Shown here: positions 1-64,000 of the stretch, one piece after another | Numbering within the stretch: the first letter of the stretch is position 1 | Layout: each line of letters begins with the position of its first letter | NCBI GenBank assembly: GCA_017404325.1 | Contig: JAFRCO010000013.1 | Coordinates: 1 to 64,000 of the forward strand | Direction: 5' to 3' | DNA from: Candidatus Saccharimonadota bacterium | GTDB lineage: Bacteria > Patescibacteriota > Saccharimonadia > Saccharimonadales > Saccharimonadaceae | DNA: 64,000 nucleotides | The notes under the pieces: generated by a model | Databases searched by the model: none | The model's input: only the letters and a program-made list of their open reading frames with translations | Told to the model about the DNA's origin: nothing | Program-made: the position numbers and the translations under genes

Positions 1-267
1 AACATACATCGATACATCAATTACTTCATCAATATTAATAATTGGCGAAATCCAACCTGTATAAAGAGATCTTGGATAACCATATATATATAAGGTTCTT
101 CCATACTTGTTTCCTAACCTAAAATAATCTGAATGAATTTCAATCGCCGATGGCGATATTAAGTCCCTTAAAGTATTTGTGCCCTGTTCAAACGCATGCT
201 GAATCTCTGCGGCTTCCATGGCCTCTTGTTGTGCTGCGATTTCTGCCGGTGTTAATTTTTTAGCCAT
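1..267 (-). CDS. VirB4-like T4SS ATPase, N-terminal fragment (cut by window edge)
   Basis: The frame opens at ATG 267 and runs off the left edge, so only the first 89 codons are visible. The protein begins MAKKLTPAEIAAQQ, has a charged helix, then the stretch DYFRLGNKYGRTLYIYGYP, which resembles the N-terminal region of VirB4/TraC conjugation ATPases; the Walker motifs would lie outside the window. The start overlaps the stop of the upstream TraC-like gene by 8 bases, so the two are probably translationally coupled. It is the last visible gene of the leftward VirB6-PrgI-TraC-VirB4 operon. The assignment rests on this context and a short N-terminus; VirB4 ATPases energise pilus assembly and substrate transfer at the inner membrane. 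Confidence 0.6.
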   Translation of the reverse strand, partial: MAKKLTPAEIAAQQEAMEAAEIQHAFEQGTNTLRDLISPSAIEIHSDYFRLGNKYGRTLYIYGYPRSLYTGWISPIINIDEVIDVSMYV

Positions 268-1168
268 TTTGTCCTCCCTGAGCCGGATTTTCACCCTTTT
301 TTACATACATTGTCGCAAGTTTAGAAAAATCTACTAACGGTTCTCTTACTGCCGTATCTGGATTATTAAAGTTATAATAAAGTTCAGCCAACTCTCGCGT
401 ATTCAGCCTCACTGACTGAATTCCAATTTGGAATAATCCTGACATCACCGCATCAACTCTATTATTTAACTCCGATATTGCTTTATCATACGTCGCTCGA
501 TCAATCTTCGTTATTTCTGGTGTCTTATTTTTTGAAAACGACTTAAACAAACTCTTTGTTTGTTGTAAAACTTTCTCTGCATCAGCCGAAGTATAATAAG
601 GAATCACTATAAAGAAAGACTTATCCATAATATTTGCTTCTTGTGACAGAATGTCTATAAAATTAATATAGTCATCCATTAAGACCCCAAGTAACATATT
701 ATCGTTGTTTCGGCGAATTTCTGAAAGTCTTTCAATATAAGGACCAATATCAACCCTCTGCGAACGCACTAACATCTGGACTGTAAACTTTAACGAATTT
801 AAGAAGTTTTGATACGAGTATTCTACACCTTCTCGTTCAACATCACTCATTAAATCGAAGTTAATCGATTTACAAGCTACCACTGCCCTAAAGGAACCGT
901 CTTTCATAATTACCACATTATCGCGCAACTCTGAAATTAAAAGTGTCGCCTGTGTCGAAGTTGGCACTTCCTTGTTCGGAGAAACCGGTGTTGCTTGTGT
1001 TGCGTTCATCGCCACCGAACCCAAATTCGCCGCTGCATTCGGATCTATCTGCTGTTGACCAGGCAAAACCATCTGCGGCATCGCTTGTTGTTGCATAGCC
1101 TGCGCCGCCGTCGGCTGCGGTTGCGCAGTCGACACATTCTGGTTAGGTTGAACTTGTTGTGGATTCAT
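260..1168 (-). CDS. TraC-like T4SS protein (VirB4 N-terminal-domain-like), 302 aa
   Basis: Residues 1-70 are a low-complexity Gln/Pro/Ala-rich tail. From about residue 73 follows a folded domain (LLISELRDNVVIMKDGSFRAV) that resembles the N-terminal part of VirB4/TraC ATPases, but no Walker A or B motif follows. It is therefore a stand-alone, ATPase-less TraC-like domain, encoded just before the VirB4-like gene. It lies 6 bases after the PrgI gene in the same leftward operon. No signal peptide or membrane segment is seen, so it probably works on the cytoplasmic face of the secretion machine. The call follows from the domain resemblance and the operon; its exact role is unknown. Confidence 0.65.
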   Translation of the reverse strand: MNPQQVQPNQNVSTAQPQPTAAQAMQQQAMPQMVLPGQQQIDPNAAANLGSVAMNATQATPVSPNKEVPTSTQATLLISELRDNVVIMKDGSFRAVVACKSINFDLMSDVEREGVEYSYQNFLNSLKFTVQMLVRSQRVDIGPYIERLSEIRRNNDNMLLGVLMDDYINFIDILSQEANIMDKSFFIVIPYYTSADAEKVLQQTKSLFKSFSKNKTPEITKIDRATYDKAISELNNRVDAVMSGLFQIGIQSVRLNTRELAELYYNFNNPDTAVREPLVDFSKLATMYVKKGENPAQGGQNG

Positions 1169-1174
1169 TTTTGA

Positions 1175-2065
1175 TTAATGTAGCGAAATAAAAACTTCGC
1201 CCGCACCCCTTTCTTTTATTCGTTTAGCTTCTTTTTCAATCGTTGCAACAGAATAATCAGAATTATTTGCTAATTCCATTATACTATGATTTGCTGCAGT
1301 TGACGTATCATTTTCTGGCTTTTCCTCTTCTTTTTGCACAACCGGCATTCCCGGAGCCACCACGACCGGTGAACCGAAATTCGGCTTGCTTGCTGCAGGC
1401 ATTTCAGATGGATCTATCGTCTTTTCATCAGATCGTTTCTGGATTAATGGCGTTCCTTCCTGGCTCTTCAAAGTATCATTACGATCAATCGCATTCTTCA
1501 TCCCTTGTACAACTTCACTATGCCGCGCGCTTTCTCCTTTTTCAATTGCTAATTCTAAATTATCAAACCGACTATTTTCAAAAATATCACTCGTTGCATT
1601 CGCTTCAGCTACTAAGTCTTCCCGCATCGGGCTCGTGCTGGCTCCTTTAATTGCATAACCTCCCGTATCAACAATATCCGCCAAAAACGATAGTCTATGG
1701 GTAGCCTCTTCTCCAGTAATATCCCGCACTCTCGATTCTTCAACAACCTTTGGCGCAGTAATCTGGATTGTTGATTCTCTTTGACCTGGAGTCCATTTTC
1801 GGTTATGTGGTTTCAAATAATATGAAACCATCGCCGCTAAATACGTCTCCATTGGTTGATCTTTTCTTAAAGGTAAAGCCAAAGCGCCAAAGAACAGGAT
1901 GAATGGTACCGGTATAATCGCAAGCAACGGAAAAATCTGGAAAAGCCCTATCGCCAAAGCAATTAAGCCACCCGCAATCAAAATATAAACAAACTGCCGA
2001 AAACTAAACGGCCCTATAAGCTTATCGTCCGCCTCAACATCCTGAGGCACTTTATATTGCGCCAT
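1175..2065 (-). CDS. PrgI-family membrane protein of the T4SS, 296 aa
   Basis: The first 100 residues match the PrgI family found beside VirB4 in Gram-positive and CPR conjugation loci: a short N-terminal strand (MAQYKVPQDVE), a FSFRQF motif, two adjacent membrane helices at about residues 25-45 and 48-66, and the conserved tail YLAAMVSYYLKPHNRKW. The remaining 190 residues are hydrophilic and not recognised. It probably sits in the membrane core of the secretion channel, with VirB6 upstream and TraC/VirB4 downstream. A TATAAT at 2075-2080 (minus strand) lies 9 bases before the ATG, so the downstream part of the operon may have its own promoter giving a nearly leaderless message. Confidence 0.85.
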   Translation of the reverse strand: MAQYKVPQDVEADDKLIGPFSFRQFVYILIAGGLIALAIGLFQIFPLLAIIPVPFILFFGALALPLRKDQPMETYLAAMVSYYLKPHNRKWTPGQRESTIQITAPKVVEESRVRDITGEEATHRLSFLADIVDTGGYAIKGASTSPMREDLVAEANATSDIFENSRFDNLELAIEKGESARHSEVVQGMKNAIDRNDTLKSQEGTPLIQKRSDEKTIDPSEMPAASKPNFGSPVVVAPGMPVVQKEEEKPENDTSTAANHSIMELANNSDYSVATIEKEAKRIKERGAGEVFISLH

Positions 2066-2074
2066 ATATTATAT

Positions 2075-2080
2075 ATTATA
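2075..2080 (-). promoter_or_regulatory. -10 box (TATAAT, extended TG) of the PrgI gene
   Basis: TGTTATAAT on the minus strand ends 9 bases before the ATG at 2065. No clear -35 is seen. Confidence 0.5.
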
Positions 2081-2115
2081 ACATATCCCCCACGTTAAGC
2101 ATAAGAAAAATCTAT

Positions 2116-5100
2116 CTAATCACTGCCGAAGAATGTTCGCATTATTCGCTCATATAATTGAGCCACATCAGTATATTGAGAAAGACCTTCTTCAATCTCA
2201 CTAATCGTAACCGCCACGTCTCCCATCTCTGCCGACGTCGTAATCACCTCCTTCGCTCTATCCCAGAACTCTTCAACTTCTAACCTTCTCGGTCCACGAT
2301 AATCTTCGAAGATTGATTCAACTTCAATTCTTGTATCGTTATATAATCCACCACCATTTAATCCATCTCCAAAATCACCACCAACTGGCATACCTTCGTC
2401 ATCATCGTCATCATCGATGCGTCGACGACTTCTTCGAGTCGATGTGTCATCATAGGATTGTCTATCAAGCGTGTCCTTAAGCAACTGGATCAAGCCATCC
2501 TTCGCCTCACCTTGATAACCTTTACGATACATCTTACCGAATCCTTGAAGAGCGTCTTCCTTAAACGAACCTGCAAATTCTTGCTTAACACCTTCAAGTC
2601 GTTCTTCCTCAAATTGTTTATAACCAGCTCCATTATTCTTAAATCCTAGATTAAGAATATCTGGGTTGTTCACTCTTACGACATTTCCATCTTCGTCATA
2701 CTCAATACCATCTTTAATCGCGTCTCTTAACGCATATTGCGTCTTAATAGCTTCTAGCATATCAGTCTTTGTCCTAGCAATCTGTACCGGTACGTGTCCA
2801 CCAAGGAAGGTTTTCGTTCGCTTATTCAAGAACTCAAGATAATCCGCTTTTTGCTCCGGTGTTAATGAATCAGCATAATCACCGAAGATCCCCTTCCAAT
2901 CAACCGTATGGTCTTTCACATCTACACCCGTCAAACCCTTACCTAACGCCACAATTTGTTCGCTACCACTTAAGAACGAGAACTGGTCACCAATAATGTT
3001 CGCCATAATTGCATTCCAAAGCTTAGATTCATTCTTCTTGAATTTCTCGTAATTAAATATCTTATTACCGTCCGCGTCCATATCATAAGACTCGTCTCTA
3101 ATAGCATCCGTCATTTCTTTAATTGCCGTTCGTTCCATATTCTTAAATGAAGTACCTTGCAGCACAATACCCATATCGCGTTTGGATTTTTTCATCTTCG
3201 GAACACCATTTTCATCTCGAATAATTTCGCCATTCACATCACGATCAATATATTCACCGTTAACATATTCATAGAACGAGACGTCACTTCTCGTACGCCT
3301 ATCCTCAGGTCTCACGTCTTCGTTGTACATTCTTGCCGTCTCAAGATTAATATACTTTCCGAAACGTCTTAGGAACGGGTCATTATCTTTTACATCAAAC
3401 ATCAAGAAGTTCGACAACGATTGCGAAGCATATGTGCCTAGATTAATCTTACCCCCTACCATATTAGTATAGTCACCTAATGTATTCTTTAGCTGCTCTC
3501 TAACTAGGTCGGTATCGCCTCTCATATTAAGCGTTCTAAGCCCCGCAATAATCGGATCAATATAGTCATTCGATTTTTCATATTTCGTTAGTTCATTCAA
3601 CCTATGAACCACATCTTGTGTCGGAGCAGTAAGATCCATATAAGTCTGGAACTTATTTCGCATAACTTGCGATTGAGCGTTAAATGAACTTGCCGCATCC
3701 GCAGCTGCAAAGTGTACATCGATCTCTTTACCTTCCATAATCTTTCGCATTCGTTCATAACGAGCCATATTCTCACTATCACCAAGCACGCCATGCAACT
3801 TATAATTCTCGTTCGCAGTATCAATCGCCTTTTGATCAAGATGAGCATTCATCGCATCGGTTACGCGCTTCTGGAATCCAGTCGCATTATCAAAATCAAT
3901 CTTCGCACCACGTGCCAATTCAAACTTCAAATCATCTGACGCGTTCATATTAGCTAAATCAAGGCTTTTGACTCGGTCGCTAAATGATCCGCCTCTAATA
4001 GCAGTACCATACACACCTCGAGAACCATTGAAATCTCGTTTCATTCCAGCAATCGTACTCTTATATTCATCACTATGCGCACCAAATCCTTCATTCATAT
4101 TACCTTTATGCATCTCACTAATCTGTGCATAACGCATCGAAAGAGCCTGCCTATCGTACTCTTTTTGTCCACGTTTCGACAAGTTTCCATCTTTATCGTA
4201 GTTCGACAATGTTCTCGCAGCCAAAAACTTCGCTTGACGATGTTTGTTCATTTCGTCAGTATCAGCTTCGCGCTTAGTTCTTTGATATGCCAAGAAGTTC
4301 AAGAATTTAGCCGAAGGCATTCGGTTTCTCTCGAGATATTTCGCTCGCGATAATTGTCGGTGAGAATCTGCCCACGCTCGATTCGTCACTAATGGACCCG
4401 ACGCCAACGAATTGAGTTTTGCATTAATACCGCTGAGGAAGGTGCCCGACATCTTCATGAGTGACCACGAGAAGAATAACGGGAAAATTTCTACCGCCGT
4501 ACCAAGTAACACTCCAAATCCATCTTTCGCACTAGCTATAATTGCAAAACCTGCAAGCTGTGAAGCGCCGAATAACAACGAGAACATCGGATAAAAAATC
4601 AACATTCTAAACAATAGATCTTTCCATTTTGTAAACCATTTTTCTGTATTCGGTAAAATGTATGCCACCATCGCGAGCGGAGAAATCATTATAAGCAACG
4701 CCACTACCGCTTGTCTTAGAGCAATCGTAATCAAACCAGACACTACCGCCACTAATGCCCCGAGAACTACCGGAATCAACATCCAAATCGCTCCGGTTTC
4801 AAACATAATCAATCCAGCCCCAATCGTTAGTGCCGTTCCGCTACCAATCGCAGAATACATATTTGCATATGAAGCATATGATACTTCGCTTATTCCTTCA
4901 GTCGTTATAGCTGATTCTGAAATCGCAGTAAAGACTCCTCGAAGACCATCACCGAATATGTTCGACACGTCTACCGCAAGTTGACAGATTATAAATGAAA
5001 GGTTAACTAAAATTGCCGCAATAATTAACTTCGGTAAAGCCTTCTTAATTCCATAATTATTAATTCCGAACCCCGTAATCTGTGAATAGATCACTATCAA

Positions 5101-5505
5101 GAGGAATATAATAAACACAATGTTCGTAATCCCCCTGAGGTACTTCCAAATCTCATAAATCGGCGATCCATCTTCTGCCGGTATCGGATTTATCACTAGA
5201 ATATCTTCAATTTTCTCGTACAACCAGTCTACCGCCTCTGCAATTTTACCTGTTGTCGGACAAACTAACCAGCCAATCGCCCCTAAACTATTATTACAAC
5301 TATTTCCGCTAACATTAGTATTTGCTACTGATGTACTCTCTGCTGGTTTAGTCGTCTCTGTCGTTTGGGTAGTAGTTTCTTCTGGTACAGCATATACTGG
5401 CTTTGTCTCAAGATTTGTAGCAGTTAAGAGGCCGAAAATACTTATGAATATGAAAAAACTGCCCAACAAGGCCTTCCTTATCCAATTTTTCAGCTGTTTT
5501 TTCAT
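2116..5505 (-). CDS. VirB6/TrbL-like polytopic T4SS protein, 1129 aa
   Basis: The start is set at ATG 5505. An in-frame ATG at 5547 lies inside the -10 box of a strong promoter (5547-5575), so it cannot be transcribed. The product begins with a signal peptide/first membrane helix (ALLGSFFIFISIFGLL), a Thr-rich linker, then a block of about six to eight hydrophobic helices (roughly residues 115-370), as in VirB6/TrbL channel proteins. About 730 hydrophilic residues follow, ending in a polybasic-polyacidic segment (RRSRRRIDDDDDDEG). Large soluble C-terminal extensions occur in VirB6 proteins of several lineages. It heads the leftward T4SS operon. The family is inferred from topology and neighbours; the soluble part is not recognised. 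Confidence 0.75.
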   Translation of the reverse strand: MKKQLKNWIRKALLGSFFIFISIFGLLTATNLETKPVYAVPEETTTQTTETTKPAESTSVANTNVSGNSCNNSLGAIGWLVCPTTGKIAEAVDWLYEKIEDILVINPIPAEDGSPIYEIWKYLRGITNIVFIIFLLIVIYSQITGFGINNYGIKKALPKLIIAAILVNLSFIICQLAVDVSNIFGDGLRGVFTAISESAITTEGISEVSYASYANMYSAIGSGTALTIGAGLIMFETGAIWMLIPVVLGALVAVVSGLITIALRQAVVALLIMISPLAMVAYILPNTEKWFTKWKDLLFRMLIFYPMFSLLFGASQLAGFAIIASAKDGFGVLLGTAVEIFPLFFSWSLMKMSGTFLSGINAKLNSLASGPLVTNRAWADSHRQLSRAKYLERNRMPSAKFLNFLAYQRTKREADTDEMNKHRQAKFLAARTLSNYDKDGNLSKRGQKEYDRQALSMRYAQISEMHKGNMNEGFGAHSDEYKSTIAGMKRDFNGSRGVYGTAIRGGSFSDRVKSLDLANMNASDDLKFELARGAKIDFDNATGFQKRVTDAMNAHLDQKAIDTANENYKLHGVLGDSENMARYERMRKIMEGKEIDVHFAAADAASSFNAQSQVMRNKFQTYMDLTAPTQDVVHRLNELTKYEKSNDYIDPIIAGLRTLNMRGDTDLVREQLKNTLGDYTNMVGGKINLGTYASQSLSNFLMFDVKDNDPFLRRFGKYINLETARMYNEDVRPEDRRTRSDVSFYEYVNGEYIDRDVNGEIIRDENGVPKMKKSKRDMGIVLQGTSFKNMERTAIKEMTDAIRDESYDMDADGNKIFNYEKFKKNESKLWNAIMANIIGDQFSFLSGSEQIVALGKGLTGVDVKDHTVDWKGIFGDYADSLTPEQKADYLEFLNKRTKTFLGGHVPVQIARTKTDMLEAIKTQYALRDAIKDGIEYDEDGNVVRVNNPDILNLGFKNNGAGYKQFEEERLEGVKQEFAGSFKEDALQGFGKMYRKGYQGEAKDGLIQLLKDTLDRQSYDDTSTRRSRRRIDDDDDDEGMPVGGDFGDGLNGGGLYNDTRIEVESIFEDYRGPRRLEVEEFWDRAKEVITTSAEMGDVAVTISEIEEGLSQYTDVAQLYERIMRTFFGSD

Positions 5506-5546
5506 AATCACACTTAGAACCGCCTCCCTTTTTAAGGCGTATGACA

Positions 5547-5575
5547 ATTATAGCACGCATAAGCGTTTTTGTCAA
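5547..5575 (-). promoter_or_regulatory. Sigma70-type promoter of the T4SS operon
   Basis: TTGACA (5570-5575) and TATAAT (5547-5552) on the minus strand, both consensus, with a 17-base spacer. Expected transcription start is about 5540, which excludes the upstream ATG at 5547 and supports the ATG at 5505. Confidence 0.9.
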
Positions 5576-5616
5576 TAGCTATTACCCCTTTTTTCGCTTT
5601 GGTCAAACTCCAAATC

Positions 5617-5645
5617 TTGGACTTTTTTAAAGTTTATGCTACTAT
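5617..5645 (+). promoter_or_regulatory. Promoter of the rightward pilin genes
   Basis: TTGGAC (5617-5622), 17-base spacer, TACTAT (5640-5645). It drives the pilin gene at 5670 and diverges from the T4SS promoter 42 bases away. Confidence 0.65.
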
Positions 5646-5669
5646 AAAAGAAATAACTGGATATTTTAA

Positions 5670-6452
5670 ATGAAAAATCTATTTAAAAAACTTCTTATCT
5701 CTCTAGCCGTTATCGGCACATTATCTCTAACTACTACCCTTGTTAATTCTGAAAAAACCTACGCCGCCTCCTCTGGCTTTGAAGGAAGAAGCTGTCAGTA
5801 CTTTCTCGGTATGACCTCTTGGGACTGCGGTTTTAGCGGTGAACTGAGTAAAGATCAGCCTGAAGCAGACCTCCAAAAAGGTATTTGGACTATCGCCGCC
5901 AATATCGCAACCGACATTACCGTCATTGCGGCTTACCTCGTACTTGGCTATGTCATTTACGGCGGCTATCTCTATACCTTCTCCGCTGGTGACCCCGGAA
6001 AAGTTGCAAACGGCAAAAAAACCTTAGCTCAAGCCTTTATCGGCCTCGCCATCGTTATGTCTGCTTATATCATTATGTCTACTATCCGTATCGCATTAAT
6101 CGGCGACAAAATGTTTAATTGCGCCCCCCTCACCGGAAACAATTGTATCGAAGACGCCGATAGCGTTGTTGTAGGCGCTATTAATTGGTTCATCGCTGTT
6201 GCCGGTATCGCTTCTGCCATCTTCCTAGTTTATGGAGGTATCCAATACACTACTTCTGCCGGCGACTCTGCAAAACTCCAAAAAGCCAAACAAATGATTA
6301 TCTATTCCCTTATTGGTCTAGCTATCGTTGCTCTTTCCTTCACTATTACCGCTTTCGTCGCGAATATGATTCGCAACGCCAATACTGAATCTTCCTCGTT
6401 TATTAATCAAAATATTATCTCAAAGGAGGTCAATGAAAACAAAATTAATTAA
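5670..6452 (+). CDS. Double-domain T4SS pilin-like protein, 260 aa
   Basis: An N-terminal signal peptide (KKLLISLAVIGTLSL, predicted cleavage after YAA near residue 33) is followed by two tandem VirB2-like pilin units, at about residues 72-142 and 165-240. Each has two hydrophobic helices joined by a short polar loop: YGGYLYTFSAGDPGKV in the first unit and YGGIQYTTSAGDSAKL in the second. The neighbouring pilins have a single unit, so this one is a fusion or duplication. Four Cys residues lie in the mature N-terminal part and between the units (RSCQYF, WDCGF, FNCAP, NNCIE). It overlaps the start of the next pilin gene by 20 bases. Likely a membrane-embedded pilus subunit or assembly component of the T4SS next door. 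Confidence 0.75.
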   Translation: MKNLFKKLLISLAVIGTLSLTTTLVNSEKTYAASSGFEGRSCQYFLGMTSWDCGFSGELSKDQPEADLQKGIWTIAANIATDITVIAAYLVLGYVIYGGYLYTFSAGDPGKVANGKKTLAQAFIGLAIVMSAYIIMSTIRIALIGDKMFNCAPLTGNNCIEDADSVVVGAINWFIAVAGIASAIFLVYGGIQYTTSAGDSAKLQKAKQMIIYSLIGLAIVALSFTITAFVANMIRNANTESSSFINQNIISKEVNENKIN

Positions 6453-6864
6453 ATCTCTAGCCATCGCAACTATTTGTGCCTTTGGCCTTAATATCTTATG
6501 TCTTTCTCCTACATTTGCTGACGATCCTATCTGTAATAATGACAATATTTCGGCCGAAATCAAAGCCGCCAACGGTTGCCCCGGAACCTCTACCCCTGAA
6601 TTTACGAATACTGTCACGAACATTCTTAATGCAATTATCGCTGTTGCTGGCATCGTTGCCGTTATCTTTATTATTATCGGTGGCGTTCAATATATGACTT
6701 CTACCGGCGACCCTGGAAAAACAAAAAAAGCCAAAGATACTATCCTTTATGCTCTTATTGGGCTAATTATCTGTGCACTCTCCTTTGCTATCGTCAACTG
6801 GGCTATCACTAGCGTTATTAACAGTCAAACCACTACATCAGAAGAAAGCGGAGAAGAACCTTAA
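6433..6864 (+). CDS. T4SS pilin (VirB2-like), 143 aa
   Basis: The ATG at 6433 is preceded by a near-perfect Shine-Dalgarno (AAAGGAGG, 6421-6428) lying inside the end of the previous gene, so the pair is translationally coupled. The product has a signal peptide (LAIATICAFGLNIL, cleavage near TFA-DD), then one pilin unit with two hydrophobic helices joined by GGVQYMTSTGDPGKTKKAKDT. It ends with an acidic tail (EESGEEP). The same Y-M-T-S-T-G-D loop recurs in the next gene and in the one at 8561. The likely role is a pilus subunit for the T4SS. Confidence 0.8.
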   Translation: MKTKLIKSLAIATICAFGLNILCLSPTFADDPICNNDNISAEIKAANGCPGTSTPEFTNTVTNILNAIIAVAGIVAVIFIIIGGVQYMTSTGDPGKTKKAKDTILYALIGLIICALSFAIVNWAITSVINSQTTTSEESGEEP

Positions 6865-6872
6865 TAAAGCTA

Positions 6873-6901
6873 TTGCATTTTTTAAATAATAGTTATACAA
6901 T
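6873..6901 (+). promoter_or_regulatory. Promoter of the third pilin gene
   Basis: TTGCAT (6873-6878), 17-base spacer, TACAAT (6896-6901). A TATAAT directly follows at 6901-6906 and may be the true -10 with a longer spacer. Its presence suggests this pilin is expressed separately from the two upstream. Confidence 0.55.
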
Positions 6902-6929
6902 ATAATTAATCTAATCATAAAGGAAAAGA

Positions 6930-7256
6930 ATGAAAGATTTACTTACAAAATTTGCTGTAGACAACAAGGTAACAGGGGGACCAACAGTAGATACAGTTGG
7001 TGATGGAAGCGATAACTTAGTAACGAGAATCACTGGTATTCTTAACGCAGTTATTGCTGTTCTCGGAATTGTTTGTGTAGTCGTCATCATTATCGGCGGT
7101 ATTAACTATATGACTTCTACTGGCGATGCCGGAAAAGTTAAAAAAGCTAAAGATACTATCCTTTATGGCTTAATCGGTCTTATAGTTTGTGTTCTCGCTT
7201 TCGCAATCGTAAACTTTGTCATCGGTAATGTCCTTGGTGCTGGCACTGCATCATAA
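6930..7256 (+). CDS. T4SS pilin (VirB2-like) without a signal peptide, 108 aa
   Basis: It has the same pilin unit as its neighbours (GGINYMTSTGDAGKVKKAKDT between two hydrophobic helices at about residues 40-58 and 77-98). Its N-terminus is a short polar segment of about 30 residues (MKDLLTKFAVDNKV) with no hydrophobic signal sequence. Expression from its own promoter and a Rho-independent terminator right after the gene make it a separate unit. It could be the major, abundantly made pilin, inserted through its first helix. That is an inference from the dedicated promoter and terminator only. The start follows AAGGAAAAGA, a moderate ribosome-binding site. Confidence 0.8.
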   Translation: MKDLLTKFAVDNKVTGGPTVDTVGDGSDNLVTRITGILNAVIAVLGIVCVVVIIIGGINYMTSTGDAGKVKKAKDTILYGLIGLIVCVLAFAIVNFVIGNVLGAGTAS

Positions 7257-7270
7257 CAAAAACGCTTTTA

Positions 7271-7300
7271 AAATACTCCCGAAAGGGAGTATTTTTTTAT
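7271..7300 (+). terminator. Rho-independent terminator after the pilin gene
   Basis: AATACTCCC / GGGAGTATT stem (7272-7280, 7285-7293), GAAA loop, then a T run. It also reads as a weaker terminator for the hsp20 gene arriving from the right. Confidence 0.9.
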
Positions 7301-7317
7301 TTTAGAACGCTTAAAAT

Positions 7318-7824
7318 CTATTGTATAGCAATCTTCTTCGGCGCTTCAGTCTTTTCCTTTTCAAAGGTAATCGTCAGCACGCCATCTTTCAATTCAGCCT
7401 TAACACTATTTTCGTCTTCCTTAACCTGTACCGGAAGGGCAATCGTTCTCGAGAACTCACCCCAATAGCATTCTTGAATATGCCATCTAGTAGTTTGTTC
7501 GTCTTCGCCACCCGACAAAACTCCCGAAATCGTCAAAATATTATCGGAAATACTGACGTCTAGATCAGACTTTGAAATCCCGGCGGTGCGAGCCTTAACT
7601 ACTAATTTATCGGCGGTTTCGAAGACATCTACAGCGAGTTGTCCTGGAAAATCGTCGGTTGTGTCATCCCACCCACCATCTTCGACTGATTCAGCTGGTT
7701 CTTGAGTCGGTTCCTCAGCTACCTCTTGGTTTGTGTTAGGAGCAGTTAACTCCTCGTCACCCCCAAGAAATGCAGCAGCGAGATCGTCCTCCATCAGCAA
7801 ATCGTCACTGTTTGTACGAGCCAT
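7318..7824 (-). CDS. Hsp20/alpha-crystallin small heat-shock protein, 168 aa
   Basis: The start is placed at ATG 7824, which follows a clear ribosome-binding site (GGAGG, 5 bases before). A longer in-frame extension to 8013 is antisense to comF and is rejected. The first 65 residues are acidic and low in complexity (DDLLMEDDLAAAFLGGDEE; EEPTQEPAE), an unusually long N-terminal arm. The alpha-crystallin domain follows (about residues 68-160), with the G-x-L motif as DGVLTI near the C-terminus and the C-terminal I-x-I motif as IAIQ. It is an ATP-independent holdase chaperone in the cytoplasm. TATAAT at 7853-7858 with TTGATT at 7876-7881 forms a minus-strand promoter that overlaps the region upstream of comF. 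Confidence 0.9.
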   Translation of the reverse strand: MARTNSDDLLMEDDLAAAFLGGDEELTAPNTNQEVAEEPTQEPAESVEDGGWDDTTDDFPGQLAVDVFETADKLVVKARTAGISKSDLDVSISDNILTISGVLSGGEDEQTTRWHIQECYWGEFSRTIALPVQVKEDENSVKAELKDGVLTITFEKEKTEAPKKIAIQ

Positions 7825-7852
7825 ATTTCCTCCACTTATATTGTTATGCTTT

Positions 7853-7881
7853 ATTATAAACCATCGGTATAGTAAAATCAA
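7853..7881 (-). promoter_or_regulatory. hsp20 promoter
   Basis: TTGATT (7876-7881), 17-base spacer, TATAAT (7853-7858) on the minus strand. No CIRCE is seen here, unlike groES. Confidence 0.65.
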
Positions 7882-7888
7882 GAGAAAC

Positions 7889-8584
7889 ATGCCAATAATT
7901 GTAAAAAATACAACAATTCTTAATCCCCTAGACCTTCTTGCACCCCACTCCTGTAGGGGTTGTGGGCTTATCGGAAAGCCACTTTGTGACCGTTGTAAAA
8001 AATACATAATCACTAACCATAAGAACTATTGTCCTAATTGTAAATCGAAAAATCCGACCGGAAAATGTCAAAAATGCAAAAATCTTCCACCTATTTTTGT
8101 CGTCGGGGAACGTTCTAGTTTAATTGGAAAGCTCATCCACGACTACAAATATGATTCAACTCGTGCTCTCGCTTTACCATTAGCCGAAATTCTCAATCAA
8201 ATCTTTCCAGAAATACCCGGTAATGTTTCTATTGTTCCCCTCCCAACCATCTCTAAACATATCCGTTCGCGCGCTTTCGATCATACACTTCTTCTTGCCA
8301 AAAAACTTGCCAAATTCCGCGGCAAAAACTACAAAGTCGAAAAAATTCTTATTCGCTCAAAAAATACCGTCCAGGTTGGGACCAATGAAAAGACCCGCAT
8401 CGCCCAAGCTGCCTCCGCTTACGAACTCGCCAAAAATACTATTCTAAACCCCGAAACCACTTATCTTCTTCTAGATGATGTCTGGACTACTGGTGCTTCG
8501 ATGAAAGCTGCTTTAAAAAAGCTCCGGAAGGCCGGAGCTCTTAAAACCATTATCCTAATCTTAGCCGTAAATCGACTGAATTAG
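7889..8584 (+). CDS. comF: ComF-family phosphoribosyltransferase-like protein, 231 aa
   Basis: The start is placed at ATG 7889, since the longer frame to 7733 is antisense to hsp20. The N-terminus carries a double zinc ribbon (CRGC...CDRC...CPNC...CQKC). The C-terminus has the PRPP-binding loop LLLDDVWTTGAS of type I phosphoribosyltransferases. This two-part build is that of ComF, an accessory protein for DNA uptake during transformation. The gene sits inside a pilin cluster, which fits a DNA-uptake role, though ComF is also common in non-competent bacteria. Its last 24 bases overlap the convergent pilin gene. No Shine-Dalgarno is visible (AAGAGAAAC precedes the ATG). Confidence 0.85.
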   Translation: MPIIVKNTTILNPLDLLAPHSCRGCGLIGKPLCDRCKKYIITNHKNYCPNCKSKNPTGKCQKCKNLPPIFVVGERSSLIGKLIHDYKYDSTRALALPLAEILNQIFPEIPGNVSIVPLPTISKHIRSRAFDHTLLLAKKLAKFRGKNYKVEKILIRSKNTVQVGTNEKTRIAQAASAYELAKNTILNPETTYLLLDDVWTTGASMKAALKKLRKAGALKTIILILAVNRLN

Positions 8585-8983
8585 AAGCGAAGTCTCTTCC
8601 GCTTTTTCCGTCGAAGATGGCAATGCCGAAATTACGAAGTTTACAATCGCAAACGCAAGAAAGGCAATCACAAGACCAATAATCGCATAAAGCACAGTGT
8701 TTTTCGCGTCCGTCACCTTCTTCGAATCACCACCAGAAACTACATACTTAATACCACCGATAATCAACATAATTACCGCGATAATACCTACAATATAAAG
8801 AATTGTATTCGTAACCTGTTTAAAAACACCGGTATTGCCGAACAAATCTGCCGGACAACCATCACATCGTGCCGCTTCAGCACCCTCTCGCAAAGTCAAC
8901 GCTGAAACTGAAGATAATCCAGTTAGCGCCACACACCCGCTGATTAAAATTGCTAAAACAACTTTAAAAACATTTTTCATCAT
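8561..8983 (-). CDS. T4SS pilin (VirB2-like), 140 aa
   Basis: A signal peptide with a lipobox-like Cys (LAILISGCVAL) or cleavage after SVSA, a CDGC pair in the mature N-terminus, and one pilin unit: two hydrophobic helices around GGIKYVVSGGDSKKVTDAK. It is the fourth pilin gene and the fifth pilin unit in the region, but on the opposite strand. Its TATAAT (8990-8995) ends 6 bases before ATG 8983, so the message would be leaderless. The 3' end overlaps comF by 24 bases, convergently. It may be a minor or alternative pilin. Confidence 0.8.
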   Translation of the reverse strand: MMKNVFKVVLAILISGCVALTGLSSVSALTLREGAEAARCDGCPADLFGNTGVFKQVTNTILYIVGIIAVIMLIIGGIKYVVSGGDSKKVTDAKNTVLYAIIGLVIAFLAFAIVNFVISALPSSTEKAEETSLLIQSIYG

Positions 8984-8989
8984 ATCTTC

Positions 8990-8995
8990 ATTATA
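8990..8995 (-). promoter_or_regulatory. -10 box (extended, TGATATAAT) of the pilin at 8983
   Basis: The box ends 6 bases before the ATG; a leaderless start is predicted. Confidence 0.6.
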
Positions 8996-9025
8996 TCACA
9001 TTTTTTCAAAAAAATAAATATATGA

Positions 9026-9031
9026 TACAAT
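9026..9031 (+). promoter_or_regulatory. -10 box of tRNA-Ser(GCU)
   Basis: TGATACAAT (extended -10), 11 bases before the mature tRNA 5' end. Confidence 0.5.
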
Positions 9032-9042
9032 ATTGACTATGC

Positions 9043-9135
9043 GGAGGGTTACCCAAGTGGTTGAAGGGGACTCATTGCTAACGAGTTAGTCCGGGGCAAC
9101 CTGGAGCGGGAGTTCGAATCTCCCACCCTCCGCCA
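9043..9135 (+). tRNA. tRNA-Ser, anticodon GCU
   Basis: The acceptor stem pairs GGAGGGT (9043-9049) with ACCCTCC (9125-9131), and the sequence ends in G73 plus encoded CCA. The anticodon loop is TTGCTAA, read as GCT, for AGC/AGU. There is a long variable arm typical of class II tRNAs and a T-loop TTCGAAT. G73 and the long arm both fit serine. The last 19 bases are repeated at 9201-9219. Confidence 0.95.
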
Positions 9136-9136
9136 G

Positions 9137-9176
9137 AAATCTCCGGTGAGGTCGCTCGCGACGTCAGCGGAGATTT
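9137..9176 (+). terminator. Hairpin/terminator between tRNA-Ser and its 3'-end copy
   Basis: Outer stem AAATCTCCG (9137-9145) / CGGAGATTT (9168-9176) followed by TTT, with an inner GTCGC/GCGAC hairpin (9151-9162). It can act as the tRNA terminator. Confidence 0.7.
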
Positions 9177-9181
9177 TTGAA

Positions 9182-9219
9182 GGAGGAGCAGGTGATTATC
9201 AATCTCCCACCCTCCGCCA
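9182..9219 (+). repeat. Second copy of the tRNA-Ser(GCU) 3' end, preceded by GGAGG
   Basis: Positions 9201-9219 repeat 9117-9135 exactly (19 bp: part of the T-arm, the acceptor 3' strand and GCCA). The preceding GGAGG (9182-9186) can pair with CCTCC in the copy, so the segment could fold as a minihelix ending in CCA. The same arrangement follows tRNA-Ser(GGA). Alternatives are an att-site remnant or a tRNA pseudogene. A tiny frame (GTG 9193, Shine-Dalgarno AGGAGG) also reads through it but is not supported as a gene. Confidence 0.75.
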
Positions 9220-9246
9220 TTTTTCGTTGTAAAAAAGAATCTGTGT

Positions 9247-9252
9247 TATAAT
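9247..9252 (+). promoter_or_regulatory. -10 box (TGTTATAAT) of the gene at 9259
   Basis: The box ends 6 bases before the ATG; leaderless start predicted. Confidence 0.65.
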
Positions 9253-9258
9253 CAACTT

Positions 9259-9726
9259 ATGGCTAAAGCATTAAAAGATATCTCTTGGGAAGCGGAAGAA
9301 TATATCGTTCGCGACCACAACACTTTATGGTATATTGGTTTATTTGTCGCTGGCGCCGCTCTTGGCGTCCTCGCTATCTTTTTTCAAGCTATTACTTTCC
9401 TTATACTCGTCATCCTAAGCGTCGTCACTATCCTTATCTCTTCTCTTCGTCCGCCTAGGAAAATCAAATATTCCCTCAATAAAGATGGTTTGACCGAAGG
9501 CGGAAAACTCCACAAATACGACGAATTCAAAGCCTTTGGCATCTTAAAAGAAGGCTCTAATTATTCCGCCGTCCTCATTCCGAAAAAACGCTTCGGACTC
9601 TCTGTAAAAGTTTATTTCCCTGAGGGAAGCGGCGAAGTCATTGTAGACAATCTTGGCGCTAGACTTCCGATGGAAGATGTCAAATTAGACGTCCTCGATC
9701 AAGTTGTGAATTTCTTGCGCATTTAA
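9259..9726 (+). CDS. Small membrane protein of unknown function, 155 aa
   Basis: Not recognised as a named family. After a 23-residue polar N-terminus (KALKDISWEAEEYIVRDHN) come two closely spaced membrane helices at about residues 24-41 and 43-62. Then there is a basic turn (RPPRKI) and about 85 residues of predicted beta-rich soluble domain, with a bPH2/YdbT-like feel (alternating strands such as YSLNKDGLTEGGKLHKYDEF). The N-terminal charged segment followed by a helical hairpin is reminiscent of PrgI-type proteins, but the resemblance is weak. It is expressed on its own, with a TATAAT directly before the start, and is followed 50 bases on by another unknown gene. Confidence 0.7.
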   Translation: MAKALKDISWEAEEYIVRDHNTLWYIGLFVAGAALGVLAIFFQAITFLILVILSVVTILISSLRPPRKIKYSLNKDGLTEGGKLHKYDEFKAFGILKEGSNYSAVLIPKKRFGLSVKVYFPEGSGEVIVDNLGARLPMEDVKLDVLDQVVNFLRI

Positions 9727-9775
9727 TTTTTCTGTGCTATTATAAACATAAGTATAATGTAAAGGTGGGCAAATA

Positions 9776-10357
9776 ATGGACCAAAATCAAACCGTAGACA
9801 ACGATCTACAAAAAGCAATTGACGATATCACAAATACAACAAGTACTGACCCGGTTTTTTCTGACCCTGTCGCCGCTCCATCCTCCATCCCTGAAGGCGA
9901 TACTGGCGAACTCAGCGAACCAGTCGGGCCGTTCCCAGAAGAACCAAAGGTCGAAATGGTCACCCCCGCCCCAGAGCCAATTGCCCCACTTGAATCCATC
10001 GAAATCCCAGATTTAAGTACTCCCCCACTCCAACCTGCGCCCGCTCCTGCACCTATGCCGGAACTAAAAAACGACGCCTTAGTTCCTCCCGAAATGCCTC
10101 TTCCTGAGCTCACTCCATCTGACGATAAATTAAACACTCAACAAATCAAAAATGCCGCTCTTCGCGATTTAGTTCCACTTCTAGATCGTGTCGATATGGA
10201 TGCTTCCCAAAAATTCAACATCTACTGCGACATTTTCGAAGACCTAAAAGATTATACTGTTCTCGAACCAGCTTATAAAATCGCTCGTGAAATTCCCGAT
10301 GAAGCTGAACGCGCCAAAGCTCTTCTCTTCCTCGTTGAATCTATCGATAAAATGTAA
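9776..10357 (+). CDS. Proline-rich cytoplasmic protein of unknown function, 193 aa
   Basis: Residues 1-120 are acidic and low in complexity, rich in Pro, Glu and Ala (APAPAPMPEL, PEEPKVEMV). Residues 120-193 form a predicted helical domain (AALRDLVPLLDRVDMDASQKF) with no membrane segment or signal peptide. The family is not recognised. The last 75 residues are probably the functional unit and the long arm a flexible tether. A good ribosome-binding site (AAAGGTGG) precedes the ATG and a strong terminator follows, so the gene is a single transcription unit. Its start lies 49 bases after the membrane protein gene. Confidence 0.65.
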   Translation: MDQNQTVDNDLQKAIDDITNTTSTDPVFSDPVAAPSSIPEGDTGELSEPVGPFPEEPKVEMVTPAPEPIAPLESIEIPDLSTPPLQPAPAPAPMPELKNDALVPPEMPLPELTPSDDKLNTQQIKNAALRDLVPLLDRVDMDASQKFNIYCDIFEDLKDYTVLEPAYKIAREIPDEAERAKALLFLVESIDKM

Positions 10358-10373
10358 TCTAAAGAAGTCATTG

Positions 10374-10403
10374 AAAAAGGGAGCCGTTATGGCTCCCTTT
10401 TAA
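10374..10403 (+). terminator. Rho-independent terminator
   Basis: GGGAGCC / GGCTCCC stem (10379-10385, 10391-10397), GTTAT loop, flanked by A and T runs, so it can serve both convergent genes. Confidence 0.9.
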
Positions 10404-12095
10404 TTAATCCAGAGAGATTTCAATGATGGTCTTTATATCTCCTTGTTCCTCCGCTTCAAAGGTAACTCTGTCACCTACTACGAAAAGCACCTGCTTTTCA
10501 TTCACGGTAATAGAACAACGGTAAAGCTCCCCATCAATTACATAATAAAACTGAGTTGTTCCATTAAGTTCTGCCGTATAAATAGCAGTTATCTCCCCAG
10601 ACTTCGTCTCAGTCACTCTTTCATCGTCAATAATGATTTCACTTGTGTTTCCACTTTTTTCAAGGTAATCATTTACTGTTCCTTCAAGAGTTTCCGAGAA
10701 CACTGCTAAGGAATAGTTTTCAACATTTACCAGTCCATAACCCTGAACCAGTCCAGATTTTCCCTTCAGAGCCATTAAATAGCTCGGCTGCCCAGCAATA
10801 TTGACGGGCAGCGGGAAAGTTGCTTCCCAACGCTGTGCCTGAACCAAAGTTTCTACCGCTGACTGAGCTGAACTTTCTTCCGCTCCCACGACACTGTATT
10901 GTGTTACAGCACCAGTTCGCGCATTAATCGTCAGCCATCCAAGATTACTCTCAGCATTATTTGCAGCAGTCAAACCCGTATAAAACAGGACATCGCCGTC
11001 CGGTCCAATGATTGAACTATACCCATAGAAGTTAGCATACTTGCCAGCTTCGCTTTCCTTGTCGTTCCCATGTCTATCACGATAGTCATAGGACAAACGC
11101 AGTACTCCTGTCTTCGAGAAGATGTTGTTTACATAACCATTTACATACGCATAATGATTATGGGCAATATTCATGAGGTACGATAGTGAAAAGATGTGAT
11201 CTATCCATTCCGGCGCCTCATCTATATTGCACATGTATGATTCTCCGGTTTCAGCGTTAGTCACAACAAACGATTTGACCACCTGTACACCGAAAAGTCC
11301 TCTCGTAGGCGTCCTCACTCCCGTAATCCAGTACGGAATCCCTTCCTCATCAATTTCAAGATAAGACTTATCAAAAATTGCACTTGGAAATTGTCCGCGC
11401 AGATGACGTTTGAGATCGTAGCTAAAAAATGCTCCCGGCGAGTATTTAATCGGTTTTTCCGTTAAAACTATCTGTGCTTCTTCTGTTACTGTACCTTTCT
11501 TGGGTACAACATCCACCAGTACATAACCCGGAAGCCCAGTTTTTTTCGCCTTTGCATATTTAAACACACCTCCATAATCAATTACCGAAAGCCTATAATA
11601 CTTTCCCTGATACTTAATAAGGTTATATTCCTTATCTACTTCATACCAAGTCGAGTTCTTGATTCCAGCAACTTTTTTGTCTCCTAACAATTTTGCCGTA
11701 TCATAATCCACTATGGGTAAATTATTCAACGTTGCCTCAGAGCCTAAAAGATCTGAAAATCCTTCTTCGAAAGTCTCTACTTCTGTAACCTGTGCAACCT
11801 CTCTGGCGGCTTTAGCGTGGAAAAGATTCCAACTTGATATACCACCAATTATGATTATTAAAACTACGAGTAGAGCCGGAGCCCAGACATACTTTAGTTT
11901 TGAACCGTAGGGAACATTTTCATATACCCAGATGTATACTATTAGAGCTATTACGACAAATACAAACAAGACGTAGGCTAAAAAGCCTGCATTTCTTAAA
12001 TTGACAGCCGGAATAGTGAAATAATAGACAATTGCCATCAAAACCACAAGTAGTATAGACCAGATTATTTTTTTCACATCAACCTTCATTTTCAT
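10404..12095 (-). CDS. Membrane-anchored protein of unknown function, 563 aa
   Basis: Three N-terminal membrane helices (about residues 9-27, 36-57 and 69-89) are followed by roughly 470 residues of mixed alpha/beta extracytoplasmic or cytoplasmic domain. The domain is rich in Tyr and Trp, with Cys residues in SYMCNIDEAPEW and LYRCSIT. Resemblance to multi-membrane Firmicute proteins is suspected but no family can be named. It stands alone, with a long leader of about 60 bases and a ribosome-binding site (GAGAGG). Its promoter is embedded in the groEL terminator. The consensus promoter, long leader and isolated position differ from the leaderless genes around it, so it could be an acquired gene. 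Confidence 0.7.
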   Translation of the reverse strand: MKMKVDVKKIIWSILLVVLMAIVYYFTIPAVNLRNAGFLAYVLFVFVVIALIVYIWVYENVPYGSKLKYVWAPALLVVLIIIIGGISSWNLFHAKAAREVAQVTEVETFEEGFSDLLGSEATLNNLPIVDYDTAKLLGDKKVAGIKNSTWYEVDKEYNLIKYQGKYYRLSVIDYGGVFKYAKAKKTGLPGYVLVDVVPKKGTVTEEAQIVLTEKPIKYSPGAFFSYDLKRHLRGQFPSAIFDKSYLEIDEEGIPYWITGVRTPTRGLFGVQVVKSFVVTNAETGESYMCNIDEAPEWIDHIFSLSYLMNIAHNHYAYVNGYVNNIFSKTGVLRLSYDYRDRHGNDKESEAGKYANFYGYSSIIGPDGDVLFYTGLTAANNAESNLGWLTINARTGAVTQYSVVGAEESSAQSAVETLVQAQRWEATFPLPVNIAGQPSYLMALKGKSGLVQGYGLVNVENYSLAVFSETLEGTVNDYLEKSGNTSEIIIDDERVTETKSGEITAIYTAELNGTTQFYYVIDGELYRCSITVNEKQVLFVVGDRVTFEAEEQGDIKTIIEISLD

Positions 12096-12162
12096 TTTTA
12101 AAACCTCTCTTTCATAATTGTTAAACTACAAGGTAGAATTTAGTGAATAATCCTCTACTACA

Positions 12163-12191
12163 ATTATATCATACTTAGACAAAAAAGTCAA
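12163..12191 (-). promoter_or_regulatory. Promoter of the 563-aa protein, overlapping the groEL terminator
   Basis: TTGACT (12186-12191), 17-base spacer, extended TGATATAAT (-10 at 12163-12168) on the minus strand. The -35 is formed by the 3' arm of the terminator hairpin of groEL. Confidence 0.85.
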
Positions 12192-12219
12192 GCATAACCC
12201 CCTCTGTGCTTGACTTTTT
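12182..12219 (-). terminator. groESL terminator
   Basis: A perfect 13-bp stem, AAAAAGTCAAGCA (12182-12194) / TGCTTGACTTTTT (12207-12219), with a 12-base loop. On the minus strand it ends in a T run. Its distal arm doubles as the -35 of the next gene. Confidence 0.9.
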
Positions 12220-12234
12220 ATAAGAGAAAAACTT

Positions 12235-13851
12235 TTAGTACATTCCGCCCATATCTGGCGTTACCGGTTTTTCTTCCGGAATTTCACATATTAGCGCGCC
12301 CATCGTAATTGCCGTAGCGGCAATAGAAGTTGCACTCTTCACTGCCTCTTTTGTCACCTTTGCCGGATCAATTACCCCAGCTTTTTTAAGATCAATCAAA
12401 CCTTTTTCCGGAGCCATCACATCAACCCCAAACCCAGTCTTTCCTGATTTTTCCACTTCCGCTAAGAGTGCTTGAGCATTCAAACCAGCATTCTCAGCAA
12501 TATGAACAAACGGTGTCTTCAAAGCGTTCTGAACAATCCTTGCCCCGTCATCATCTGCAGTCAGTTTATCTGCCAAGTTAACAAGGGTTACACCGCCGCC
12601 AGCCACAATCCCTTCTGCAAGAGCTGCTTTTGTCGCTGCAACCGCATCATCTACCCGATATTTCTTTTCTTCAATCTCAGTTTCCGATGCCCCACCAACT
12701 TTAATTACTGCAACTTTTCCAGACAATGCTGCTGCACGCTTCTCAAATTCTTCTCTTTCATAATCCGACTTTGCCATCTCTGCTTGCTTACCAATTAACC
12801 CAATTCTTTCCTTCACCGCTTTCGTATCTCCAGCACCCTTAATAATCGTCGTTTCATCTTTTGTCGCAATTATCTTTGCTGCTGAACCAAGCACTTCAAG
12901 TCCAACTTCTTCAAGTTTCAAACCCTTATCCGCCGAAACTACCGTTGCATCCGTCAAAATCGCGATATCTTCCATTATTTCTTTTCTACGATCACCAAAC
13001 GAAGGCGCCTTCAAAACCAATGAGTTAAATACGCCCTTCAATTTATTTAATACTAATAGAGACAACGCCTCACCTTCAACTTCTTCCGCAATAATTACCA
13101 AATCTTTTTTTCCAGCCTGTGCGCACTTCTCTAGAAGCGACAGGATATCACTCGCTGCCGAAATCTTTCGATCTGTTACCAACACCAACGGTTTTTCAAA
13201 AACTGCTTCTTGACGATTTACATCCGTAATAAAGAATGGCGATGAATAACCCTTATCATAAGAGAAACCTTCAACAATCTCTTCTTCCATTTCGAGGCCC
13301 TGACCCGCTTCTACGGTCACCACACCTTCTTTACCAATCTTTGAAATCACCTCGGCAATTAACTTACCGATTTCCGCGTCTCCTGCCGAAATCGTCGCGA
13401 CTTCCGCTACCTTATTCGAATCACCTTCAATCTTTTCAGAAACTTTTTCAATCTCCTTTACAATCTTCGCACCAGCCTTTTCGATTCCTCGTCGAAGCTC
13501 CATTGGATTAACTCCCGCTGCAATCAGTTTATTCGCCTCTGCAAGAATGTTATAAGTTAAAACCGTTACGGTCGTCGTTCCGTCACCAGCCACTTTATTT
13601 AGTTTCTGCGCCGCTGCCTTAATTAGTTTTGCGCCAACCGCTTCCCCTAAACTCTCGTCTTTCGAAGGTAATTCAACCGCTTCTGCTACCGTTACGCCAT
13701 CATGCGTAATTACTGGTGCTCCGTATTCCTTCTCGATTATTACATTTTTACCCTTCGGCCCAAACGTTACTTTCACCGCATCATATAGCTGTTTTGCTCC
13801 CGAAAGGACTTTTTCCCTCGCTTCTGACTCATAATAAATCTTTTTTGCCAT
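12235..13851 (-). CDS. groEL: Chaperonin GroEL, 538 aa
   Basis: A full-length 60-kDa chaperonin with the ATP-site motif DGTTT at residues 90-94 and the C-terminal family tail (PDMGGMY). It folds newly made or stressed proteins inside a double-ring chamber capped by GroES, using ATP, in the cytoplasm. It starts 3 bases after groES and has no Shine-Dalgarno of its own, so translation is probably coupled. It is regulated through the CIRCE operator before groES. The length is normal (family about 540 aa). Nothing is odd in the sequence. Confidence 0.98.
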   Translation of the reverse strand: MAKKIYYESEAREKVLSGAKQLYDAVKVTFGPKGKNVIIEKEYGAPVITHDGVTVAEAVELPSKDESLGEAVGAKLIKAAAQKLNKVAGDGTTTVTVLTYNILAEANKLIAAGVNPMELRRGIEKAGAKIVKEIEKVSEKIEGDSNKVAEVATISAGDAEIGKLIAEVISKIGKEGVVTVEAGQGLEMEEEIVEGFSYDKGYSSPFFITDVNRQEAVFEKPLVLVTDRKISAASDILSLLEKCAQAGKKDLVIIAEEVEGEALSLLVLNKLKGVFNSLVLKAPSFGDRRKEIMEDIAILTDATVVSADKGLKLEEVGLEVLGSAAKIIATKDETTIIKGAGDTKAVKERIGLIGKQAEMAKSDYEREEFEKRAAALSGKVAVIKVGGASETEIEEKKYRVDDAVAATKAALAEGIVAGGGVTLVNLADKLTADDDGARIVQNALKTPFVHIAENAGLNAQALLAEVEKSGKTGFGVDVMAPEKGLIDLKKAGVIDPAKVTKEAVKSATSIAATAITMGALICEIPEEKPVTPDMGGMY

Positions 13852-13854
13852 AAT

Positions 13855-14109
13855 CTATAATGTCGCTAAGACATCCTCCTCTTTTAAGATAATATAATCT
13901 TTCTCATCGATCCGAATCTCAGTTGTCGAATACTCTTTATAAACAATCTTATCGCCTTTCTTCACTGCTTTAACTTCCGGTCCAACTGCAAAAACTACCG
14001 CATATGCTGGTTTTTCTTTTGCTTCTCCAAGTAGAATTCCCGATTTTGTCTTTTCAAGTGGTTTGTCAACCACCGCAACCACTCTGTCTTTTAAAGGTTT
14101 TAGTGTCAT
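13855..14109 (-). CDS. groES: Co-chaperonin GroES, 84 aa
   Basis: It begins with the typical LKPLKDRVVAVVD strand and has the mobile-loop region (EKTKSGILLGEAKEKP), which caps GroEL. It ends a little early (VLATL), giving 84 residues against about 95 in the family; the roof beta-hairpin is shortened. The ATG follows a clear ribosome-binding site (AAGGAG). It is the first gene of the groES-groEL operon under a CIRCE-overlapped promoter. Confidence 0.97.
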   Translation of the reverse strand: MTLKPLKDRVVAVVDKPLEKTKSGILLGEAKEKPAYAVVFAVGPEVKAVKKGDKIVYKEYSTTEIRIDEKDYIILKEEDVLATL

Positions 14110-14131
14110 ATTTTACTCCTTTTCTGGCCTC

Positions 14132-14159
14132 ATTATAGCACAAAATTTAGCACTTACAA
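14132..14159 (-). promoter_or_regulatory. groESL promoter
   Basis: TATAAT at 14132-14137 and TTGTAA at 14154-14159 (16-base spacer) on the minus strand. The -35 lies inside the CIRCE operator. Confidence 0.75.
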
Positions 14160-14173
14160 CCCCAGAGTGCTAA
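14147..14173. promoter_or_regulatory. CIRCE operator (HrcA-binding site)
   Basis: TTAGCACTT, 9 bases, GAGTGCTAA: one mismatch from the canonical TTAGCACTC-N9-GAGTGCTAA. It covers the -35 of groES, so HrcA should repress the chaperonin operon and release it on heat stress. hrcA itself is not in this window. The site overlaps the last codons of the TetR-like gene. Confidence 0.93.
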
Positions 14174-14727
14174 CTATCTAACTCTATTAACCTCTCTTTA
14201 GCAGTCACTGTAAGGTAGATAATATTTTTTAAAACTCTATTTAAATTATCCTCTAGGAACTCTTCCTTAGCCCATTCTTCCAATAAACCCAGAATCTCGC
14301 TCCTATATACAGCCAAAACCGTTTTTGCCCATTTTGGAAGATTTATAGCTTTAAGAATTATTGGTTCTAATTCTAATATCAAGCCTTCAAATACTTTCTT
14401 TTCTCCTTGTTGCACCAAAAACAATATTATCTTCTTGTTTACAATCATAAAAATCAATAATTGCCGAAAATAAAACTTCAATTCTCTATTCTCTCTCCAA
14501 CCTTTCACCGTCTTCACGTATTTATCTAATAAAAAATCTTCATAATCCAAAACAATCCTTTCTACACTCTTATGATGTCTATAAAAAGTAGAGCGCGATA
14601 TTTGCGCTCTACTTGTCAGATAATCTACGCTCGCAGAATCTCTTATGGACAGAAATGAACGAATGATTGCGTCTTCGGAATGCAAGAAGCGTTTATCCCG
14701 CATTCTTTTTTCAGTTAGCCCACTCAC
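14170..14727 (-). CDS. TetR/AcrR-like transcriptional regulator, 185 aa
   Basis: The N-terminus is a helix-turn-helix of TetR type, with the recognition part SRAQISRSTFYRHHKSVERI at about residues 39-58. A helical ligand-binding region without clear similarity follows (residues 65-185). It starts directly after the acetate kinase stop and is probably co-transcribed with it, so it may regulate that operon or respond to a related signal. Its stop codon lies within the CIRCE operator of groES, an example of the dense packing here. The N-terminal match is good; the target is unknown. Confidence 0.75.
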   Translation of the reverse strand: MSGLTEKRMRDKRFLHSEDAIIRSFLSIRDSASVDYLTSRAQISRSTFYRHHKSVERIVLDYEDFLLDKYVKTVKGWRENRELKFYFRQLLIFMIVNKKIILFLVQQGEKKVFEGLILELEPIILKAINLPKWAKTVLAVYRSEILGLLEEWAKEEFLEDNLNRVLKNIIYLTVTAKERLIELDS

Positions 14728-14729
14728 TC

Positions 14730-15926
14730 TTACTGAATGTCGTCTATTAGCTCACCTGCCTTCTTAATCATATATGCTGCTTCATTCGTCGGAATAATAT
14801 AAATCGGTTTCGACCCATCCTCCGCCGCATTAACATATCCTTTAGCCTTATCAACTGAAACCTCATTTTTAATCTTAAAGCCCATAAATTCCAATTTTGA
14901 AATAATTGCACCTCTTACCGGAATCGAACGCTCACCAATCGTTGCCGTAAAGACAATCGCATCAATTCCTCCCATCTTCGCCGCAAATTCACCAATCTTT
15001 CCCGCAACTCCATCAATAAACATATTAAATGCCTTTACCGCCCCATCAACGCCTTCTTCTGCCCCCGCAATAATCTCACGCATATCATTTGAGCCTGCCA
15101 AAGCTTGAAGACCAGACATTTTATTCATTATTTTAATTGCTTCTGCTGCACCTAGTTTATCACCTAAAAGCGCCCCGATCGTCGGATCAATCGAACCAGT
15201 TCTTGTCGAAGACATCAAACCTTCAAGCGGCGTCTCACCCATCGAAGTATAAGCCGGTTTACCGTCTACTAATGCCGTTATCGAACAACCTGAGCCTAAA
15301 TGACAAACTACCATCTTCTTCTCAAGTAATCCTAATTCCGGAATCCTATCCATCATAAAACCGTAAGAAGCGCCATGCGCACCCCAACGGCCCAAATTAA
15401 ACTCTTCCACAATTTCTTTTGGTAGAGCATATTCAGTATCTTTTCTTGAATCCTGCGTCAAAGCTTCCGAATCTGACATCACTAAGACTGGAATACCCTT
15501 GAAAGTTTCTTGTGCATTTTTAATCCCTCGAACAGTACCTGGCACATGTAAAGGATTTGTAACTTGAACTTTTTCTAATTCCTTCATCGTCGTTTCATCA
15601 ACAATATGATGTTTCGAGAAATACTTACCTGCTGCTACTACCCTCACCAAAATACCATCTAGTGGATGCGCATCATTAATAAACCCTTCTTTTTCGAAAA
15701 TCGCCTTTGCTTCTTTAAACGCCACGTCTAAAGAATCCCATTTCTTGTCGACTAGCTCTTCGCTTCCGTCCGCTCGCGTAATCGTGCAAATAAATTTTTT
15801 CTTTCCGTCTTCTTCAATACCTTCAAAGTATAAAGAACATACTTCATCTTCACCTTCATAAAGCGAAAACTTTTCTGAAGAAGATCCCGAATTTAAAACT
15901 AAAAAAATTTTTGTGATATTTGTCAT
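14730..15926 (-). CDS. ackA: Acetate kinase, 398 aa
   Basis: Phosphorylates acetate reversibly; in fermenting cells it runs acetyl-phosphate + ADP to acetate + ATP. The ASKHA phosphate-binding loop is LVLNSGSSSEKF (residues 9-20). Further family blocks are present: VCHLGSGCS, TSMGETPLEGLM and STRTGSIDP. The length matches the family (about 400). No phosphotransacetylase gene is visible in the window. The start follows AAAGGAG, and a TATAAT at 15944-15949 overlaps the end of the methyltransferase gene. It is followed by the TetR-like gene. Confidence 0.95.
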   Translation of the reverse strand: MTNITKIFLVLNSGSSSEKFSLYEGEDEVCSLYFEGIEEDGKKKFICTITRADGSEELVDKKWDSLDVAFKEAKAIFEKEGFINDAHPLDGILVRVVAAGKYFSKHHIVDETTMKELEKVQVTNPLHVPGTVRGIKNAQETFKGIPVLVMSDSEALTQDSRKDTEYALPKEIVEEFNLGRWGAHGASYGFMMDRIPELGLLEKKMVVCHLGSGCSITALVDGKPAYTSMGETPLEGLMSSTRTGSIDPTIGALLGDKLGAAEAIKIMNKMSGLQALAGSNDMREIIAGAEEGVDGAVKAFNMFIDGVAGKIGEFAAKMGGIDAIVFTATIGERSIPVRGAIISKLEFMGFKIKNEVSVDKAKGYVNAAEDGSKPIYIIPTNEAAYMIKKAGELIDDIQ

Positions 15927-15949
15927 ATAACTCCTTTGCTTTAATTATA

Positions 15950-16501
15950 CTACAATAAGATCATTTTTATCTTATTCGTCATTTTAAACTCATCAACCGC
16001 TTTTTTTACACCCGGAAGCGCCGGATTAGAATAATCATGAACTATAACCATTCCGTCTTTATTCATTCTTGGAACTACCAGTTTTAACGAATCTTGAATT
16101 GACTCATAAAAATCTCCATCTAAAAACGCAAATGCAATTTCTTTCGGCAAATCCTCATCAGTTAATTCCGAAAACCATCCTTTTTTAACCACAGGAACCG
16201 GCAAACCCGCCCGAAGAAATCTCTCTTTGACTTCTCGCTTAGTAACAAATAATTCTCCACCTTTAAAATTCACTCCTAAAACCGACTCGTCCTCCAAGCT
16301 TTTTTCCGGCAATCCTTCAAACGAATCATAAATCCATAATTTCTTCGCAGAACCCTTTAAAACTTCTGCGAGTAGTAGCGATGTATCGCCCTTATAACAT
16401 CCTAACTCTACAAAATCGCCGGCAACTTTTAAAGTATCCTTTGCTAACTCAATTATTCGTTCAGTTTCCTCTTTTGAAACCTGATCATTTTTCCAACTCA
16501 T
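15950..16501 (-). CDS. TylF/MycF-like SAM-dependent methyltransferase, 183 aa
   Basis: The SAM-binding loop is VELGCYKGDTSLLLAE at about residues 32-47. Later acidic and metal-site-like motifs are DGDFYESIQ and HDYSNPALPGVKKAV, which fit the TylF (macrocin O-methyltransferase) family with its conserved DGD and HDY motifs. Members methylate sugars or other small molecules; the substrate here is unknown. The protein is shorter than antibiotic-pathway members (about 250 aa). The ATG overlaps the uvrA stop (ATGA), so the two are coupled, although function does not obviously connect them. Confidence 0.75.
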   Translation of the reverse strand: MSWKNDQVSKEETERIIELAKDTLKVAGDFVELGCYKGDTSLLLAEVLKGSAKKLWIYDSFEGLPEKSLEDESVLGVNFKGGELFVTKREVKERFLRAGLPVPVVKKGWFSELTDEDLPKEIAFAFLDGDFYESIQDSLKLVVPRMNKDGMVIVHDYSNPALPGVKKAVDEFKMTNKIKMILL

Positions 16502-19380
16502 TTCAAATAACTTCTTAAATACTTTCCAGTTGGAGTTTTTGCACTCTGCGCCAGATTCTCTGGTGTTCCTTCTGCAATAACTTTTCCGCCTTTAAGTCCG
16601 CCTTCTGGGCCCATATCAATTACCCAGTCTGCCGATTTAATCACATGCAAATTATGCTCAATAATAATCATCGAGTTTCCACCATCCACCAATCGCCCTA
16701 GAATCGTCAATAATCTTTTTACATCGTCTGTATGAAGACCAGTCGTCGGCTCATCTAAAATATAAAGCGTTCGTCCCGTTGAACGACGCGCAAGCTCCGT
16801 AGCTAATTTAATCCTTTGCGCCTCACCACCTGAAAATGTCGTCGCCGGTTGTCCTAAACGAATATAACCTAAACCAACTTCTTGTATCGTACGTAATTTC
16901 GGCGCAATCGAAGGTATGTTCGCGAAAAATTCAACCGCTTCATCAATCGTCATATCTAAGACTTGCGAAATATCTTTACCTTTATACTTAATTTCCAAAG
17001 CTTCCTGGTTGTATCTTCGCCCTTTACACTCCGGACAAGTTACGTAAACATCTGGTAAAAAGTGCATTTCAATTTTGTTCACCCCATCGCCCTGACAATG
17101 TTCACACCTTCCACCTTTCACATTAAACGAGAACCTACCCGCTTTATAACCTCGAATTTCTGCTTCCGGCTGTGCTGCAAATAGTTCACGAATTTGCGTA
17201 AATACACCCGTGTAAGTTGCAACGTTCGACCTCGGAGTTCGTCCAATCGGCGATTGGTCAATCACAATAATCTTATTAAGATGTTCAATCCCTTCAATTC
17301 TCTCATGCGTTCCTGAAACCGTCTGCGCACGATTTAATCTTGCCAAAAGTTCATTCGCTAAAATCGAATTCACTAAAGTAGATTTACCTGAGCCAGAAAC
17401 CCCAGAGACTACCGTCATCACTCCAAGCGGAAAGGTTACATCAATATTTTTTAAATTGTTTTCTCGCGCTCCTCGTACTACTAATTCATAACCCTTACGA
17501 GTTTTTCTACGTTTTTTTGGTACTGGAATAGTCTTTTTCCCAGACAAATACTGTCCCGTAATCGAATCCGGATTCTTCTCAATTTCTGCCGGCGTACCTG
17601 CCGCGACTAATCGTCCACCAGCTTTTCCTGCCCCTGGACCAATGTCAATGATATAATCTGACGATCTCATTGTATCTTCATCATGTTCAACTACTAAAAC
17701 TGTATTTTTAAGGTCACGAAGATGTTTTAAGGTCGCAATTAGCTTATCATTGTCTCTTTGATGAAGCCCAATCGACGGCTCATCAAGAACGTATAGAACT
17801 CCTTGAAGGCCTGAACCAATTTGCGTTGCAAGCCTAATTCTCTGCGCCTCACCACCCGAAAGCGTATTTGCTGCCCGTCCAAGTTCCAGATAGCCCAACC
17901 CAACATCTTGCATAAACTTCACGCGTTCCCGGATTTCCTTTAAAATCGGTTTTGCAATTAATTCTTCTGACTCTGTGAAACCTAAATCCTGATTCAAAAC
18001 TTCAAGCATTGCATCAACATCTAAATTGCACATATCTACAATATTTAAATCATGAATCGTCACTGCAAGTACCGCCGGTTTTAATCTCGCCCCATTACAT
18101 TCTTGACACTTTCGAACCCGCATAAATCGTTCAATATCGTTCTTCATGAATTCCGAAATCTTTGGATCGTTATAACGTCGCTCTAAAGTTGGGATTACCC
18201 CTTCATATTTCGTTTCGTATACTGTTCCGTCCGCGAACCTTCCCGAACCCGTAATCTTCATTTCATATTTTTCATCACCCGTTCCATATAAAATCAAATG
18301 CTTCACTTCCTCCGACAACTGCCCAATCGGCGTTTGCACATCAAATCCATGTTTTAATCCGACCTGCATTAATCTTTTTAGCCACCAAGAATCTTGCCCC
18401 ACTCGATTAAACGGTCTAATCCCACCTTCCGCAATCGTCAAATTATTATTAAAAACCAGTCCAGGGTCAATTTCCATCCTTGAACCTAAACCTGTACAAA
18501 CTGGACAAGCTCCTTCTGGCGCATTAAACGAAAATAGCCTCGGCGAAAGTTCCGGGATTAATTCATCCGGATGGTCCGGACAAGCATATCTTTGTGAATA
18601 AGTTAAAACTTCCGTATTGTCCGCCGAAATCCGATTTTCTCCCACCGCCGTCGAAGTATCTTTAATTTTAAGAAGTTGAATTATCCCCTGCCCAAGATCT
18701 AGTGCCTGTTCAATTGAACCTGCAATTCTTGTTCTCATTTCCGGATTCAATACAAACCTATCCACAATAATCTCAATATCGTGTCTTTCGTTTTTATTTA
18801 ATTCTGGAAATTCATCTAAAGCATAAATAATTCCATCGACTCTTACTCTCGAAAACCCCTTCGCTAAATACTGTTCCGAAATGTGTAAGAATTCACCTTT
18901 TTTAGAAGTTACAATCGGTGCGAGTAGCATTAATTTCGAACCGAGTGGCAACTTCATCACTTCGTTTACAATATCATCAACTGTTCTTCGACTTACCTCT
19001 TTATGGCAAATCGGACAGTGCGGTATTCCAACCCTTGCAAAAAGTAAACGCAGATAATCATATACCTCAGTTACTGTTGCAACCGTCGAACGCGGATTTC
19101 TCGAAGTCGACTTCTGATCAATCGAAATCGCCGGCGAAAGACCCGAAATCGAATCAACATCTGGTTTATCCATTATCCCTAAAAACATACGCGCGTAAGA
19201 AGATAAAGATTCCACATATCGCCTCTGGCCTTCTGCATAAATCGTATCAAAAGCCAGACTTGACTTCCCTGAACCCGAAAGCCCTGTAATAATCACTAAT
19301 TTATCTCTCGGGATATCGACATCCAAATCATGTAGATTGTTTTGCCTCGCACCCCTTACACGTATATAATTATCTTCCAT
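16498..19380 (-). CDS. uvrA: Excinuclease ABC subunit A (UvrA), 960 aa
   Basis: The DNA-damage recognition ATPase of nucleotide excision repair. It has two ABC modules: Walker [11 protein letters not shown] near the N-terminus and GVSGSGKST near residue 660. ABC signatures are [11 protein letters not shown] and [11 protein letters not shown], and zinc-finger Cys pairs are CPIC, CQEC and CEHC/CPEC. The start is placed at ATG 19380. An ATG at 19392 lies within the -10 box TATAAT (19391-19396) and cannot be used. The message would then begin within a few bases of the start codon. The length matches the family (940-960). Confidence 0.97.
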
Positions 19381-19390
19381 AAGCGCGTAC

Positions 19391-19396
19391 ATTATA
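19391..19396 (-). promoter_or_regulatory. uvrA -10 box
   Basis: TATAAT on the minus strand, 10 bases before ATG 19380; it overlaps and excludes the in-frame ATG at 19392. Confidence 0.65.
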
Positions 19397-19422
19397 CCAA
19401 AAAACTCAAGTTTTGTCCATGG

Positions 19423-19428
19423 TATAAT
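19423..19428 (+). promoter_or_regulatory. -10 box of the glycosyltransferase gene at 19435
   Basis: TATAAT ends 6 bases before the ATG; leaderless start predicted. Confidence 0.6.
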
Positions 19429-19434
19429 AGATAC

Positions 19435-20265
19435 ATGAATCCGAAAATATCCGTCATTGTCCCAATTTATAACACCGAGAAATATTTATCGAATTGTCTC
19501 GATTCTATTTTGAATCAAACCTATAAAAACCTCGAAATCATTCTTATTGACGACGGCTCTACCGATAATTCCGGAAAAATCGCCGATAATTATGCTAAAA
19601 AAGACCAGCGCATCAAAGTCATTCATCAAAAAAATGCCGGTCAATCTTCTGCTCGTAACTCCGGAATTAAAAAAGCTACTGGCGAATATCTTAGTTTTAT
19701 TGATTCCGACGATGAAATTAAGCCAAATTTCATGGAAAAGCTCCTCACCCCGTATACAGAAAATCCAGAAACCTCTCTTGTTGTCTGTGGCATTCTCCGC
19801 AAATTCTTAAAAACCGGCCAAACCGAAACCCTCTATCTTAGTCCTTCACGCCAACAAAACACTAAAAACTTCAAAACTTTCATTCTTTCCCTTTTAGCTA
19901 AAGATGGGCGTCTTTATTCTTCCGTCAACAAATTATATCGCGCCAAAATCGCTAAAAATCTCACTTTTGATACTTCATTACAATTTGCTGAGGACACTAA
20001 ATTTGTTCTCGATTATCTGAAAAAAACCCCTGGGAAAATTGATTTTACTCTAGAACCACTTTATACTTATAATTTTGGTTCAGAAAGCAGCACAATTAAT
20101 CAATCATCGTTAAATTGGCAAAACTGGCAAAAATCATACCAAAATCTAAAAGCCTGGGTCGGAGAAAATCCTTCATTTACAGAAAAATTTTGGCTGAGAA
20201 CCATTTTACTCCGCTGGCGAATCTCTTATTATCGCTCAAAAAACCGTGCTAAAAAATCAAATTAG
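19435..20265 (+). CDS. Family 2 glycosyltransferase, 276 aa
   Basis: A GT-A fold enzyme that transfers a sugar from a nucleotide-sugar. It begins KISVIVPIYNTEKYL, has the UDP-binding IDDGSTD motif, and the metal-binding DxD appears as FIDSDDE. There is no membrane helix. The start at 19435 is chosen because the longer frame to 19342 would lie upstream of the -10 box at 19423-19428 and is antisense to uvrA. Its last 4 bases overlap the convergent galE gene. It is the first gene of the surface-polymer block, which suggests it adds a sugar to the wall polymer or a glycolipid. Confidence 0.9.
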   Translation: MNPKISVIVPIYNTEKYLSNCLDSILNQTYKNLEIILIDDGSTDNSGKIADNYAKKDQRIKVIHQKNAGQSSARNSGIKKATGEYLSFIDSDDEIKPNFMEKLLTPYTENPETSLVVCGILRKFLKTGQTETLYLSPSRQQNTKNFKTFILSLLAKDGRLYSSVNKLYRAKIAKNLTFDTSLQFAEDTKFVLDYLKKTPGKIDFTLEPLYTYNFGSESSTINQSSLNWQNWQKSYQNLKAWVGENPSFTEKFWLRTILLRWRISYYRSKNRAKKSN

Positions 20266-21260
20266 TTTTGCGCTAAAAACTTCAAAGTATCTCTCATCGC
20301 GTTATCAACAGTTAATTCAGTTTGCCAACCAAGTTCATTCTTAGCTTTTGTAGGATCAGCATAGAATTCCGCCAAATCACCATCTCGTCTTCCAGCAATT
20401 TTATATGGTAATCTTTGGCCACTAGCTGCTTCAAAAGCATGCACCATCTCAAGAACTGAAGTCGTTTTTCCAGAACCCAAATTATATATTAGAACTCCTG
20501 GCTTCATTTTTTCAATCACTGCCACATGTCCTTTAGCAAGATCAACCACATGGATATAATCGCGTAAACACGTACCATCCTCAGTCGGATAATCATTCCC
20601 ATATATTGAAAGTTCCTTTATTTCGCCTCGCGCTACTTTCATAATAATTGGCATTAAATTATTTGGAATACCATTTGGGTCTTCACCTATTAACCCAGAA
20701 GGATGATTGCCTATCGGATTGAAGTATCTTAGAAGCACCGCTTCGAATTCCGCATCCGCTGTTGCCTGATCCTTTATTATCTCTTCAATCACATATTTAG
20801 TCTTACCGTACGGGTTTGCCAAATTTCGACCAGTTTCCATTGTCTCGACGTATTTAGGGTCGCCCGGATCTCCATAAACAGTCGCCGAAGATGAAAAGAT
20901 AATTCTTTTCACTCCACTATTTTTCATACATTTCAATAAATTAATTGTTCCCCCTACGTTATTTTCATAATATTCCAACGGTTTTTCGACCGACTCACCC
21001 ACTGCTTTTAGACCAGCAAAATGCATCACTAAATCGTATTGATTTTGTTTAAACAGGTCATTTAATTTTTCATAATCTAGTAAATCAATCTGATAAAATT
21101 CCGGTCGCTTTCCACAAATCTCTTCAATTTTATCTAATACTGTAATTTTAGAATTAAAAAGGTTATCGACAATATCAATTTCGTAACCCTTCTGATAAAG
21201 TTCTATTATTGTGTGTGAACCGATATAACCAGTTCCTCCTGTAACCAATATCTTTTTCAT
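20262..21260 (-). CDS. galE: UDP-glucose 4-epimerase, 332 aa
   Basis: Interconverts UDP-glucose and UDP-galactose with bound NAD. It has the N-terminal Rossmann loop GGTGYIGSH (residues 8-16), the catalytic Ser in FSSSATVYG and the YGKTK Tyr-Lys pair. The block NHPSGLIGEDPNGIPNNLMP is characteristic of GalE. TATAAT (21267-21272) ends 6 bases before the ATG, predicting a leaderless mRNA. Together with glf at 27963 it would supply UDP-galactofuranose for the surface polymer. Confidence 0.95.
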   Translation of the reverse strand: MKKILVTGGTGYIGSHTIIELYQKGYEIDIVDNLFNSKITVLDKIEEICGKRPEFYQIDLLDYEKLNDLFKQNQYDLVMHFAGLKAVGESVEKPLEYYENNVGGTINLLKCMKNSGVKRIIFSSSATVYGDPGDPKYVETMETGRNLANPYGKTKYVIEEIIKDQATADAEFEAVLLRYFNPIGNHPSGLIGEDPNGIPNNLMPIIMKVARGEIKELSIYGNDYPTEDGTCLRDYIHVVDLAKGHVAVIEKMKPGVLIYNLGSGKTTSVLEMVHAFEAASGQRLPYKIAGRRDGDLAEFYADPTKAKNELGWQTELTVDNAMRDTLKFLAQN

Positions 21261-21266
21261 ACAACA

Positions 21267-21272
21267 ATTATA
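21267..21272 (-). promoter_or_regulatory. galE -10 box
   Basis: TATAAT on the minus strand, 6 bases before the ATG. Confidence 0.65.
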
Positions 21273-21312
21273 ACATCTTGTGATAAAATATATCTATATT
21301 TAAGGAGTTAGG

Positions 21313-23211
21313 ATGTTTTTTGTAGATTTCCTAGGATGGATTATGAAGATTTGCTACCAAATGGTAGGAAATTTTGGATGGGCAATTATACTTTTTACTT
21401 TAGCAAGTAAGATTATTTTATTACCAATTTCGATTTGGGTGCAGAAAAATTCAATCAAAATGGTCAAAATGCAGCCAGAAATTAACCAATTAAAGGTAAA
21501 ATATTTTGGCGACAAAGACACGATTGCGGAAGAAGAATCTAAAATCTACAAAAAATATAAATATAACCCCTTAGCATCTTTAGTCCCACTCGTAATCCAA
21601 ATCGTATTACTTCTCGGCGTAGTTGAAATTGTTAAAAACCCAGAATTCTATATCGGCCTTGAAAATATTAACTACAGTTTTCTAGGTTTTGATCTAAGAT
21701 GGGTCGCAATCGAAAATGGCGGTATGGCAATTTGGATCCCAATTATCGCAGGTTTGTCGGCTTTGGCGCTCTGTATCGGCCAAAACATTATGAATGTACT
21801 ACAAGCCGAACAATCTAAATGGAATCAATGGGGGATGCTTATTCTTTCGGTCGGACTATCTTTATATCTCGGAACTTTTGTAACTGCCGGCGTAGCTCTT
21901 TATTGGACCGCAAGCAATTTAATGGCCATTTTACAACAATGGTTATTAAACATTTTTATCAATCCGAAAAAACATGTCGATTATAAAGCACTTGAAGAAT
22001 CGCGGGCCGAATTAAAAGAGTTACAAAACCTTAGCAAATCCAACAAGCGCACCAAAGAACAAATCAAGAAAGAAAAAGCCGATTACAAACGTTTCTTCTC
22101 TATTATTAATAAAAAACTTGTCTTCTATTCCGAAAGCAATGGTTTTTATAAATACTATAAAGGAATGATTGAATACATTTTGGAAAGTACTAACCTTACT
22201 ATTCATTACATCACCAGCGATTATAATGACCAAATCTTCGAACTTGCTAAAACCGAAAAACACATCAAGCCATACTATATCGAAGAAAAAAAGCTTATCA
22301 CCTTAATGATGAAAATGGATGCTGACGTAGTCGCTATGACCATGCCAGATATTAATAATTATCACATTAAACGCAGTTACGTCCGTAAAGACATCGAGTA
22401 TGTTTATATTCCACATGGCATTGATAGTCCAAATCTCACCATGCGCAAAGGGTCAATGGACAATTATGATTCTGTTTTCGTCACCGGCAAATACCAACGC
22501 GAAGAATGTGAAAAAACCAACCAAGTTTATAATCTCAATAATCGCAAGATTATCGATTTAGGCTATCCTCTACTAGATGAAATGATTACTAATTACAAAA
22601 AATCCACCAAGAAATCCACCAAAACCAAAACCATCATGATTGCGCCATCTTGGCAAAAAGACAATATTATTGATCTTTGTTTAGACAAAATCCTTAACTC
22701 ATTAAAAGGCGAAAACTATCAAGTTATCGTCCGTCCACATCCTCAACATGTTCGACATATGAAAGAAATGTTTAACAAAATGAAAGAAGAATATCAAGAC
22801 ACCAACATCACTATTCAAACCGACTTCTCATCTACTGATTCCGTATTTAATGCTGACCTCCTCATCACTGACTGGTCTAGCATCGGCTACGAATATGCTT
22901 TCACCACCGAAAAACCCGTCATTTCTATCGATACTCCAATGAAAATCATGAATCCTGAATACAAAAAAATCAAAGTCGAACCGTTTAATATTTGGGCACG
23001 TTCTGAAATTGGCGAAGTCGTCAAAGTTGGAGACGTTAAAAACATTAACAAAACTGTCCAGAAAATCCTCAAAGATCCTAAAAAATATCAGAAAAAAATC
23101 GCAACCCTTAAAAAAGATTCGATGTATAATTTAGGAAGTAGTGCCAAAGTCGGCGCCGAGTACATTATTCAATGCGTTCAAGATAAAATTAAAGAAAGGA
23201 AGAAAAAATGA
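21313..23211 (+). CDS. Fusion: YidC/Oxa1-type insertase + TagF-like CDP-glycerol glycerophosphotransferase, 632 aa
   Basis: Residues 1-220 have the YidC/Oxa1 layout: NFGWAIILFTLASKIILLP, a basic KMQPEINQLK coiled segment, NPLASLVPLVIQIVLLL, and C-terminal helices ending LYWTASNLMAILQQWLLN. A charged linker (residues 225-265) leads to a second domain (270-632) of the CDP-glycerol:polyglycerophosphate glycerophosphotransferase family, with the late motif LLITDWSSIGYEYA and IPHGID. TagF-type enzymes extend poly(glycerol phosphate) on the inner membrane face, so the insertase-like part may serve as membrane anchor or scaffold. A separate full yidC lies at 40420. Its ribosome-binding site is AAGGAG, 6 bases before the ATG. 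Confidence 0.85.
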   Translation: MFFVDFLGWIMKICYQMVGNFGWAIILFTLASKIILLPISIWVQKNSIKMVKMQPEINQLKVKYFGDKDTIAEEESKIYKKYKYNPLASLVPLVIQIVLLLGVVEIVKNPEFYIGLENINYSFLGFDLRWVAIENGGMAIWIPIIAGLSALALCIGQNIMNVLQAEQSKWNQWGMLILSVGLSLYLGTFVTAGVALYWTASNLMAILQQWLLNIFINPKKHVDYKALEESRAELKELQNLSKSNKRTKEQIKKEKADYKRFFSIINKKLVFYSESNGFYKYYKGMIEYILESTNLTIHYITSDYNDQIFELAKTEKHIKPYYIEEKKLITLMMKMDADVVAMTMPDINNYHIKRSYVRKDIEYVYIPHGIDSPNLTMRKGSMDNYDSVFVTGKYQREECEKTNQVYNLNNRKIIDLGYPLLDEMITNYKKSTKKSTKTKTIMIAPSWQKDNIIDLCLDKILNSLKGENYQVIVRPHPQHVRHMKEMFNKMKEEYQDTNITIQTDFSSTDSVFNADLLITDWSSIGYEYAFTTEKPVISIDTPMKIMNPEYKKIKVEPFNIWARSEIGEVVKVGDVKNINKTVQKILKDPKKYQKKIATLKKDSMYNLGSSAKVGAEYIIQCVQDKIKERKKK

Positions 23212-23426
23212 ACGAATTATTAAATTTTGGCTATATCGATCCTTCAGTTATGACCTACGCCATTCAAGCCGGAGCCGGTATTGTTATTGCAGTAGGGGCT
23301 TTCGTTGGTCTTTATTTCCGAAAAACTAAGAAAAAAGTTAACAAAAAACTCGGTATCGACGAAAACAAGAACAAAGAAGTCGAATCTGACGAAATCGAAG
23401 TTAAAAGCAAAACTAAAAAATCTTAA
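23208..23426 (+). CDS. Small single-pass membrane protein, 72 aa
   Basis: It overlaps the fusion gene's stop by 4 bases (ATGA), so translation is coupled. One hydrophobic helix (about residues 18-38, AIQAGAGIVIAVGAFVGLYF) is followed by a Lys/Glu-rich tail (KKVNKKLGIDENKNKEVES). No family is recognised. A YidC-TagF fusion directly upstream suggests a small partner or regulator of the polymerase at the membrane. Confidence 0.75.
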   Translation: MNELLNFGYIDPSVMTYAIQAGAGIVIAVGAFVGLYFRKTKKKVNKKLGIDENKNKEVESDEIEVKSKTKKS

Positions 23427-23443
23427 TCTTTAGAGAGTGTGTC

Positions 23444-24502
23444 ATGTATTACCTAAATCCGAAACTTAAAGAGCTAAATCGAATCTTCGACCAAAACGAC
23501 AGAAGCGATTATTTACGTCTAGACCTCAACGAAAATCCAGGAGGTTTGCCCAAGGCAATTGTTAAAAAAGCTTTAAGCCAAATCACGCCAGAACTTATTG
23601 CTGAATACCCAGAAACCCGGCATTTCACAGAAGTATTAGCTGGACACCTTCACACAGACACTTCACATCTCTGCCTAGTCAATGGCTCTGCAGAAGGCAT
23701 ACGTTATATTTTCGAAGCCTTCACTAGTGAAGGGGGTCGCATCGTAGGAGTCGTTCCTTCCTACTTTATGTTCCAAATATATTCGGAAATGTATGGAAGA
23801 GAATTTATCCAAGTTCCATATGACGATGATCTAAAAATGGACATAAACCACATTATCGATAAATTGACTGATGACACACAGCTATTAATTTTGTTAAATC
23901 CTAATAATCCTATGGGCAACACTTACACCGAAGCCGAATTCAAAAAACTCCTCAATATAGCTAAAGCCAAACAAATTACTATTTTAATAGACGAAGCTTA
24001 TCATTATTTTTATCCTAAAACTTTCATCAAATATGCCTTGAACGATGAGCATGTCTTCGTTACGCGTACCTTTTCAAAACTATTTTCTATGGCAGGATGC
24101 AGACTTGGTTACGTAGTCGGTTGGCCAGAAGGCATCAAAATGGTACAAAAACTATGCACGCCACATAACACCAACGTCTTTGCATTAAAAATTGCCGAAG
24201 CAGTTTTTGACACACCTGGAGCTTTAGACAACCTTATCAAAAACTTTAATGAAGGACGAAGTTATTTTGTCAAATGGCTTAACCAAAATAATTATCAACA
24301 TAAAGGCGAAGCCGGTAATTTTATTTTTATTAAACCAAAAACAAATGCCGACACCGTCGTCGAACGCATGAAAAAAGAAAAGAAAATTTTAATTAAGAAT
24401 TACCCAGACGTAGGCAAACTAGGCGACTGCTTACGCATATCCATCGGTGGCAAAAAATATATGGAACAATTCACTAAAGCATTATTAGAAATTGATAAAT
24501 AG
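23444..24502 (+). CDS. PLP-dependent class I/II aminotransferase (HisC/CobD-like), 352 aa
   Basis: A fold-type I PLP enzyme: LDLNENPGG near the N-terminus, the cofactor-contact LLNPNNPMGN block, DEAYHYF, and the PLP-Lys in TRTFSKLFSMAGCRLGY. It resembles histidinol-phosphate aminotransferases and the related threonine/serine-phosphate decarboxylases of CobD type. No histidine genes are near. It is followed by a cytidylyltransferase fusion, so it more likely makes an amino-alcohol phosphate or amino sugar precursor for the surface polymer (inference). The substrate cannot be read from the sequence. Confidence 0.8.
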   Translation: MYYLNPKLKELNRIFDQNDRSDYLRLDLNENPGGLPKAIVKKALSQITPELIAEYPETRHFTEVLAGHLHTDTSHLCLVNGSAEGIRYIFEAFTSEGGRIVGVVPSYFMFQIYSEMYGREFIQVPYDDDLKMDINHIIDKLTDDTQLLILLNPNNPMGNTYTEAEFKKLLNIAKAKQITILIDEAYHYFYPKTFIKYALNDEHVFVTRTFSKLFSMAGCRLGYVVGWPEGIKMVQKLCTPHNTNVFALKIAEAVFDTPGALDNLIKNFNEGRSYFVKWLNQNNYQHKGEAGNFIFIKPKTNADTVVERMKKEKKILIKNYPDVGKLGDCLRISIGGKKYMEQFTKALLEIDK

Positions 24503-24512
24503 GACTCATCAT

Positions 24513-25841
24513 ATGAAAAAAGTTATCACATACGGCTCATTTGACTTATTTCATTTTGGTCATCAACGTTTATTAGAACGCGCCAAAGCTCTTGGTGATT
24601 ATCTCATCGTAGGAGTCACTAGTGACGATTACGACCGCGTTCGCGGCAAAATTAATATCGCTCAATCGTTAGCCGAACGTATTGCCGCGGTTAAAGCAAC
24701 TGGACTTGCCGATATGGTAATCGTTGAAGAATATGACGGGCAAAAAATCGACGATATCAAAAAATACAATGTCGATGTTTTTACTATTGGTTCAGACTGG
24801 AAAGGCAAATTCGATTATCTCAACAACTATTGTAAAGTCGTCTATCTCGAACGCACTAAAGGCGTATCCAGTTCGGAAATCCGCTCAGAAAAACGTGCTA
24901 CTAAGCTCGGTCTAGTAGGTGATTCTTGCGCCTTTTTCAAAAAATTCATCAAAGAAAGCACCTTCGTCAATGGCTTAAGTATTGTCAGCGTTTGCCCAGA
25001 AAAACTCCAAATTACTGATCCGTCTGTTCAAGAACTTAAACTTCAAGCCTATGATTCTTACGATGCAATGTTAAAAGACGTTGACGCCGTCTACATCAAA
25101 ACTGACTACGCCAAACGATACAATTACATCAAAAAAGCTCTCAAACATGGCAAAAACATCCTTTGTGAATCGCCAATTTGTTTAGATAATAAAAAATGCC
25201 AAGAAACTTTTGATCTTGCCACTAAAAATAATTGTGTCCTCATGGAAGCTATTCGCACAGCCTACACTACTGCTTACAAACGCCTATCACTTCTAGCCGA
25301 AATTGGTAAAGTTGGAGATGTTTTGTCCATCGAAACCACTTGCACTAATATGCAAAGAAATGACCCCGACCACCTAGCTAGCCTCTACGAATGGGGCCCA
25401 AACGCTATTTTACCAATCTTCCAAATCCTAGGCACTAATTATAAATCAAAAACCTTTATCACTCGCCAGAATTCTAAAGAAATCAAGGGTGACGCTTTCA
25501 CCAAAATCAATTTTATCTATAATCATGCCACCGCTTCTGCTACTGTAGCGGAAGGAGCAAAATCCGAAGGCGATCTTGTTATTACCGGCACCAAAGCCTA
25601 TATTTATGTTCCAGCACCTTGGTGGAAGACTGAATATTTTGAACTCCGTTACGAAAATCCTGCCCATAATCGTCGCTATTTCTATCAACTAGACGGTGAA
25701 GGGATCCGTTACGAGTTAGTCGAATTCCTCCAAGCTATCCAAGACAGTAAAGACGTTCCTCGCATTGACAGGAGTACCACTTTAGCAATCTGCCAAACTA
25801 TGCAGGATTTCAAGGAAAGAAAAGACCTGATAGAAATCTAA
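24513..25841 (+). CDS. Fusion: cytidylyltransferase (TagD-like) + Gfo/Idh/MocA-like oxidoreductase, 442 aa
   Basis: Residues 1-130 are a nucleotidyltransferase of the glycerol-3-phosphate/phosphoethanolamine cytidylyltransferase kind: TYGSFDLFHFGHQRLLERA (HxGH as HFGH) and the RTKGVSSSEIRS block (ISSTxI motif). Residues 135-442 resemble NAD(P)-dependent Gfo/Idh/MocA proteins (KHGKNILCESPICLD, with the EKP-type Lys replaced by ESP). The start is taken at ATG 24513. The frame reaches 24492, but the first M's would overlap the previous gene. Neighbours suggest it activates a polyol or amino-alcohol phosphate as the CDP form. The oxidoreductase part may make that alcohol or may have lost activity. 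Confidence 0.8.
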   Translation: MKKVITYGSFDLFHFGHQRLLERAKALGDYLIVGVTSDDYDRVRGKINIAQSLAERIAAVKATGLADMVIVEEYDGQKIDDIKKYNVDVFTIGSDWKGKFDYLNNYCKVVYLERTKGVSSSEIRSEKRATKLGLVGDSCAFFKKFIKESTFVNGLSIVSVCPEKLQITDPSVQELKLQAYDSYDAMLKDVDAVYIKTDYAKRYNYIKKALKHGKNILCESPICLDNKKCQETFDLATKNNCVLMEAIRTAYTTAYKRLSLLAEIGKVGDVLSIETTCTNMQRNDPDHLASLYEWGPNAILPIFQILGTNYKSKTFITRQNSKEIKGDAFTKINFIYNHATASATVAEGAKSEGDLVITGTKAYIYVPAPWWKTEYFELRYENPAHNRRYFYQLDGEGIRYELVEFLQAIQDSKDVPRIDRSTTLAICQTMQDFKERKDLIEI

Positions 25842-25866
25842 CTGGGCTACTTTCGCTATTTTATGA

Positions 25867-25872
25867 TAAAAT
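25867..25872 (+). promoter_or_regulatory. -10 box (TGATAAAAT) before the ABC exporter genes
   Basis: The extended -10 ends 7 bases before ATG 25880; a very short leader is predicted. Confidence 0.45.
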
Positions 25873-25879
25873 ATAGGAC

Positions 25880-26692
25880 ATGGGTATACCTCGTGTATTC
25901 AATAAAAAAAATCGCATTCTTTTAGCAGAACTCACTAAAACTGATTTCAAACTTAGATATCAAGGTTCAGTGCTTGGTTATTTATGGGCACTTCTTCGTC
26001 CTCTTATGATGTTTGCTATCCTTTATATTGTGTTCGCAAAACTACTAAGATTTGGCAACAATATCCCCCACTACCCAGTATATTTACTTTGTGGTACTAC
26101 TATGTGGAGTTTCTTCACCGAATGCACATCGCAAGGAATTCAAGCCATGGTGGTGCGTGGAGACTTAATTCGTAAAATTAGCTTCCCGAAATACATTGTT
26201 GTAATCTCTTCAACTTTTACAGCAGTAATCAATATGCTAATCAATTTACTTGTAATTATTATTTTTGCCATCATTAATGGAGTCACGCCCAGTTTAAGCT
26301 GGCTACTTGTTCCTTTATCGTTACTCGAACTTTATGTTTTATCCCTCGGAATTACTTTTTTACTTGGAGCCATTAACGTTAAGTATCGTGATATTACTGC
26401 AATTTGGGATGTTTGCATTCAAGCGCTTTTTTACGCAGTACCCATTATTTATCCTATTTCTATGGTAATAGAAGTTAGCCCTTTAGCAGCTAAAATAATT
26501 CTCCTTAATCCAATTGCTCAAGCCATCCAAGATATTCGCCACAATTTAATTACTCCAATGACCACTACAACCTGGGAGATTATTGGTAATTTCTGGTTAC
26601 AAATCTTACCAATTATCCTAGTTATTGTTCTACTTATCTTAGCTGCATTATACTTCAGAAAGAAATCCAAATTCTTTGCGGAGGAAATCTAA
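25880..26692 (+). CDS. ABC-2 type polysaccharide/teichoic acid export permease (TagG/Wzm-like), 270 aa
   Basis: A six-helix ABC-2 permease. Its N-terminal amphipathic part and coupling sequence (LTKTDFKLRYQGSVLGYLWA) are typical of O-antigen/teichoic acid exporters, as are SFPKYIVVISS and VKYRDI. The last motif is the family's LNP (LLNPIAQAIQDIR). It flips a completed lipid-linked polymer across the membrane together with the ATPase encoded next, whose ATG directly follows its stop. The length fits the family (about 260-280). Confidence 0.9.
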   Translation: MGIPRVFNKKNRILLAELTKTDFKLRYQGSVLGYLWALLRPLMMFAILYIVFAKLLRFGNNIPHYPVYLLCGTTMWSFFTECTSQGIQAMVVRGDLIRKISFPKYIVVISSTFTAVINMLINLLVIIIFAIINGVTPSLSWLLVPLSLLELYVLSLGITFLLGAINVKYRDITAIWDVCIQALFYAVPIIYPISMVIEVSPLAAKIILLNPIAQAIQDIRHNLITPMTTTTWEIIGNFWLQILPIILVIVLLILAALYFRKKSKFFAEEI

Positions 26693-27931
26693 ATGAAAAC
26701 CAAAACAGGCACTCGACAAGTCATCCAAAACCCAAATAATGACATTGCCATCAGTGTAACCAAGCTTTATAAAAGCTTCAAATTACCTACTGAAAGGGCT
26801 TACGGCGTTAAGCAAGCCATTTTTAATAGAATAATTGGCATTAAAGGCTATAAAAAGCAGAATGTTTTAAATGGCATCGATCTCGAAATAAAGAAAGGAG
26901 AATTCGTTGGCATAGTTGGGCGCAATGGATCCGGCAAATCAACCCTACTTAAAATTCTTGCTGGTATTTATTATCCAGAAAAAGGCAATATCACAATCAA
27001 TGGAAGTTTAATCCCTTTTATTGAACTCGGCGTCGGTTTTAATCCAGAGCTAACCGGACGAGAAAATGTATATTTAAATGGTGCTCTACTCGGCTTTTCC
27101 AACAAAGAAATAGACGAAATGTATGATGAAATCGTCGAATTCGCCGAACTAGAAGATTTTATGGATCAAAAACTTAAAAATTTTTCCTCTGGCATGCAAG
27201 TTCGTCTAGCTTTTTCGATTGCCATAAAAGCTGAAGGTGATATTTTAGTCCTTGATGAAGTTTTAGCCGTTGGCGATGAGGCTTTTCAAGTTAAATGTAA
27301 CCAATTTTTTAATAAAATAAAAAAAGATAAATCAAAAACTGTTATTCTGGTTTCTCACTCTATGGCATCAGTACGCCAATTTTGTAGCCGTGCTATATTA
27401 ATTCGCAATGGCAGAGTAGAAATTGATGGTACTCCAGAAGATGTTGCAAACAGTTATAGCCTAGAAAACGCCCAAAATTTCAGGTCTTCTACATCCGACA
27501 TCCCAGAATCAAAATCTATTATCAAAGATCTTAAAATCAATCCTTTATCTTCCGACCAAGTTACACAAAAAGATTCCATTAAGCTTGATATTTCTTATTC
27601 GGTTCAAGAAAATGTTGACACTTTCGTTGCAGTCACTTTATGGGATATCATGCGCGGTCAACCATTGCTTAATAGTAATTCTAAATCTCATCTTTGTTCT
27701 GGTTCCGGACAAAAATCCCTTATCTTCTCAACCAACCTTACAGAACTTAATGATGCTAATATTCGTGTTTATGTTTCCATTAAAAACTCCGTCGACGAAA
27801 CTTTAGTCTTTGCTCCAGACGAAAATTCACCTACCCTAATATTGCGTCGCAGTGATTATCCTGATGCCAACAACAAAACTACCAACGCCGTCTTATTTAA
27901 CCGCGGAAGCTTTAAAATCAATAAAGATTAA
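26693..27931 (+). CDS. ABC exporter ATPase with C-terminal Wzt-like domain (TagH/Wzt-like), 412 aa
   Basis: The ATPase domain (about residues 15-255) has Walker A GRNGSGKST, the signature NFSSGMQVRLA and Walker B ILVLDEVLAVGDEAF. The block ELTGRENVYLNG is characteristic of polysaccharide exporters. Residues 275-412 form an extra beta-rich domain like the carbohydrate-binding end of Wzt, which in O-antigen systems recognises the modified end of the glycan. If it does so here, the exported polymer carries a specific terminal modification. It forms the transporter with the permease just upstream. Confidence 0.9.
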   Translation: MKTKTGTRQVIQNPNNDIAISVTKLYKSFKLPTERAYGVKQAIFNRIIGIKGYKKQNVLNGIDLEIKKGEFVGIVGRNGSGKSTLLKILAGIYYPEKGNITINGSLIPFIELGVGFNPELTGRENVYLNGALLGFSNKEIDEMYDEIVEFAELEDFMDQKLKNFSSGMQVRLAFSIAIKAEGDILVLDEVLAVGDEAFQVKCNQFFNKIKKDKSKTVILVSHSMASVRQFCSRAILIRNGRVEIDGTPEDVANSYSLENAQNFRSSTSDIPESKSIIKDLKINPLSSDQVTQKDSIKLDISYSVQENVDTFVAVTLWDIMRGQPLLNSNSKSHLCSGSGQKSLIFSTNLTELNDANIRVYVSIKNSVDETLVFAPDENSPTLILRRSDYPDANNKTTNAVLFNRGSFKINKD

Positions 27932-27962
27932 CGACTTTAATCTAGAAAATACCCTTACTAAT

Positions 27963-29105
27963 CTATTTAGCTAACTTCTCCACTAATTCCAAAGCATTTT
28001 TTATAGCTTTATCCATATCCCAATATTTATAAGCCCCAAGTCTTCCGCCCAATATTAGATTCGGATATCGTTCTTTCACTAATGCCACATATTTATCATA
28101 CAGTTTCGCTGACTCTGGATTATCTACTGGATAATACGCCTCACCACCTTTTTCAAAATCCGCTGGGTATTCTTTTGAAACAAACGACATCTTTTGTCCT
28201 ACTATCTCCGGCTGATGAATCTGATAATATTTATAATCATGTGCCCTAGTATACGGCACTTCTTTATCCGCTTCATTAATTACTGCTTCGCCTAGTCCGT
28301 TCTCCGTTTTTTCTTCTTCAAATCTTAGCGACCTCCATGGCAATACTCCTAATTCATAATCTAGCAGTTCGTCTATTTGGCCACAATAAATAATTTTTAC
28401 TTCTTCAGGAATTTCATCTTTTATTTCTTTAAAATCAGTTTCTAGTTTCACCTCAATATTTTCGTTTTCTAACATTTTTTCTACTATTTTTGTGTACCCT
28501 TCACACGGTATTCCTTGATGCTTTGCCGTCATAAAGTATCGATTATCATGCGAAAACCTTACCGGAATCCGGCTTAAGATTTCCGCCGATAGATTTGTCG
28601 CTGCCGTATTCCATTGTTTTTCTGTGTAATTTTTTAAGAAAGCTTCGTATAGTTTTTCGCCAACTAAACTAATTCCCTTTTCCTCGAAATTCTTCGGCTC
28701 ATTTATTCCATATTTTTCGCTATCTCTTCTCGCCTCTTCAGCCACAAATTTTTCCGCTTCTGCCGCATCCATATTCGCACCATATAATAAATTAATTGTG
28801 TCTAAATTAATTGGCATTGGATACAATTTACCTTCATGTCGCGTATCTACTGTATGAGTATAATCATTAAACTCAGTAAACCGAGTAATATAATCCCACA
28901 CTTCATCCATCTCAGTGTGAAAAATATGCGACCCATATTTATGAACTTCTATCCCAGTTTCTTTATCCGTATAAGTATAAATATTACCAGCCACATATGG
29001 GCGTCTATCAATTACTAAAACTTTTTTTCCTTTACTGGCCAGCCTCTCCGCTACCGTCGCACCAAATATACCCGCCCCAACTATTAAATAATTAAAATTA
29101 TTCAT
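27963..29105 (-). CDS. glf: UDP-galactopyranose mutase, 380 aa
   Basis: A flavoenzyme that converts UDP-galactopyranose to UDP-galactofuranose. It has the FAD-binding loop VGAGIFGATVAERLASKG at residues 8-25, the family blocks HKYGSHIFHT and NNLNLYKE-like regions (YTEKQWNTAATNLSAEILSRIPVR), and EYPADFEKGGEAYYP near the end. UDP-Gal would come from GalE. It overlaps the next upstream glycosyltransferase by 4 bases. Its presence implies galactofuranose in a surface glycan. Confidence 0.95.
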   Translation of the reverse strand: MNNFNYLIVGAGIFGATVAERLASKGKKVLVIDRRPYVAGNIYTYTDKETGIEVHKYGSHIFHTEMDEVWDYITRFTEFNDYTHTVDTRHEGKLYPMPINLDTINLLYGANMDAAEAEKFVAEEARRDSEKYGINEPKNFEEKGISLVGEKLYEAFLKNYTEKQWNTAATNLSAEILSRIPVRFSHDNRYFMTAKHQGIPCEGYTKIVEKMLENENIEVKLETDFKEIKDEIPEEVKIIYCGQIDELLDYELGVLPWRSLRFEEEKTENGLGEAVINEADKEVPYTRAHDYKYYQIHQPEIVGQKMSFVSKEYPADFEKGGEAYYPVDNPESAKLYDKYVALVKERYPNLILGGRLGAYKYWDMDKAIKNALELVEKLAK

Positions 29106-30094
29106 TTTATTTTCCTCCTTACTTTTCCTATCGCACTTCTCATCTTTTTCATTGCTTTTACAAAAGGGTTCATATTTATTATCTCGCCCACAGCATTCTT
29201 CATTTTTATAGTCGTCGGCGGATAATCTTTTTTATGGTCATTAATAAACTTTTTTGCAATGCCTAGAATCTTCTTTCTATATTGTTTCGAGGAATGATTA
29301 TAAGAAAACCAAAAACTCTCCACAAACTGTGTCCAAAAAAGATTCATATGCTCTTTCAAAAAACCATTCTTTTCGTAAAAACTAAACAATTTTTGGGCAA
29401 TTAAAAGATGATCTGGAGAATAAATATCGCCGTCAAAATTATCAGACATTATAGAATCATCATGCCTAATGTAATAATAAAGTTTTTCGTTAACAAAATA
29501 AGCTTTCTTTGAAACACTCATGTAGGCATTATAAAAATAATAATCTTCATTGTTTAATTGTTCTGGAAAACTAATACCATATTTTTCAATAATACTCTTA
29601 CGAAAAATTTTATTACAAACTGAGGTATCGGTTTTATGTATCACTTCATCTGATATTTCTTGTTCCTTATTAAAGTCAAGATTGTAATAAATATCATCAC
29701 TATATTTAATTTCATTATGCGCTAAATATTCTACTTTAATCCCACAAATAGCAATATCTATCTCTTTAGTCATTGCCTTATACATCTTTTCACACATAGT
29801 TAAATCAAACAAATCATCCGAATCACAAAACATGATGTATTCAGCCCTGCACTGTTTTAAACCGGCGTTCCTAGACGTTGAACACCCACCATTGTCTTTA
29901 TTCATTACTTTTATTCGTTTATCTTTTTTAGCATATTCAGCCAACACTTTTTCTGTGCCATCCGTAGAGCCATCGTTCACACAAATAATATCAATATCTC
30001 GTATTGTCTGCCCTAACAAATTATCCAAAGTTTTTGCAATATATTCACGCCTATTATAAATTGGCACTATAATGCTAATTTTTGGTTTTTGCAT
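29102..30094 (-). CDS. Family 2 glycosyltransferase, 330 aa
   Basis: The N-terminal GT-A domain starts KISIIVPIYNRREYI, with VNDGSTDGTEKVL for UDP binding and the metal motif CDSDDLF. A long C-terminal region (residues 190-330), rich in Tyr, Phe and Lys, ends with a strongly basic tail (KKMRSAIGKVRRKIK), probably membrane-associated. Co-transcribed with glf, so a galactofuranosyl or related transfer is a reasonable guess. It overlaps the upstream glycosyltransferase gene by 20 bases. Confidence 0.9.
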   Translation of the reverse strand: MQKPKISIIVPIYNRREYIAKTLDNLLGQTIRDIDIICVNDGSTDGTEKVLAEYAKKDKRIKVMNKDNGGCSTSRNAGLKQCRAEYIMFCDSDDLFDLTMCEKMYKAMTKEIDIAICGIKVEYLAHNEIKYSDDIYYNLDFNKEQEISDEVIHKTDTSVCNKIFRKSIIEKYGISFPEQLNNEDYYFYNAYMSVSKKAYFVNEKLYYYIRHDDSIMSDNFDGDIYSPDHLLIAQKLFSFYEKNGFLKEHMNLFWTQFVESFWFSYNHSSKQYRKKILGIAKKFINDHKKDYPPTTIKMKNAVGEIINMNPFVKAMKKMRSAIGKVRRKIK

Positions 30095-31127
30095 TATTTT
30101 TTCCTAAAATACTATGTTTTACTTTTCGAGCAACACTATAAGCCTTAGTTTTGGCAGTATGTAGTGGTCTTAAAACTACATATGTTTTTGGATGTTTTAT
30201 TGCCATATATCGTACATTGTGTTTTCCTATTCGATCAAGTTTTTTCGGTTCAAGCCATCCCATTTTTTCCGCTCTTTTATATTCTTTTTCAACCGTATCT
30301 GCAAACTCTAAAGCCGCTTTAAATTTTAGTCGATGAAGATTCCAAATGTACCCACCAGTTTTAGCTGTAAACATTGTCGAGCCAAACTCGTCAATCAATC
30401 CTTTTTCTTTTAAATATCTTTCTATTTCTTCATATTCTTCTTGGACACAGTGAATTTTATTAGAATCTTTAACAGACGAATTCGAGTTATCTTGTCGGTA
30501 GTGCAGAAAAGCTCTTTTTACAAAATAAACTCGATGTGCTGAAGCCCAAACTTTAAAATTAAAACCAGTATCTTGATAAGAAGCTCCTGGTGTAGGTAAA
30601 AAATTAATATTATTTTCCTCTAAAAACCCTCTTTTATAAATAGCCGCCCAAATGCATGGTGGCTGATAAAAAATCAGACGATTTTTAGCTGGATCAATCA
30701 CTTTACCAATTTCCCTTGTTGGGAACAATTTACTAACGCCCTCATCCGTTTTAGTTGCGCCAAAATATTCATAAAAATTACTCTTAACAACTTCCACATT
30801 CTCTTTTTTCGCTATATCATATAGTTTTTCAAAAGCATCTAAATCAATAAAATCATCCGACTCTACAATTCCTACATATTCACCTTTTGCCTTTTTCAGC
30901 CCACGATTCATTGAATCGCCATATCCAGAGTTCGCTTTATCGATAATAACAACTCTTTTATCTTTCTTCGCATATTCCTTCGCAATTTTTAAAGTATTAT
31001 CTTTTGATCCATCATTTATACAAATGATCTCAATTTCTTTTAAAGTTTGATTAACTAAACTGTCGAGACATTCCTCTAGGAACTTTTCGACATTATACAT
31101 TGGAACTAAAATTGACACCTTTATCAT
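30075..31127 (-). CDS. Family 2 glycosyltransferase, 350 aa
   Basis: The start is set at ATG 31127 (MIKVSILVPMYNVEKFL). An upstream in-frame ATG at 31136 lies within the -10 box TATAAT (31135-31140). Motifs are INDGSKDNTL for nucleotide binding and VESDDFID for metal. The C-terminal half is unrecognised, with a basic end. It is the first gene of the leftward GT2-GT2-glf operon. The donor and acceptor are unknown. Confidence 0.9.
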   Translation of the reverse strand: MIKVSILVPMYNVEKFLEECLDSLVNQTLKEIEIICINDGSKDNTLKIAKEYAKKDKRVVIIDKANSGYGDSMNRGLKKAKGEYVGIVESDDFIDLDAFEKLYDIAKKENVEVVKSNFYEYFGATKTDEGVSKLFPTREIGKVIDPAKNRLIFYQPPCIWAAIYKRGFLEENNINFLPTPGASYQDTGFNFKVWASAHRVYFVKRAFLHYRQDNSNSSVKDSNKIHCVQEEYEEIERYLKEKGLIDEFGSTMFTAKTGGYIWNLHRLKFKAALEFADTVEKEYKRAEKMGWLEPKKLDRIGKHNVRYMAIKHPKTYVVLRPLHTAKTKAYSVARKVKHSILGKNNAKTKN

Positions 31128-31134
31128 ATAAGAC

Positions 31135-31140
31135 ATTATA
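31135..31140 (-). promoter_or_regulatory. -10 box of the GT2-GT2-glf operon
   Basis: TATAAT on the minus strand, 7 bases before ATG 31127. Confidence 0.6.
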
Positions 31141-31182
31141 CCACGCTCACCTTACTTTTAGGCGTACTTCCTTAAAACATAG

Positions 31183-31188
31183 TATAAT
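31183..31188 (+). promoter_or_regulatory. -10 box of the sulfatase-fold gene
   Basis: TATAAT ends 7 bases before ATG 31196; leaderless start predicted. It diverges from the box at 31135-31140. Confidence 0.6.
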
Positions 31189-31195
31189 AAGGTGT

Positions 31196-32860
31196 ATGAA
31201 AAAGTTTTATGAAAAGGCTAAGCCATTACTTTCAATCTTATTATTATGTGTAATCTTTAGTTTTATGTTGGTCATTTTTGAACCAATTTCTCTTTATGCG
31301 AACAATACCAACGATTTTTGGTTCGATTTGTATGATATGTTACCAGAACTACTCCCTGCCTTTGTTATACTGGCCGTCGGATCGTTTTTAATATTTGGTT
31401 TAATATACTTTATTAGTTTTAAACTTTTTAAAAAGCCTGCCATTTTTTACATCTTATCTTTGTTGTTTTTTGCCTTTTTTATTATTACTTATATTCAAGG
31501 AAACTTCCTGTCCGGTTCTCTCCCCGGACTAAATGGCAATCCCTTCAATTGGCGAGAGTATAAAGTCGAGACAGCTATATCAATCATCCTTTGGGCCGTA
31601 GTGTTCATCGCATTATTTATTGCTATTAAAAAATTATCAAGTAAAAAAGTATTCACTATTATTCCTGCAATTACTTTGGTTGTTTTTGCAATGCTTTTCG
31701 TTTCTCTAATTACCACACTTGCAACCACACGCGCTCTAGAAGATAAAAATACATCCAAAGCTACACTTGATTATTATAACCAAGTTTCAAATCAACAAAA
31801 TTTCTTTATCTTCTTAGTCGATGCAATCGACTCTCGTTCTTTTGATGCTTTGTTAAAAGACTCTTCTGATTATCAAAAAACTTTTAAAGACTTCAGTTAT
31901 TACCAAGATACTTTGTCATATTATCCTTATACAAGAGATTCAATCCCACAAATATTCTATTCTACTCCAAACGAAAATGAAACCGAATTTGATGACTATT
32001 CACGCAAAGCTTTTTCTGAATCACCCATTATTAACAGTCTAGCTAGCGAAAAATATAATATGTACTTCTATGACGACCAAGTCATCATGAGCGCTGACAC
32101 AGCTGAACTATTTAAAAACATGTCTAATGCCACAAGAATCAATTCTTCTAACTTTTTGTATGAAATCTTTAGGTATGATTTATTTAAATATTTACCTTTC
32201 CCATTAAAAGGAAAAGCCCACATTGAAAATTCGAACTTCTGGACTGCAGATCTCGAAGAAGGACATAATGAATTCGTATGGGGAGACCGCGTTAATTATA
32301 ATATCTACAAAAATGAACCTTTAGAAATAGTAGACGACAAAGTCTTCCACTTCATCCATCTAGAAGGCGCCCATATCTGGTTTAACTTAGACGAAGACCT
32401 TAATCCTATTGATAAAACAAAAGGGACCTATTCCCAAAAACAAGCTGCAACCATGAAAGTTATCAAAGCTTATATTGATAGATTAAAAAAAGCCGATGTA
32501 TATGATAAGTCATCTATAGTTATTATGTCCGATCATGGCTATATGGATGGTGTTTGGGAATATGACTACATTTTGAATCGTTTCAACCCATCGCTGTATA
32601 TTAAAGGTGTTAACGAACATCACAACCAAATGGTGCGTTCTGATAAACCAATTTCTTTCGCTGACCTTAGTGATGCTTTTGAGCAATTGCGCCTCGGGGC
32701 GAAAAGTACTGAATTGTTCCAAAATATCAACAGTCCTAGAACACGTACGCTTATATATTATATATGGAACCAAGAAAACCATATGGTTGAATACACAACC
32801 GAAGGTAAGGCCTGGGACGACACCTCTATGGTTGAAACCGGACGAATATTTGATAGATAA
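31196..32860 (+). CDS. Membrane-anchored sulfatase-fold enzyme (phosphoglycerol/phosphoethanolamine transferase-like), 554 aa
   Basis: Five membrane helices in the first about 185 residues are followed by an extracellular alkaline-phosphatase-superfamily domain. The first metal-site Asp is in FIFLVDAIDSRSFDAL and the nucleophile is probably Thr in YPYTRDSIPQ. The second metal site is VIMSDHGYMDG, with His in FIHLEGAHIWF. The layout resembles lipoteichoic acid synthase (LtaS) and phosphoethanolamine transferases, but the nucleophile region differs from the classic LtaS motif, so the group transferred is uncertain. The longer frame from 31100 is excluded by the -10 box. Confidence 0.8.
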   Translation: MKKFYEKAKPLLSILLLCVIFSFMLVIFEPISLYANNTNDFWFDLYDMLPELLPAFVILAVGSFLIFGLIYFISFKLFKKPAIFYILSLLFFAFFIITYIQGNFLSGSLPGLNGNPFNWREYKVETAISIILWAVVFIALFIAIKKLSSKKVFTIIPAITLVVFAMLFVSLITTLATTRALEDKNTSKATLDYYNQVSNQQNFFIFLVDAIDSRSFDALLKDSSDYQKTFKDFSYYQDTLSYYPYTRDSIPQIFYSTPNENETEFDDYSRKAFSESPIINSLASEKYNMYFYDDQVIMSADTAELFKNMSNATRINSSNFLYEIFRYDLFKYLPFPLKGKAHIENSNFWTADLEEGHNEFVWGDRVNYNIYKNEPLEIVDDKVFHFIHLEGAHIWFNLDEDLNPIDKTKGTYSQKQAATMKVIKAYIDRLKKADVYDKSSIVIMSDHGYMDGVWEYDYILNRFNPSLYIKGVNEHHNQMVRSDKPISFADLSDAFEQLRLGAKSTELFQNINSPRTRTLIYYIWNQENHMVEYTTEGKAWDDTSMVETGRIFDR

Positions 32861-32901
32861 TCTTATAGTTCTCTATTATTCTATCTTTTGTTAAATAATG
32901 G

Positions 32902-32907
32902 TATAAT
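32902..32907 (+). promoter_or_regulatory. -10 box of the TagB/F-like gene
   Basis: TATAAT ends 10 bases before ATG 32918. Confidence 0.55.
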
Positions 32908-32917
32908 TATAGATAAG

Positions 32918-34162
32918 ATGAGTACAAAAACTATCACTACCAACTACCTTGCTTTTATATTCGATGACTTAACTGAATTCTACGCCACGCGTGAATTAAT
33001 TGATAAATTGAAACGTAAAAAAATCCCAACCGACATTATTATCCCCTTTGACAGCGGATATAACGGTTTAGCTAAGCATACCTATACTAAAATAAAAGAC
33101 TTGGGGTATAATCCGTTAAATGATGTTCCTAAAAATAAAATCTATAAAGTTCTTCTAACGCCATATCCTGAGTTGGACATTATCCAACGTACCAATTTTA
33201 TATATCACATTAGAATGCCTTACAGCACAATATCGGCTAAGCCAAACCCCACCTATAATATTGCGTCAAAAATTAACTACGATGCCATTATCTGTTTCAA
33301 TAATTATGAACCAGCCTTCCTCAATTGTTATGGCGCCGAATGTTATTCTGTACCATATTGGAAATACTCTAACTTCAAGAAAAAACCTTCAAAAAACCAA
33401 AAACCGACTCTTCTCATTCTTCCCACGTTTGGACAAGACACTAGTTGCGTCCAATATCTTTCTGACACAATGATCAATGATATTAAAAAACACTTTAAAG
33501 TTATTATAAAAGCCCATCATGCTATTCACTTTGGACAAGATGGACAAGACGCCCTTAAGAAATTAAGAGATTTTGCAGATGAATTTTATGATTCTGATAC
33601 TCCCATCACTGAACTATTAAAAACTGCAGATATTGTACTCTCTGACAACTCCGGATCCATCTTTGAATCTATTTATGCCAACACGCCAATTGTTGCTTTT
33701 TCCAAAGATCTTAATGCAAGAAGCCTAAACGGTATCGACACACTCCAATACCAACTTATGCAAGACAATATACTTCCATACACTAATGATCCTTCAAAAA
33801 TTCTCCCGCTTCTTTTATCAGCTAAAACTTATTTTAAAAAACAACAAAATATCAAGAAAAAACTTTTTCCAGAAACTAAAACCAATTCTGTAGATGTCAC
33901 CGTAAATATCCTCAAGCAATACCTGAACAAAGATAACACTAAAGATTATCGCAAAATTCTCCATGATATGATGCTTGAAGAATGGTTCAAAAATAAAAAA
34001 GATAGCCAAGAAAACCCTAAATTAAAAGCACAGATAAGTACGCTTGAAGCAAAAGTAAAACAATATGAAGCGGTTTTTGATTCCGGTGCCTATCAATTTT
34101 ATGATAAGTTAATCGCGCCATATAAAAAAATTAAAACTATGAGGAATAAGCATGAAAAATAA
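32918..34162 (+). CDS. TagB/TagF-like glycerophosphotransferase, 414 aa
   Basis: Related to the CDP-glycerol glycerophosphotransferase family. The late motif TADIVLSDNSGSIFESIYAN matches the D-x-S-S-x-x-x-E block seen in the fusion protein at 21313, and KAHHAIHFGQDG resembles the family's HPxx region. The N-terminal half is a Rossmann-like domain, and a coiled-coil (about residues 365-390) lies near the end. The start is ATG 32918. A longer frame to 32888 is upstream of the -10 box. It overlaps the tagD gene by 11 bases, a strong sign that it uses CDP-glycerol. Confidence 0.8.
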   Translation: MSTKTITTNYLAFIFDDLTEFYATRELIDKLKRKKIPTDIIIPFDSGYNGLAKHTYTKIKDLGYNPLNDVPKNKIYKVLLTPYPELDIIQRTNFIYHIRMPYSTISAKPNPTYNIASKINYDAIICFNNYEPAFLNCYGAECYSVPYWKYSNFKKKPSKNQKPTLLILPTFGQDTSCVQYLSDTMINDIKKHFKVIIKAHHAIHFGQDGQDALKKLRDFADEFYDSDTPITELLKTADIVLSDNSGSIFESIYANTPIVAFSKDLNARSLNGIDTLQYQLMQDNILPYTNDPSKILPLLLSAKTYFKKQQNIKKKLFPETKTNSVDVTVNILKQYLNKDNTKDYRKILHDMMLEEWFKNKKDSQENPKLKAQISTLEAKVKQYEAVFDSGAYQFYDKLIAPYKKIKTMRNKHEK

Positions 34163-34598
34163 TACAAAAGCAAAACCAATCATTGGCTACACGACTGGTG
34201 TTTATGACATGTTTCATATCGGACACCTTAATGTTTTACGAAATGCAAAAAAACAATGTGATTATTTAATAGTTGGCGTCAGCACAGACGAACTAGTTCA
34301 AAAAGAAAAAAACAAAACTCCAGTTATCCCCTTCGAAGAACGTAAAGCTATAGTGGAAGCTATTAAATATGTCGACAAAGTTGTCCCCCAAATTGATAAA
34401 AACAAATTCGGAGCCTGGCAGAAATATCATTTTGATAAAATGTTTGTCGGGTCGGATTGGCAAGGCACTGAAACTTGGAAAAAATTTGAACAACAATTCA
34501 AACCTTATGGTGTAGAAATCATTTATTTACCTCACACAGATGGAATATCCAGTACCGAATTAACTACCTTAATTAAAAAATTATTACCCCAAAACTAA
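34152..34598 (+). CDS. tagD: Glycerol-3-phosphate cytidylyltransferase (TagD-like), 148 aa
   Basis: Makes CDP-glycerol from CTP and glycerol-3-phosphate. It has the catalytic TGVYDMFHIGHLNVLR (HIGH), KTPVIPFEERKAI, VGSDWQG and DGISSTELT, all in the order of TagD/GCT enzymes. The length is close to the family (130-150). It is translationally coupled to the upstream TagB/F-like gene. A second TagD-like domain is fused to an oxidoreductase at 24513, so two different CDP-activated units may be made. Confidence 0.93.
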   Translation: MKNNTKAKPIIGYTTGVYDMFHIGHLNVLRNAKKQCDYLIVGVSTDELVQKEKNKTPVIPFEERKAIVEAIKYVDKVVPQIDKNKFGAWQKYHFDKMFVGSDWQGTETWKKFEQQFKPYGVEIIYLPHTDGISSTELTTLIKKLLPQN

Positions 34599-34609
34599 GG
34601 AGTTTTCTC

Positions 34610-35644
34610 ATTAAAAAACGTATTCCTTATATAGATATTCTTAGAGCCATCGCAATTATTTTGGTTATTATTGGACATATACCATATCCAAATTTTAATC
34701 CAGAAATACATAAATGGATTTATTCTTTTCACATTCCACTTTTTTTCTTTGTTTCCGGTATTTCGCTAACTTTCACTAATTATAGTCACTCTAATCTTAA
34801 AGATCTTTTTAAAAAACATGCTCTTCATATCTATATTCCCTTCATTATTTGGGCAATTCTTTTATCGCTATCAAATATCACTCTTTTAACAATTCCCAAA
34901 ATACTCTACGGCACTCATAAATCTATCGGTGCTGTCAGCAACAGCTCTTTATGGTTTCTCCCCGTACTTTTCATTAGTATTATCGTCTTAGACATCATAC
35001 TACTTTTAATCAATAAAAAGCACGCTAAAATAATCATCCCTATTTTTCTTTTAATATTTCTACTGATAGGATTTATTATTTCTTCCCACCCAACCACTAG
35101 AGAATTATTCTTCAGCCACAATCCTCCAATGGGCATAGATATTGTCCCAACGGCAATCTTTTTTATGCTCTCCGGCTACATCTTTGAATCTTACAGAAAG
35201 ACAAACAAGCTAAAAATACCCTCATATATTCTTCTTTTAGTCGTACCTCTTTTCTTCTGGCTTACACTCGTTTTTGGCTTATCAAATGATGTTAGTTACG
35301 TCCTCATGGCAGAAAATCGTTTCGGCAATTTCGGATATTTTCTTATCTCTGCCTTTTCTGGCATTATACTAAGTGTCATCATAGCACTATTTATTGCTAA
35401 AAACATGAAGAAGTTCTCCAGTCTCATGATGAAAATTGGCAGTAACACTCTTTTAATTTTTATTCTCCATAGATACCCACTTATTTTACTAAACGATCTT
35501 CTTTTATTACTACCTTTTACTAACTTATCGAACTGGATTATTATCCCACTAAATATTTTCGTTATCGTTCCTCTCTCTCTGTTTTTTTCTGTCATCATCA
35601 AAAAACACCTTCCAGCCCTAGCTGGTATTACAAATAAAAGCTAA
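34610..35644 (+). CDS. Membrane acyltransferase 3 family protein (OafA/WecH-like), 344 aa, probable ATT start
   Basis: About ten membrane helices. The N-terminal family signature RIPYIDILRAIAIILVIIGH includes the catalytic His. To include this block the gene must start upstream of the TTG at 34661. The only plausible site is ATT 34610, placed 7 bases after a perfect AAGGAG Shine-Dalgarno and 12 bases after the tagD stop; no ATG, GTG or TTG exists in that frame there. AUU starts are rare (known in infC and pcnB). Such enzymes O-acetylate or acylate surface sugars, consistent with the context. It overlaps the convergent repeat protein gene by 4 bases. Confidence 0.8.
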   Translation: MKKRIPYIDILRAIAIILVIIGHIPYPNFNPEIHKWIYSFHIPLFFFVSGISLTFTNYSHSNLKDLFKKHALHIYIPFIIWAILLSLSNITLLTIPKILYGTHKSIGAVSNSSLWFLPVLFISIIVLDIILLLINKKHAKIIIPIFLLIFLLIGFIISSHPTTRELFFSHNPPMGIDIVPTAIFFMLSGYIFESYRKTNKLKIPSYILLLVVPLFFWLTLVFGLSNDVSYVLMAENRFGNFGYFLISAFSGIILSVIIALFIAKNMKKFSSLMMKIGSNTLLIFILHRYPLILLNDLLLLLPFTNLSNWIIIPLNIFVIVPLSLFFSVIIKKHLPALAGITNKS

Positions 35645-37389
35645 ATATCAGTTAGTTTACTTCTTGGTATACACAAATTTTTATCTAAATCAGTATCTTC
35701 TTCTGTTCTAATACACCATTCACCATTACCATCTAATATCTTTGATGCAAATTTTAGAACCGTCCCCTCCTCTACTGCATCCAGCTTTACTAAAGAATGT
35801 GGAACAATGTAATAACTATCCCCAATTACCTTCATCTGTCGTGGTTTATTCGAAGGAATATAATTTTGAGTATTGTCTAATTCTTCTCTGACAATACATC
35901 TATCAACATCGTTCTTTGTATCCTCTTCTGTTCTAATGCACCATTCACCATTACTATTTAAAATCTTTGATGTGAATTTTAGAACCGTCCCCTCCTCTAC
36001 TGCATCCAGCTTTATTAAACTTCTTGGCAAAATATAATTAATATTACTTATTACAATCATATAGCGTGGCACATCTACAGCGCTATAAGGAAGTTCACTT
36101 AAATCTTTTCTGAGAATACACTTGTCAACATCGTTCTTTGTATCCTCTTCTGTTCTAATGCACCATTCACCATTATTATTTAATACCTTAGTAGTAAACT
36201 TTAAAACGGTATCTTTTTTTACCAAATTTAATTTTGATAAAGTCCTCGGGGATATATAATTCGTATCGTCTTTTACAATCATATATCGCGGAATGTCTAC
36301 TGCGCTATATGGCGCCTCACTTAAATCTTTTCTGAGAATACACTTGTCAACATCGTTCTTTGTATCCTCCTCCGTCCTAATACACCAATCACCATTATTG
36401 TTTAAAATCTTTGACGTGAATTTTAGAATAGTACCTCCGTCAACAAAATCAACTTGTTCTCCCGAATACGATTCCACGAAATAAGTGTCTTCATTAACCA
36501 TCATATATCGAGGCGTTTTCACATCACTATAACCATTTTTTTGTGTTATTCCGCCAAACCAATCTTCAAAATATAAATAAAAATTTCTATTCCCATATGC
36601 CCCACAATATGCTGTTCCATACCCAGCAGCCAAAGTTCCTTCGTTTGGCTGATATGGCGTATAACGATAAAGTGCCGAAGTAGCAAGCGAACGAACATTA
36701 ACTATTGAGCCTCCACATCCTGCATTTGGATTATATTGAATATAGTTTTCTCCCAACGGATAATTCGTCCAGCCTCCATTTAAAACTGTTGAAAATAGTG
36801 CCGCCGCATTCCTTATTTGATTTTTAAACCCATAATATTTAGAAGAGCATGCTGCAGTGTCCGGACAACCATACCCAGTTGCTTTCCGATAATCATAATT
36901 ATTTGGGATTGGATCCGTAATTAATCCTGTCTCTTTTTGTAATAAAACTATTAAAACTTGCGGATTAATCTGATAATCTTGTGCCGCCTCCCATATAATA
37001 TGCGCCGCTGTATCCCCGGAACCAATTTCTTCCCCATCCCCAAATTTTTCTTCTGATAAACAAATAAAATGCCCATCTTCAAAATGCCAATTTACCCCTG
37101 GGTTATTTGCAGTTAACTGCCTATAATAACTATAGTCATCGTTTGCGCAAGAATTTTTCGCCGTTAAGAATGCTTGAATTTCTGCTTCGCTCATCGAATT
37201 ATAATTACCCATCTGATAATCCGAAATTATGTATCCCGGATCAAAATTCGCCAAACTTGCCGCTTCGACTTCATTATTTATTTTTCCGTGACTCCTAGAT
37301 AAAAATGAAAATAAAAACACTGCCACAAAAATCCCTAAAAGGATAAATCTGTATCTTTTATCTCTCCTTCTTACGGCCCTCTCCACCAT
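35641..37389 (-). CDS. Secreted/anchored protein with lysozyme-like N-terminal domain and four C-terminal repeats, 582 aa
   Basis: The N-terminal basic tail and signal anchor is at residues 14-31 (FILLGIFVAVFLFSF). Residues 45-290 form a domain with AAQDYQINPQVLIVLLQKE, which resembles transglycosylase/lysozyme folds with a candidate catalytic Glu. The domain is rich in aromatic and Gly residues. Residues 290-582 contain four tandem repeats of about 74 aa with the core PRYMIV...VLKFTSKIL...GEWCIRTEEDT. Each has two Cys that could form a disulfide. Repeats of this type usually bind wall or surface ligands. The gene follows the small anchored protein directly and could act on the host or self cell wall. 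Confidence 0.75.
   Translation of the reverse strand: MVERAVRRRDKRYRFILLGIFVAVFLFSFLSRSHGKINNEVEAASLANFDPGYIISDYQMGNYNSMSEAEIQAFLTAKNSCANDDYSYYRQLTANNPGVNWHFEDGHFICLSEEKFGDGEEIGSGDTAAHIIWEAAQDYQINPQVLIVLLQKETGLITDPIPNNYDYRKATGYGCPDTAACSSKYYGFKNQIRNAAALFSTVLNGGWTNYPLGENYIQYNPNAGCGGSIVNVRSLATSALYRYTPYQPNEGTLAAGYGTAYCGAYGNRNFYLYFEDWFGGITQKNGYSDVKTPRYMMVNEDTYFVESYSGEQVDFVDGGTILKFTSKILNNNGDWCIRTEEDTKNDVDKCILRKDLSEAPYSAVDIPRYMIVKDDTNYISPRTLSKLNLVKKDTVLKFTTKVLNNNGEWCIRTEEDTKNDVDKCILRKDLSELPYSAVDVPRYMIVISNINYILPRSLIKLDAVEEGTVLKFTSKILNSNGEWCIRTEEDTKNDVDRCIVREELDNTQNYIPSNKPRQMKVIGDSYYIVPHSLVKLDAVEEGTVLKFASKILDGNGEWCIRTEEDTDLDKNLCIPRSKLTDI
35680..36530 (-). repeat. Four tandem about 222-bp repeats within the secreted protein gene
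   Basis: The same landmark (reverse of GGTGCATTAGAAC) recurs at about 35705, 35930, 36152 and 36374, giving periods of 225, 222 and 222 bases (74-75 codons). The inner copies are nearly identical, suggesting recent expansion or gene conversion. Confidence 0.9.
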
Positions 37390-37926
37390 CTAAACACTTA
37401 CCTCACCTGTTATCGTACCACTTTTTCCGTCTGCATCAACGTTTATAATAATTTCAAAATCTCCTCCTCCAATCGCCGGGATCGGAACATCAAATCCTTC
37501 ACAAGTCATTGTTGATGCCGAATTTACTAACAAAGCAGAGTCATTATATATCTCAGTCCCATATTCATTTATTTTTAAGCTGCATTGTCCGTTAGATAAA
37601 TATTGATCAATATTTACGCGTATCATTAAACTATCGCCGCTAACCCCAGCATAAGTTATCACTCCGGTTATTTCTTCCGAATTATTTGGATCTTCACCAT
37701 CGTATTGTACAACTTCTTCTTTTTCAACAACCTCCTGTTCTTCCGGCTCTTCATCTTCATCCTCTTTAGTCTCTTTTTTTACTTCTAATTCAGACTCTGG
37801 CTCTTCTTTTTCGTTACCAAAATAACTCTTAAACACCATCGAGCACACAGCGATTGCAGCAATCAAAAGCATCAAAAGAAATAACCAAGAAATCCATTTT
37901 TTACTACGTCGACGTCGTTTTGCCAT
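37390..37926 (-). CDS. Anchored surface protein, unknown function, 178 aa
   Basis: The start is set at ATG 37926, 5 bases after GGAGG. The frame extends to 37947, but the ribosome-binding site supports the later ATG. It begins with a basic MAKRRRRSKKW tail, one membrane helix (about residues 12-33), then a very acidic Glu/Lys linker (residues 40-85). The end is a beta-rich domain of about 90 aa with two Cys (GQCSLKI, MTCEGF). The fold looks like a small Ig-like or adhesion domain; no family is recognised. It abuts the lysozyme-like repeat protein gene and is probably co-expressed with it. Confidence 0.7.
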   Translation of the reverse strand: MAKRRRRSKKWISWLFLLMLLIAAIAVCSMVFKSYFGNEKEEPESELEVKKETKEDEDEEPEEQEVVEKEEVVQYDGEDPNNSEEITGVITYAGVSGDSLMIRVNIDQYLSNGQCSLKINEYGTEIYNDSALLVNSASTMTCEGFDVPIPAIGGGDFEIIINVDADGKSGTITGEVSV

Positions 37927-37975
37927 ATAATCCTCCAATCTAATCATAACAAGATTCAGAGGAATTGTAAACTTT

Positions 37976-38302
37976 TTACCCTAAATCCAACCCTAAAATA
38001 TCCGCCGCTTTAGTTAAAATATCTTTTTCTTCTTCTGAGCAATCTAATATTTTAACTTTAAATAGTTCTACCGTTTCTTCGTGTTTATAATCTAAAACTT
38101 CTAACGACCTCGCCGCTCCTTGGACTTTCTTTAATACGCCCTTTGATACTAGATTCTCAATATGTTCCGCTACCGCCGAAACCGACGAAAGTCCAAGCCC
38201 CGACATAATCTCCCGATAAGAAGGAGAGTATCCTTTTTCCTCTGTAAAATCCTGCAAAAAATCTAATACTGCTAATTGTTTTTTTGTTAACTTAACCGCC
38301 AT
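37976..38302 (-). CDS. LexA-like DNA-binding protein lacking the protease domain, 108 aa
   Basis: The N-terminal winged helix-turn-helix matches the LexA DNA-binding domain: KLTKKQLAVLDFLQDF, GYSPSYREIMSGLGLSSVSAV, HIENLVSKGVLKK. The Ser-Lys peptidase half is absent, with only about 40 charged residues instead, so RecA-driven self-cleavage is not possible. Start ATG 38302. The longer frame to 38401 is antisense to the LCP gene and beyond the -10 box. Its promoter overlaps that of the LCP gene, so it may repress itself and/or its neighbour. Confidence 0.85.
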   Translation of the reverse strand: MAVKLTKKQLAVLDFLQDFTEEKGYSPSYREIMSGLGLSSVSAVAEHIENLVSKGVLKKVQGAARSLEVLDYKHEETVELFKVKILDCSEEEKDILTKAADILGLDLG

Positions 38303-38308
38303 ATATGT

Positions 38309-38318
38309 TATAATTATA
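38309..38318. promoter_or_regulatory. Overlapping divergent -10 boxes (LCP gene / LexA-like gene)
   Basis: TTATAATTATAA carries TATAAT on the + strand (38309-38314, 8 bases before ATG 38323). It also carries TATAAT on the minus strand (38313-38318, 10 bases before ATG 38302). RNA polymerase can occupy only one direction at a time. Confidence 0.7.
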
Positions 38319-38322
38319 AACA

Positions 38323-39948
38323 ATGGAAAAGAATAAATCAATCGATGGGCTCGTTTCGCGTCGCCCAAAAAAGACAACGCCAAAAACGAAGACCCAACCA
38401 AAGCCTAAGACGCCTACTAAAAAAGCGCCAGCTAAAAAAAATGTTAAAAAAGTTGCCGTTACTTCCCCTGCTCCTGCTCAAGAACCTAAAACTGAAAAAA
38501 CCAACGTCGTTAATGCTGAAGATTTTCTAAAACCAGTTAAAGCTTTTGATTTTGATGAAGAAACCGGTAAATTAAAAGTGGCTGAAGAATCTAAAGAAAA
38601 ACCGAAGAAAATGAAGAAAGAAAAGAAAGAAAAAAAGAAGGCTGGCAAGGTTCGTAAAACCCTTTCAATCATCGCCCTTCTAATTGTACTTATTTTAATT
38701 GGTGGAGTAGTTTGGGTCATTCTTTGGGGAAATGATATTATTGCTAAAATCACCGGTGGTCAAGGTAATGTTTTCGATCTTATCTTTACCGATGAAACTT
38801 ATGAACCATTAAAGACTGACGCTAATGGCCGTACTAATATCCTTGCTTTCGGTACTAGCGGTTATAACATGGATGGTGAAGAAGGAAATGGCACCCACGA
38901 CGGAGCTCAACTTACTGATTCTATTATGATTCTTAGTCTCAACCAAGAAACTGGCGATTTAGCCATGCTTTCCCTTCCGCGCGACCTAAAAGCTTCTCCT
39001 ACTTGTACTGCTACTGGAAAAATCAACGAAGTCTACTGGTGTAATGGTGGTAATGGCGATATTTCTACTGAAGAAGAAGCCGTAGCCGCCCAAGCTCTTA
39101 TGAATGAAGTTGGCTCTATTTTAGATATAGACTTTCAATATTTTGTTCACGTCAACTGGGGCTCACTGGTTCAAATTGTTGATATTTTAGATGGTATTAC
39201 AGTTACCCTGGATGAAGACGTCCATGACTATTATCATTTTGATGCCGGTAACACCTACACGCTTCGTGGCGATGAAGCTCTCTGGCTCGCTCGTATGCGC
39301 TATGGTACCGCAAACGGTGATTTCTCTCGTGCAAACTCCCAACAGAAAATCCTCATTGGTATAAAAGACCGTATTTTCGAGAAAAAACTCTCTATCACTG
39401 ATCTATTAAGTCTCGCCTCAACCCTCGGAGATAATCTTCGTAGCAACTTCTCTATTGATGAACTTAAAACTCTCGCCCATCTCACTTATGAATTTGATTT
39501 TGATAGTATGCGTCAACTTTCTCTGATTGATCCAGAATATCTCGTCACTACTGGCACTATTAATGGCATTTCTTACGTCTTGCCGGTTGGCGGAGTTGGT
39601 AATTATCTTAATATCCAAAACTATGTTGCAAAAATGCTTAATAACGATCCTCGCACCTACGAAGAGCCAACTATCTTAATCTTAAACGGGACTGATGAAG
39701 AAGGACTTGCTAAAACCGAAAAACAAACTCTTGAAGCTGAAGGCTATACTGATATCACTATCGATAATGCTCCAGAAGGAGAATATACAGAAAAATACAG
39801 CCTCTACGGCACCAATACAAAACCCAGCACAAAAAGAATGCTAGAAGAATACTACAACACGGTTATTATGTCTTTCGAAAAACTTCCTAAAGACGTCTCG
39901 ACTGATTATGATTTTATTATTATCCTTGGCGGTTTAAACCAAGATTAA
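38323..39948 (+). CDS. LytR-CpsA-Psr (LCP) family wall-polymer ligase, 541 aa
   Basis: A long Lys/Pro-rich cytoplasmic N-terminus (residues 1-100, PKKTTPKTKTQPKPKTPTKK) is followed by one membrane helix (about 108-130) and the extracellular LCP domain. That domain has DSIMILSLNQETGDLAMLSLPRDLK and the Arg-rich block RMRYGTANGDFSRANSQQ, which bind the polyprenyl diphosphate. A C-terminal LytR_C-like domain (about 445-541; TILILNGTDEEGLA) completes it. LCP enzymes transfer wall teichoic acid or capsule from lipid carrier to peptidoglycan, the final step expected for the polymer genes at 20-35 kb. Confidence 0.93.
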   Translation: MEKNKSIDGLVSRRPKKTTPKTKTQPKPKTPTKKAPAKKNVKKVAVTSPAPAQEPKTEKTNVVNAEDFLKPVKAFDFDEETGKLKVAEESKEKPKKMKKEKKEKKKAGKVRKTLSIIALLIVLILIGGVVWVILWGNDIIAKITGGQGNVFDLIFTDETYEPLKTDANGRTNILAFGTSGYNMDGEEGNGTHDGAQLTDSIMILSLNQETGDLAMLSLPRDLKASPTCTATGKINEVYWCNGGNGDISTEEEAVAAQALMNEVGSILDIDFQYFVHVNWGSLVQIVDILDGITVTLDEDVHDYYHFDAGNTYTLRGDEALWLARMRYGTANGDFSRANSQQKILIGIKDRIFEKKLSITDLLSLASTLGDNLRSNFSIDELKTLAHLTYEFDFDSMRQLSLIDPEYLVTTGTINGISYVLPVGGVGNYLNIQNYVAKMLNNDPRTYEEPTILILNGTDEEGLAKTEKQTLEAEGYTDITIDNAPEGEYTEKYSLYGTNTKPSTKRMLEEYYNTVIMSFEKLPKDVSTDYDFIIILGGLNQD

Positions 39949-39959
39949 ATATTTAATCT
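39942..39959. other. 18-bp palindrome spanning two convergent stop codons
   Basis: AGATTAAATATTTAATCT is a perfect palindrome that contains the stop codons of the LCP gene (TAA 39946-39948) and of jag (TAA at 39953-39955, minus). There is no T run, so it is only a weak candidate for a bidirectional terminator. Confidence 0.5.
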
Positions 39960-40417
39960 AACGAAACTTTACTAATAATCAGTTTTCGTTCCCTACCTTC
40001 ACCTTCTGAATGAGTTTCAACATCTGAATAATCTTGTGCCAACTTGTGAACAACCCGTCGATCGGCTGCATTTAAGTTAATTGTCATTGATTCTCCAGTC
40101 TCTCTTACTTTTCGAATCCAGCCTTCTGCTTTTTCTGCAATACGATCCGCTCTTTGTTTTTTATAGTTTGCTACATCAACATTTACTCTCGTTATCTCTG
40201 CATCTTTAGCATTTAAGGCCATCGATACAATATGCTGAAGCGCCCTTAAATTATCCGCATTTCGCCCAATCAAAAGCGAGTTAAGCGAAGTAGATGGGAC
40301 CGATAGTTGAATCACTTCATCATCAATCGTTGAAGAAACTGCTACATTTATACCAAAAAAACTCAGCAAATCCTCCAAATAACGCGCTGCGAACCTTATT
40401 GATTCATCTTTATTCAT
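39953..40417 (-). CDS. jag: Jag/KhpB-like KH-R3H RNA-binding protein, 154 aa
   Basis: The KH domain has GRNADNLRALQHIVSMALN in place of the usual GKRG loop. The R3H domain follows, with SMTINLNAADRRVVHKLAQD and the R-x-x-x-H core. The Jag_N domain seen in many Firmicutes is missing. It is a cytoplasmic RNA-binding protein linked to cell elongation and division. It sits in the conserved rpmH-rnpA-yidC-jag string beside the origin, 2 bases after yidC. Confidence 0.92.
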   Translation of the reverse strand: MNKDESIRFAARYLEDLLSFFGINVAVSSTIDDEVIQLSVPSTSLNSLLIGRNADNLRALQHIVSMALNAKDAEITRVNVDVANYKKQRADRIAEKAEGWIRKVRETGESMTINLNAADRRVVHKLAQDYSDVETHSEGEGRERKLIISKVSLD

Positions 40418-40419
40418 AT

Positions 40420-41529
40420 TTATCTCCTTTTCTTTTTATTATCTTTCGCGGAGATTCTTGTTATTTTTGTTCCTGTTTTTTTATTTTCTACCACCTGAGC
40501 TTCTTGTATATTTTTTAATTCCTTCAGAACCGCTTTATCTGTCATATCGTCTATTTCGTCATCAACCTTCTTTAAAATAACCTTTTGTTGAATTACGGTG
40601 ACGATATTAGTTAAGAAATAATAAAATGCTAACGCACCATTTAATCTAAACATAATTAGAAACATCATTATCGGCATCATCTTAGACATTTGTCCAGAAG
40701 TAAAACTATTTACATCTGAAGTTTCCAGCTCTTTTCCTTCTTGTGCGTCTTTTAATAATTCACGAAAACTCTTCTTTTTTTCTGATTTACCGGATGGCAT
40801 CTGTTGCTTAGTTGCAATATATTGCACTACTGAGGCTAAAATCGCACATATTAAAATAAATAATGCACTCCACGAAAAATTCCCAAACACATCGCTTGCT
40901 CTTACGTCTAGTCTAATTGTATTAAAAAGTTTAGGATGGAAATCATATTCGTGTTTCTCTTCTGCTGGTATTTCATCATTAGCTTGATCCGCAAGAAATA
41001 TTGCTTGCTCTTCTTCAAGATTTTTTACTTCTGAGCCCTCATAAGCCACAACAGCATAAGCTTGACTTGCTAAGTTATTCGTCAAATCCGGCGTTGCGAC
41101 CACTCTAATCGCTGTAAAAATTGCAATAAAAATCGGTAATTGAATAAACAAAGTCGCAATCGAAGCAAACGGTTTTACGTTATATCGTTTATATAAATCC
41201 ATCGTCTGAAGCGATTCGAGCTGTTTATTTCCTTGGCAGTTCTTTTTTATTTGTGTTAATTCTGGTTGCAACTTACGAACTAATTTCGTTTGATTGAGCT
41301 GCCTCTTCATGAGGGGCCACATTAAAAGTTTGACTAAAACTGTAAAGATTATAATCGCCAACCCAAAATCATGTACTAAATTAAAAATTACAAATAATAT
41401 ATTTACGATTGGCTTAAAAATTAAAAAGTCTATTAAATCAAACCCATTGCCAGTTATTATCCAGGTCGCCAAAAAAGCCACTATAAACAACCCAACCAAC
41501 ACCCGATAAATTATTTTTTTCACACTCAT
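40420..41529 (-). CDS. yidC: Membrane protein insertase YidC, 369 aa
   Basis: Inserts proteins into the cytoplasmic membrane with or without SecYEG. The five-helix core begins NLVHDFGLAIIIFTVLVKLLM, includes the basic cytoplasmic loop (KRQLNQTKLVRKLQPELTQIKK) and ends with FRLNGALAFYYFLTNIVTVIQQ. An unusual acidic insertion of about 60 residues lies between the second and third helices (about residues 165-205; NLEEEQAIFLADQANDEIPA). The C-terminal tail is basic, as in Gram-positive YidC proteins. A TATAAT (41539-41544) ends 9 bases before the ATG, inside the 3' end of rnpA. Confidence 0.95.
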   Translation of the reverse strand: MSVKKIIYRVLVGLFIVAFLATWIITGNGFDLIDFLIFKPIVNILFVIFNLVHDFGLAIIIFTVLVKLLMWPLMKRQLNQTKLVRKLQPELTQIKKNCQGNKQLESLQTMDLYKRYNVKPFASIATLFIQLPIFIAIFTAIRVVATPDLTNNLASQAYAVVAYEGSEVKNLEEEQAIFLADQANDEIPAEEKHEYDFHPKLFNTIRLDVRASDVFGNFSWSALFILICAILASVVQYIATKQQMPSGKSEKKKSFRELLKDAQEGKELETSDVNSFTSGQMSKMMPIMMFLIMFRLNGALAFYYFLTNIVTVIQQKVILKKVDDEIDDMTDKAVLKELKNIQEAQVVENKKTGTKITRISAKDNKKKRR

Positions 41530-41532
41530 TCT

Positions 41533-41883
41533 CTATTTATTATAGCACACCTTGCTTTCTTCTACTAGTTGCCCCAGAACACCCTCCAACTCAGCAATCG
41601 GCATCTTTCCTATTTCTTTCGAATAAACTACAAAGAGATAGTCTTTATTTTTTGGAATTAAATCAAAATTAGTTCTTAAGGCTTCATAAACTCTTCGCCT
41701 AATCACATTACGTTTCACTGCTGATTTCTCAACTTTCTTTGATACAATCACGCCAAACCTTGTAAACCCCTTCGTGTTCTCGACAAAAACTAAAGACATC
41801 TTCGGAGAACGAATCGTCTTCCCATTCTGGTAAACATATCTCACTCCCCCACGTGAATGAAACCGATATTTCTTATTAAGCAC
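41533..41883 (-). CDS. rnpA: Ribonuclease P protein component, 116 aa
   Basis: The protein subunit of RNase P, which with the RNA trims the 5' leader of tRNA precursors. It has the family's [19 protein letters not shown] and the basic RNR motif ([17 protein letters not shown]). The start is GTG 41883, overlapping the last codons of rpmH by 8 bases, a typical arrangement. The length is normal. Confidence 0.95.
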
Positions 41884-42013
41884 TGAGTCTAGCTCGCCCT
41901 TTTAAACGTCGCCTAGCTAAAACTTTGCGACCATTTTTTGTCGCATTTCTCTTCATAAAACCGTGCTCAACTTTACGTTGCCTTTTGTGTGGCTGATATG
42001 TTCGTTTTGGCAT
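41876..42013 (-). CDS. rpmH: 50S ribosomal protein L34, 45 aa
   Basis: Reads [19 protein letters not shown], then [17 protein letters not shown], ending KGRARLSA, the canonical L34 pattern. It starts at ATG 42013 and ends at TAA 41876-41878. It is the first gene of the leftward rpmH-rnpA-yidC-jag string and is divergent from dnaA across the origin region. AAGGAAT precedes the ATG. Confidence 0.97.
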
Positions 42014-42065
42014 ATTATTCCTTAAACTTTAATTTATTTCAAATTCTTTATATAGTATACTCTAT

Positions 42066-42194
42066 TTTTCCACATTTTTCAACTATTTTTCCACACGTCT
42101 TTTAGGGATTCTGTCGACTTTGTGGAAATTTTTACCCCTATTTTTGAAAAACTATATTACAAAATATTTTTTACCCTAAAAAACATGTGGAAAA
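42066..42194. other. DnaA-box cluster upstream of dnaA (part of the origin region)
   Basis: Four DnaA-box-like 9-mers: TTTTCCACA at 42066-42074 and 42087-42095, and TGTGGAAAT/TGTGGAAAA (reverse orientation) at 42121-42129 and 42186-42194. The intervals are AT-rich. The last box covers the -35 region of dnaA, as in autoregulated dnaA promoters. Confidence 0.7.
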
Positions 42195-42206
42195 CTCAAT
42201 TATTCA

Positions 42207-42215
42207 TGTTATAAT
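42207..42215 (+). promoter_or_regulatory. dnaA promoter -10 (extended TGTTATAAT)
   Basis: TATAAT at 42210-42215 with an extended TG; a DnaA box occupies the -35 position. AAAAGGAGG (42221-42229) is the ribosome-binding site. Confidence 0.7.
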
Positions 42216-42240
42216 TCATTAAAAGGAGGTCTAAAATACA

Positions 42241-43605
42241 ATGTTTGACGTCTGGAAAAACGTCCTTGCTGAAATCGAACAGCAAATTTCCCCAGCCAAT
42301 TACTCAACATGGTTTGCTGAGACCTCACTTCTGTCTACCGAAGATGGTGAAATCAAAATCGGAGTAAAAAACTCCTTCCATATCAAACAACTCAAGACTC
42401 GTTATCTTGATATGATTACGACCGCCTTAAAAAACAATAACGTTCCTATTAAAAATATTTCTTTTGAAATCAAATCCCTTTCTAAACCTAAAACTCGCTC
42501 TCGTGAAGTCTTCATATCTAATGAAGTCCTAAAAAACCGTCTCAAAAAAATCCAAAAAACTAATAAAGAATCCTCTGCCGTCCAACAAACTGGGCTCAAT
42601 AATAAATATACTTTAGCCAATTTCGTCGTGGGTTCTAATAATGATCTTGCAGTATCTGCAGCTAAAAGCATCATTGATGCTCCTGGAACTCGTTTTAATC
42701 CCTTCTTCCTTTATGGCGGACCGGGTTTAGGTAAAACCCACCTCGTCCAAGCTATCGGTAATGAACTCATTGCCCGTAATCCAGATTTTAAAATTCTTTA
42801 TACTCCAATTGCTGATTTTTATTCAGATTTTATCGACGCAGTACGAAACGGTAAGGGTAAAGAATTTAATCGAAAATTCCGTAAATTAGACTGTTTGATT
42901 ATTGATGATTTTCAATTTATTATGAACAAAGAGCAGTCCCAGGAAGAATTTTTTAATATCTTTAATGATCTTTATCAACTTAATAAGCAAATTATCGTCA
43001 CTTCAGACCGTCTCCCAAACCAAATTAAATCCGTTGATGAACGTCTTGCTTCTCGTCTTACTTGGGCAGGCGCCTTTGATCTCCAGCTCCCTAAATTTGA
43101 AGATAAATGCGCCATCCTCCGTACTAAAGCTGAATTAATGGGTTACGAAATTGAACCAGAAGCTATTGAATATATTGCTGAAAATGTAAATACCAACATC
43201 CGTGATCTTGAAAGTGAATTTTCTACCATCATATTTACTTCTGAAGTCCGGGGCTTAACTCCTCTTGAATTAATTAATAAAGGTTCAGTAAATATTAATA
43301 GGCCCTCAAAACTCCGCCCAGCCTCATCCAAACAAATCGTCGAAAAAGTGGCTAAATATTACAACTTGAGTGTAAAAGAGATGTGTAGTAAATCTCGCGT
43401 TGCAAATATTAAAACCGCTCGTCAAGTCGCTATGTTTATCCTTTCAAAAGAACTCTCTTTAAGTACAAATAAAATTGCCGCCGAGGTTGGAGTACAAGAT
43501 CATACTACGGTTATGCATGGAATTAAAAAAATTGAAAACGATTTAAAACTAAATTTCTCTTTACGTGATCAAATTGAAGAAATTAAGGAGAAAATTTATG
43601 GCTAA
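42241..43605 (+). CDS. dnaA: Chromosomal replication initiator DnaA, 454 aa
   Basis: Binds DnaA boxes and opens the origin. The N-terminal DnaB-contact domain is at residues 1-80 (ANYSTWFAETSL). The AAA+ domain has Walker A GGPGLGKTH (159-167) and Walker B CLIIDDFQF. The C-terminal DNA-binding helix-turn-helix carries the signature VGVQDHTTVMHGIKKI. The length is normal. It is transcribed away from rpmH, in the conserved order dnaA-dnaN-recF. Confidence 0.98.
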   Translation: MFDVWKNVLAEIEQQISPANYSTWFAETSLLSTEDGEIKIGVKNSFHIKQLKTRYLDMITTALKNNNVPIKNISFEIKSLSKPKTRSREVFISNEVLKNRLKKIQKTNKESSAVQQTGLNNKYTLANFVVGSNNDLAVSAAKSIIDAPGTRFNPFFLYGGPGLGKTHLVQAIGNELIARNPDFKILYTPIADFYSDFIDAVRNGKGKEFNRKFRKLDCLIIDDFQFIMNKEQSQEEFFNIFNDLYQLNKQIIVTSDRLPNQIKSVDERLASRLTWAGAFDLQLPKFEDKCAILRTKAELMGYEIEPEAIEYIAENVNTNIRDLESEFSTIIFTSEVRGLTPLELINKGSVNINRPSKLRPASSKQIVEKVAKYYNLSVKEMCSKSRVANIKTARQVAMFILSKELSLSTNKIAAEVGVQDHTTVMHGIKKIENDLKLNFSLRDQIEEIKEKIYG

Positions 43606-43853
43606 ATTAGTGGAAAATCTCGTGGATAAATCTTTTAAAACTATGTTGAAAACTTTGGAAAACTTTGGAAAACAATATCAAAAATTTTTATCCATTGTGT
43701 ATAAAATAAGTTTTCACCAACTTTTTCAAACTTTTTCTACTAACTTTTACACAAATAGTTGTCCCCTATCACTAATCAATTATTTCCACTATTCCACATA
43801 CCCTACTACTATGACTACTATATATTATTTAATAGAAGAAAGGAGCTAAACTA
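43606..43853. other. Probable oriC between dnaA and dnaN
   Basis: 248 very AT-rich bases with DnaA-box-like sites: TTATCCACG (reverse, 43621-43629), TTATCCATT (43688-43696) and a perfect TTATACACA (reverse, 43696-43704). TTTGGAAAAC appears twice at about 43654-43674, and further TTTTCCAC-like half-sites follow. An open frame (43598-43849) crosses it, but its composition is that of the repeats and it is not called as a gene. Confidence 0.65.
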
Positions 43854-43855
43854 AA

Positions 43856-44956
43856 ATGAAAATAAAAGTCTCACAAGAAAAATTAAGCAAAGCTTTAAAT
43901 AATGTCAGTAGAATTGCTGTCGGAAAAGTAACTTTACCAATCTTAAATAATGTTCTTATCCGAGTTGATAAAAAGAAAGTATCTCTTATAACAACTAATT
44001 TAGACTTGGCTATCATCGATTATCTTCCAGTCTCTAGTTCCGAAGATGGTGTTATTACGGTCCCAGCCAAACTTCTTGCTGAATTTATTAATAATCTTCC
44101 TAAAGGCGAATCGATTGAATTTTCTACTAAAGATACTAAATTAACAATTTCTGCTGGTAAATATTCTTCTATTATTAATGGCGCTTTAGCAGATGATTTT
44201 CCAGAAATTCCAGAAATTAATGAAAAGAACGCTATAATTTACAAAATTACCACCGATGAATTCAAAAATAGCCTAAATCAAGTCTTAATAGCGAGCTCAA
44301 ACGACTTAACCCGCCCAGCTTTAACCGGAGTTTTCTTTAATACAAACGATAATACTTTAGCTATTGCTGCGACCGATGGTTATCGTTTAGCTGAAAAGAA
44401 ATTAATTGATAAAGTTGAGAGTGAAGTTAAAGCTATTGTACCATCCTCTTCTCTTCAAGAAGTTCTCCGCTCTATTAGCGATGATGCAGAGGAAATCGAA
44501 ATTGCCTTTAATGATGATTTGGTGAGATTCCGTTTTGGTGAAGTTGAAATAATTTCAAAATTAATTGATGCTAGTTTCCCTGATTACCAAAAATTAATCC
44601 CAAAAGATAATAATATCTCCGTTAAATTAAATCGCGAAGAGTTAACTCGTATTACTAAGCTCGCTGCACTATTTTCTCGTTCAGTTGGCGGCTCAATTGT
44701 CTGTGAAACAAAATCACCAGATAAATTCTCAGTTAAATCAATTGCTAATGAATTTGGTGAAAACGACTCCGAATTAGAAGCGAATATTGATAAAGAAGGT
44801 AAAATAAACCTCAACTCTCGTTTTCTCCTAGATGCTCTTAACGCTCTTGAAGAAAAAGAGATTATTTTTAGTTTTTCAGATCGTATTGCTCCTATCCTTC
44901 TAAAAAACAAAAAAGACCCTAAATATACCCATATCATAATGCCACTTAACTCATAA
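43856..44956 (+). CDS. dnaN: DNA polymerase III beta sliding clamp, 366 aa
   Basis: The ring-shaped clamp that tethers the replicase to DNA. The three clamp repeats are recognisable: residues 1-120 (KIKVSQEKLSKALNNVSRI), 125-245 (ALTGVFFNTNDNTLAIAATDGYRLA) and 250-366, with the C-terminal family end YTHIIMPLNS. AAAGGAG precedes the ATG. Its stop overlaps the start of recF by one base (TAATG). Confidence 0.97.
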   Translation: MKIKVSQEKLSKALNNVSRIAVGKVTLPILNNVLIRVDKKKVSLITTNLDLAIIDYLPVSSSEDGVITVPAKLLAEFINNLPKGESIEFSTKDTKLTISAGKYSSIINGALADDFPEIPEINEKNAIIYKITTDEFKNSLNQVLIASSNDLTRPALTGVFFNTNDNTLAIAATDGYRLAEKKLIDKVESEVKAIVPSSSLQEVLRSISDDAEEIEIAFNDDLVRFRFGEVEIISKLIDASFPDYQKLIPKDNNISVKLNREELTRITKLAALFSRSVGGSIVCETKSPDKFSVKSIANEFGENDSELEANIDKEGKINLNSRFLLDALNALEEKEIIFSFSDRIAPILLKNKKDPKYTHIIMPLNS

Positions 44957-45954
44957 TGATTATTAAATCGATTAAATTAACTAATTTTAGAAATCACCAT
45001 AATTATTTTTTGGAATGCAAAGAAAACACTTCTTTAATTTTAGGAGAAAATGGCTGCGGAAAAACCTCTGTCTTAGAAGCAATTTATATCTTAACCCGTG
45101 GTAAAAGTTTTCGGGCGGTTGATAACGAAATTTTGAAACGTGGTACAGATTATTATCGAATCGAAATCGAATATGTTAACGGTGAAAAAAACATCGCGAC
45201 TTTTGATGGAAAAAATAAAACCTTTTTAATTTTAGATAAAAAAACTCGTCGTCTTCCGAAAAAAAATAAATACCCCGTTGTCCTCTTTCTACCATCAGAC
45301 TTAAACCTAATCAGTCATTCCCCTTCCCGTCGCCGTGACTATTTTGATAAGTTTTTTTCACAGTTAGATGAAAAATATAATCAAAATCTTCTTAAATATG
45401 AAAAAGCTCTTAAACAAAGGAATGAATTTTTAAAAAAAGAACACAAAAAAGATGATATTTTTTCGTGGAATATTTTACTTGCTAAATACGGTATTAATTT
45501 ATCAAAGCTTCGCAAAAATTTTATTCAAGAAATTAATATTCAGCTCACTGATACTTATCGTTCTATTGCTAAGAATGAAGATCAAGTTGAAATTAATTAT
45601 ACTTCTGAAGTTGAGAGTTTTACCGAATCTGATTATTTAAAGCAACTCGAAACAAATTACGAGAAAGATCACATTTTAGGACACACTAGTTTTGGGGTTC
45701 ATCACGACGACTACCTTTTTCTTTTTAACCATAAAATAGCCAACGGCTCAGCTTCGCGTGGTGAGACCCGCTCTATCATTCTTGCTTTAAAATTTATTGA
45801 AGCGGATTTAATATATCAAAAACTTCACTTAAAACCAATCGTCTTACTAGATGATGTTTTTTCCGAATTAGACGAAACTCGCCGACGATGTCTTATAAAA
45901 AACTTCCAAGATAACCAAGTTATTATTACGAGCGTAGAAGACGTTAATAATTAA
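44956..45954 (+). CDS. recF: DNA replication and repair protein RecF, 332 aa
   Basis: An SMC-like ATPase that loads RecA at gapped DNA. It has LTNFRNHHNY near the N-terminus, Walker A GENGCGKTS, the signature SRGETRSIILALKF and Walker B IVLLDDVFSELD. It is slightly short for the family (about 360), mostly in the arm region. It is translationally coupled to dnaN. Its end overlaps the convergent 735-aa gene by 4 bases. Confidence 0.95.
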   Translation: MIIKSIKLTNFRNHHNYFLECKENTSLILGENGCGKTSVLEAIYILTRGKSFRAVDNEILKRGTDYYRIEIEYVNGEKNIATFDGKNKTFLILDKKTRRLPKKNKYPVVLFLPSDLNLISHSPSRRRDYFDKFFSQLDEKYNQNLLKYEKALKQRNEFLKKEHKKDDIFSWNILLAKYGINLSKLRKNFIQEINIQLTDTYRSIAKNEDQVEINYTSEVESFTESDYLKQLETNYEKDHILGHTSFGVHHDDYLFLFNHKIANGSASRGETRSIILALKFIEADLIYQKLHLKPIVLLDDVFSELDETRRRCLIKNFQDNQVIITSVEDVNN

Positions 45955-48158
45955 TTATCTGCCAATAAATAGTATTCATTTAAAAACGCCATTACTGGGT
46001 TTTCATCCCCTTCAAAAAATTCAACATTATTGTAGGCAGTGGAATCTTTAGAATACTGTTTTAGTGTTGCTGTGGCTCTTGCTAGCGAGATATATCTTTG
46101 TGCATATTTGTAAGTTTGCCAATCGGAATTATTTTCTGAATTTACGAACGCCGCCCCGGAAGCTATTTGTTTTTTCGTTCTACTTGTCCCTATAAAAGAT
46201 TTTATCATCTCTAAAATATTTGTAGAAAAATTAATTGATGAAGACCCAGATTCCAAAGATTCTATAATTCCCCCATCTACTACACCCAAAGGAGTTATTC
46301 GCTCGTCATTATATATTATATATTTTGCTAGTACTGAGTTTTTATTTATTGTCCTTGTTCCGTTATTAAGAGTTGTATTGTTATTTATAAATGCAACAAA
46401 TTGTGGATCATTAAAGGGATCATTTAGTGTCGATGTATCAAAAGTAGCAATTTCTGAACAATGTGCTGAACCAACCGCACCAATTGTTCCATAAGTCTCA
46501 CAATCACCAAACGAAGTCAAAAACGAAGAACTTTTATCATCCGCATAAACTGCCGGCAGAAAAGAGATAGCCGCTCTCTTCGTTGAATTTGCTATTGTCG
46601 AAAAACTAGATAAAACTAAACTTCTTGATTTATTTAAGTTTATCGCAAGATTATAAACAATCGAACCTAAAAAGGTGTTCTTCGAAGAAATATCGAATGG
46701 GCTACGATTTAATCTATCAACCGCTGCATCCATCGCAATAACCTTAGAGTTTAGTTTTGCATATTGAGTTGCCGCGTTTGTATCGCCAGCACTTGCACCA
46801 CTTGCTTTTGCTAGTTCTTTCCCGACGTTAGCTGCTCCTTCAACTAAAAATTCTCCCGCGCCTACACCTTTAATCGTGTCATACGAATTATTTACTAAAG
46901 AATTAGAAATAGTTGGCTCTAAAATTTCCATTAATGCGCTAGAAGCTTTTTCGACTCCAGATTGTATAAATCTTCCAATCGTCCCCTTCATTTTTGTCGT
47001 CGATGAAACCACTGTTCCCGAAATTGTTTCACCGCTATTACTCTTCCCTAATTTATTTTCAATTGTCTTTAAGATTCTATCAGAAGAATAGTTTTCTACA
47101 TCCTCTATATTTATTTCTGACCCAGAAAGCACTGCATAAAGACTTGGCGATTCCAGTGCTGTGCCAGTAACTTTTTTAACTTCACCAGTTTTTACATCCA
47201 AGATTTCAGTTTCTTCATTCTCATGTAAAAAGTTCATCGCTTCATTAATTTTTGATTCATTCCCTTCCCCAGCTTTCATCTTGCTGATATTTTCCATAAA
47301 AGTAACAAAGAATAGGCTCGATCGCTCTTCTTTTGAAATCGTATCAGCGACTTTTAATGCATCCGCCGTATAAAATGCCGACTCTGAAGCACTTCTCGCT
47401 GGATTTTTATCACTTACTGTGTTTATAAAACTCTTCGCTGCACTATTTGATTTTACTGAAGCCCCATTTTCCTCGTAGTCGTAATAAACTTCTTCTATCC
47501 CAGTCAGCTCGTTTTTGCGCGTCTTTTTAACTAACGAAACGCTATTTACATTAATATCACTTCCCTCCCCGACTTTTGAGTCCATCACTTCATCAAAAGA
47601 ATCATCATTAGCATAATTATTTCGGTTAGTTCCGATTTTCTGAAATACTTTTTCTGCTGCATCGTCATAATAATATGCTGCTCGTCCATAAGTCGCCTTC
47701 GTAAACGCATCATATAACTCAACATTATTACTTACTTCAGTAATAAAATTACTAGCCGTAATTACCTTGTCTTTTATCTTTAGCGCTATTTCACCGTTTT
47801 CAGCGTGCACCGTCTCAACACCATTTTCTTTCAATAGCTGTTCTGTATCTTCCGGAATTTCACCTTGATACATCGCTTGTTGGAAAACAATTTCTTTACT
47901 TTTTACTCCGTCCGCATATTGGACATCAAATTCTTCAATTAATCTTTCCGAAATTGCTGATGGAATTATATTTCCCGATCCAAAAAGCAGAGCAAAAACT
48001 ATTATTATTGCGGTGATAAAACTCGCCGCCGAAAAAGTCTTTAATTTCTTTCCACTTTTTTTAATAGTAAAGTTTTTACCCGAAACCGATGAAACAAATT
48101 GGCTATTTTTTAACGCCGCATCGTCATATGACCTTAGCTCTGCCGCACTAGTTGACAT
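45951..48158 (-). CDS. Large single-anchor exported protein of unknown function, 735 aa
   Basis: After a 43-residue polar N-terminus comes one membrane helix (about residues 44-64; SFITAIIIVFALLFGSG). About 670 extracytoplasmic residues follow, rich in Ser, Asn, Ala and Glu. A second weakly hydrophobic stretch occurs near residues 500-560 (NTFLGSIVYNLAINL, AAISFLPAVYA), with Cys residues after it (FGDCETYG, SAHCSEIATF). No catalytic motif or family is recognised. A link to the T4SS or cell surface is possible but only a guess. A TATAAT (48166-48171) ends 7 bases before the ATG. Confidence 0.75.
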   Translation of the reverse strand: MSTSAAELRSYDDAALKNSQFVSSVSGKNFTIKKSGKKLKTFSAASFITAIIIVFALLFGSGNIIPSAISERLIEEFDVQYADGVKSKEIVFQQAMYQGEIPEDTEQLLKENGVETVHAENGEIALKIKDKVITASNFITEVSNNVELYDAFTKATYGRAAYYYDDAAEKVFQKIGTNRNNYANDDSFDEVMDSKVGEGSDINVNSVSLVKKTRKNELTGIEEVYYDYEENGASVKSNSAAKSFINTVSDKNPARSASESAFYTADALKVADTISKEERSSLFFVTFMENISKMKAGEGNESKINEAMNFLHENEETEILDVKTGEVKKVTGTALESPSLYAVLSGSEINIEDVENYSSDRILKTIENKLGKSNSGETISGTVVSSTTKMKGTIGRFIQSGVEKASSALMEILEPTISNSLVNNSYDTIKGVGAGEFLVEGAANVGKELAKASGASAGDTNAATQYAKLNSKVIAMDAAVDRLNRSPFDISSKNTFLGSIVYNLAINLNKSRSLVLSSFSTIANSTKRAAISFLPAVYADDKSSSFLTSFGDCETYGTIGAVGSAHCSEIATFDTSTLNDPFNDPQFVAFINNNTTLNNGTRTINKNSVLAKYIIYNDERITPLGVVDGGIIESLESGSSSINFSTNILEMIKSFIGTSRTKKQIASGAAFVNSENNSDWQTYKYAQRYISLARATATLKQYSKDSTAYNNVEFFEGDENPVMAFLNEYYLLADN

Positions 48159-48165
48159 ACCTATA

Positions 48166-48171
48166 ATTATA
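48166..48171 (-). promoter_or_regulatory. -10 box of the 735-aa gene
   Basis: TATAAT on the minus strand, 7 bases before ATG 48158. Confidence 0.55.
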
Positions 48172-48203
48172 ACATGCTTCCCTTAAAAAGTAAAGAAACG
48201 TGG

Positions 48204-48209
48204 TATAAT
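48204..48209 (+). promoter_or_regulatory. -10 box of the RNA methyltransferase gene
   Basis: TATAAT ends 6 bases before ATG 48216; leaderless start predicted. Confidence 0.65.
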
Positions 48210-48215
48210 TAATCT

Positions 48216-49469
48216 ATGCTCAAAATAGAAAAATTAATTCCAGGTGGCCAGGCTCTTACTACTGCCAAAAATGGTAAAAAACTTTTTCTTTTTCAAGCTC
48301 TTCCAGGCGAAAACGTAGTTGAATATCAAATTACAAAAGATAAATCATCTTATTCTGAAGGTATAGCCACTAAAATTGAAAACCCTTCCCCTTTCCGCGT
48401 TGACCCGAAGGACGCTTGTTTTCTTTCTACTTCCCCCTGGCAAATTATGGATTACGATTATGAGCTAGCTCAAAAACAAGAATTAATCATCGAAATTTTT
48501 CGCGAACACCAAATTAATATCGAGAAACCGGAAATTATTACTGACCATAAAGATTATTTCTATCGTAATAAAATGGAATACGCTCTTTTTTGGGACCACA
48601 ATACTAACAAAATCGAACTAGCTTTTCATGCTCGAGGCTCTCATCGTAAATTTCCCATCAAATCTTCTTCCATTGAGCGACCAGAAATTTTTACCCGTGC
48701 CAAAGAAATAATAAATGATTTAAATAGCCGCGGCGAAGAAGCCCGTAAATATCAATCGCTTCTTCTACGTTGTAATCAAAACGGCGAAGTTTCTGGTGGC
48801 CTTTATGAAAATCACAAACCTCATCCTATTTTCAAAAATCTCACCGACAAAATTCTCGGTCAAGAATATTCTTATTCCCCGAACGGCTTTTTTCAAATCA
48901 ACCTTCCTGTTTATGAACTTGCCCTAAAAGAAATTAAAAAACACGTCACGACTGATAAGGTTCTTGATCTTTACGCCGGCGTTGGCACCATCGGTCTCTC
49001 CGTCGCCTCCGACAAAAACCTCACTCTCGTCGAAGTTGACAAATCCGCTTTTGCTGAGTTGGTTAAAAATTGTACGATGCTTGATAATAATGTTTTTCGA
49101 GGACGCTTCGGAGGTTACGACCGAGAACGCGAGGAGCGCGCCCCCCGTAACGACGGGCGGGCGCGACTCCGGTCCGAGAAAGGCATTATATCAAGCATTT
49201 TGAATAAATCAGAAAATGTCTTAAATTATATCGAGCCAGATCAAACCGTAATTTTAGATCCTCCTCGCGCTGGTTGTGACAGAAAGCTCATTGATAAATT
49301 AAACGAAGTTAAACCAAAAACTATCATCTATCTTTCCTGTAATCCCGCCACTCAGGCTCGCGACGTCAAACTATTATTAGAAACCTATCAAATAGCCGAC
49401 ATTAAAACCTTTAATTTCTTCCCTCGTACTCCGCACATTGAAAACTTAATTATATTAAGGCAAAAATGA
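48216..49469 (+). CDS. TrmA/RumA-type RNA uracil-5-methyltransferase, 417 aa, with a palindromic in-frame insert
   Basis: The class I SAM-dependent tRNA/rRNA m5U methyltransferase family. The SAM loop is LDLYAGVGTIGLSVA, the acidic motif is VILDPPRAGCDRK, and the catalytic Cys is in IIYLSCNPATQARDV (SCNP). The N-terminal TRAM-like domain is short (LEKLIPGGQAL), and the iron-sulfur Cys cluster of RlmD is not obvious. Between the SAM motifs (residues 293-322) lies RGRFGGYDREREERAPRN and following Arg-rich residues, encoded by a GC-rich hairpin unlike the rest of the gene. The frame is kept, so the enzyme may still work. The exact RNA target is not clear. Confidence 0.88.
   Translation: MLKIEKLIPGGQALTTAKNGKKLFLFQALPGENVVEYQITKDKSSYSEGIATKIENPSPFRVDPKDACFLSTSPWQIMDYDYELAQKQELIIEIFREHQINIEKPEIITDHKDYFYRNKMEYALFWDHNTNKIELAFHARGSHRKFPIKSSSIERPEIFTRAKEIINDLNSRGEEARKYQSLLLRCNQNGEVSGGLYENHKPHPIFKNLTDKILGQEYSYSPNGFFQINLPVYELALKEIKKHVTTDKVLDLYAGVGTIGLSVASDKNLTLVEVDKSAFAELVKNCTMLDNNVFRGRFGGYDREREERAPRNDGRARLRSEKGIISSILNKSENVLNYIEPDQTVILDPPRAGCDRKLIDKLNEVKPKTIIYLSCNPATQARDVKLLLETYQIADIKTFNFFPRTPHIENLIILRQK
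49098..49186 (+). repeat. GC-rich palindromic element inserted in frame (RPE-like)
   Basis: Starkly GC-rich against an AT-rich gene. The core hairpin has left arm GGAG-CGCGCCC-CCCGT (about 49132-49148), loop AACG, and a right arm whose reverse complement is GGAG-t-CGCGCCC-g-CCCGT, that is 16 pairs with two single-base bulges. It encodes about 28 Arg/Glu/Asp-rich residues without stop. The layout recalls Rickettsia palindromic elements inside ORFs; no second copy was found here. Confidence 0.7.
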
Positions 49470-50083
49470 TTAAAATTCGTCCCCTCTTTATTTTATTAAA
49501 CTCAATTATTATAATTAATGTTTTAGCCATCCTGTTTTCTGTTCTTATTCAAGTTCCTTCCGCTTTTCATTACTTTACAGTTCTTAGTAATATTTTTATG
49601 ACTGTTGTTGCTACCTTATCAATCTACGTAGCATTAAGACGTACACCATCTCAAATTCTTAATGTTTTATATTTAATCGCTACAACTTCTCTTGTTTTAG
49701 TTTTCTTAGTAGTTGCTACCTTTTTGGCCCCTCAATTTGAAAACTATTTTTATTTATTTTCCGGCTATAATTTCTTTTTACATTTTTTAAATCCCCTGCT
49801 TGCCGTCATTGCATTATTTTTATTTAAAGAACCAAAATTCAGTTTTAAAACCTGTTTTCTGTCTTTAGTTCCTCCGTTCTTGTACGCAATCATCTATTTT
49901 ATTTTTGTCATTTTAAGGAAAGATTGGCCTGATTTTTATAACTTTACTCTTGGCGGCAAAGATTGGCTCTCAATTCTTACACTTTTTATTATTCTTAGCG
50001 TTACTTATTTTATCTCGGCTATTTTAATCACTTTCTGCAAAAAACTATCCAAACAAGACTCGGAAAAACAGTCTTCAATTTAA
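49466..50083 (+). CDS. Pr6Pr-like six-helix membrane protein, 205 aa
   Basis: Six predicted membrane helices. The residues FHYFTVLSNIFMTVVATLSIY and the spacing of Phe/Tyr/His (NFFLHFLNPLLAVIAL) match the Pr6Pr/FAR-17a-like group of integral membrane proteins of unknown function. The ATG overlaps the stop of the methyltransferase gene by 4 bases, so it is coupled. No soluble domain is present. Confidence 0.7.
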   Translation: MIKIRPLFILLNSIIIINVLAILFSVLIQVPSAFHYFTVLSNIFMTVVATLSIYVALRRTPSQILNVLYLIATTSLVLVFLVVATFLAPQFENYFYLFSGYNFFLHFLNPLLAVIALFLFKEPKFSFKTCFLSLVPPFLYAIIYFIFVILRKDWPDFYNFTLGGKDWLSILTLFIILSVTYFISAILITFCKKLSKQDSEKQSSI

Positions 50084-50111
50084 GGTTAAAACGTGCTAAA
50101 CTAAAAAGGAC

Positions 50112-50201
50112 GGAAAGGTGGCCGAGTGGTTTAAGGCGCACGCTTGGAAAGCGTGTGTGCGAGCAATCGTACCGCAAGTTCGAATCTTGTCCTTTCCGCC
50201 A
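50112..50201 (+). tRNA. tRNA-Ser, anticodon GGA
   Basis: The acceptor GGAAAGG (50112-50118) pairs with CCTTTCC (50191-50197), followed by G73 and encoded CCA. The anticodon loop TTGGAAA reads GGA (UCC/UCU). It has a long variable arm and T-loop TTCGAAT. The final 20 bases, including two A after CCA, are repeated at 50264-50283. Confidence 0.96.
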
Positions 50202-50208
50202 AAATTAA

Positions 50209-50234
50209 CTAAAATAGAACTTGTTCTATTTTAG
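50209..50234 (+). terminator. Perfect hairpin between tRNA-Ser(GGA) and its 3'-end copy
   Basis: CTAAAATAGAAC (50209-50220) / GTTCTATTTTAG (50223-50234), 12 bp with a two-base loop, followed by ATAATTTT. Probably the tRNA terminator. Confidence 0.7.
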
Positions 50235-50244
50235 ATAATTTTAA

Positions 50245-50283
50245 GGAATGAGCAAAGATTATTATCTTGTCCTTTCCGCCAAA
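50245..50283 (+). repeat. Second copy of the tRNA-Ser(GGA) 3' end, preceded by GGAATGAGCA
   Basis: 50264-50283 repeats 50184-50203 exactly (20 bp). The upstream GGAA can pair with TTCC of the copy, and GCAA(A)G with CTTGT, giving a T-arm-plus-acceptor minihelix ending GCCA. The upstream motif GAGCA..GATTAT is shared with the copy after tRNA-Ser(GCU). The copy lies in frame upstream of the ABC ATPase start, but the ribosome-binding site supports the later ATG (50296). Confidence 0.75.
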
Positions 50284-50295
50284 TATAGGAACAAT

Positions 50296-51120
50296 ATGGG
50301 TGAAAATACATTAATTGAACTAAAAGGATTGACCAAACGCTACGGTTACGGTGACACCGAATCTTTCGCCTTGAAAGATTTTGACTTAACCATCAAACGT
50401 GGCGAATTTATTATGATCATGGGTCCTTCGGGTTGTGGTAAAACTACTCTCCTAAATATTATTGGACTTCTAGATCGTGCCACTAGTGGCGAGTATATTT
50501 TAAACGGTGAAGATGTTGCCGGAATTTCCGCTCGTCGTCAAGCTAAATTACGTGCGAAAAAAATTGGTTTTATTTTCCAAAACTTTAATCTCATTGAAGA
50601 TTTACCAATTTTGGAAAATGTTGCTTTGCCGCTCGTCTATACTGGCTATTCAAAAACCGCACGTTTAAAAAATGCTTCGAACGCTTTAAAACGTTTCCAC
50701 CTCCAGGAGCGCGAATATTACTTCCCGTACCAACTCTCTGGTGGCCAACAACAACGTGTCGCTATTGCGCGTGCGATTGTTGGAGACCCCGAAATAATTC
50801 TTGCTGACGAACCGACCGGCAATCTCGATTCTCGTTCCTCTCATATCGTCATGGAAGAATTAAAAGCCATCCACGAAGAAGGTAACACTATTATCATGGT
50901 CACCCATAACCCAGCTTTAACTGTTTATGCAACGCGTGTTATTAATATGCTAGATGGTCATATCGACACTGACGTTAAAACCGTAGCAGATGCCAACCTT
51001 CCTCAGCCGATTAGTGTGAAAATTAAGAAACGTCAAAAACCTGAAACTAAGATAGAGCTACCTAAAGAAGAAGAGAAGAAAAAGACCAAGAAACATAAAA
51101 AATCGCGGAGGAAAAAATAA
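50296..51120 (+). CDS. MacB/LolD-type ABC transporter ATPase, 274 aa
   Basis: Walker A is [10 protein letters not shown], the signature is LSGGQQQR and Walker B is [13 protein letters not shown]. It belongs to the MacB/LolD/FtsE group that works as mechanotransmission ABC systems. A Lys-rich C-terminal tail (about residues 240-274, [19 protein letters not shown]) is not typical. The start is ATG 50296, preceded by AGGAACA. The in-frame ATG 50248 would include translated tRNA-tail sequence and is rejected. Its stop overlaps the permease start. The pair probably handles export of, or resistance to, a peptide or lipid. Confidence 0.9.
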
Positions 51121-52352
51121 TGGCGCTACTTATCAAAACTCATTTTAAGCTCGCGAAGACCGCGATCAAAGAAAATCGTACACGTTCTTTCCTGACTTGT
51201 CTTGGCATCGCGATTGGTGTAGCGAGTATTATTTTGATTCTTTCCCTTATGGGTAGTATTTCCAACCTCGTTAAAAATGAAATTAACGAAATTGGATCCG
51301 ATTTAATTGTGGTTCGTCCGAGCTCAACGAAAGATTCTGTCACTAGCATTGTTGAAGAACTTACTTCGTCCAACACTTTTCAAAAAAGTAATCTTTCCAT
51401 CTCTGATGTTTCTGCTATCGCCGACCTTGAAGACGTGGCCGCCGCTGCTCCAATCTCAGTTTCTGTTAATACTATAGCCTCAGAAAAGAATACTTTTTCA
51501 TCTGTGCCTATTCTCGGAACTAACGATGACTTTATCAAAATTGAACCAGTCACCTTTAAATTTGGTTCTTTCTTGAATAAAGCCAATAACGATAAAACTG
51601 TAGTTCTAGGGAGCACCTTGTCCTTAGCCCTCTTTAACACTATCAACAGCACTGTTGGTAAAACCGTGACAATCATGGGTGAAAAATACATGATCATCGG
51701 CGTTCTCGACGAGATCGAAAAGTCGATCAACTTTGACAATATCGACCTCGACAACGCCTTGATTATAGATATTGAAAACCTCGACAAACTAACTGGCTCT
51801 ACCCAAATCCAACAAATCAACATTAAAGCCAGTAATACAGATAGCCTCGCAAAAGTTTCTACTGAAATTAGAGAAAAACTTGTCTCTGAAAAACATGGTG
51901 ATGAGAATTTTACCGTGTCTTATGGCGATGAAATCACCCATCCGGCTAGCTCTCTTTTCACTGTCGTCTCTGGGATGTTAACGGTGGTTGCCGCGATTTC
52001 CCTCGTAGTTGGTGGTATTGGCGTGATGAATATTATGCTTGTCTCTGTAGCCGAGCGTAATCACGAAATCGGAATTAGAAAGGCCGTTGGCGCCTCCTCG
52101 CGTAACATCTTAATGCAATTTCTTTTCGAGGCGCTCATCCTCTCTATCCTTGGCGGCATTTTTGGCTTAGTCTTAGGTTATATTCTTGCCTTTCTTCTTT
52201 CCATCATCACCCCATTTGCCCCGCATATCAGTATCGAAATTATTCTTATTACTCTTCTTACTACTTTTGTTGTTGGTATTATCTTTGGTATCTATCCGGC
52301 CCTCAAAGCCGCGGCTAAAAACCCTATAGAATCCTTAAAACACTATCGCTAG
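51120..52352 (+). CDS. MacB/FtsX-type ABC permease, 410 aa
   Basis: One N-terminal membrane helix (RSFLTCLGIAIGVASIILIL) is followed by a large extracytoplasmic MacB core domain (about residues 55-270) and three C-terminal helices with the family block GIGVMNIMLVSVAERNHEIGIRKAVGAS. Partner of the ATPase just upstream, with a one-base overlap. In such systems ATP hydrolysis drives movement of the periplasmic or surface domain. The substrate is unknown. Confidence 0.92.
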   Translation: MALLIKTHFKLAKTAIKENRTRSFLTCLGIAIGVASIILILSLMGSISNLVKNEINEIGSDLIVVRPSSTKDSVTSIVEELTSSNTFQKSNLSISDVSAIADLEDVAAAAPISVSVNTIASEKNTFSSVPILGTNDDFIKIEPVTFKFGSFLNKANNDKTVVLGSTLSLALFNTINSTVGKTVTIMGEKYMIIGVLDEIEKSINFDNIDLDNALIIDIENLDKLTGSTQIQQINIKASNTDSLAKVSTEIREKLVSEKHGDENFTVSYGDEITHPASSLFTVVSGMLTVVAAISLVVGGIGVMNIMLVSVAERNHEIGIRKAVGASSRNILMQFLFEALILSILGGIFGLVLGYILAFLLSIITPFAPHISIEIILITLLTTFVVGIIFGIYPALKAAAKNPIESLKHYR

Positions 52353-52355
52353 TGT

Positions 52356-52361
52356 TATAAT
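52356..52361 (+). promoter_or_regulatory. -10 box of the MurE-like gene
   Basis: TGTTATAAT (extended) ends 6 bases before ATG 52368; leaderless start predicted. Confidence 0.65.
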
Positions 52362-52367
52362 AAAAAC

Positions 52368-53612
52368 ATGAAAGAGCTTTTAGAAAAACTACCTTTTTAT
52401 AACAATGCGGTTCTTCCCTATCACTATCTTCAAGCCGTTGCCGCAAAAGTAAAGTATAAAACTCCGGCGAAAAATCTTCGCGTAATCGGCGTTACCGGCA
52501 CGAACGGAAAAACTACTACCTGCTTTATGATCTGGCATATTTTAAACAATGCTGGCCATAAAACTGGGCTTATGACGACCGTCGCTTACGGAGTTAAAAC
52601 TTTGGAGCCCGAACTTGGACATATGACTACGGTCGATGCTTTTACGCTTAATAAACGCATCCGTAAAATTGCCGATTCTGGTGCCGAATTCCTCGTTCTC
52701 GAGGTTACTTCCCACGCTCTCTCTGAATTTCGTACCCTCGGCATCCCGATTGAAATAGCAGTTTTCACTAACCTTACACATGAGCATCTCGATTATCATA
52801 AGACCATCGAAAACTATCGCAACGCTAAAGGAAAATTATTCAAAAAGGCCAAATACAGCGTTCTTAATGCCGACGACCCTGCAACGAAATATTATGAAAA
52901 ACTCACAGATAGTTATATCACATATGGTATAAAAAATGGCGAAAAACGCGCCAAAAACATAAAACTTAGCGCTGCTGGCGTAAAATATTCATATGATGAT
53001 ATGAACATAGAGACAAAAATCCCGGGCGAATTTAATGTTTATAATTCCCTCGCTGCGAGTTTGGTCGCTGAAAAACTTGGGCTCTCGAAATCTGAAATTG
53101 AAAACGGTATAAAAACCCTCGATTCGGTTGAAGGTCGTATGAATGTTATCGATGAAGGCCAACCTTTTACAGTTATTGTTGATTATGCTCACGCTCCCGA
53201 CGCCCTTGAAAAAGTTTTTGAATCCGTTAAGGGCCATAAAGGGAGAATTATCTCAGTCCATGGTGGGGCAGGCCGACGTGACCCCTCTACTCGTCCGATT
53301 CGTGGTGAAATTTTAGGGAAATACTCCGACGTGGTTATTATTACCGAAGATGATTCCCGTGATGAAGACCCCGAAAAAATCGCCAACGGCTTTATTAAGG
53401 GTGCTCTAAAAACTGGCAAAACACTTGGAAAAGATTTGATTAAAGAGTTAGATCGTGAAAAAGCGATCAAAATCGCTTTAGAAACTGCTAAAAAAGGTGA
53501 CCTTGTTCTAATTCTCGGCAAAGGTCACGAAAAAACCATTCTCCGTGCTGATGGCCCCCATCCTTTCGAAGATATAAAAGTTGCAAAAAAGCTTCTAAAA
53601 TCCTTAAAATAA
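52368..53612 (+). CDS. MurE-like Mur ligase lacking the N-terminal domain, 414 aa
   Basis: Contains the central ATPase domain (P-loop VTGTNGKTTT at residues 42-51, HEHLDYHKT with the carbamylated-Lys region) and the C-terminal ligase domain. That domain has VEGRMNVIDEGQPFTVIVDYAHAP and GGAGRRDPSTRP, and the amino-acid-recognition loop reads DDSRDEDP in place of DNPRxEDP. About 65-90 N-terminal residues (UDP-MurNAc-binding domain) are missing relative to standard MurE (about 490). MurE adds the third amino acid to the peptidoglycan peptide. The retained Arg hints at diaminopimelate, but this is weak. The next gene is a second, shorter Mur-like protein. Confidence 0.85.
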   Translation: MKELLEKLPFYNNAVLPYHYLQAVAAKVKYKTPAKNLRVIGVTGTNGKTTTCFMIWHILNNAGHKTGLMTTVAYGVKTLEPELGHMTTVDAFTLNKRIRKIADSGAEFLVLEVTSHALSEFRTLGIPIEIAVFTNLTHEHLDYHKTIENYRNAKGKLFKKAKYSVLNADDPATKYYEKLTDSYITYGIKNGEKRAKNIKLSAAGVKYSYDDMNIETKIPGEFNVYNSLAASLVAEKLGLSKSEIENGIKTLDSVEGRMNVIDEGQPFTVIVDYAHAPDALEKVFESVKGHKGRIISVHGGAGRRDPSTRPIRGEILGKYSDVVIITEDDSRDEDPEKIANGFIKGALKTGKTLGKDLIKELDREKAIKIALETAKKGDLVLILGKGHEKTILRADGPHPFEDIKVAKKLLKSLK

Positions 53613-54362
53613 TTAATCCGGTAGATATTCCGCCAACCCGTCGGCGATATGATCTATTGGTATATCTAAACTTGTCGCAATTGCCGCCGCGCATGCCATA
53701 TAAGACACTGCCGTTTCACCAGGCACAAACGTCGCGAGAGTCGTAATTTCCGACTTAATCGAAACCGTCGCTTCAGTACCCTTACTATAGAGCTTCGAAT
53801 TCAACACTTTAATGTCCGAACTGCTTTGCCCGAACGTAAGCGTTCCCTTTTTTCCTTTAAACTCCGAAAAAGTCTCGTAATTCACATCATCATGATTCAG
53901 AATTACGTATTCTGGGTCCATATCGAACAAAGTTTTTTCATTCTCAAGGTATTCTTCCGGGCTCATATCATCAAGTCCAGCTGTAACAAAGTTTGTCATT
54001 GCTGCGACCGTGACTGGTAAACCATAAAACACATTATCTCTTAAGCCTTCAGCTGGAACTGTCACTACTACGTAATTTGCTCCCGCCTTCCAGGCATCGC
54101 TTAAGAATTTATGCAGCATACCAATCTTAAAGGGCTGATCTGAAGCTAAAACCGCAACTTGTTCGCCAGTCGCCTTCAGTATTTCATGTACAAAATGAGC
54201 CACTGTGGTCTTACCAGTTGTTCCGGTAATCGCAATTAATTTCATATCTTTCAACGGGTTGCCATAATAGGACTTGAGAACTTTGGCTTTGATTTTTTGT
54301 GACTTAGCCTTAAATCCACCATTTTTGTTTTTTTTCTGATTAGATTTTTCCCTCTCCGTCAT
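53613..54362 (-). CDS. Mur-ligase-like protein reduced to the central domain, 249 aa
   Basis: A basic Lys/Gln-rich N-terminus (residues 1-35) is followed by a P-loop ITGTTGKTTVAHFV (45-58), the TNFVTAGLDDMSPEEYLE segment matching the H-E-H-L-D-x-H region of MurE (the His residues are not conserved), and LNHDDVNYETF for LNADDP. It ends (ADGLAEYLPD) where the C-terminal ligase domain would start, so it lacks the amino-acid-binding part. It may bind nucleotide without ligating, or act with another protein. Convergent with the MurE-like gene, with no space between them. TATAAT (54372-54377) ends 9 bases before the ATG. Confidence 0.8.
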   Translation of the reverse strand: MTEREKSNQKKNKNGGFKAKSQKIKAKVLKSYYGNPLKDMKLIAITGTTGKTTVAHFVHEILKATGEQVAVLASDQPFKIGMLHKFLSDAWKAGANYVVVTVPAEGLRDNVFYGLPVTVAAMTNFVTAGLDDMSPEEYLENEKTLFDMDPEYVILNHDDVNYETFSEFKGKKGTLTFGQSSSDIKVLNSKLYSKGTEATVSIKSEITTLATFVPGETAVSYMACAAAIATSLDIPIDHIADGLAEYLPD

Positions 54363-54371
54363 AATACCTTA

Positions 54372-54377
54372 ATTATA
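54372..54377 (-). promoter_or_regulatory. -10 box of the reduced Mur-like gene
   Basis: Extended TGATATAAT on the minus strand, 9 bases before ATG 54362. Confidence 0.55.
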
Positions 54378-54428
54378 TCACTTAAAGACAAGATTGCAAA
54401 ACTTTTAGATAGGCGGCCAACTGTACTA

Positions 54429-54457
54429 TTGACTTTTAAAGTAGTTTATGGTAAAAT
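54429..54457 (+). promoter_or_regulatory. Promoter of the phosphoesterase gene
   Basis: TTGACT (54429-54434), 17-base spacer, TAAAAT (54452-54457). A leader of about 58 bases follows, with a ribosome-binding site AGAGGTG before the TTG start. Confidence 0.7.
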
Positions 54458-54521
54458 TAAAAGATGCGGGGGAGCAATTTAACAGCGTAAAACACGAAAA
54501 AACATGAAGAGGTGATTACAT

Positions 54522-55442
54522 TTGTTAATTTTTAACGATGTTCATGCAGACATCGGAATCATGGAACGAATCTCAAATCTGAAGATTAGCCAAGGAGATA
54601 TTCTCATTGCAAATGGGGACTTCCTTGGGGGTCGTGGCCCTATCACGAATAAAATCGTAAAAGTTTTTTACGAGGTCAAACGTGGTGAGACTTCAAAATA
54701 CGAGCTTCAAGAGATTTTTTCCGCGGTACTAAAGACGCCCGTTTTCATCGAAGACGACCTGGTTTTTAGGGCTATTCATTCCGGCACATTCCTTGCGGAA
54801 ATGTGCAGACGGTTTGATGGTTTTAATACCATCGTTGAAGATGAAACGCGTCACAATATCGCACAGCTAGACAAGATCAGCAAGAAAATAGGAGCACAAG
54901 GAGGAAGACTAGTTTATTTGCCGGGAAACGGCGAAATCACCATCAGTGATTTTGATGTCACCAGCGGTGTCGATGGCGAAAAAACCTTGCCTCCAAGTGA
55001 GCGCTTATTCAATCGCCTGGCCGAAGAAAAGGTGTTTTCGGCCTACGGAACCGAATACGTCAATCAGCCCCAGGTGATCCAGGATAACACTCTGCTCATC
55101 CCGATTGATTTTCTCGATCAGTGGATCGATGGGAAAACAGCTATTCCAAATGCAGAGAACATCGTTAACTTAATTGTCCATTATCCCCCGTTCAATCCTA
55201 AAATTACGGATTGTTTTTACAAATTGTTCGGCTTTAAAACGAACGAAATGGACATATTGAGAATGAATGCAGTCTCTGGCATTATCAAGTGTTTACCGAA
55301 CCTTGATATAGTTGTATTCGGGCACATTCATCCCGGTATCAACAAAGAGTCCATCGAAAAGCTCCCCACATCAGTTATTTTCAAAGAATTTGGACATCAA
55401 TTGGTGTGGAACGCCCCCGGAAACGTGTTTGCGCTACAATAA
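54522..55442 (+). CDS. Calcineurin-like metallophosphoesterase, 306 aa
   Basis: Metal-binding motifs in family order: D-x-H as NDVHAD (residues 5-10), GD in NGDFLGG, GN as LPGNGE and GHxH as FGHIHPG near the C-terminus. The substrate is unknown. The start is TTG 54522 after AGAGGTG; the ATG at 54504 is out of frame and stops at once. It uses more G/C-ending codons than its neighbours and, unlike them, has a full promoter, a long leader and its own terminator, so it may be an acquired gene. No signal peptide. Confidence 0.8.
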   Translation: MLIFNDVHADIGIMERISNLKISQGDILIANGDFLGGRGPITNKIVKVFYEVKRGETSKYELQEIFSAVLKTPVFIEDDLVFRAIHSGTFLAEMCRRFDGFNTIVEDETRHNIAQLDKISKKIGAQGGRLVYLPGNGEITISDFDVTSGVDGEKTLPPSERLFNRLAEEKVFSAYGTEYVNQPQVIQDNTLLIPIDFLDQWIDGKTAIPNAENIVNLIVHYPPFNPKITDCFYKLFGFKTNEMDILRMNAVSGIIKCLPNLDIVVFGHIHPGINKESIEKLPTSVIFKEFGHQLVWNAPGNVFALQ

Positions 55443-55470
55443 TAAAAACCGCCCATCCGGGCGGTTTTTT
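55443..55470. terminator. Bidirectional Rho-independent terminator
   Basis: AAAAACCGCCC / GGGCGGTTTTT with an ATCC loop. It ends the phosphoesterase gene and, read leftward, the tRNA-Ser(CGA) transcript. Confidence 0.9.
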
Positions 55471-55482
55471 CAATCTCATTTT

Positions 55483-55572
55483 TGGCGGAAGCGAAAGGAT
55501 TCGAACCTTCGAGACTCTTGCGAGCCCACACGATTTCGAGTCGTGCGCCTTCAACCACTCGGCCACGCTTCC
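55483..55572 (-). tRNA. tRNA-Ser, anticodon CGA
   Basis: On the minus strand the acceptor GGAAGCG pairs with CGCTTCC, with G73 and encoded CCA. The anticodon loop CTCGAAA reads CGA (UCG). It has a long variable arm. Unlike the other two serine tRNAs, no copy of its 3' end follows it; the shared terminator does. Confidence 0.95.
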
Positions 55573-55628
55573 GTTTCTTATTTTACCATATTTTTAACAT
55601 TTTTTCATCCTTAACACAAAAAATATGT

Positions 55629-55634
55629 TATAAT
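55629..55634 (+). promoter_or_regulatory. -10 box of tRNA-Arg
   Basis: Extended TGTTATAAT, followed by about 70 bases of leader with two hairpins (ATCGTC/GACGAT at about 55639-55656; TGGATG/CATCCA at about 55678-55705) before the tRNA. Confidence 0.5.
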
Positions 55635-55671
55635 AATATCGTCATCGGAGACGATGATGCTCATTTAATTT

Positions 55672-57330
55672 CTAGGTGGATGTTTTGGATTTTTCTAGGC
55701 ATCCACATATGCACCCGTAGCTCAGCTGGATAGAGCGTTTGCTTGCGGAGCAAAAGGTCGTAGGTTCGAATCCTGTCGGGTGTACCATAGGGGAGTCAGA
55801 GTCATTCTCGGACTCTTTTTTGTTATTCATAACAGAGTAAAGGATGCTCAAATCTTCCGTTCCAAATTTTCGCTCTAAAATGTCGTAATGAAGACCGTTT
55901 GGAAAAAGGATGTTTTGGAATGCTTGGCGAGCTTCTAATGGTGAATCCTTCCACATTTTGGCTGGCGTAGTAATAAAGTTGCAGACATACTCGATTGTAT
56001 TCTCATTAAGCCTTTGAACACGCTCATATTTGTCTATAGCTGCCTCATATTCGCTTCTTTTGCTTCTTAAATCCTTCGAGAAGCGTTCTTTCTCCTCGTA
56101 GCTTATCTTCTCATCAAGAAAAGCATCTAAGGTCTTATTTAGCTTTGAATCAATTTCTGATATTTCTTTTCTACATTTGGCTAGATCTTTGTTTGTATCA
56201 GCTAGCTTTCGTGAAGCAGTCCGTTTAATAATCTCTTTAAAAAGCTTTACAGTGCTTTCTTTAGGAGTTATTTCGTTTAAGAATTCAATAAATGATTCAT
56301 GAAGCTCGGATATAGAAATTGAGCCATGTCCTTTTGTCGTGCAATGATATCTAGGCGATTTCTTACCGCTACCATTAACTGGGGCGCTGGCTCTAATCGG
56401 CATGCCACACTTACTGCAAATCAAAGTTCGTTTAAGTGGATACATGTTGTTGTCGCTTGGTATGAGGACTCGTTTTTCGCCATTTAGAATGCGTTGGTTC
56501 TTGTTGTAGGTATCCAATGGAACAATTCCATCAAAATCATAAAGCTTAACTAATTCACCATCGAGAGTCCTTTTAGACGAGTTATAGCCCGCATACGCCG
56601 TTTGAGTGAGTATTCTGTGTATAGTTTTGATATCGAACGACTTTCCGTTCTTATTGGTGATTTCTAGCTTTTCGGACAGGCGTACTAAATCAGCTTCGCC
56701 AATATCACCTTCCGAAAACCTTCGTATAAGGAAAGCTATTTTATCGCCAATATCATTTGTGTAGTCCTTTTCTAGAGTGTTATGATATCTACGCCCACGG
56801 CTAGTATCACCAACATAGACACGCTTGAGTTTTAGTCCAATAGGAGCTTGTGACATCCACCAGCCCTCTTTAGACAAGAATCCCATGTTGTCCTTGACGA
56901 TTCTTCCTTTGTTTTTATTCTCACGCTGCCACAAAGCAAGATTAATGTACATCATCATCTCGCCTTCTGGTGAATCATCGATTGTTTCCTGGGTAGAGAG
57001 TAGTGTTACGCCACACTTTATCATTCTTCCGATAATATCTGCCACGAAAGATGGGATGTCTCTCGATATTCTGCTTAGGTTATAAACGATAACATGGTCA
57101 ATCTTGCCACGATTTGCTTCGATATCGTTAAGCATTTTCTTTAGCTGTGGTCTATTTGCTGTTTTGGCAGAGAAACCACCATCCGTATACCATCCAACAA
57201 TTTCTATGTTGTTCCTGTCGGCGTAGTCCTGGATAATTCTTTGCTGGTTTTCCAACGAAGCGCCATCGACTTGTTCTTCAGTCGAGACACGAGTGTATCC
57301 GTATGCGGTTCGTTTTATACCATCGTTCAT
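55672..57330 (-). CDS. Large serine recombinase (integrase), 552 aa in the integrated state
   Basis: The N-terminal resolvase domain has YTRVSTEEQVDGASLENQQR, with the catalytic Ser at residue 16. The recombinase domain follows (about 165-290), then a zinc ribbon (CSKCGMPI ... YHC), a long coiled coil (about 375-445) and a C-terminal domain. Such enzymes integrate and excise elements between attP and attB. The last 42 or so codons lie in the tRNA-Arg gene (antisense) and host DNA (MVHPTGFEPTTFCSASKRS), so this tail exists only after integration. In the excised circle the tail would be read from the right end instead. The gene is preceded by a hairpin that may attenuate it. Confidence 0.93.
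   Translation of the reverse strand: MNDGIKRTAYGYTRVSTEEQVDGASLENQQRIIQDYADRNNIEIVGWYTDGGFSAKTANRPQLKKMLNDIEANRGKIDHVIVYNLSRISRDIPSFVADIIGRMIKCGVTLLSTQETIDDSPEGEMMMYINLALWQRENKNKGRIVKDNMGFLSKEGWWMSQAPIGLKLKRVYVGDTSRGRRYHNTLEKDYTNDIGDKIAFLIRRFSEGDIGEADLVRLSEKLEITNKNGKSFDIKTIHRILTQTAYAGYNSSKRTLDGELVKLYDFDGIVPLDTYNKNQRILNGEKRVLIPSDNNMYPLKRTLICSKCGMPIRASAPVNGSGKKSPRYHCTTKGHGSISISELHESFIEFLNEITPKESTVKLFKEIIKRTASRKLADTNKDLAKCRKEISEIDSKLNKTLDAFLDEKISYEEKERFSKDLRSKRSEYEAAIDKYERVQRLNENTIEYVCNFITTPAKMWKDSPLEARQAFQNILFPNGLHYDILERKFGTEDLSILYSVMNNKKESENDSDSPMVHPTGFEPTTFCSASKRSIQLSYGCICGCLEKSKTST
55711..55787 (+). tRNA. tRNA-Arg, anticodon GCG; integration site of the island
   Basis: A class I tRNA with acceptor GCACCCG / CGGGTGT (a G1-U72 wobble), A73 and encoded CCA. 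The anticodon loop TTGCGGA reads GCG, for CGC/CGU. Most bacteria read these with an A34 (inosine) tRNA, so G34 is less usual. The 3' end overlaps the recombinase gene on the other strand and the left attachment site of the island. Confidence 0.93.
55779..55788 (+). repeat. Left attachment repeat (attL core)
   Basis: GGTGTACCAT, formed by the last bases of tRNA-Arg plus T; repeated at 61317-61326. Confidence 0.75.
55798..55821 (+). terminator. Terminator after tRNA-Arg, inside the island
   Basis: AGAGTC / GACTCT stem (55798-55803, 55811-55816) with a following T run; it replaces the native tRNA terminator, which now lies beyond the right end. Confidence 0.7.
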
Positions 57331-57336
57331 TACTTA

Positions 57337-57561
57337 CTATTGTACCGCCATTATGTTATTTGGAACGAATTCTTCGGACAATAATACATCTGCAAGCTTG
57401 CTCATTATGCCAATTACTTCCATTAGGTCTGCATCAGAAAGACTATCGGAAACTTCTTTGCCCAATATCTTTCGGGCTTCCTTAACTGAAATGATTGCTT
57501 TGTCGGAATACAAAAAGCCATTGTCTTTCCAAGTGGCTTTCTTGTATCTCCCTCTAAGCAA
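57337..57561 (-). CDS. Small protein upstream of the recombinase, 74 aa
   Basis: It starts at TTG 57561, 5 bases after a strong AGGAGG, and ends 6 bases before the recombinase gene, so the two form an operon. The product is mostly helical (ISVKEARKILGKEVSDSLSD; LMEVIGIMSKLADVLLSEEF), with no recognised family. The position suits a recombination directionality factor or other accessory protein, but this is inferred from location only. An alternative is a conserved mobile-element protein of unknown role. Confidence 0.7.
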   Translation of the reverse strand: MLRGRYKKATWKDNGFLYSDKAIISVKEARKILGKEVSDSLSDADLMEVIGIMSKLADVLLSEEFVPNNIMAVQ

Positions 57562-57583
57562 TTTAACCTCCTATATTTGGCAA

Positions 57584-57620
57584 TAAAAAAGCGCCCAATC
57601 TACTTTCGTAGATGAGCGCT
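57584..57620 (-). terminator. Terminator-like hairpin in the leader of the recombinase operon
   Basis: On the minus strand AGCGC (57620-57616) pairs with GCGCT (57594-57590), and an inner ATCTAC/GTAGAT stem has a GAAA loop, followed by a T run. It lies between the -10 box and the first gene, so it could attenuate recombinase expression. Confidence 0.7.
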
Positions 57621-57635
57621 ATTGATACTACGATA

Positions 57636-57641
57636 ATTATA
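57636..57641 (-). promoter_or_regulatory. -10 box of the recombinase operon
   Basis: TATAAT on the minus strand, with a weak TTCACT as a possible -35 near 57659. Confidence 0.5.
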
Positions 57642-57675
57642 CCATGAGCGGCATAAAAAGTGAAGAGCAGCCACC

Positions 57676-57856
57676 TTTCGTCCGCCTTCTTATTGTCATA
57701 TGACCGTGTTTCGTCCGACTTTTACGGTAAGAGTCATCCACATTTCGTCCACTTTTTATAGAGATAAATGCTGTAAAAATGACAGCATTTTTAACCGACT
57801 TTCTTCCGATTTTTACAGAGGTAGATTGCTGTAAAAAATACAGCATATTTTTCGCA
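57676..57856 (+). repeat. Iteron-like cluster: four TTTCGTCC units and a tandem 57-bp repeat
   Basis: TTTCGTCC at 57676, 57709 and 57743, and TTTCTTCC at 57800. The last two head imperfect 57-bp units (57743-57799, 57800-57856), each ending with a TGCTGT...ACAGCA hairpin. A GTCATATGAC palindrome lies at 57695-57704. This suggests a protein-binding or replication control region. Confidence 0.7.
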
Positions 57857-57860
57857 TTAA

Positions 57861-57908
57861 AAATAGGCTAAATTTGTTAGATTGCCTCTGAACTAACTTA
57901 GCCTATTT
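57861..57908 (-). terminator. Terminator of the methyltransferase gene
   Basis: AAATAGGCTAA (57861-57871) / TTAGCCTATTT (57898-57908), 11 bp, with a T run on the minus strand. Confidence 0.8.
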
Positions 57909-57944
57909 CTTTGATTGTATTACTAAGTGTTAGTTTTGCAAGCA

Positions 57945-59165
57945 CTAGAATCTTTTCGTGAGCTCGTTTGCTATTCTTTCGATAATCGGCACGACTAATG
58001 CATTGCCCATAATAAAATAGCGTTGTCTTTCTGGCATATCAGTATTAGTCCAGTTGTCCGGGAAACCGTTGATGCGCTCACATTCAATAGGCGTAAGCTT
58101 TCGTAGTTTCTTAGTTTTAGGATCTTCAATTACATGAGTGCTGCGATTAAGTGAGCTTTCACTTGTAAGCATTGTCCTCGCCGGTCTATCTAGCGGGTCT
58201 GGAAAGGCAATAGCTCCCTCGGAGAATGTATATTTGTAGCCGGATGTAGACGTTCTTTCGATTTTCTTTGAACCCTTAAGATAAGTCCATTTATCCATTT
58301 TGTCATCAGAAATAAAGTAGTGCTTGTCTACGCCGTCTCTTTCGACAATTTTTGCGAGAGTAGTTGGTTCTTCGTAAATTGGAGTAGTTTCAATCGAAAG
58401 TATTTTGCCATTAGCCATTACGCCAGCATTGTTTAGCTGTGCTGAGAAATTGTCGGTTAAATCAACGAGGTCTTTATAAGTTGAAACATCGGCTTCTTTC
58501 GAGCGTTTAATTGAATCTTTATCTACTGGGAACGCTGTACCAAAAACGCCATCCGAAAGAATCCAATCTTTCATGCCGTCTTCTTTTTCGATTTGTTTTT
58601 CGAGAGCTTTATGCAGCTTAGTACCTTGTTTGTAGGCGAGAATAAAAGTTCTTCTGCGTCTTTGAGCATAGCCGTATTCTGCACCGTTAATGACACGCCA
58701 TTCTACGAAATAGCCTTCATCCATTAGGCAGCGGAGAATAACACCAAAATCTCTTCCTCTTTGTTTTGCTGGCGACTTAAGCAATCTATCAACATTTTCT
58801 AGTAGAACATAGTTTGGATGGCGAAGCTTGATAATATCATTGATTGACCACCAAAGAACGCCTTTTTTACCCTCGATGCCTTGTGCGCCGGTGTGAGCGA
58901 CTGAATAATCTTGGCATGGGAAACCGCCGCATAATAAATCATGTTCTGGCGTTTCTTCGATTACGGTTGCAATGTCTTCATTTGAGCATTTCTCTGGGTT
59001 GCCAAAATTTTTGACGTAGCACTTATAAGCCCATTGTCCTTTTTGTCCTGGTTCCCATTGATTAGCCCATACCGTATCGAAAATAGGAGAGCTTTTTTCG
59101 AATCCAACACGGAAACCGCCGACGCCAGCGAACAATTCTACGACCCGAATTTTCTCCTTAGACAC
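57945..59165 (-). CDS. DNA (cytosine-5) methyltransferase, 406 aa
   Basis: Conserved C5-MTase motifs in order: I ELFAGVGGFRVGFEK (9-23), IV GGFPCQDYSVA with the catalytic Cys, VI ENVDRLL, VIII QRRRRTFILAY and the C-terminal motifs IX-X (RPARTMLTSE; GNALVVPIIERI). The target-recognition domain lies at about residues 200-320. It methylates a cytosine in a short DNA site, probably protecting against a partner nuclease. The start is GTG 59165 after GGAGG. Divergent from a small XRE regulator, as in type II systems with a controller protein. The TGATATAAT -10 is at 59197-59202. Confidence 0.95.
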   Translation of the reverse strand: MSKEKIRVVELFAGVGGFRVGFEKSSPIFDTVWANQWEPGQKGQWAYKCYVKNFGNPEKCSNEDIATVIEETPEHDLLCGGFPCQDYSVAHTGAQGIEGKKGVLWWSINDIIKLRHPNYVLLENVDRLLKSPAKQRGRDFGVILRCLMDEGYFVEWRVINGAEYGYAQRRRRTFILAYKQGTKLHKALEKQIEKEDGMKDWILSDGVFGTAFPVDKDSIKRSKEADVSTYKDLVDLTDNFSAQLNNAGVMANGKILSIETTPIYEEPTTLAKIVERDGVDKHYFISDDKMDKWTYLKGSKKIERTSTSGYKYTFSEGAIAFPDPLDRPARTMLTSESSLNRSTHVIEDPKTKKLRKLTPIECERINGFPDNWTNTDMPERQRYFIMGNALVVPIIERIANELTKRF

Positions 59166-59254
59166 GGAATATCCTCCACTTAATAATATTACTTACATTA
59201 TATCACATTTTTTCACTTTCAAAACATAAGCGTAAACTTAAAATGCTACTTAAA

Positions 59255-59264
59255 GTCTGTAGAC
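59255..59264. promoter_or_regulatory. Possible operator for the XRE regulator
   Basis: GTCT-GT-AGAC, a short inverted repeat at the -35 position of a promoter with TATAAA at 59283-59288, between the methyltransferase and the regulator genes. It resembles the C-boxes of restriction controllers. Confidence 0.45.
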
Positions 59265-59309
59265 CTAAAGAATGCAAGCGGGTATAAATGAAGTAAAAGG
59301 AAAAGCATT

Positions 59310-59534
59310 ATGGATATAGTAAAAGTTTTCGGAAAAAACTTAAGAAAATATCGCTTAGAGCTTGGTCTTTCTCAGGAAAAGCTTGCTGATAAATGTGGTT
59401 TACATAGGACATATATCGGAAGCATTGAATGTTTCCAGCGTAATGTTTCGTTGGAAAATATTCAGAAAATAGCAAATGCTCTCGGCGTAGAACCTTACCA
59501 ATTATTAATTAAGGATAAGGAGAGCAAAAAATGA
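59310..59534 (+). CDS. XRE-family regulator, probable restriction controller (C protein), 74 aa
   Basis: A compact helix-turn-helix: FGKNLRKYRLELGLSQEKLADKCGLHRTYIG, with IANALGVEPYQLL after it. Controller proteins of type II restriction-modification systems have this size and fold and regulate their own gene and the nuclease gene. Its stop overlaps the start of the next gene (ATGA), so that gene is the natural candidate for the regulated nuclease. The pairing is inferred. Confidence 0.85.
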   Translation: MDIVKVFGKNLRKYRLELGLSQEKLADKCGLHRTYIGSIECFQRNVSLENIQKIANALGVEPYQLLIKDKESKK

Positions 59535-60322
59535 GAATCGAGTATTCTTCTGAACTAAAAAGAGAAAGTGATGAGAAGAAACTTTTCAATATAAACACAT
59601 TTAGTAAGTTGGATAAAAGTGGTCTTTCTTATGGCGGCATAGAGCGCAGAATTTTAATGAAAGAGTATCCAACTGGCGAAAAGCTTTACATTCAATATCC
59701 GGGCAAAGAATCTGCACGAGACAAGAATGTTAGACCTTGGGATTTTCGCCCAAAGCTACAGCTACCTAATGGTGAATGGCTTAAAGATTTAAGTTTCAAG
59801 GATGTCTGGGATGACTTATATTCTTTCAAGGACATTGCTTGCGATATGAGTTATATTGCGACCCTATTCTTTAGGATTGCTTACATGATAGATGCCAAGA
59901 AGACTACTCGTGCGCTTCATTATGAAGACGTTGATAGCAAGACTGGGCAGATAGTAAATGAAGGCGACGTTGAATTGACTTGGTATGAATACACTCCAGA
60001 AGAGGATATTCTAAGCGGTTTGCAAGTTTCCCCAGAAGCAATTCGTGGTTGTTCTGTGCCGGCATATCTTGCCTATAATGACTATTTGGCTCAGAACGAA
60101 GACTGTAAATATTATTATCGTGCCGTTTATGATAAGGGCGAAACATGGAAGACTGATACTGGCAGAAGAAACACACTTTTAACTCATATGGCTGTAATTG
60201 CATTTATCGAAGACAAGCTAAGGTTTACTGAAATTACTGATATGTTCCAGAGAGGCATGGGTGTAGCAAACCTACCAACTAAATACTGGGAAGAGACTAC
60301 TGGCGGTAGGGTTATAAAATAG
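59531..60322 (+). CDS. Unknown island protein, candidate restriction endonuclease, 263 aa
   Basis: No family is recognised. It is soluble, without signal peptide, and mixed in structure (VRPWDFRPKLQLPNGEWLKD; EGDVELTWYEYTPEED; GRRNTLLTHMAVIAFIEDK). No clear PD-(D/E)xK, HNH or GIY-YIG motif was identified by eye. The call as a possible nuclease rests on position: it is directly after, and coupled to, the controller-like regulator and opposite the C5 methyltransferase. It is equally possible that this is a different accessory protein. Confidence 0.6.
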   Translation: MRIEYSSELKRESDEKKLFNINTFSKLDKSGLSYGGIERRILMKEYPTGEKLYIQYPGKESARDKNVRPWDFRPKLQLPNGEWLKDLSFKDVWDDLYSFKDIACDMSYIATLFFRIAYMIDAKKTTRALHYEDVDSKTGQIVNEGDVELTWYEYTPEEDILSGLQVSPEAIRGCSVPAYLAYNDYLAQNEDCKYYYRAVYDKGETWKTDTGRRNTLLTHMAVIAFIEDKLRFTEITDMFQRGMGVANLPTKYWEETTGGRVIK

Positions 60323-60338
60323 AGGGTTGTTAACAAAG

Positions 60339-61130
60339 ATGAGTCGTAAAAGCATATATGATTTATTGGAAGAAAAGGAGTTTAATCCTAGCCATGAGTT
60401 TGCTCGATTAAGATGGCGTTTTGACCACGACAGTTCTCCTTTTCATAATGAATTGCTTGATGCGTCTACTATCTATTGGCATATAGAAAAAGAAGTATTT
60501 GACAAGTTGCCAATCAAGGGAACTTTTATCAATTTGAAAGATTTGCTAAATGGGCTTGGCATTAACCTGAATAAACGAAATGCTACATTAGATGACATAT
60601 TCAACTTAGCAGAATTCATTCTATGCGCAGTAGATGCCGATTTTGGTGGTCGCAAATACCTCTATAAGCCACTTTTGGACAATATTAATATTATTCTTGA
60701 GAAAACATCCCATAAGATAATTAGTATTGGTAAAGGCAAAATTATTGTTCCGAAAGATGCTAAAGTTGAGCAAGCTGCTTCTTTAGCAAAAAGTGGTTCA
60801 TTATCGTTAGAGATATTAAAATATAATCACCGTTCAAATATCGGAAACATAGATAACAAAAGAAGTATCCTGGCATCTATAGGAAAGAGCTACGAAACTA
60901 CATTGAAGAAAGACAAGAGCCAATTGGCTGATGACATTCGTTTCTTGTTGAATAATTTAGACATTAGACATGATAATCAAAAAGGCAACAATGAGCTTCT
61001 AAAGATTGTTGGAGATGACCTAGAGAAATGGTATGACAACCTTTATTCTTTGTTTGTAGCCTATATAATCGAGGATGAGAAGAACGCTATTCTCGGTCAA
61101 GTTAAGAAACTAAAAGAAGCACTAAAGTAG
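60339..61130 (+). CDS. Unknown island protein, 263 aa
   Basis: The start is taken at ATG 60339; a TTG at 60327 abuts the GAGGG and has no spacing. It is largely helical. The C-terminal 90 residues (ADDIRFLLNNLDIRHDNQKG ... LEKWYDNLYSLFVAYIIEDE) look like a compact helical domain of the type found in abortive-infection or HEPN-like proteins, but the resemblance is weak. It follows the candidate nuclease gene with a gap of 16 bases, so it belongs to the same operon and may be a subunit or a separate defence protein. Confidence 0.6.
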   Translation: MSRKSIYDLLEEKEFNPSHEFARLRWRFDHDSSPFHNELLDASTIYWHIEKEVFDKLPIKGTFINLKDLLNGLGINLNKRNATLDDIFNLAEFILCAVDADFGGRKYLYKPLLDNINIILEKTSHKIISIGKGKIIVPKDAKVEQAASLAKSGSLSLEILKYNHRSNIGNIDNKRSILASIGKSYETTLKKDKSQLADDIRFLLNNLDIRHDNQKGNNELLKIVGDDLEKWYDNLYSLFVAYIIEDEKNAILGQVKKLKEALK

Positions 61131-61196
61131 AGAGTTTACCACAGGGTGGCTTGCTATGTAGGGAGCCGCCACCTGATGGAAAACTCTCTTTCTTCT
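61129..61196 (+). terminator. Terminator of the island operon
   Basis: GAGAGTTT ... AAACTCTC outer stem with inner CCA/TGG and GGTGGC/GCCACC-like pairs, followed by TTTCTTCT. A long, imperfect hairpin at the end of the restriction-modification-like operon. Confidence 0.7.
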
Positions 61197-61316
61197 ACAT
61201 TGTAGCTATACTGGTTCCATTACTTCTAGGAATATAGTTTGTAGGATATAATACATTCAGTACACCCTTGATTCGGTATATATCTGATACGAGGTCGTTC
61301 CAATGCGACACCACAA
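61197..61316. other. Non-coding right end of the island
   Basis: No gene seen. It contains GTACACC (61260-61266), an inverted partner of GGTGTAC in the right att core (61317-61323), and AGGTCGT (61292-61298), also present in tRNA-Arg. In the excised circle this stretch would encode the alternative recombinase C-terminus on the minus strand. Confidence 0.6.
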
Positions 61317-61326
61317 GGTGTACCAT
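61317..61326 (+). repeat. Right attachment repeat (attR core)
   Basis: GGTGTACCAT, identical to 55779-55788. Directly beyond it lies TTTTAAGATAAAG and a strong terminator, most likely the original terminator of tRNA-Arg. Confidence 0.75.
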
Positions 61327-61338
61327 TTTAAGATAAAG

Positions 61339-61359
61339 AAGACCCTCTGGGTCTTTTTT
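61339..61359 (+). terminator. Original tRNA-Arg terminator, displaced by the island
   Basis: AAGACCC / GGGTCTT stem (61339-61345, 61349-61355), TCT loop and a T run. No gene transcribed rightward ends here otherwise. Confidence 0.75.
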
Positions 61360-61380
61360 GTTGCAATTAAAAACTTATGC

Positions 61381-61386
61381 TATAAT
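61381..61386 (+). promoter_or_regulatory. -10 box of the PAP2 gene
   Basis: TATAAT ends 6 bases before ATG 61393; leaderless start predicted. Confidence 0.65.
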
Positions 61387-61392
61387 CGAACC

Positions 61393-61881
61393 ATGAATAT
61401 GTGGGAATTAATTACAAATATTGTTTTAATATTATCTTTTATCACTCTCGGTATTTTTGCCGTTCTCGGTCTTTATCAATGGATTACTCGAAAATCCTTT
61501 AAAAAGATCGACAAACAAATCCGCTGGATGCCGATACCTCTTTTACTCGTCGCAATCACTTATTTCCTCTTTGATAAAGTTTGGATTTTGAGTACCCGTC
61601 CGAACGGTTCTGGCGAACCATCATTCCCTTCGACCCACGTCTTAATCGTTACGACCATCTTCTTCATCGTCACGATTATTCTCCCGAAGTACATTAAATC
61701 AAAAACTGTCCGTATCATTCTTGAACTACTCATGGTTATCGGTATCGGTTTAACTTGTACTGGTCGCGTTCTTGCAAATCTTCATTGGCCACTAGACGTC
61801 ATTGGCGCGATTATCTTCTCCTTTATCTATTCTGAAATCTACTTCCAGATTATTAAAAATCGCAAAAAGAGCAAAAAATGA
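61393..61881 (+). CDS. PAP2-family membrane phosphatase, 162 aa
   Basis: Four to five membrane helices with the three phosphatase motifs: RPNGSGEPSFPSTH (C1/C2, the usual PSGH reading PSTH) and GRVLANLHWPLDVIGA (C3, catalytic His and Asp). Such enzymes remove phosphate from lipids such as undecaprenyl diphosphate or phosphatidic acid. With the surface-polymer genes in this window, undecaprenyl-diphosphate recycling is a sensible guess. The longer frame from 61303 crosses the tRNA terminator and is rejected. It overlaps the HIT gene by 4 bases. Confidence 0.88.
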   Translation: MNMWELITNIVLILSFITLGIFAVLGLYQWITRKSFKKIDKQIRWMPIPLLLVAITYFLFDKVWILSTRPNGSGEPSFPSTHVLIVTTIFFIVTIILPKYIKSKTVRIILELLMVIGIGLTCTGRVLANLHWPLDVIGAIIFSFIYSEIYFQIIKNRKKSKK

Positions 61882-62255
61882 GCAGCGTTTTTACAAAAAT
61901 TATTAACGGCGAAATTCCCTGTTATAAAATCTACGAAGACGAAAAAACCCTCGCTTTTCTAGATATTAATCCGGAAACAAAAGGTCATACTCTCGTTATT
62001 CCTAAAAAAGAAGTTGATAAAATCTATGAACTTGACGATGAAGATTACGCAGCTCTTATGAATACCGTGAAGAAGCTTTCAAAACACATGGAAGAAGTTT
62101 TAGGCGTCCGTACTCTTTGGAAAGTTATCGGAACCGACGTTCCTCATGCTCACGTCCATCTTCTCCCTTATGACGAAACCTGGACCCATGGTCGTCACCT
62201 CGAACTCACTCCGGAAGAATTCGAAGAAATCCGTTCCCGTCTGTGTTATAATTAA
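61878..62255 (+). CDS. HIT-family hydrolase, 125 aa
   Basis: The histidine triad is HAHVHLLP near residue 103. The N-terminal family block is FTKIINGEIPCYKIYEDE, followed by FLDINPETKGHTLVIPKK. HIT enzymes hydrolyse nucleoside phosphoramidates or dinucleotides; the substrate here is not known. ATGA overlap with the PAP2 gene. Its last codons contain the -10 box of valS. Confidence 0.93.
   Translation: MSSVFTKIINGEIPCYKIYEDEKTLAFLDINPETKGHTLVIPKKEVDKIYELDDEDYAALMNTVKKLSKHMEEVLGVRTLWKVIGTDVPHAHVHLLPYDETWTHGRHLELTPEEFEEIRSRLCYN
62247..62252 (+). promoter_or_regulatory. valS -10 box
   Basis: TGTTATAAT lies within the end of the HIT gene and finishes 6 bases before ATG 62259. Confidence 0.65.
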
Positions 62256-62258
62256 TCT

Positions 62259-64000
62259 ATGAAATTTGCAAGCAGTTATGAACCGGGGGAATACGAAAGT
62301 GATATTTATGCCGCTTGGGAAGCTAGCGGTATTTTTAGTCCAAAAATATCTAGTTTACCTATCGACGATAACGGAGATGGCGTTGATGACCGTATTTGTA
62401 CTAAATCATCCCAAACCTTCTCTATCGTTATGCCACCCCCGAACGCGAACGGCAATTTACATATCGGCCATGGTTTAACTGTTGCAACAGAAGATTCTTT
62501 AACCCGCTACTATCGTTTAAGAGGTAGATCCTCTTGGTACGTCCCTGGTGCTGACCACGCTGGCTTTGAAACCTGGGTTGTTTATGAGCGAGAACTAGAA
62601 AAACAAGGTCACACTCGTTTCGAATATAGTCGCGATGAACTCTATTCTCGCGTTTGGAGTTTCGTTGCTGAACAACGTGGAAATATGGAACTCCAACTTC
62701 GCGCTCTCGGTGCTTCCTGCTCTTGGGAAGATCTGACCTTTACTCTTGATGAAAACGTGATTGACCGTGTCTATACTACTTTTGAAAAAATGTGGAATGA
62801 CGGCCTGATTTACAGAGGTGAGAAACTTGTTAATTTTTGTCCGAAACACCAAACCGCCTTTGCTGACATCGAAGTTGAACATGAGGATGAAAAGGGGACT
62901 CTTTGGGATATTGCCTATACTTACGATGGTGGCGAAATTATCGTCTCGACTACTCGTCCCGAAACTCTCTTTGGCGATGTCGCTGTCGCAGTTAACCCGG
63001 AAGACAAACGCTACAAAAAACTCATCGGAAAAACTGTTAAATTACCTCTTACCGACCGCGAAATTCCGATTATTACCGACGAACATGCCGACCCTGAATA
63101 TGGTACCGGCGCCGTAAAAATCACTCCGGCCCATGATTTTGATGATTTTGAAGTTGGTGAACGCCATAATCTAGAGCGTATTAGGGTAATTGCCGAAGAC
63201 GGTAAAATGGTCAACGTTCCTGAAGCTTACTATGGTTTAACGACTACAGAATGCCGTAAAAAGGTTTTGAAAGATTTGAAGGACCAGGACCTCTTAAGAG
63301 GTGAAAAGAAAATTGAACACAATGTCGCTCATTGCTATAAGTGCGGAACGACAATCGAACCGATGCTAAAAGAACAGTGGTTTGTCGACGTTGAAAAACT
63401 TGCAAAAACCGCCATTGAACATCTCGAAAACGACGAAATAAGATTTTATCCTGAAAATAAGAAGAAAGTCATCATTAATTATCTTAAAGGCTTAAAAGAC
63501 TGGAATATTTCTCGTCAAATCCCTTGGGGCATCGCTATTCCAATGTTTAAGAAAATCGATGACCGCGCAACCGATGAACCAGAATGGATTTTTGACCGCC
63601 GCACGAATTTAAGAGAAATTGAGAAAGCTGGCGTAAAATACGTTCGTGACGAAGACACTTTCGATACTTGGTTCTCTAGTTCGCATTGGCCGATTGTTTG
63701 TACAAACTGGACTGAAGAGAATTTCAACCCCTATTATCCATTAAATGTTATGGAGACTGGTGCGGATATCCTCTTCGCCTGGGTTGCTCGCATGATTATG
63801 ATGGGCCTCTATGTCACCGGTGAAGTTCCCTTCCGTGAAGTTTACCTCCATGGTCTCGTCTTAGATGAACATGGTAAAAAGATGAGTAAATCCAAAGGTA
63901 ATGTTATTAATCCGATGGACTTAGTAACGAAATATGGTTCCGATGCCTTCCGCCTTGGTATTCTTCGTGGTCGTTCCGCCGGTCTTAACCAAGCCTTCTC
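62259..64000 (+). CDS. valS: Valyl-tRNA synthetase, N-terminal part (cut by window edge)
   Basis: A class I synthetase that charges tRNA-Val. It starts at ATG 62259 and runs off the right edge; about 580 residues are visible. The HIGH motif is PPPNANGNLHIGHG, the Val-type editing domain has TTRPETLFGDVAVAV and GTGAVKITPAHD, and the second catalytic motif is KKMSKSKGN. TFDTWFSSSHWP belongs to the ValRS group. The leaderless promoter lies in the preceding HIT gene, so valS can be expressed separately from it. Confidence 0.95.
   Translation, partial: MKFASSYEPGEYESDIYAAWEASGIFSPKISSLPIDDNGDGVDDRICTKSSQTFSIVMPPPNANGNLHIGHGLTVATEDSLTRYYRLRGRSSWYVPGADHAGFETWVVYERELEKQGHTRFEYSRDELYSRVWSFVAEQRGNMELQLRALGASCSWEDLTFTLDENVIDRVYTTFEKMWNDGLIYRGEKLVNFCPKHQTAFADIEVEHEDEKGTLWDIAYTYDGGEIIVSTTRPETLFGDVAVAVNPEDKRYKKLIGKTVKLPLTDREIPIITDEHADPEYGTGAVKITPAHDFDDFEVGERHNLERIRVIAEDGKMVNVPEAYYGLTTTECRKKVLKDLKDQDLLRGEKKIEHNVAHCYKCGTTIEPMLKEQWFVDVEKLAKTAIEHLENDEIRFYPENKKKVIINYLKGLKDWNISRQIPWGIAIPMFKKIDDRATDEPEWIFDRRTNLREIEKAGVKYVRDEDTFDTWFSSSHWPIVCTNWTEENFNPYYPLNVMETGADILFAWVARMIMMGLYVTGEVPFREVYLHGLVLDEHGKKMSKSKGNVINPMDLVTKYGSDAFRLGILRGRSAGLNQAF

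Follow-up and report, generated by a model that had tools for sequence, protein, structure and literature searches.

The window, by which we mean the whole stretch of 64,000 nucleotides of Candidatus Saccharimonadota DNA that was analysed, carries two intact serine tRNA genes, each followed immediately by a closed hairpin (H1) and then by a second, exact copy of its own 3′ end (Table 1). At tRNA-Ser(GCU) a 42-nt hairpin is succeeded by a 38-nt minihelix in which the copy of the tRNA end forms the 3′ strand. In the predicted fold of this minihelix, GGAGG pairs with CCUCC around an inner hairpin and GCCA remains unpaired (-13.2 kcal/mol, z -2.1); the whole 84-nt unit reached -39.1 (z -4.7), a value equalled by none of 200 shuffled sequences. 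The unit of tRNA-Ser(GGA) folds with z -5.4, again with no equal among 200 shuffles. A reading made from the sequence alone had pointed to the copy, the hairpin and a possible CCA-ending minihelix at tRNA-Ser(GCU); repeat search, folding and shuffles show that they exist beyond chance, and the same arrangement, with an 18-nt copy, H1 and a minihelix, was indeed found at tRNA-Ser(GGA).

Table 1. Positions of the two unit-bearing serine tRNA genes of the window and of the parts of their units.
Feature	Position	Strand	Evidence
tRNA-Ser(GCU), intact	9043-9135	+	ARAGORN, Rfam tRNA
tRNA-Ser(GCU) 3′ end from T-loop to CCA, the stretch that is copied (identity over 9117-9135)	9114-9135	+	sequence, repeat search
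H1 of the Ser(GCU) unit, closed hairpin beginning right at the CCA end	9136-9177	+	RNA and DNA folding
Ser(GCU) minihelix: GGAGG 5′ acceptor-like strand, inner hairpin and tRNA-end copy, CCA-terminal; class C	9182-9219	+	folding; same class in relatives (G004 Ser(GCU), Gln, Glu)
Exact 19-nt copy of the tRNA-Ser(GCU) 3′ end	9201-9219	+	repeat search, shuffle scores
T-run (TTTTT) adjoining the copied CCA, as after many tRNA genes of the genome	9220-9224	+	sequence
tRNA-Ser(GGA), intact	50112-50201	+	ARAGORN
H1 of the Ser(GGA) unit, beginning right at the CCA end	50202-50241	+	folding
Ser(GGA) minihelix: GGAA:UUCC, inner hairpin, CCA end	50245-50281	+	folding
Exact 18-nt copy of the tRNA-Ser(GGA) 3′ end	50264-50281	+	repeat search

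By repeat search, tRNA-Ser(CGA) and tRNA-Arg(GCG) of the window are without a unit, and a simple terminator scan flagged neither of the two window units. Comparison with the Ser(GCU) locus of a relative (G004) revealed an H1 that is retained in position and replaced in sequence. The longest open reading frame of the ABC transporter 3′ of tRNA-Ser(GGA) opens at an ATG within the unit (position 50248); the true start is probably an in-frame ATG about 48 nt further on.

Distribution and anatomy of the units

The sequence-only reading had suggested looking for tRNA 3′-end copies downstream of other tRNAs, and such copies were found both in this genome and in relatives. In this draft assembly of 17 contigs, where the stretches around the tRNA genes were read, exact-match search detected copies of the gene's own 3′ end, 18-22 nt long, at 7 of 47 tRNA genes, those for Asn(GTT), Glu(CTC), Gly(TCC), Ser(TGA), Ser(GGA), Ser(GCU) and Tyr(GTA). 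The seven copies end 65-84 nt downstream of the tRNA, and the other 40 genes have no exact copy within 300 nt. In ungapped matching the true copies scored 18-22 against a shuffle maximum of 10, with the last few tRNAs (including Trp, Tyr and Val) covered by the exact-match search alone; a chance origin was rejected because these scores are far above those of shuffles. The serine specificity that had been proposed does not hold, given the copies at Asn, Glu, Gly and Tyr here and at tRNAs of 18 amino-acid classes in relatives.

Among the fetched loci, a sample enriched for units through the choice of loci, we read 146 units at 116 tRNA genes belonging to those 18 classes. Spacings lay within 58-84 nt in 141 of the 146, with few outliers, and 104 of 124 mismatch-free copies were 21-22 nt long, that is, they extend from T-loop nt 55/56 to A76. 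The inserts, of about 36-160 bp, are gene-free and lie directly 3′ of the tRNA, in some cases as tandem arrays. Of 100 genomes of the genus, 79 matched a pattern in which two T-loop-to-CCA stretches are separated by 38-63 nt, an upper bound to which tandem tRNA genes contribute; the reversed pattern matched none. Comparison with relatives that lack the copy, also suggested earlier, revealed patchy presence at one and the same tRNA: a query with the Ser(GCU) locus against 60 relatives gave 30 loci (own genome included), fetched regardless of copy, and a copy is present in 8 of them, once with three mismatches and in G006 as two in tandem. Several further Ser(GCU) loci hold degenerate remains of a copy. 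Downstream of tRNA-Ser(GCU) in G011 (L077) we noted tandem repeats of about 41 bp, each with GCGAATCCTCT from the tRNA T-arm.

An artefact of assembly or chance has next to no probability as an explanation. The genome is, it is true, a 17-contig draft, but the same kind of unit recurs, with unique flanks, in dozens of independent assemblies, and the match scores stand far above those of shuffles.

Each unit follows the order tRNA-CCA, H1, linker, a strand that we call alpha, apex, and a copy with CCA at its end. Alpha complements this copy, over the T-arm and/or the acceptor 3′ strand, and tracks each tRNA's own sequence; in the fetched loci many H1 hairpins are followed by T-runs. In class A, which has the apex TTCTTCGAAT, alpha pairs with the copy over nt 56-62, forming 315 of 336 possible Watson-Crick pairs as compared with 266 ± 4 when the copies were shuffled; with one unit per tRNA type the values were 130 and 106 ± 3. 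The 23 distinct class A sequences contain 19 double-sided changes, a number that 0 of 500 shuffles attained, and sliding the partner destroys the pairing. Class B has the apex GACCTTCGGTG, and other units have longer apexes. Only in some units, those of class C, is the acceptor stem rebuilt, the pairing extending over the acceptor strand to give a minihelix with a CCA end. Both units of the window (genome G000) belong to this class, together with those at Ser(GCU) of G004, at two Gln loci (L092, L195) and at a Glu locus (L110).

Units of a further class of the window's genus, class D, are 172-180 nt long and form with the copy a stem of some 9-10 bp; they were read at tRNAs for Tyr (L107), Ile (L117) and Ser (L223). 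These three share conserved GAGAACCGTAGGTTCG and GGCGACGCCC segments and were matched neither by Rfam nor by the R1 model described below. In the units overall, stems vary and loops are conserved, as for functional RNAs, and in Rfam searches at the units only tRNA reached threshold, other weak matches falling below gathering scores. The mismatches in parsed units comprise 25 A·C/C·A and 7 G·U, many of the units having been parsed by best complementarity; a G·U bias as a test of the strand proved ambiguous for small units and was dropped. Folding gave the small units of the genus no advantage on the tRNA strand (43 better on top versus 89 on bottom).

An exact search of about 85,000 genomes with the class A hairpin GANTCGTTCTTCGAATCGANTC returned 42 stretches; every one bears Saccharibacteria in its title, and most come from ruminant gut. 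An intact tRNA was found upstream in 38 of the 42, and arrays have up to 5 units. In the four other stretches, the motif either lies near the start of the part that was read (L123, L136) or follows upstream remnants of tRNA ends (L141, L144). The exact class A and class B hairpins had no match in the viral contigs searched, and viral carriers of the units were rejected on this ground. Outside the genus, a phylum-wide pattern search returned mostly chance matches or neighbouring tRNAs. In five loci of other Patescibacteria (L288, L291, L292, L293, L295), hairpins come after a tRNA-Ser or tRNA-Gly, together with a stretch that looks like another tRNA's 3′ end. No description of such units was found in a literature search.

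Reading of 30 ssrA loci revealed no copy in the 100 nt past the 3′ end of tmRNA. The tmRNA of the genus (L250-L279) has GGAGGCAGTATCC in place of the canonical T-loop GTTCRANYC. The lack of a copy at a tmRNA that is without the canonical T-loop fits recognition of a T-loop box.

The R1 element and related layouts in other genera

In another genus of the same family (g31), an H1-like hairpin comes after most of the tRNAs that were read downstream, and many of these tRNAs also have a structured region of roughly 150 nt. For six tRNAs of this genus an exact or near-exact copy of the tRNA end was located at 175-217 nt, and for a seventh at 96 nt; the D-type regions of g31 fold better on the tRNA strand in 18 of 21 cases.

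From the core of these regions as seed we derived R1, a new covarying RNA family of 89 nt with three hairpins. In its alignment, which comes from the same sequences as the structure, 96.8% of cells are paired and 20 of 27 pairs are changed on both sides, as many as in none of 500 shuffles. R1 has no match in Rfam. One conserved G·U pair is present in 22 of 23 sequences, which favours an RNA; the scarcity of other G·U intermediates speaks for DNA hairpins.

Of 247 genomes of the order, 86 contain R1; it was not detected in the window, in the searched loci of the window's genus or in the listed genomes of that genus. It occurs in two main contexts. In one, an intact tRNA lies 67-88 nt upstream and tRNA nt 57-76 directly follow the core; in the other, tRNA nt 1-24 directly precede the core, nt 29-38 follow it, and the intact tRNA lies 46-71 nt downstream. 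Loci with model matches include L338, L317, L344, L345, L348, L366, L387 and L397. As exceptions, some cores sit at the anticodon loop, and one (L371) is oriented opposite to its tRNA. A core in L348 (1502-1588) lies within an otherwise complete tRNA-Pro(GGG), near nt 22-26, in the manner of an intron. The copies of tRNA-Gln in L368 and of tRNA-Leu in L397 have two cores each, in the anticodon loop region and at the T-loop. A free-standing R1 (L350, about 1501-1620) is closed by a stem formed within it, CCGGCGGGTC/GACCCGCCGG, after which comes a terminator-like hairpin; no piece of a tRNA is attached. The R1 elements and the small units may form one family, as is suggested by shared layout and not by sequence homology.

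Possible mobility, function and kinship of the units

We found no enzyme that could be assigned to the units. Of 100 genomes of the genus, 95 have a PF00589 match, as a rule a single and strongly conserved Xer. A dedicated tyrosine recombinase was ruled out by unit-bearing genomes in which the core Xer is the only PF00589 protein (G004, G010, G029, G076) or in which PF00589 has no match (G104 and the incomplete G006). Reverse transcriptase was rejected as well, PF00078 being absent from the unit-bearing G000, G004, G010, G029 and G118, and so was the Y1 (HUH) transposase, with PF01797 in 0 of the 16 genomes of the genus searched. Cas1 was discarded since PF01867 is present in only 8 of 100 genomes of the genus, G000 not being among them, and a unit was read in only one of the eight, G013. 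No autonomous partner of MITE type was found among the four families tested (PF00589, PF00078, PF01867, PF01797). Cargo islands were likewise rejected: within the loci read the copies stay inside a few hundred bp, apart from a single one at 596 bp, which belongs to an array as one more unit, and a search there for cargo elements sharing the same end gave none.

The window's own genome encodes a second PF00589 integrase (contig C7, 88909-89385), about 300 nt from tRNA-Thr and at the contig end; it is probably part of an ordinary integrative element. The eight genomes with Cas1 (G013, G014, G024, G027, G031, G065, G074 and G116, all of genus g1) have almost no matches to the unit pattern, a scarcity that may be phylogenetic.

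The best explanation, which we hold tentatively and give nearly an even chance, is that the segment is one of a family of gene-less hairpin units that home to tRNAs and duplicate the tRNA end. The inserts (H1, linker and apex) form families common to different tRNAs and species, and the nearest neighbour of an insert lies mostly at another tRNA in another genome, although some locus labels may name one genome twice. Despite this sharing, the copy almost always matches the local tRNA. Shared inserts together with a local copy fit insertion with target duplication, and point mutation cannot produce a local copy. In some class A units alpha is mismatched to the local tRNA (for example, GACTCG at a CGAATC tRNA in L108 and L140), which fits a recent arrival from another tRNA.

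Under this explanation, a unit would move from tRNA to tRNA and duplicate the T-loop-to-CCA target on arrival, the tRNA staying intact and the displaced 3′ end becoming the copy. Strand exchange or gap repair would most likely be guided by the folded hairpin arm with its conserved T-loop box, and the putative mobilising activity would come from host enzymes or from an unrecognised enzyme acting in trans. Pairing of alpha could be restored afterwards by selection or palindrome correction, and arrays would grow via tandem duplication. Against mobility stand the negative result for a mobilising enzyme among the tested families and the fact that no occupied/empty pair was seen that is clean and has an exact junction. 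Units were seen only 3′ of tRNAs, which fits a function in cis too, and the structural covariation, together with the fixed G·U of the R1 core in other genera, suggests an RNA function and speaks against mobile units. A broader proposal, which we hold to be less likely than not, is that structured RNA or hairpin modules of this order of Saccharibacteria are a previously unrecognised class of element that inserts at fixed tRNA loops, leaves an intact tRNA in place and spreads without encoding proteins. Their sites would be the T-loop and, in other genera, also nt 24-29 and the anticodon loop, with duplication of the tRNA end or of the 5′ half; the 89-nt R1 family would be the fuller form of the class and the window units a reduced one.

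The main rival, rather unlikely in our judgement, is that the unit is a structured RNA acting in cis, a 3′ trailer of the tRNA that serves termination, 3′-end maturation or regulation. Alpha would then pair with the tRNA 3′ end or with the copy, the copy being a competitor that keeps the tRNA fold or reports its state, and H1, as well as the copy with its T-run, would serve as terminators. The strong folds of both window units, the T-runs after many H1 hairpins, the alpha-copy covariation, the compensatory changes and conserved G·U of R1 and the strand preference of the D-type regions of genus g31 all point this way. Yet the units are patchy at orthologous tRNAs and present at a small minority of the tRNAs here, the terminator scan flagged neither window unit, the small units of the genus fold no better on the tRNA strand, and one R1 core faces its tRNA in the opposite direction. 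Moreover, regulation leaves unexplained why the copy is exact over nt 56-76, including a mostly unpaired acceptor strand and CCA. Template switching during replication, in which the T-arm and an adjacent terminator hairpin repeatedly yield copies of the tRNA end, both inverted and direct, with neither mobility nor function, would account for the succession of tRNA end, H1, inverted copy and direct copy as the expected product of a double switch, and the tandem arrays and the scarcity of G·U intermediates in the hairpins agree with it. We nevertheless find it improbable, since the same loops, linkers and apex recur across many tRNAs and species and only alpha and the copy are local.

The sequence-only reading had also offered the scar of an integrase; in its classical form this would be a tRNA fragment displaced by a tyrosine-integrase island that has since decayed. 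Textbooks recognise such an event by an intact tRNA together with a displaced 3′ fragment, a combination that is found here, and a second integrase does lie near the end of contig C7. A scar is nonetheless very improbable: the intervals are of 58-84 bp with neither integrase nor cargo, genomes with the core Xer only, or with no PF00589 match, have units all the same, the loci read have no copy farther off than a few hundred bp, and decay would not produce uniform lengths, a tailored alpha or arrays. What stands of the sequence-only reading is therefore the copy, the hairpin and the minihelix, and its family of small mobile units comes close to the explanation we prefer; the scar fits poorly, and the restriction to serine tRNAs falls away.

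Several known systems share features with the units. The 178-bp repeats of E. coli tyrT (rtT RNA) lie 3′ of the tRNA and each contain about 19 nt of the tRNA 3′ end, but they form one locus with a longer period, whereas here dozens of tRNA genes and a hairpin architecture are involved; an identity of rtT type was not supported, as nothing but tRNA matched in Rfam at the units. Tycheposons of Prochlorococcus are targeted to tRNAs and leave partial tRNA copies, and they are kb-sized with recombinases and cargo. The units likewise lie at tRNAs and contain partial copies, but without recombinase or cargo. REP/BIME and MITE-like palindromes mobilised by RAYT are, like the units, short, gene-less, hairpin-based and multi-copy; the units differ in that they were seen only 3′ of tRNAs and carry a copy of the target, and the genomes searched have no Y1 transposase. 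As in MITE-like elements, the units are multi-copy and gene-less, share a sequence family and have a target copy on the far side. As regards integron attC sites, several unit-bearing genomes have no second PF00589 protein. Class C folds resemble tRNA-like minihelices and mimics (acceptor stem, T-arm-like hairpin and CCA), a likeness confined to some units; these would be the candidates for the tRNA-like mini-RNA that the sequence-only reading named as well.

Islands that integrate into tRNA genes use crossover subsites at the anticodon loop, the T loop or their junction (PMC4383910). Those catalogued by Islander (PMC4383910) are alike in the intact tRNA and the displaced fragment from T-loop to CCA; they exceed 2 kb, whereas the units measure 58-84 bp, have no integrase or cargo, occur in tandem and contain a strand tailored to the tRNA, and the integrase and length filters of Islander would drop them all. 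Casposons, through Cas1, integrate at tRNA 3′ ends with target duplication (PMC4046053), but the units have no genes and a duplication of 18-22 nt, and few genomes of the genus encode Cas1. The units resemble MITE-like elements and tRNA-targeted islands, but no enzyme of the four families tested accounts for them.

If mobile, the units would rank among the smallest site-specific elements that move, gene-less and of about 60-85 bp, able to coexist with essential tRNA genes because they copy the ends of these, and the enzyme involved would be new, or a host enzyme newly used. If they act as RNAs, bacteria with strongly reduced genomes would possess a 3′ trailer specific to each tRNA, into which a mimic of the tRNA end is built. 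In both cases, a partial tRNA copy in this group should not simply be taken for an integrase scar, and tRNA annotation and island finders must adapt to them.
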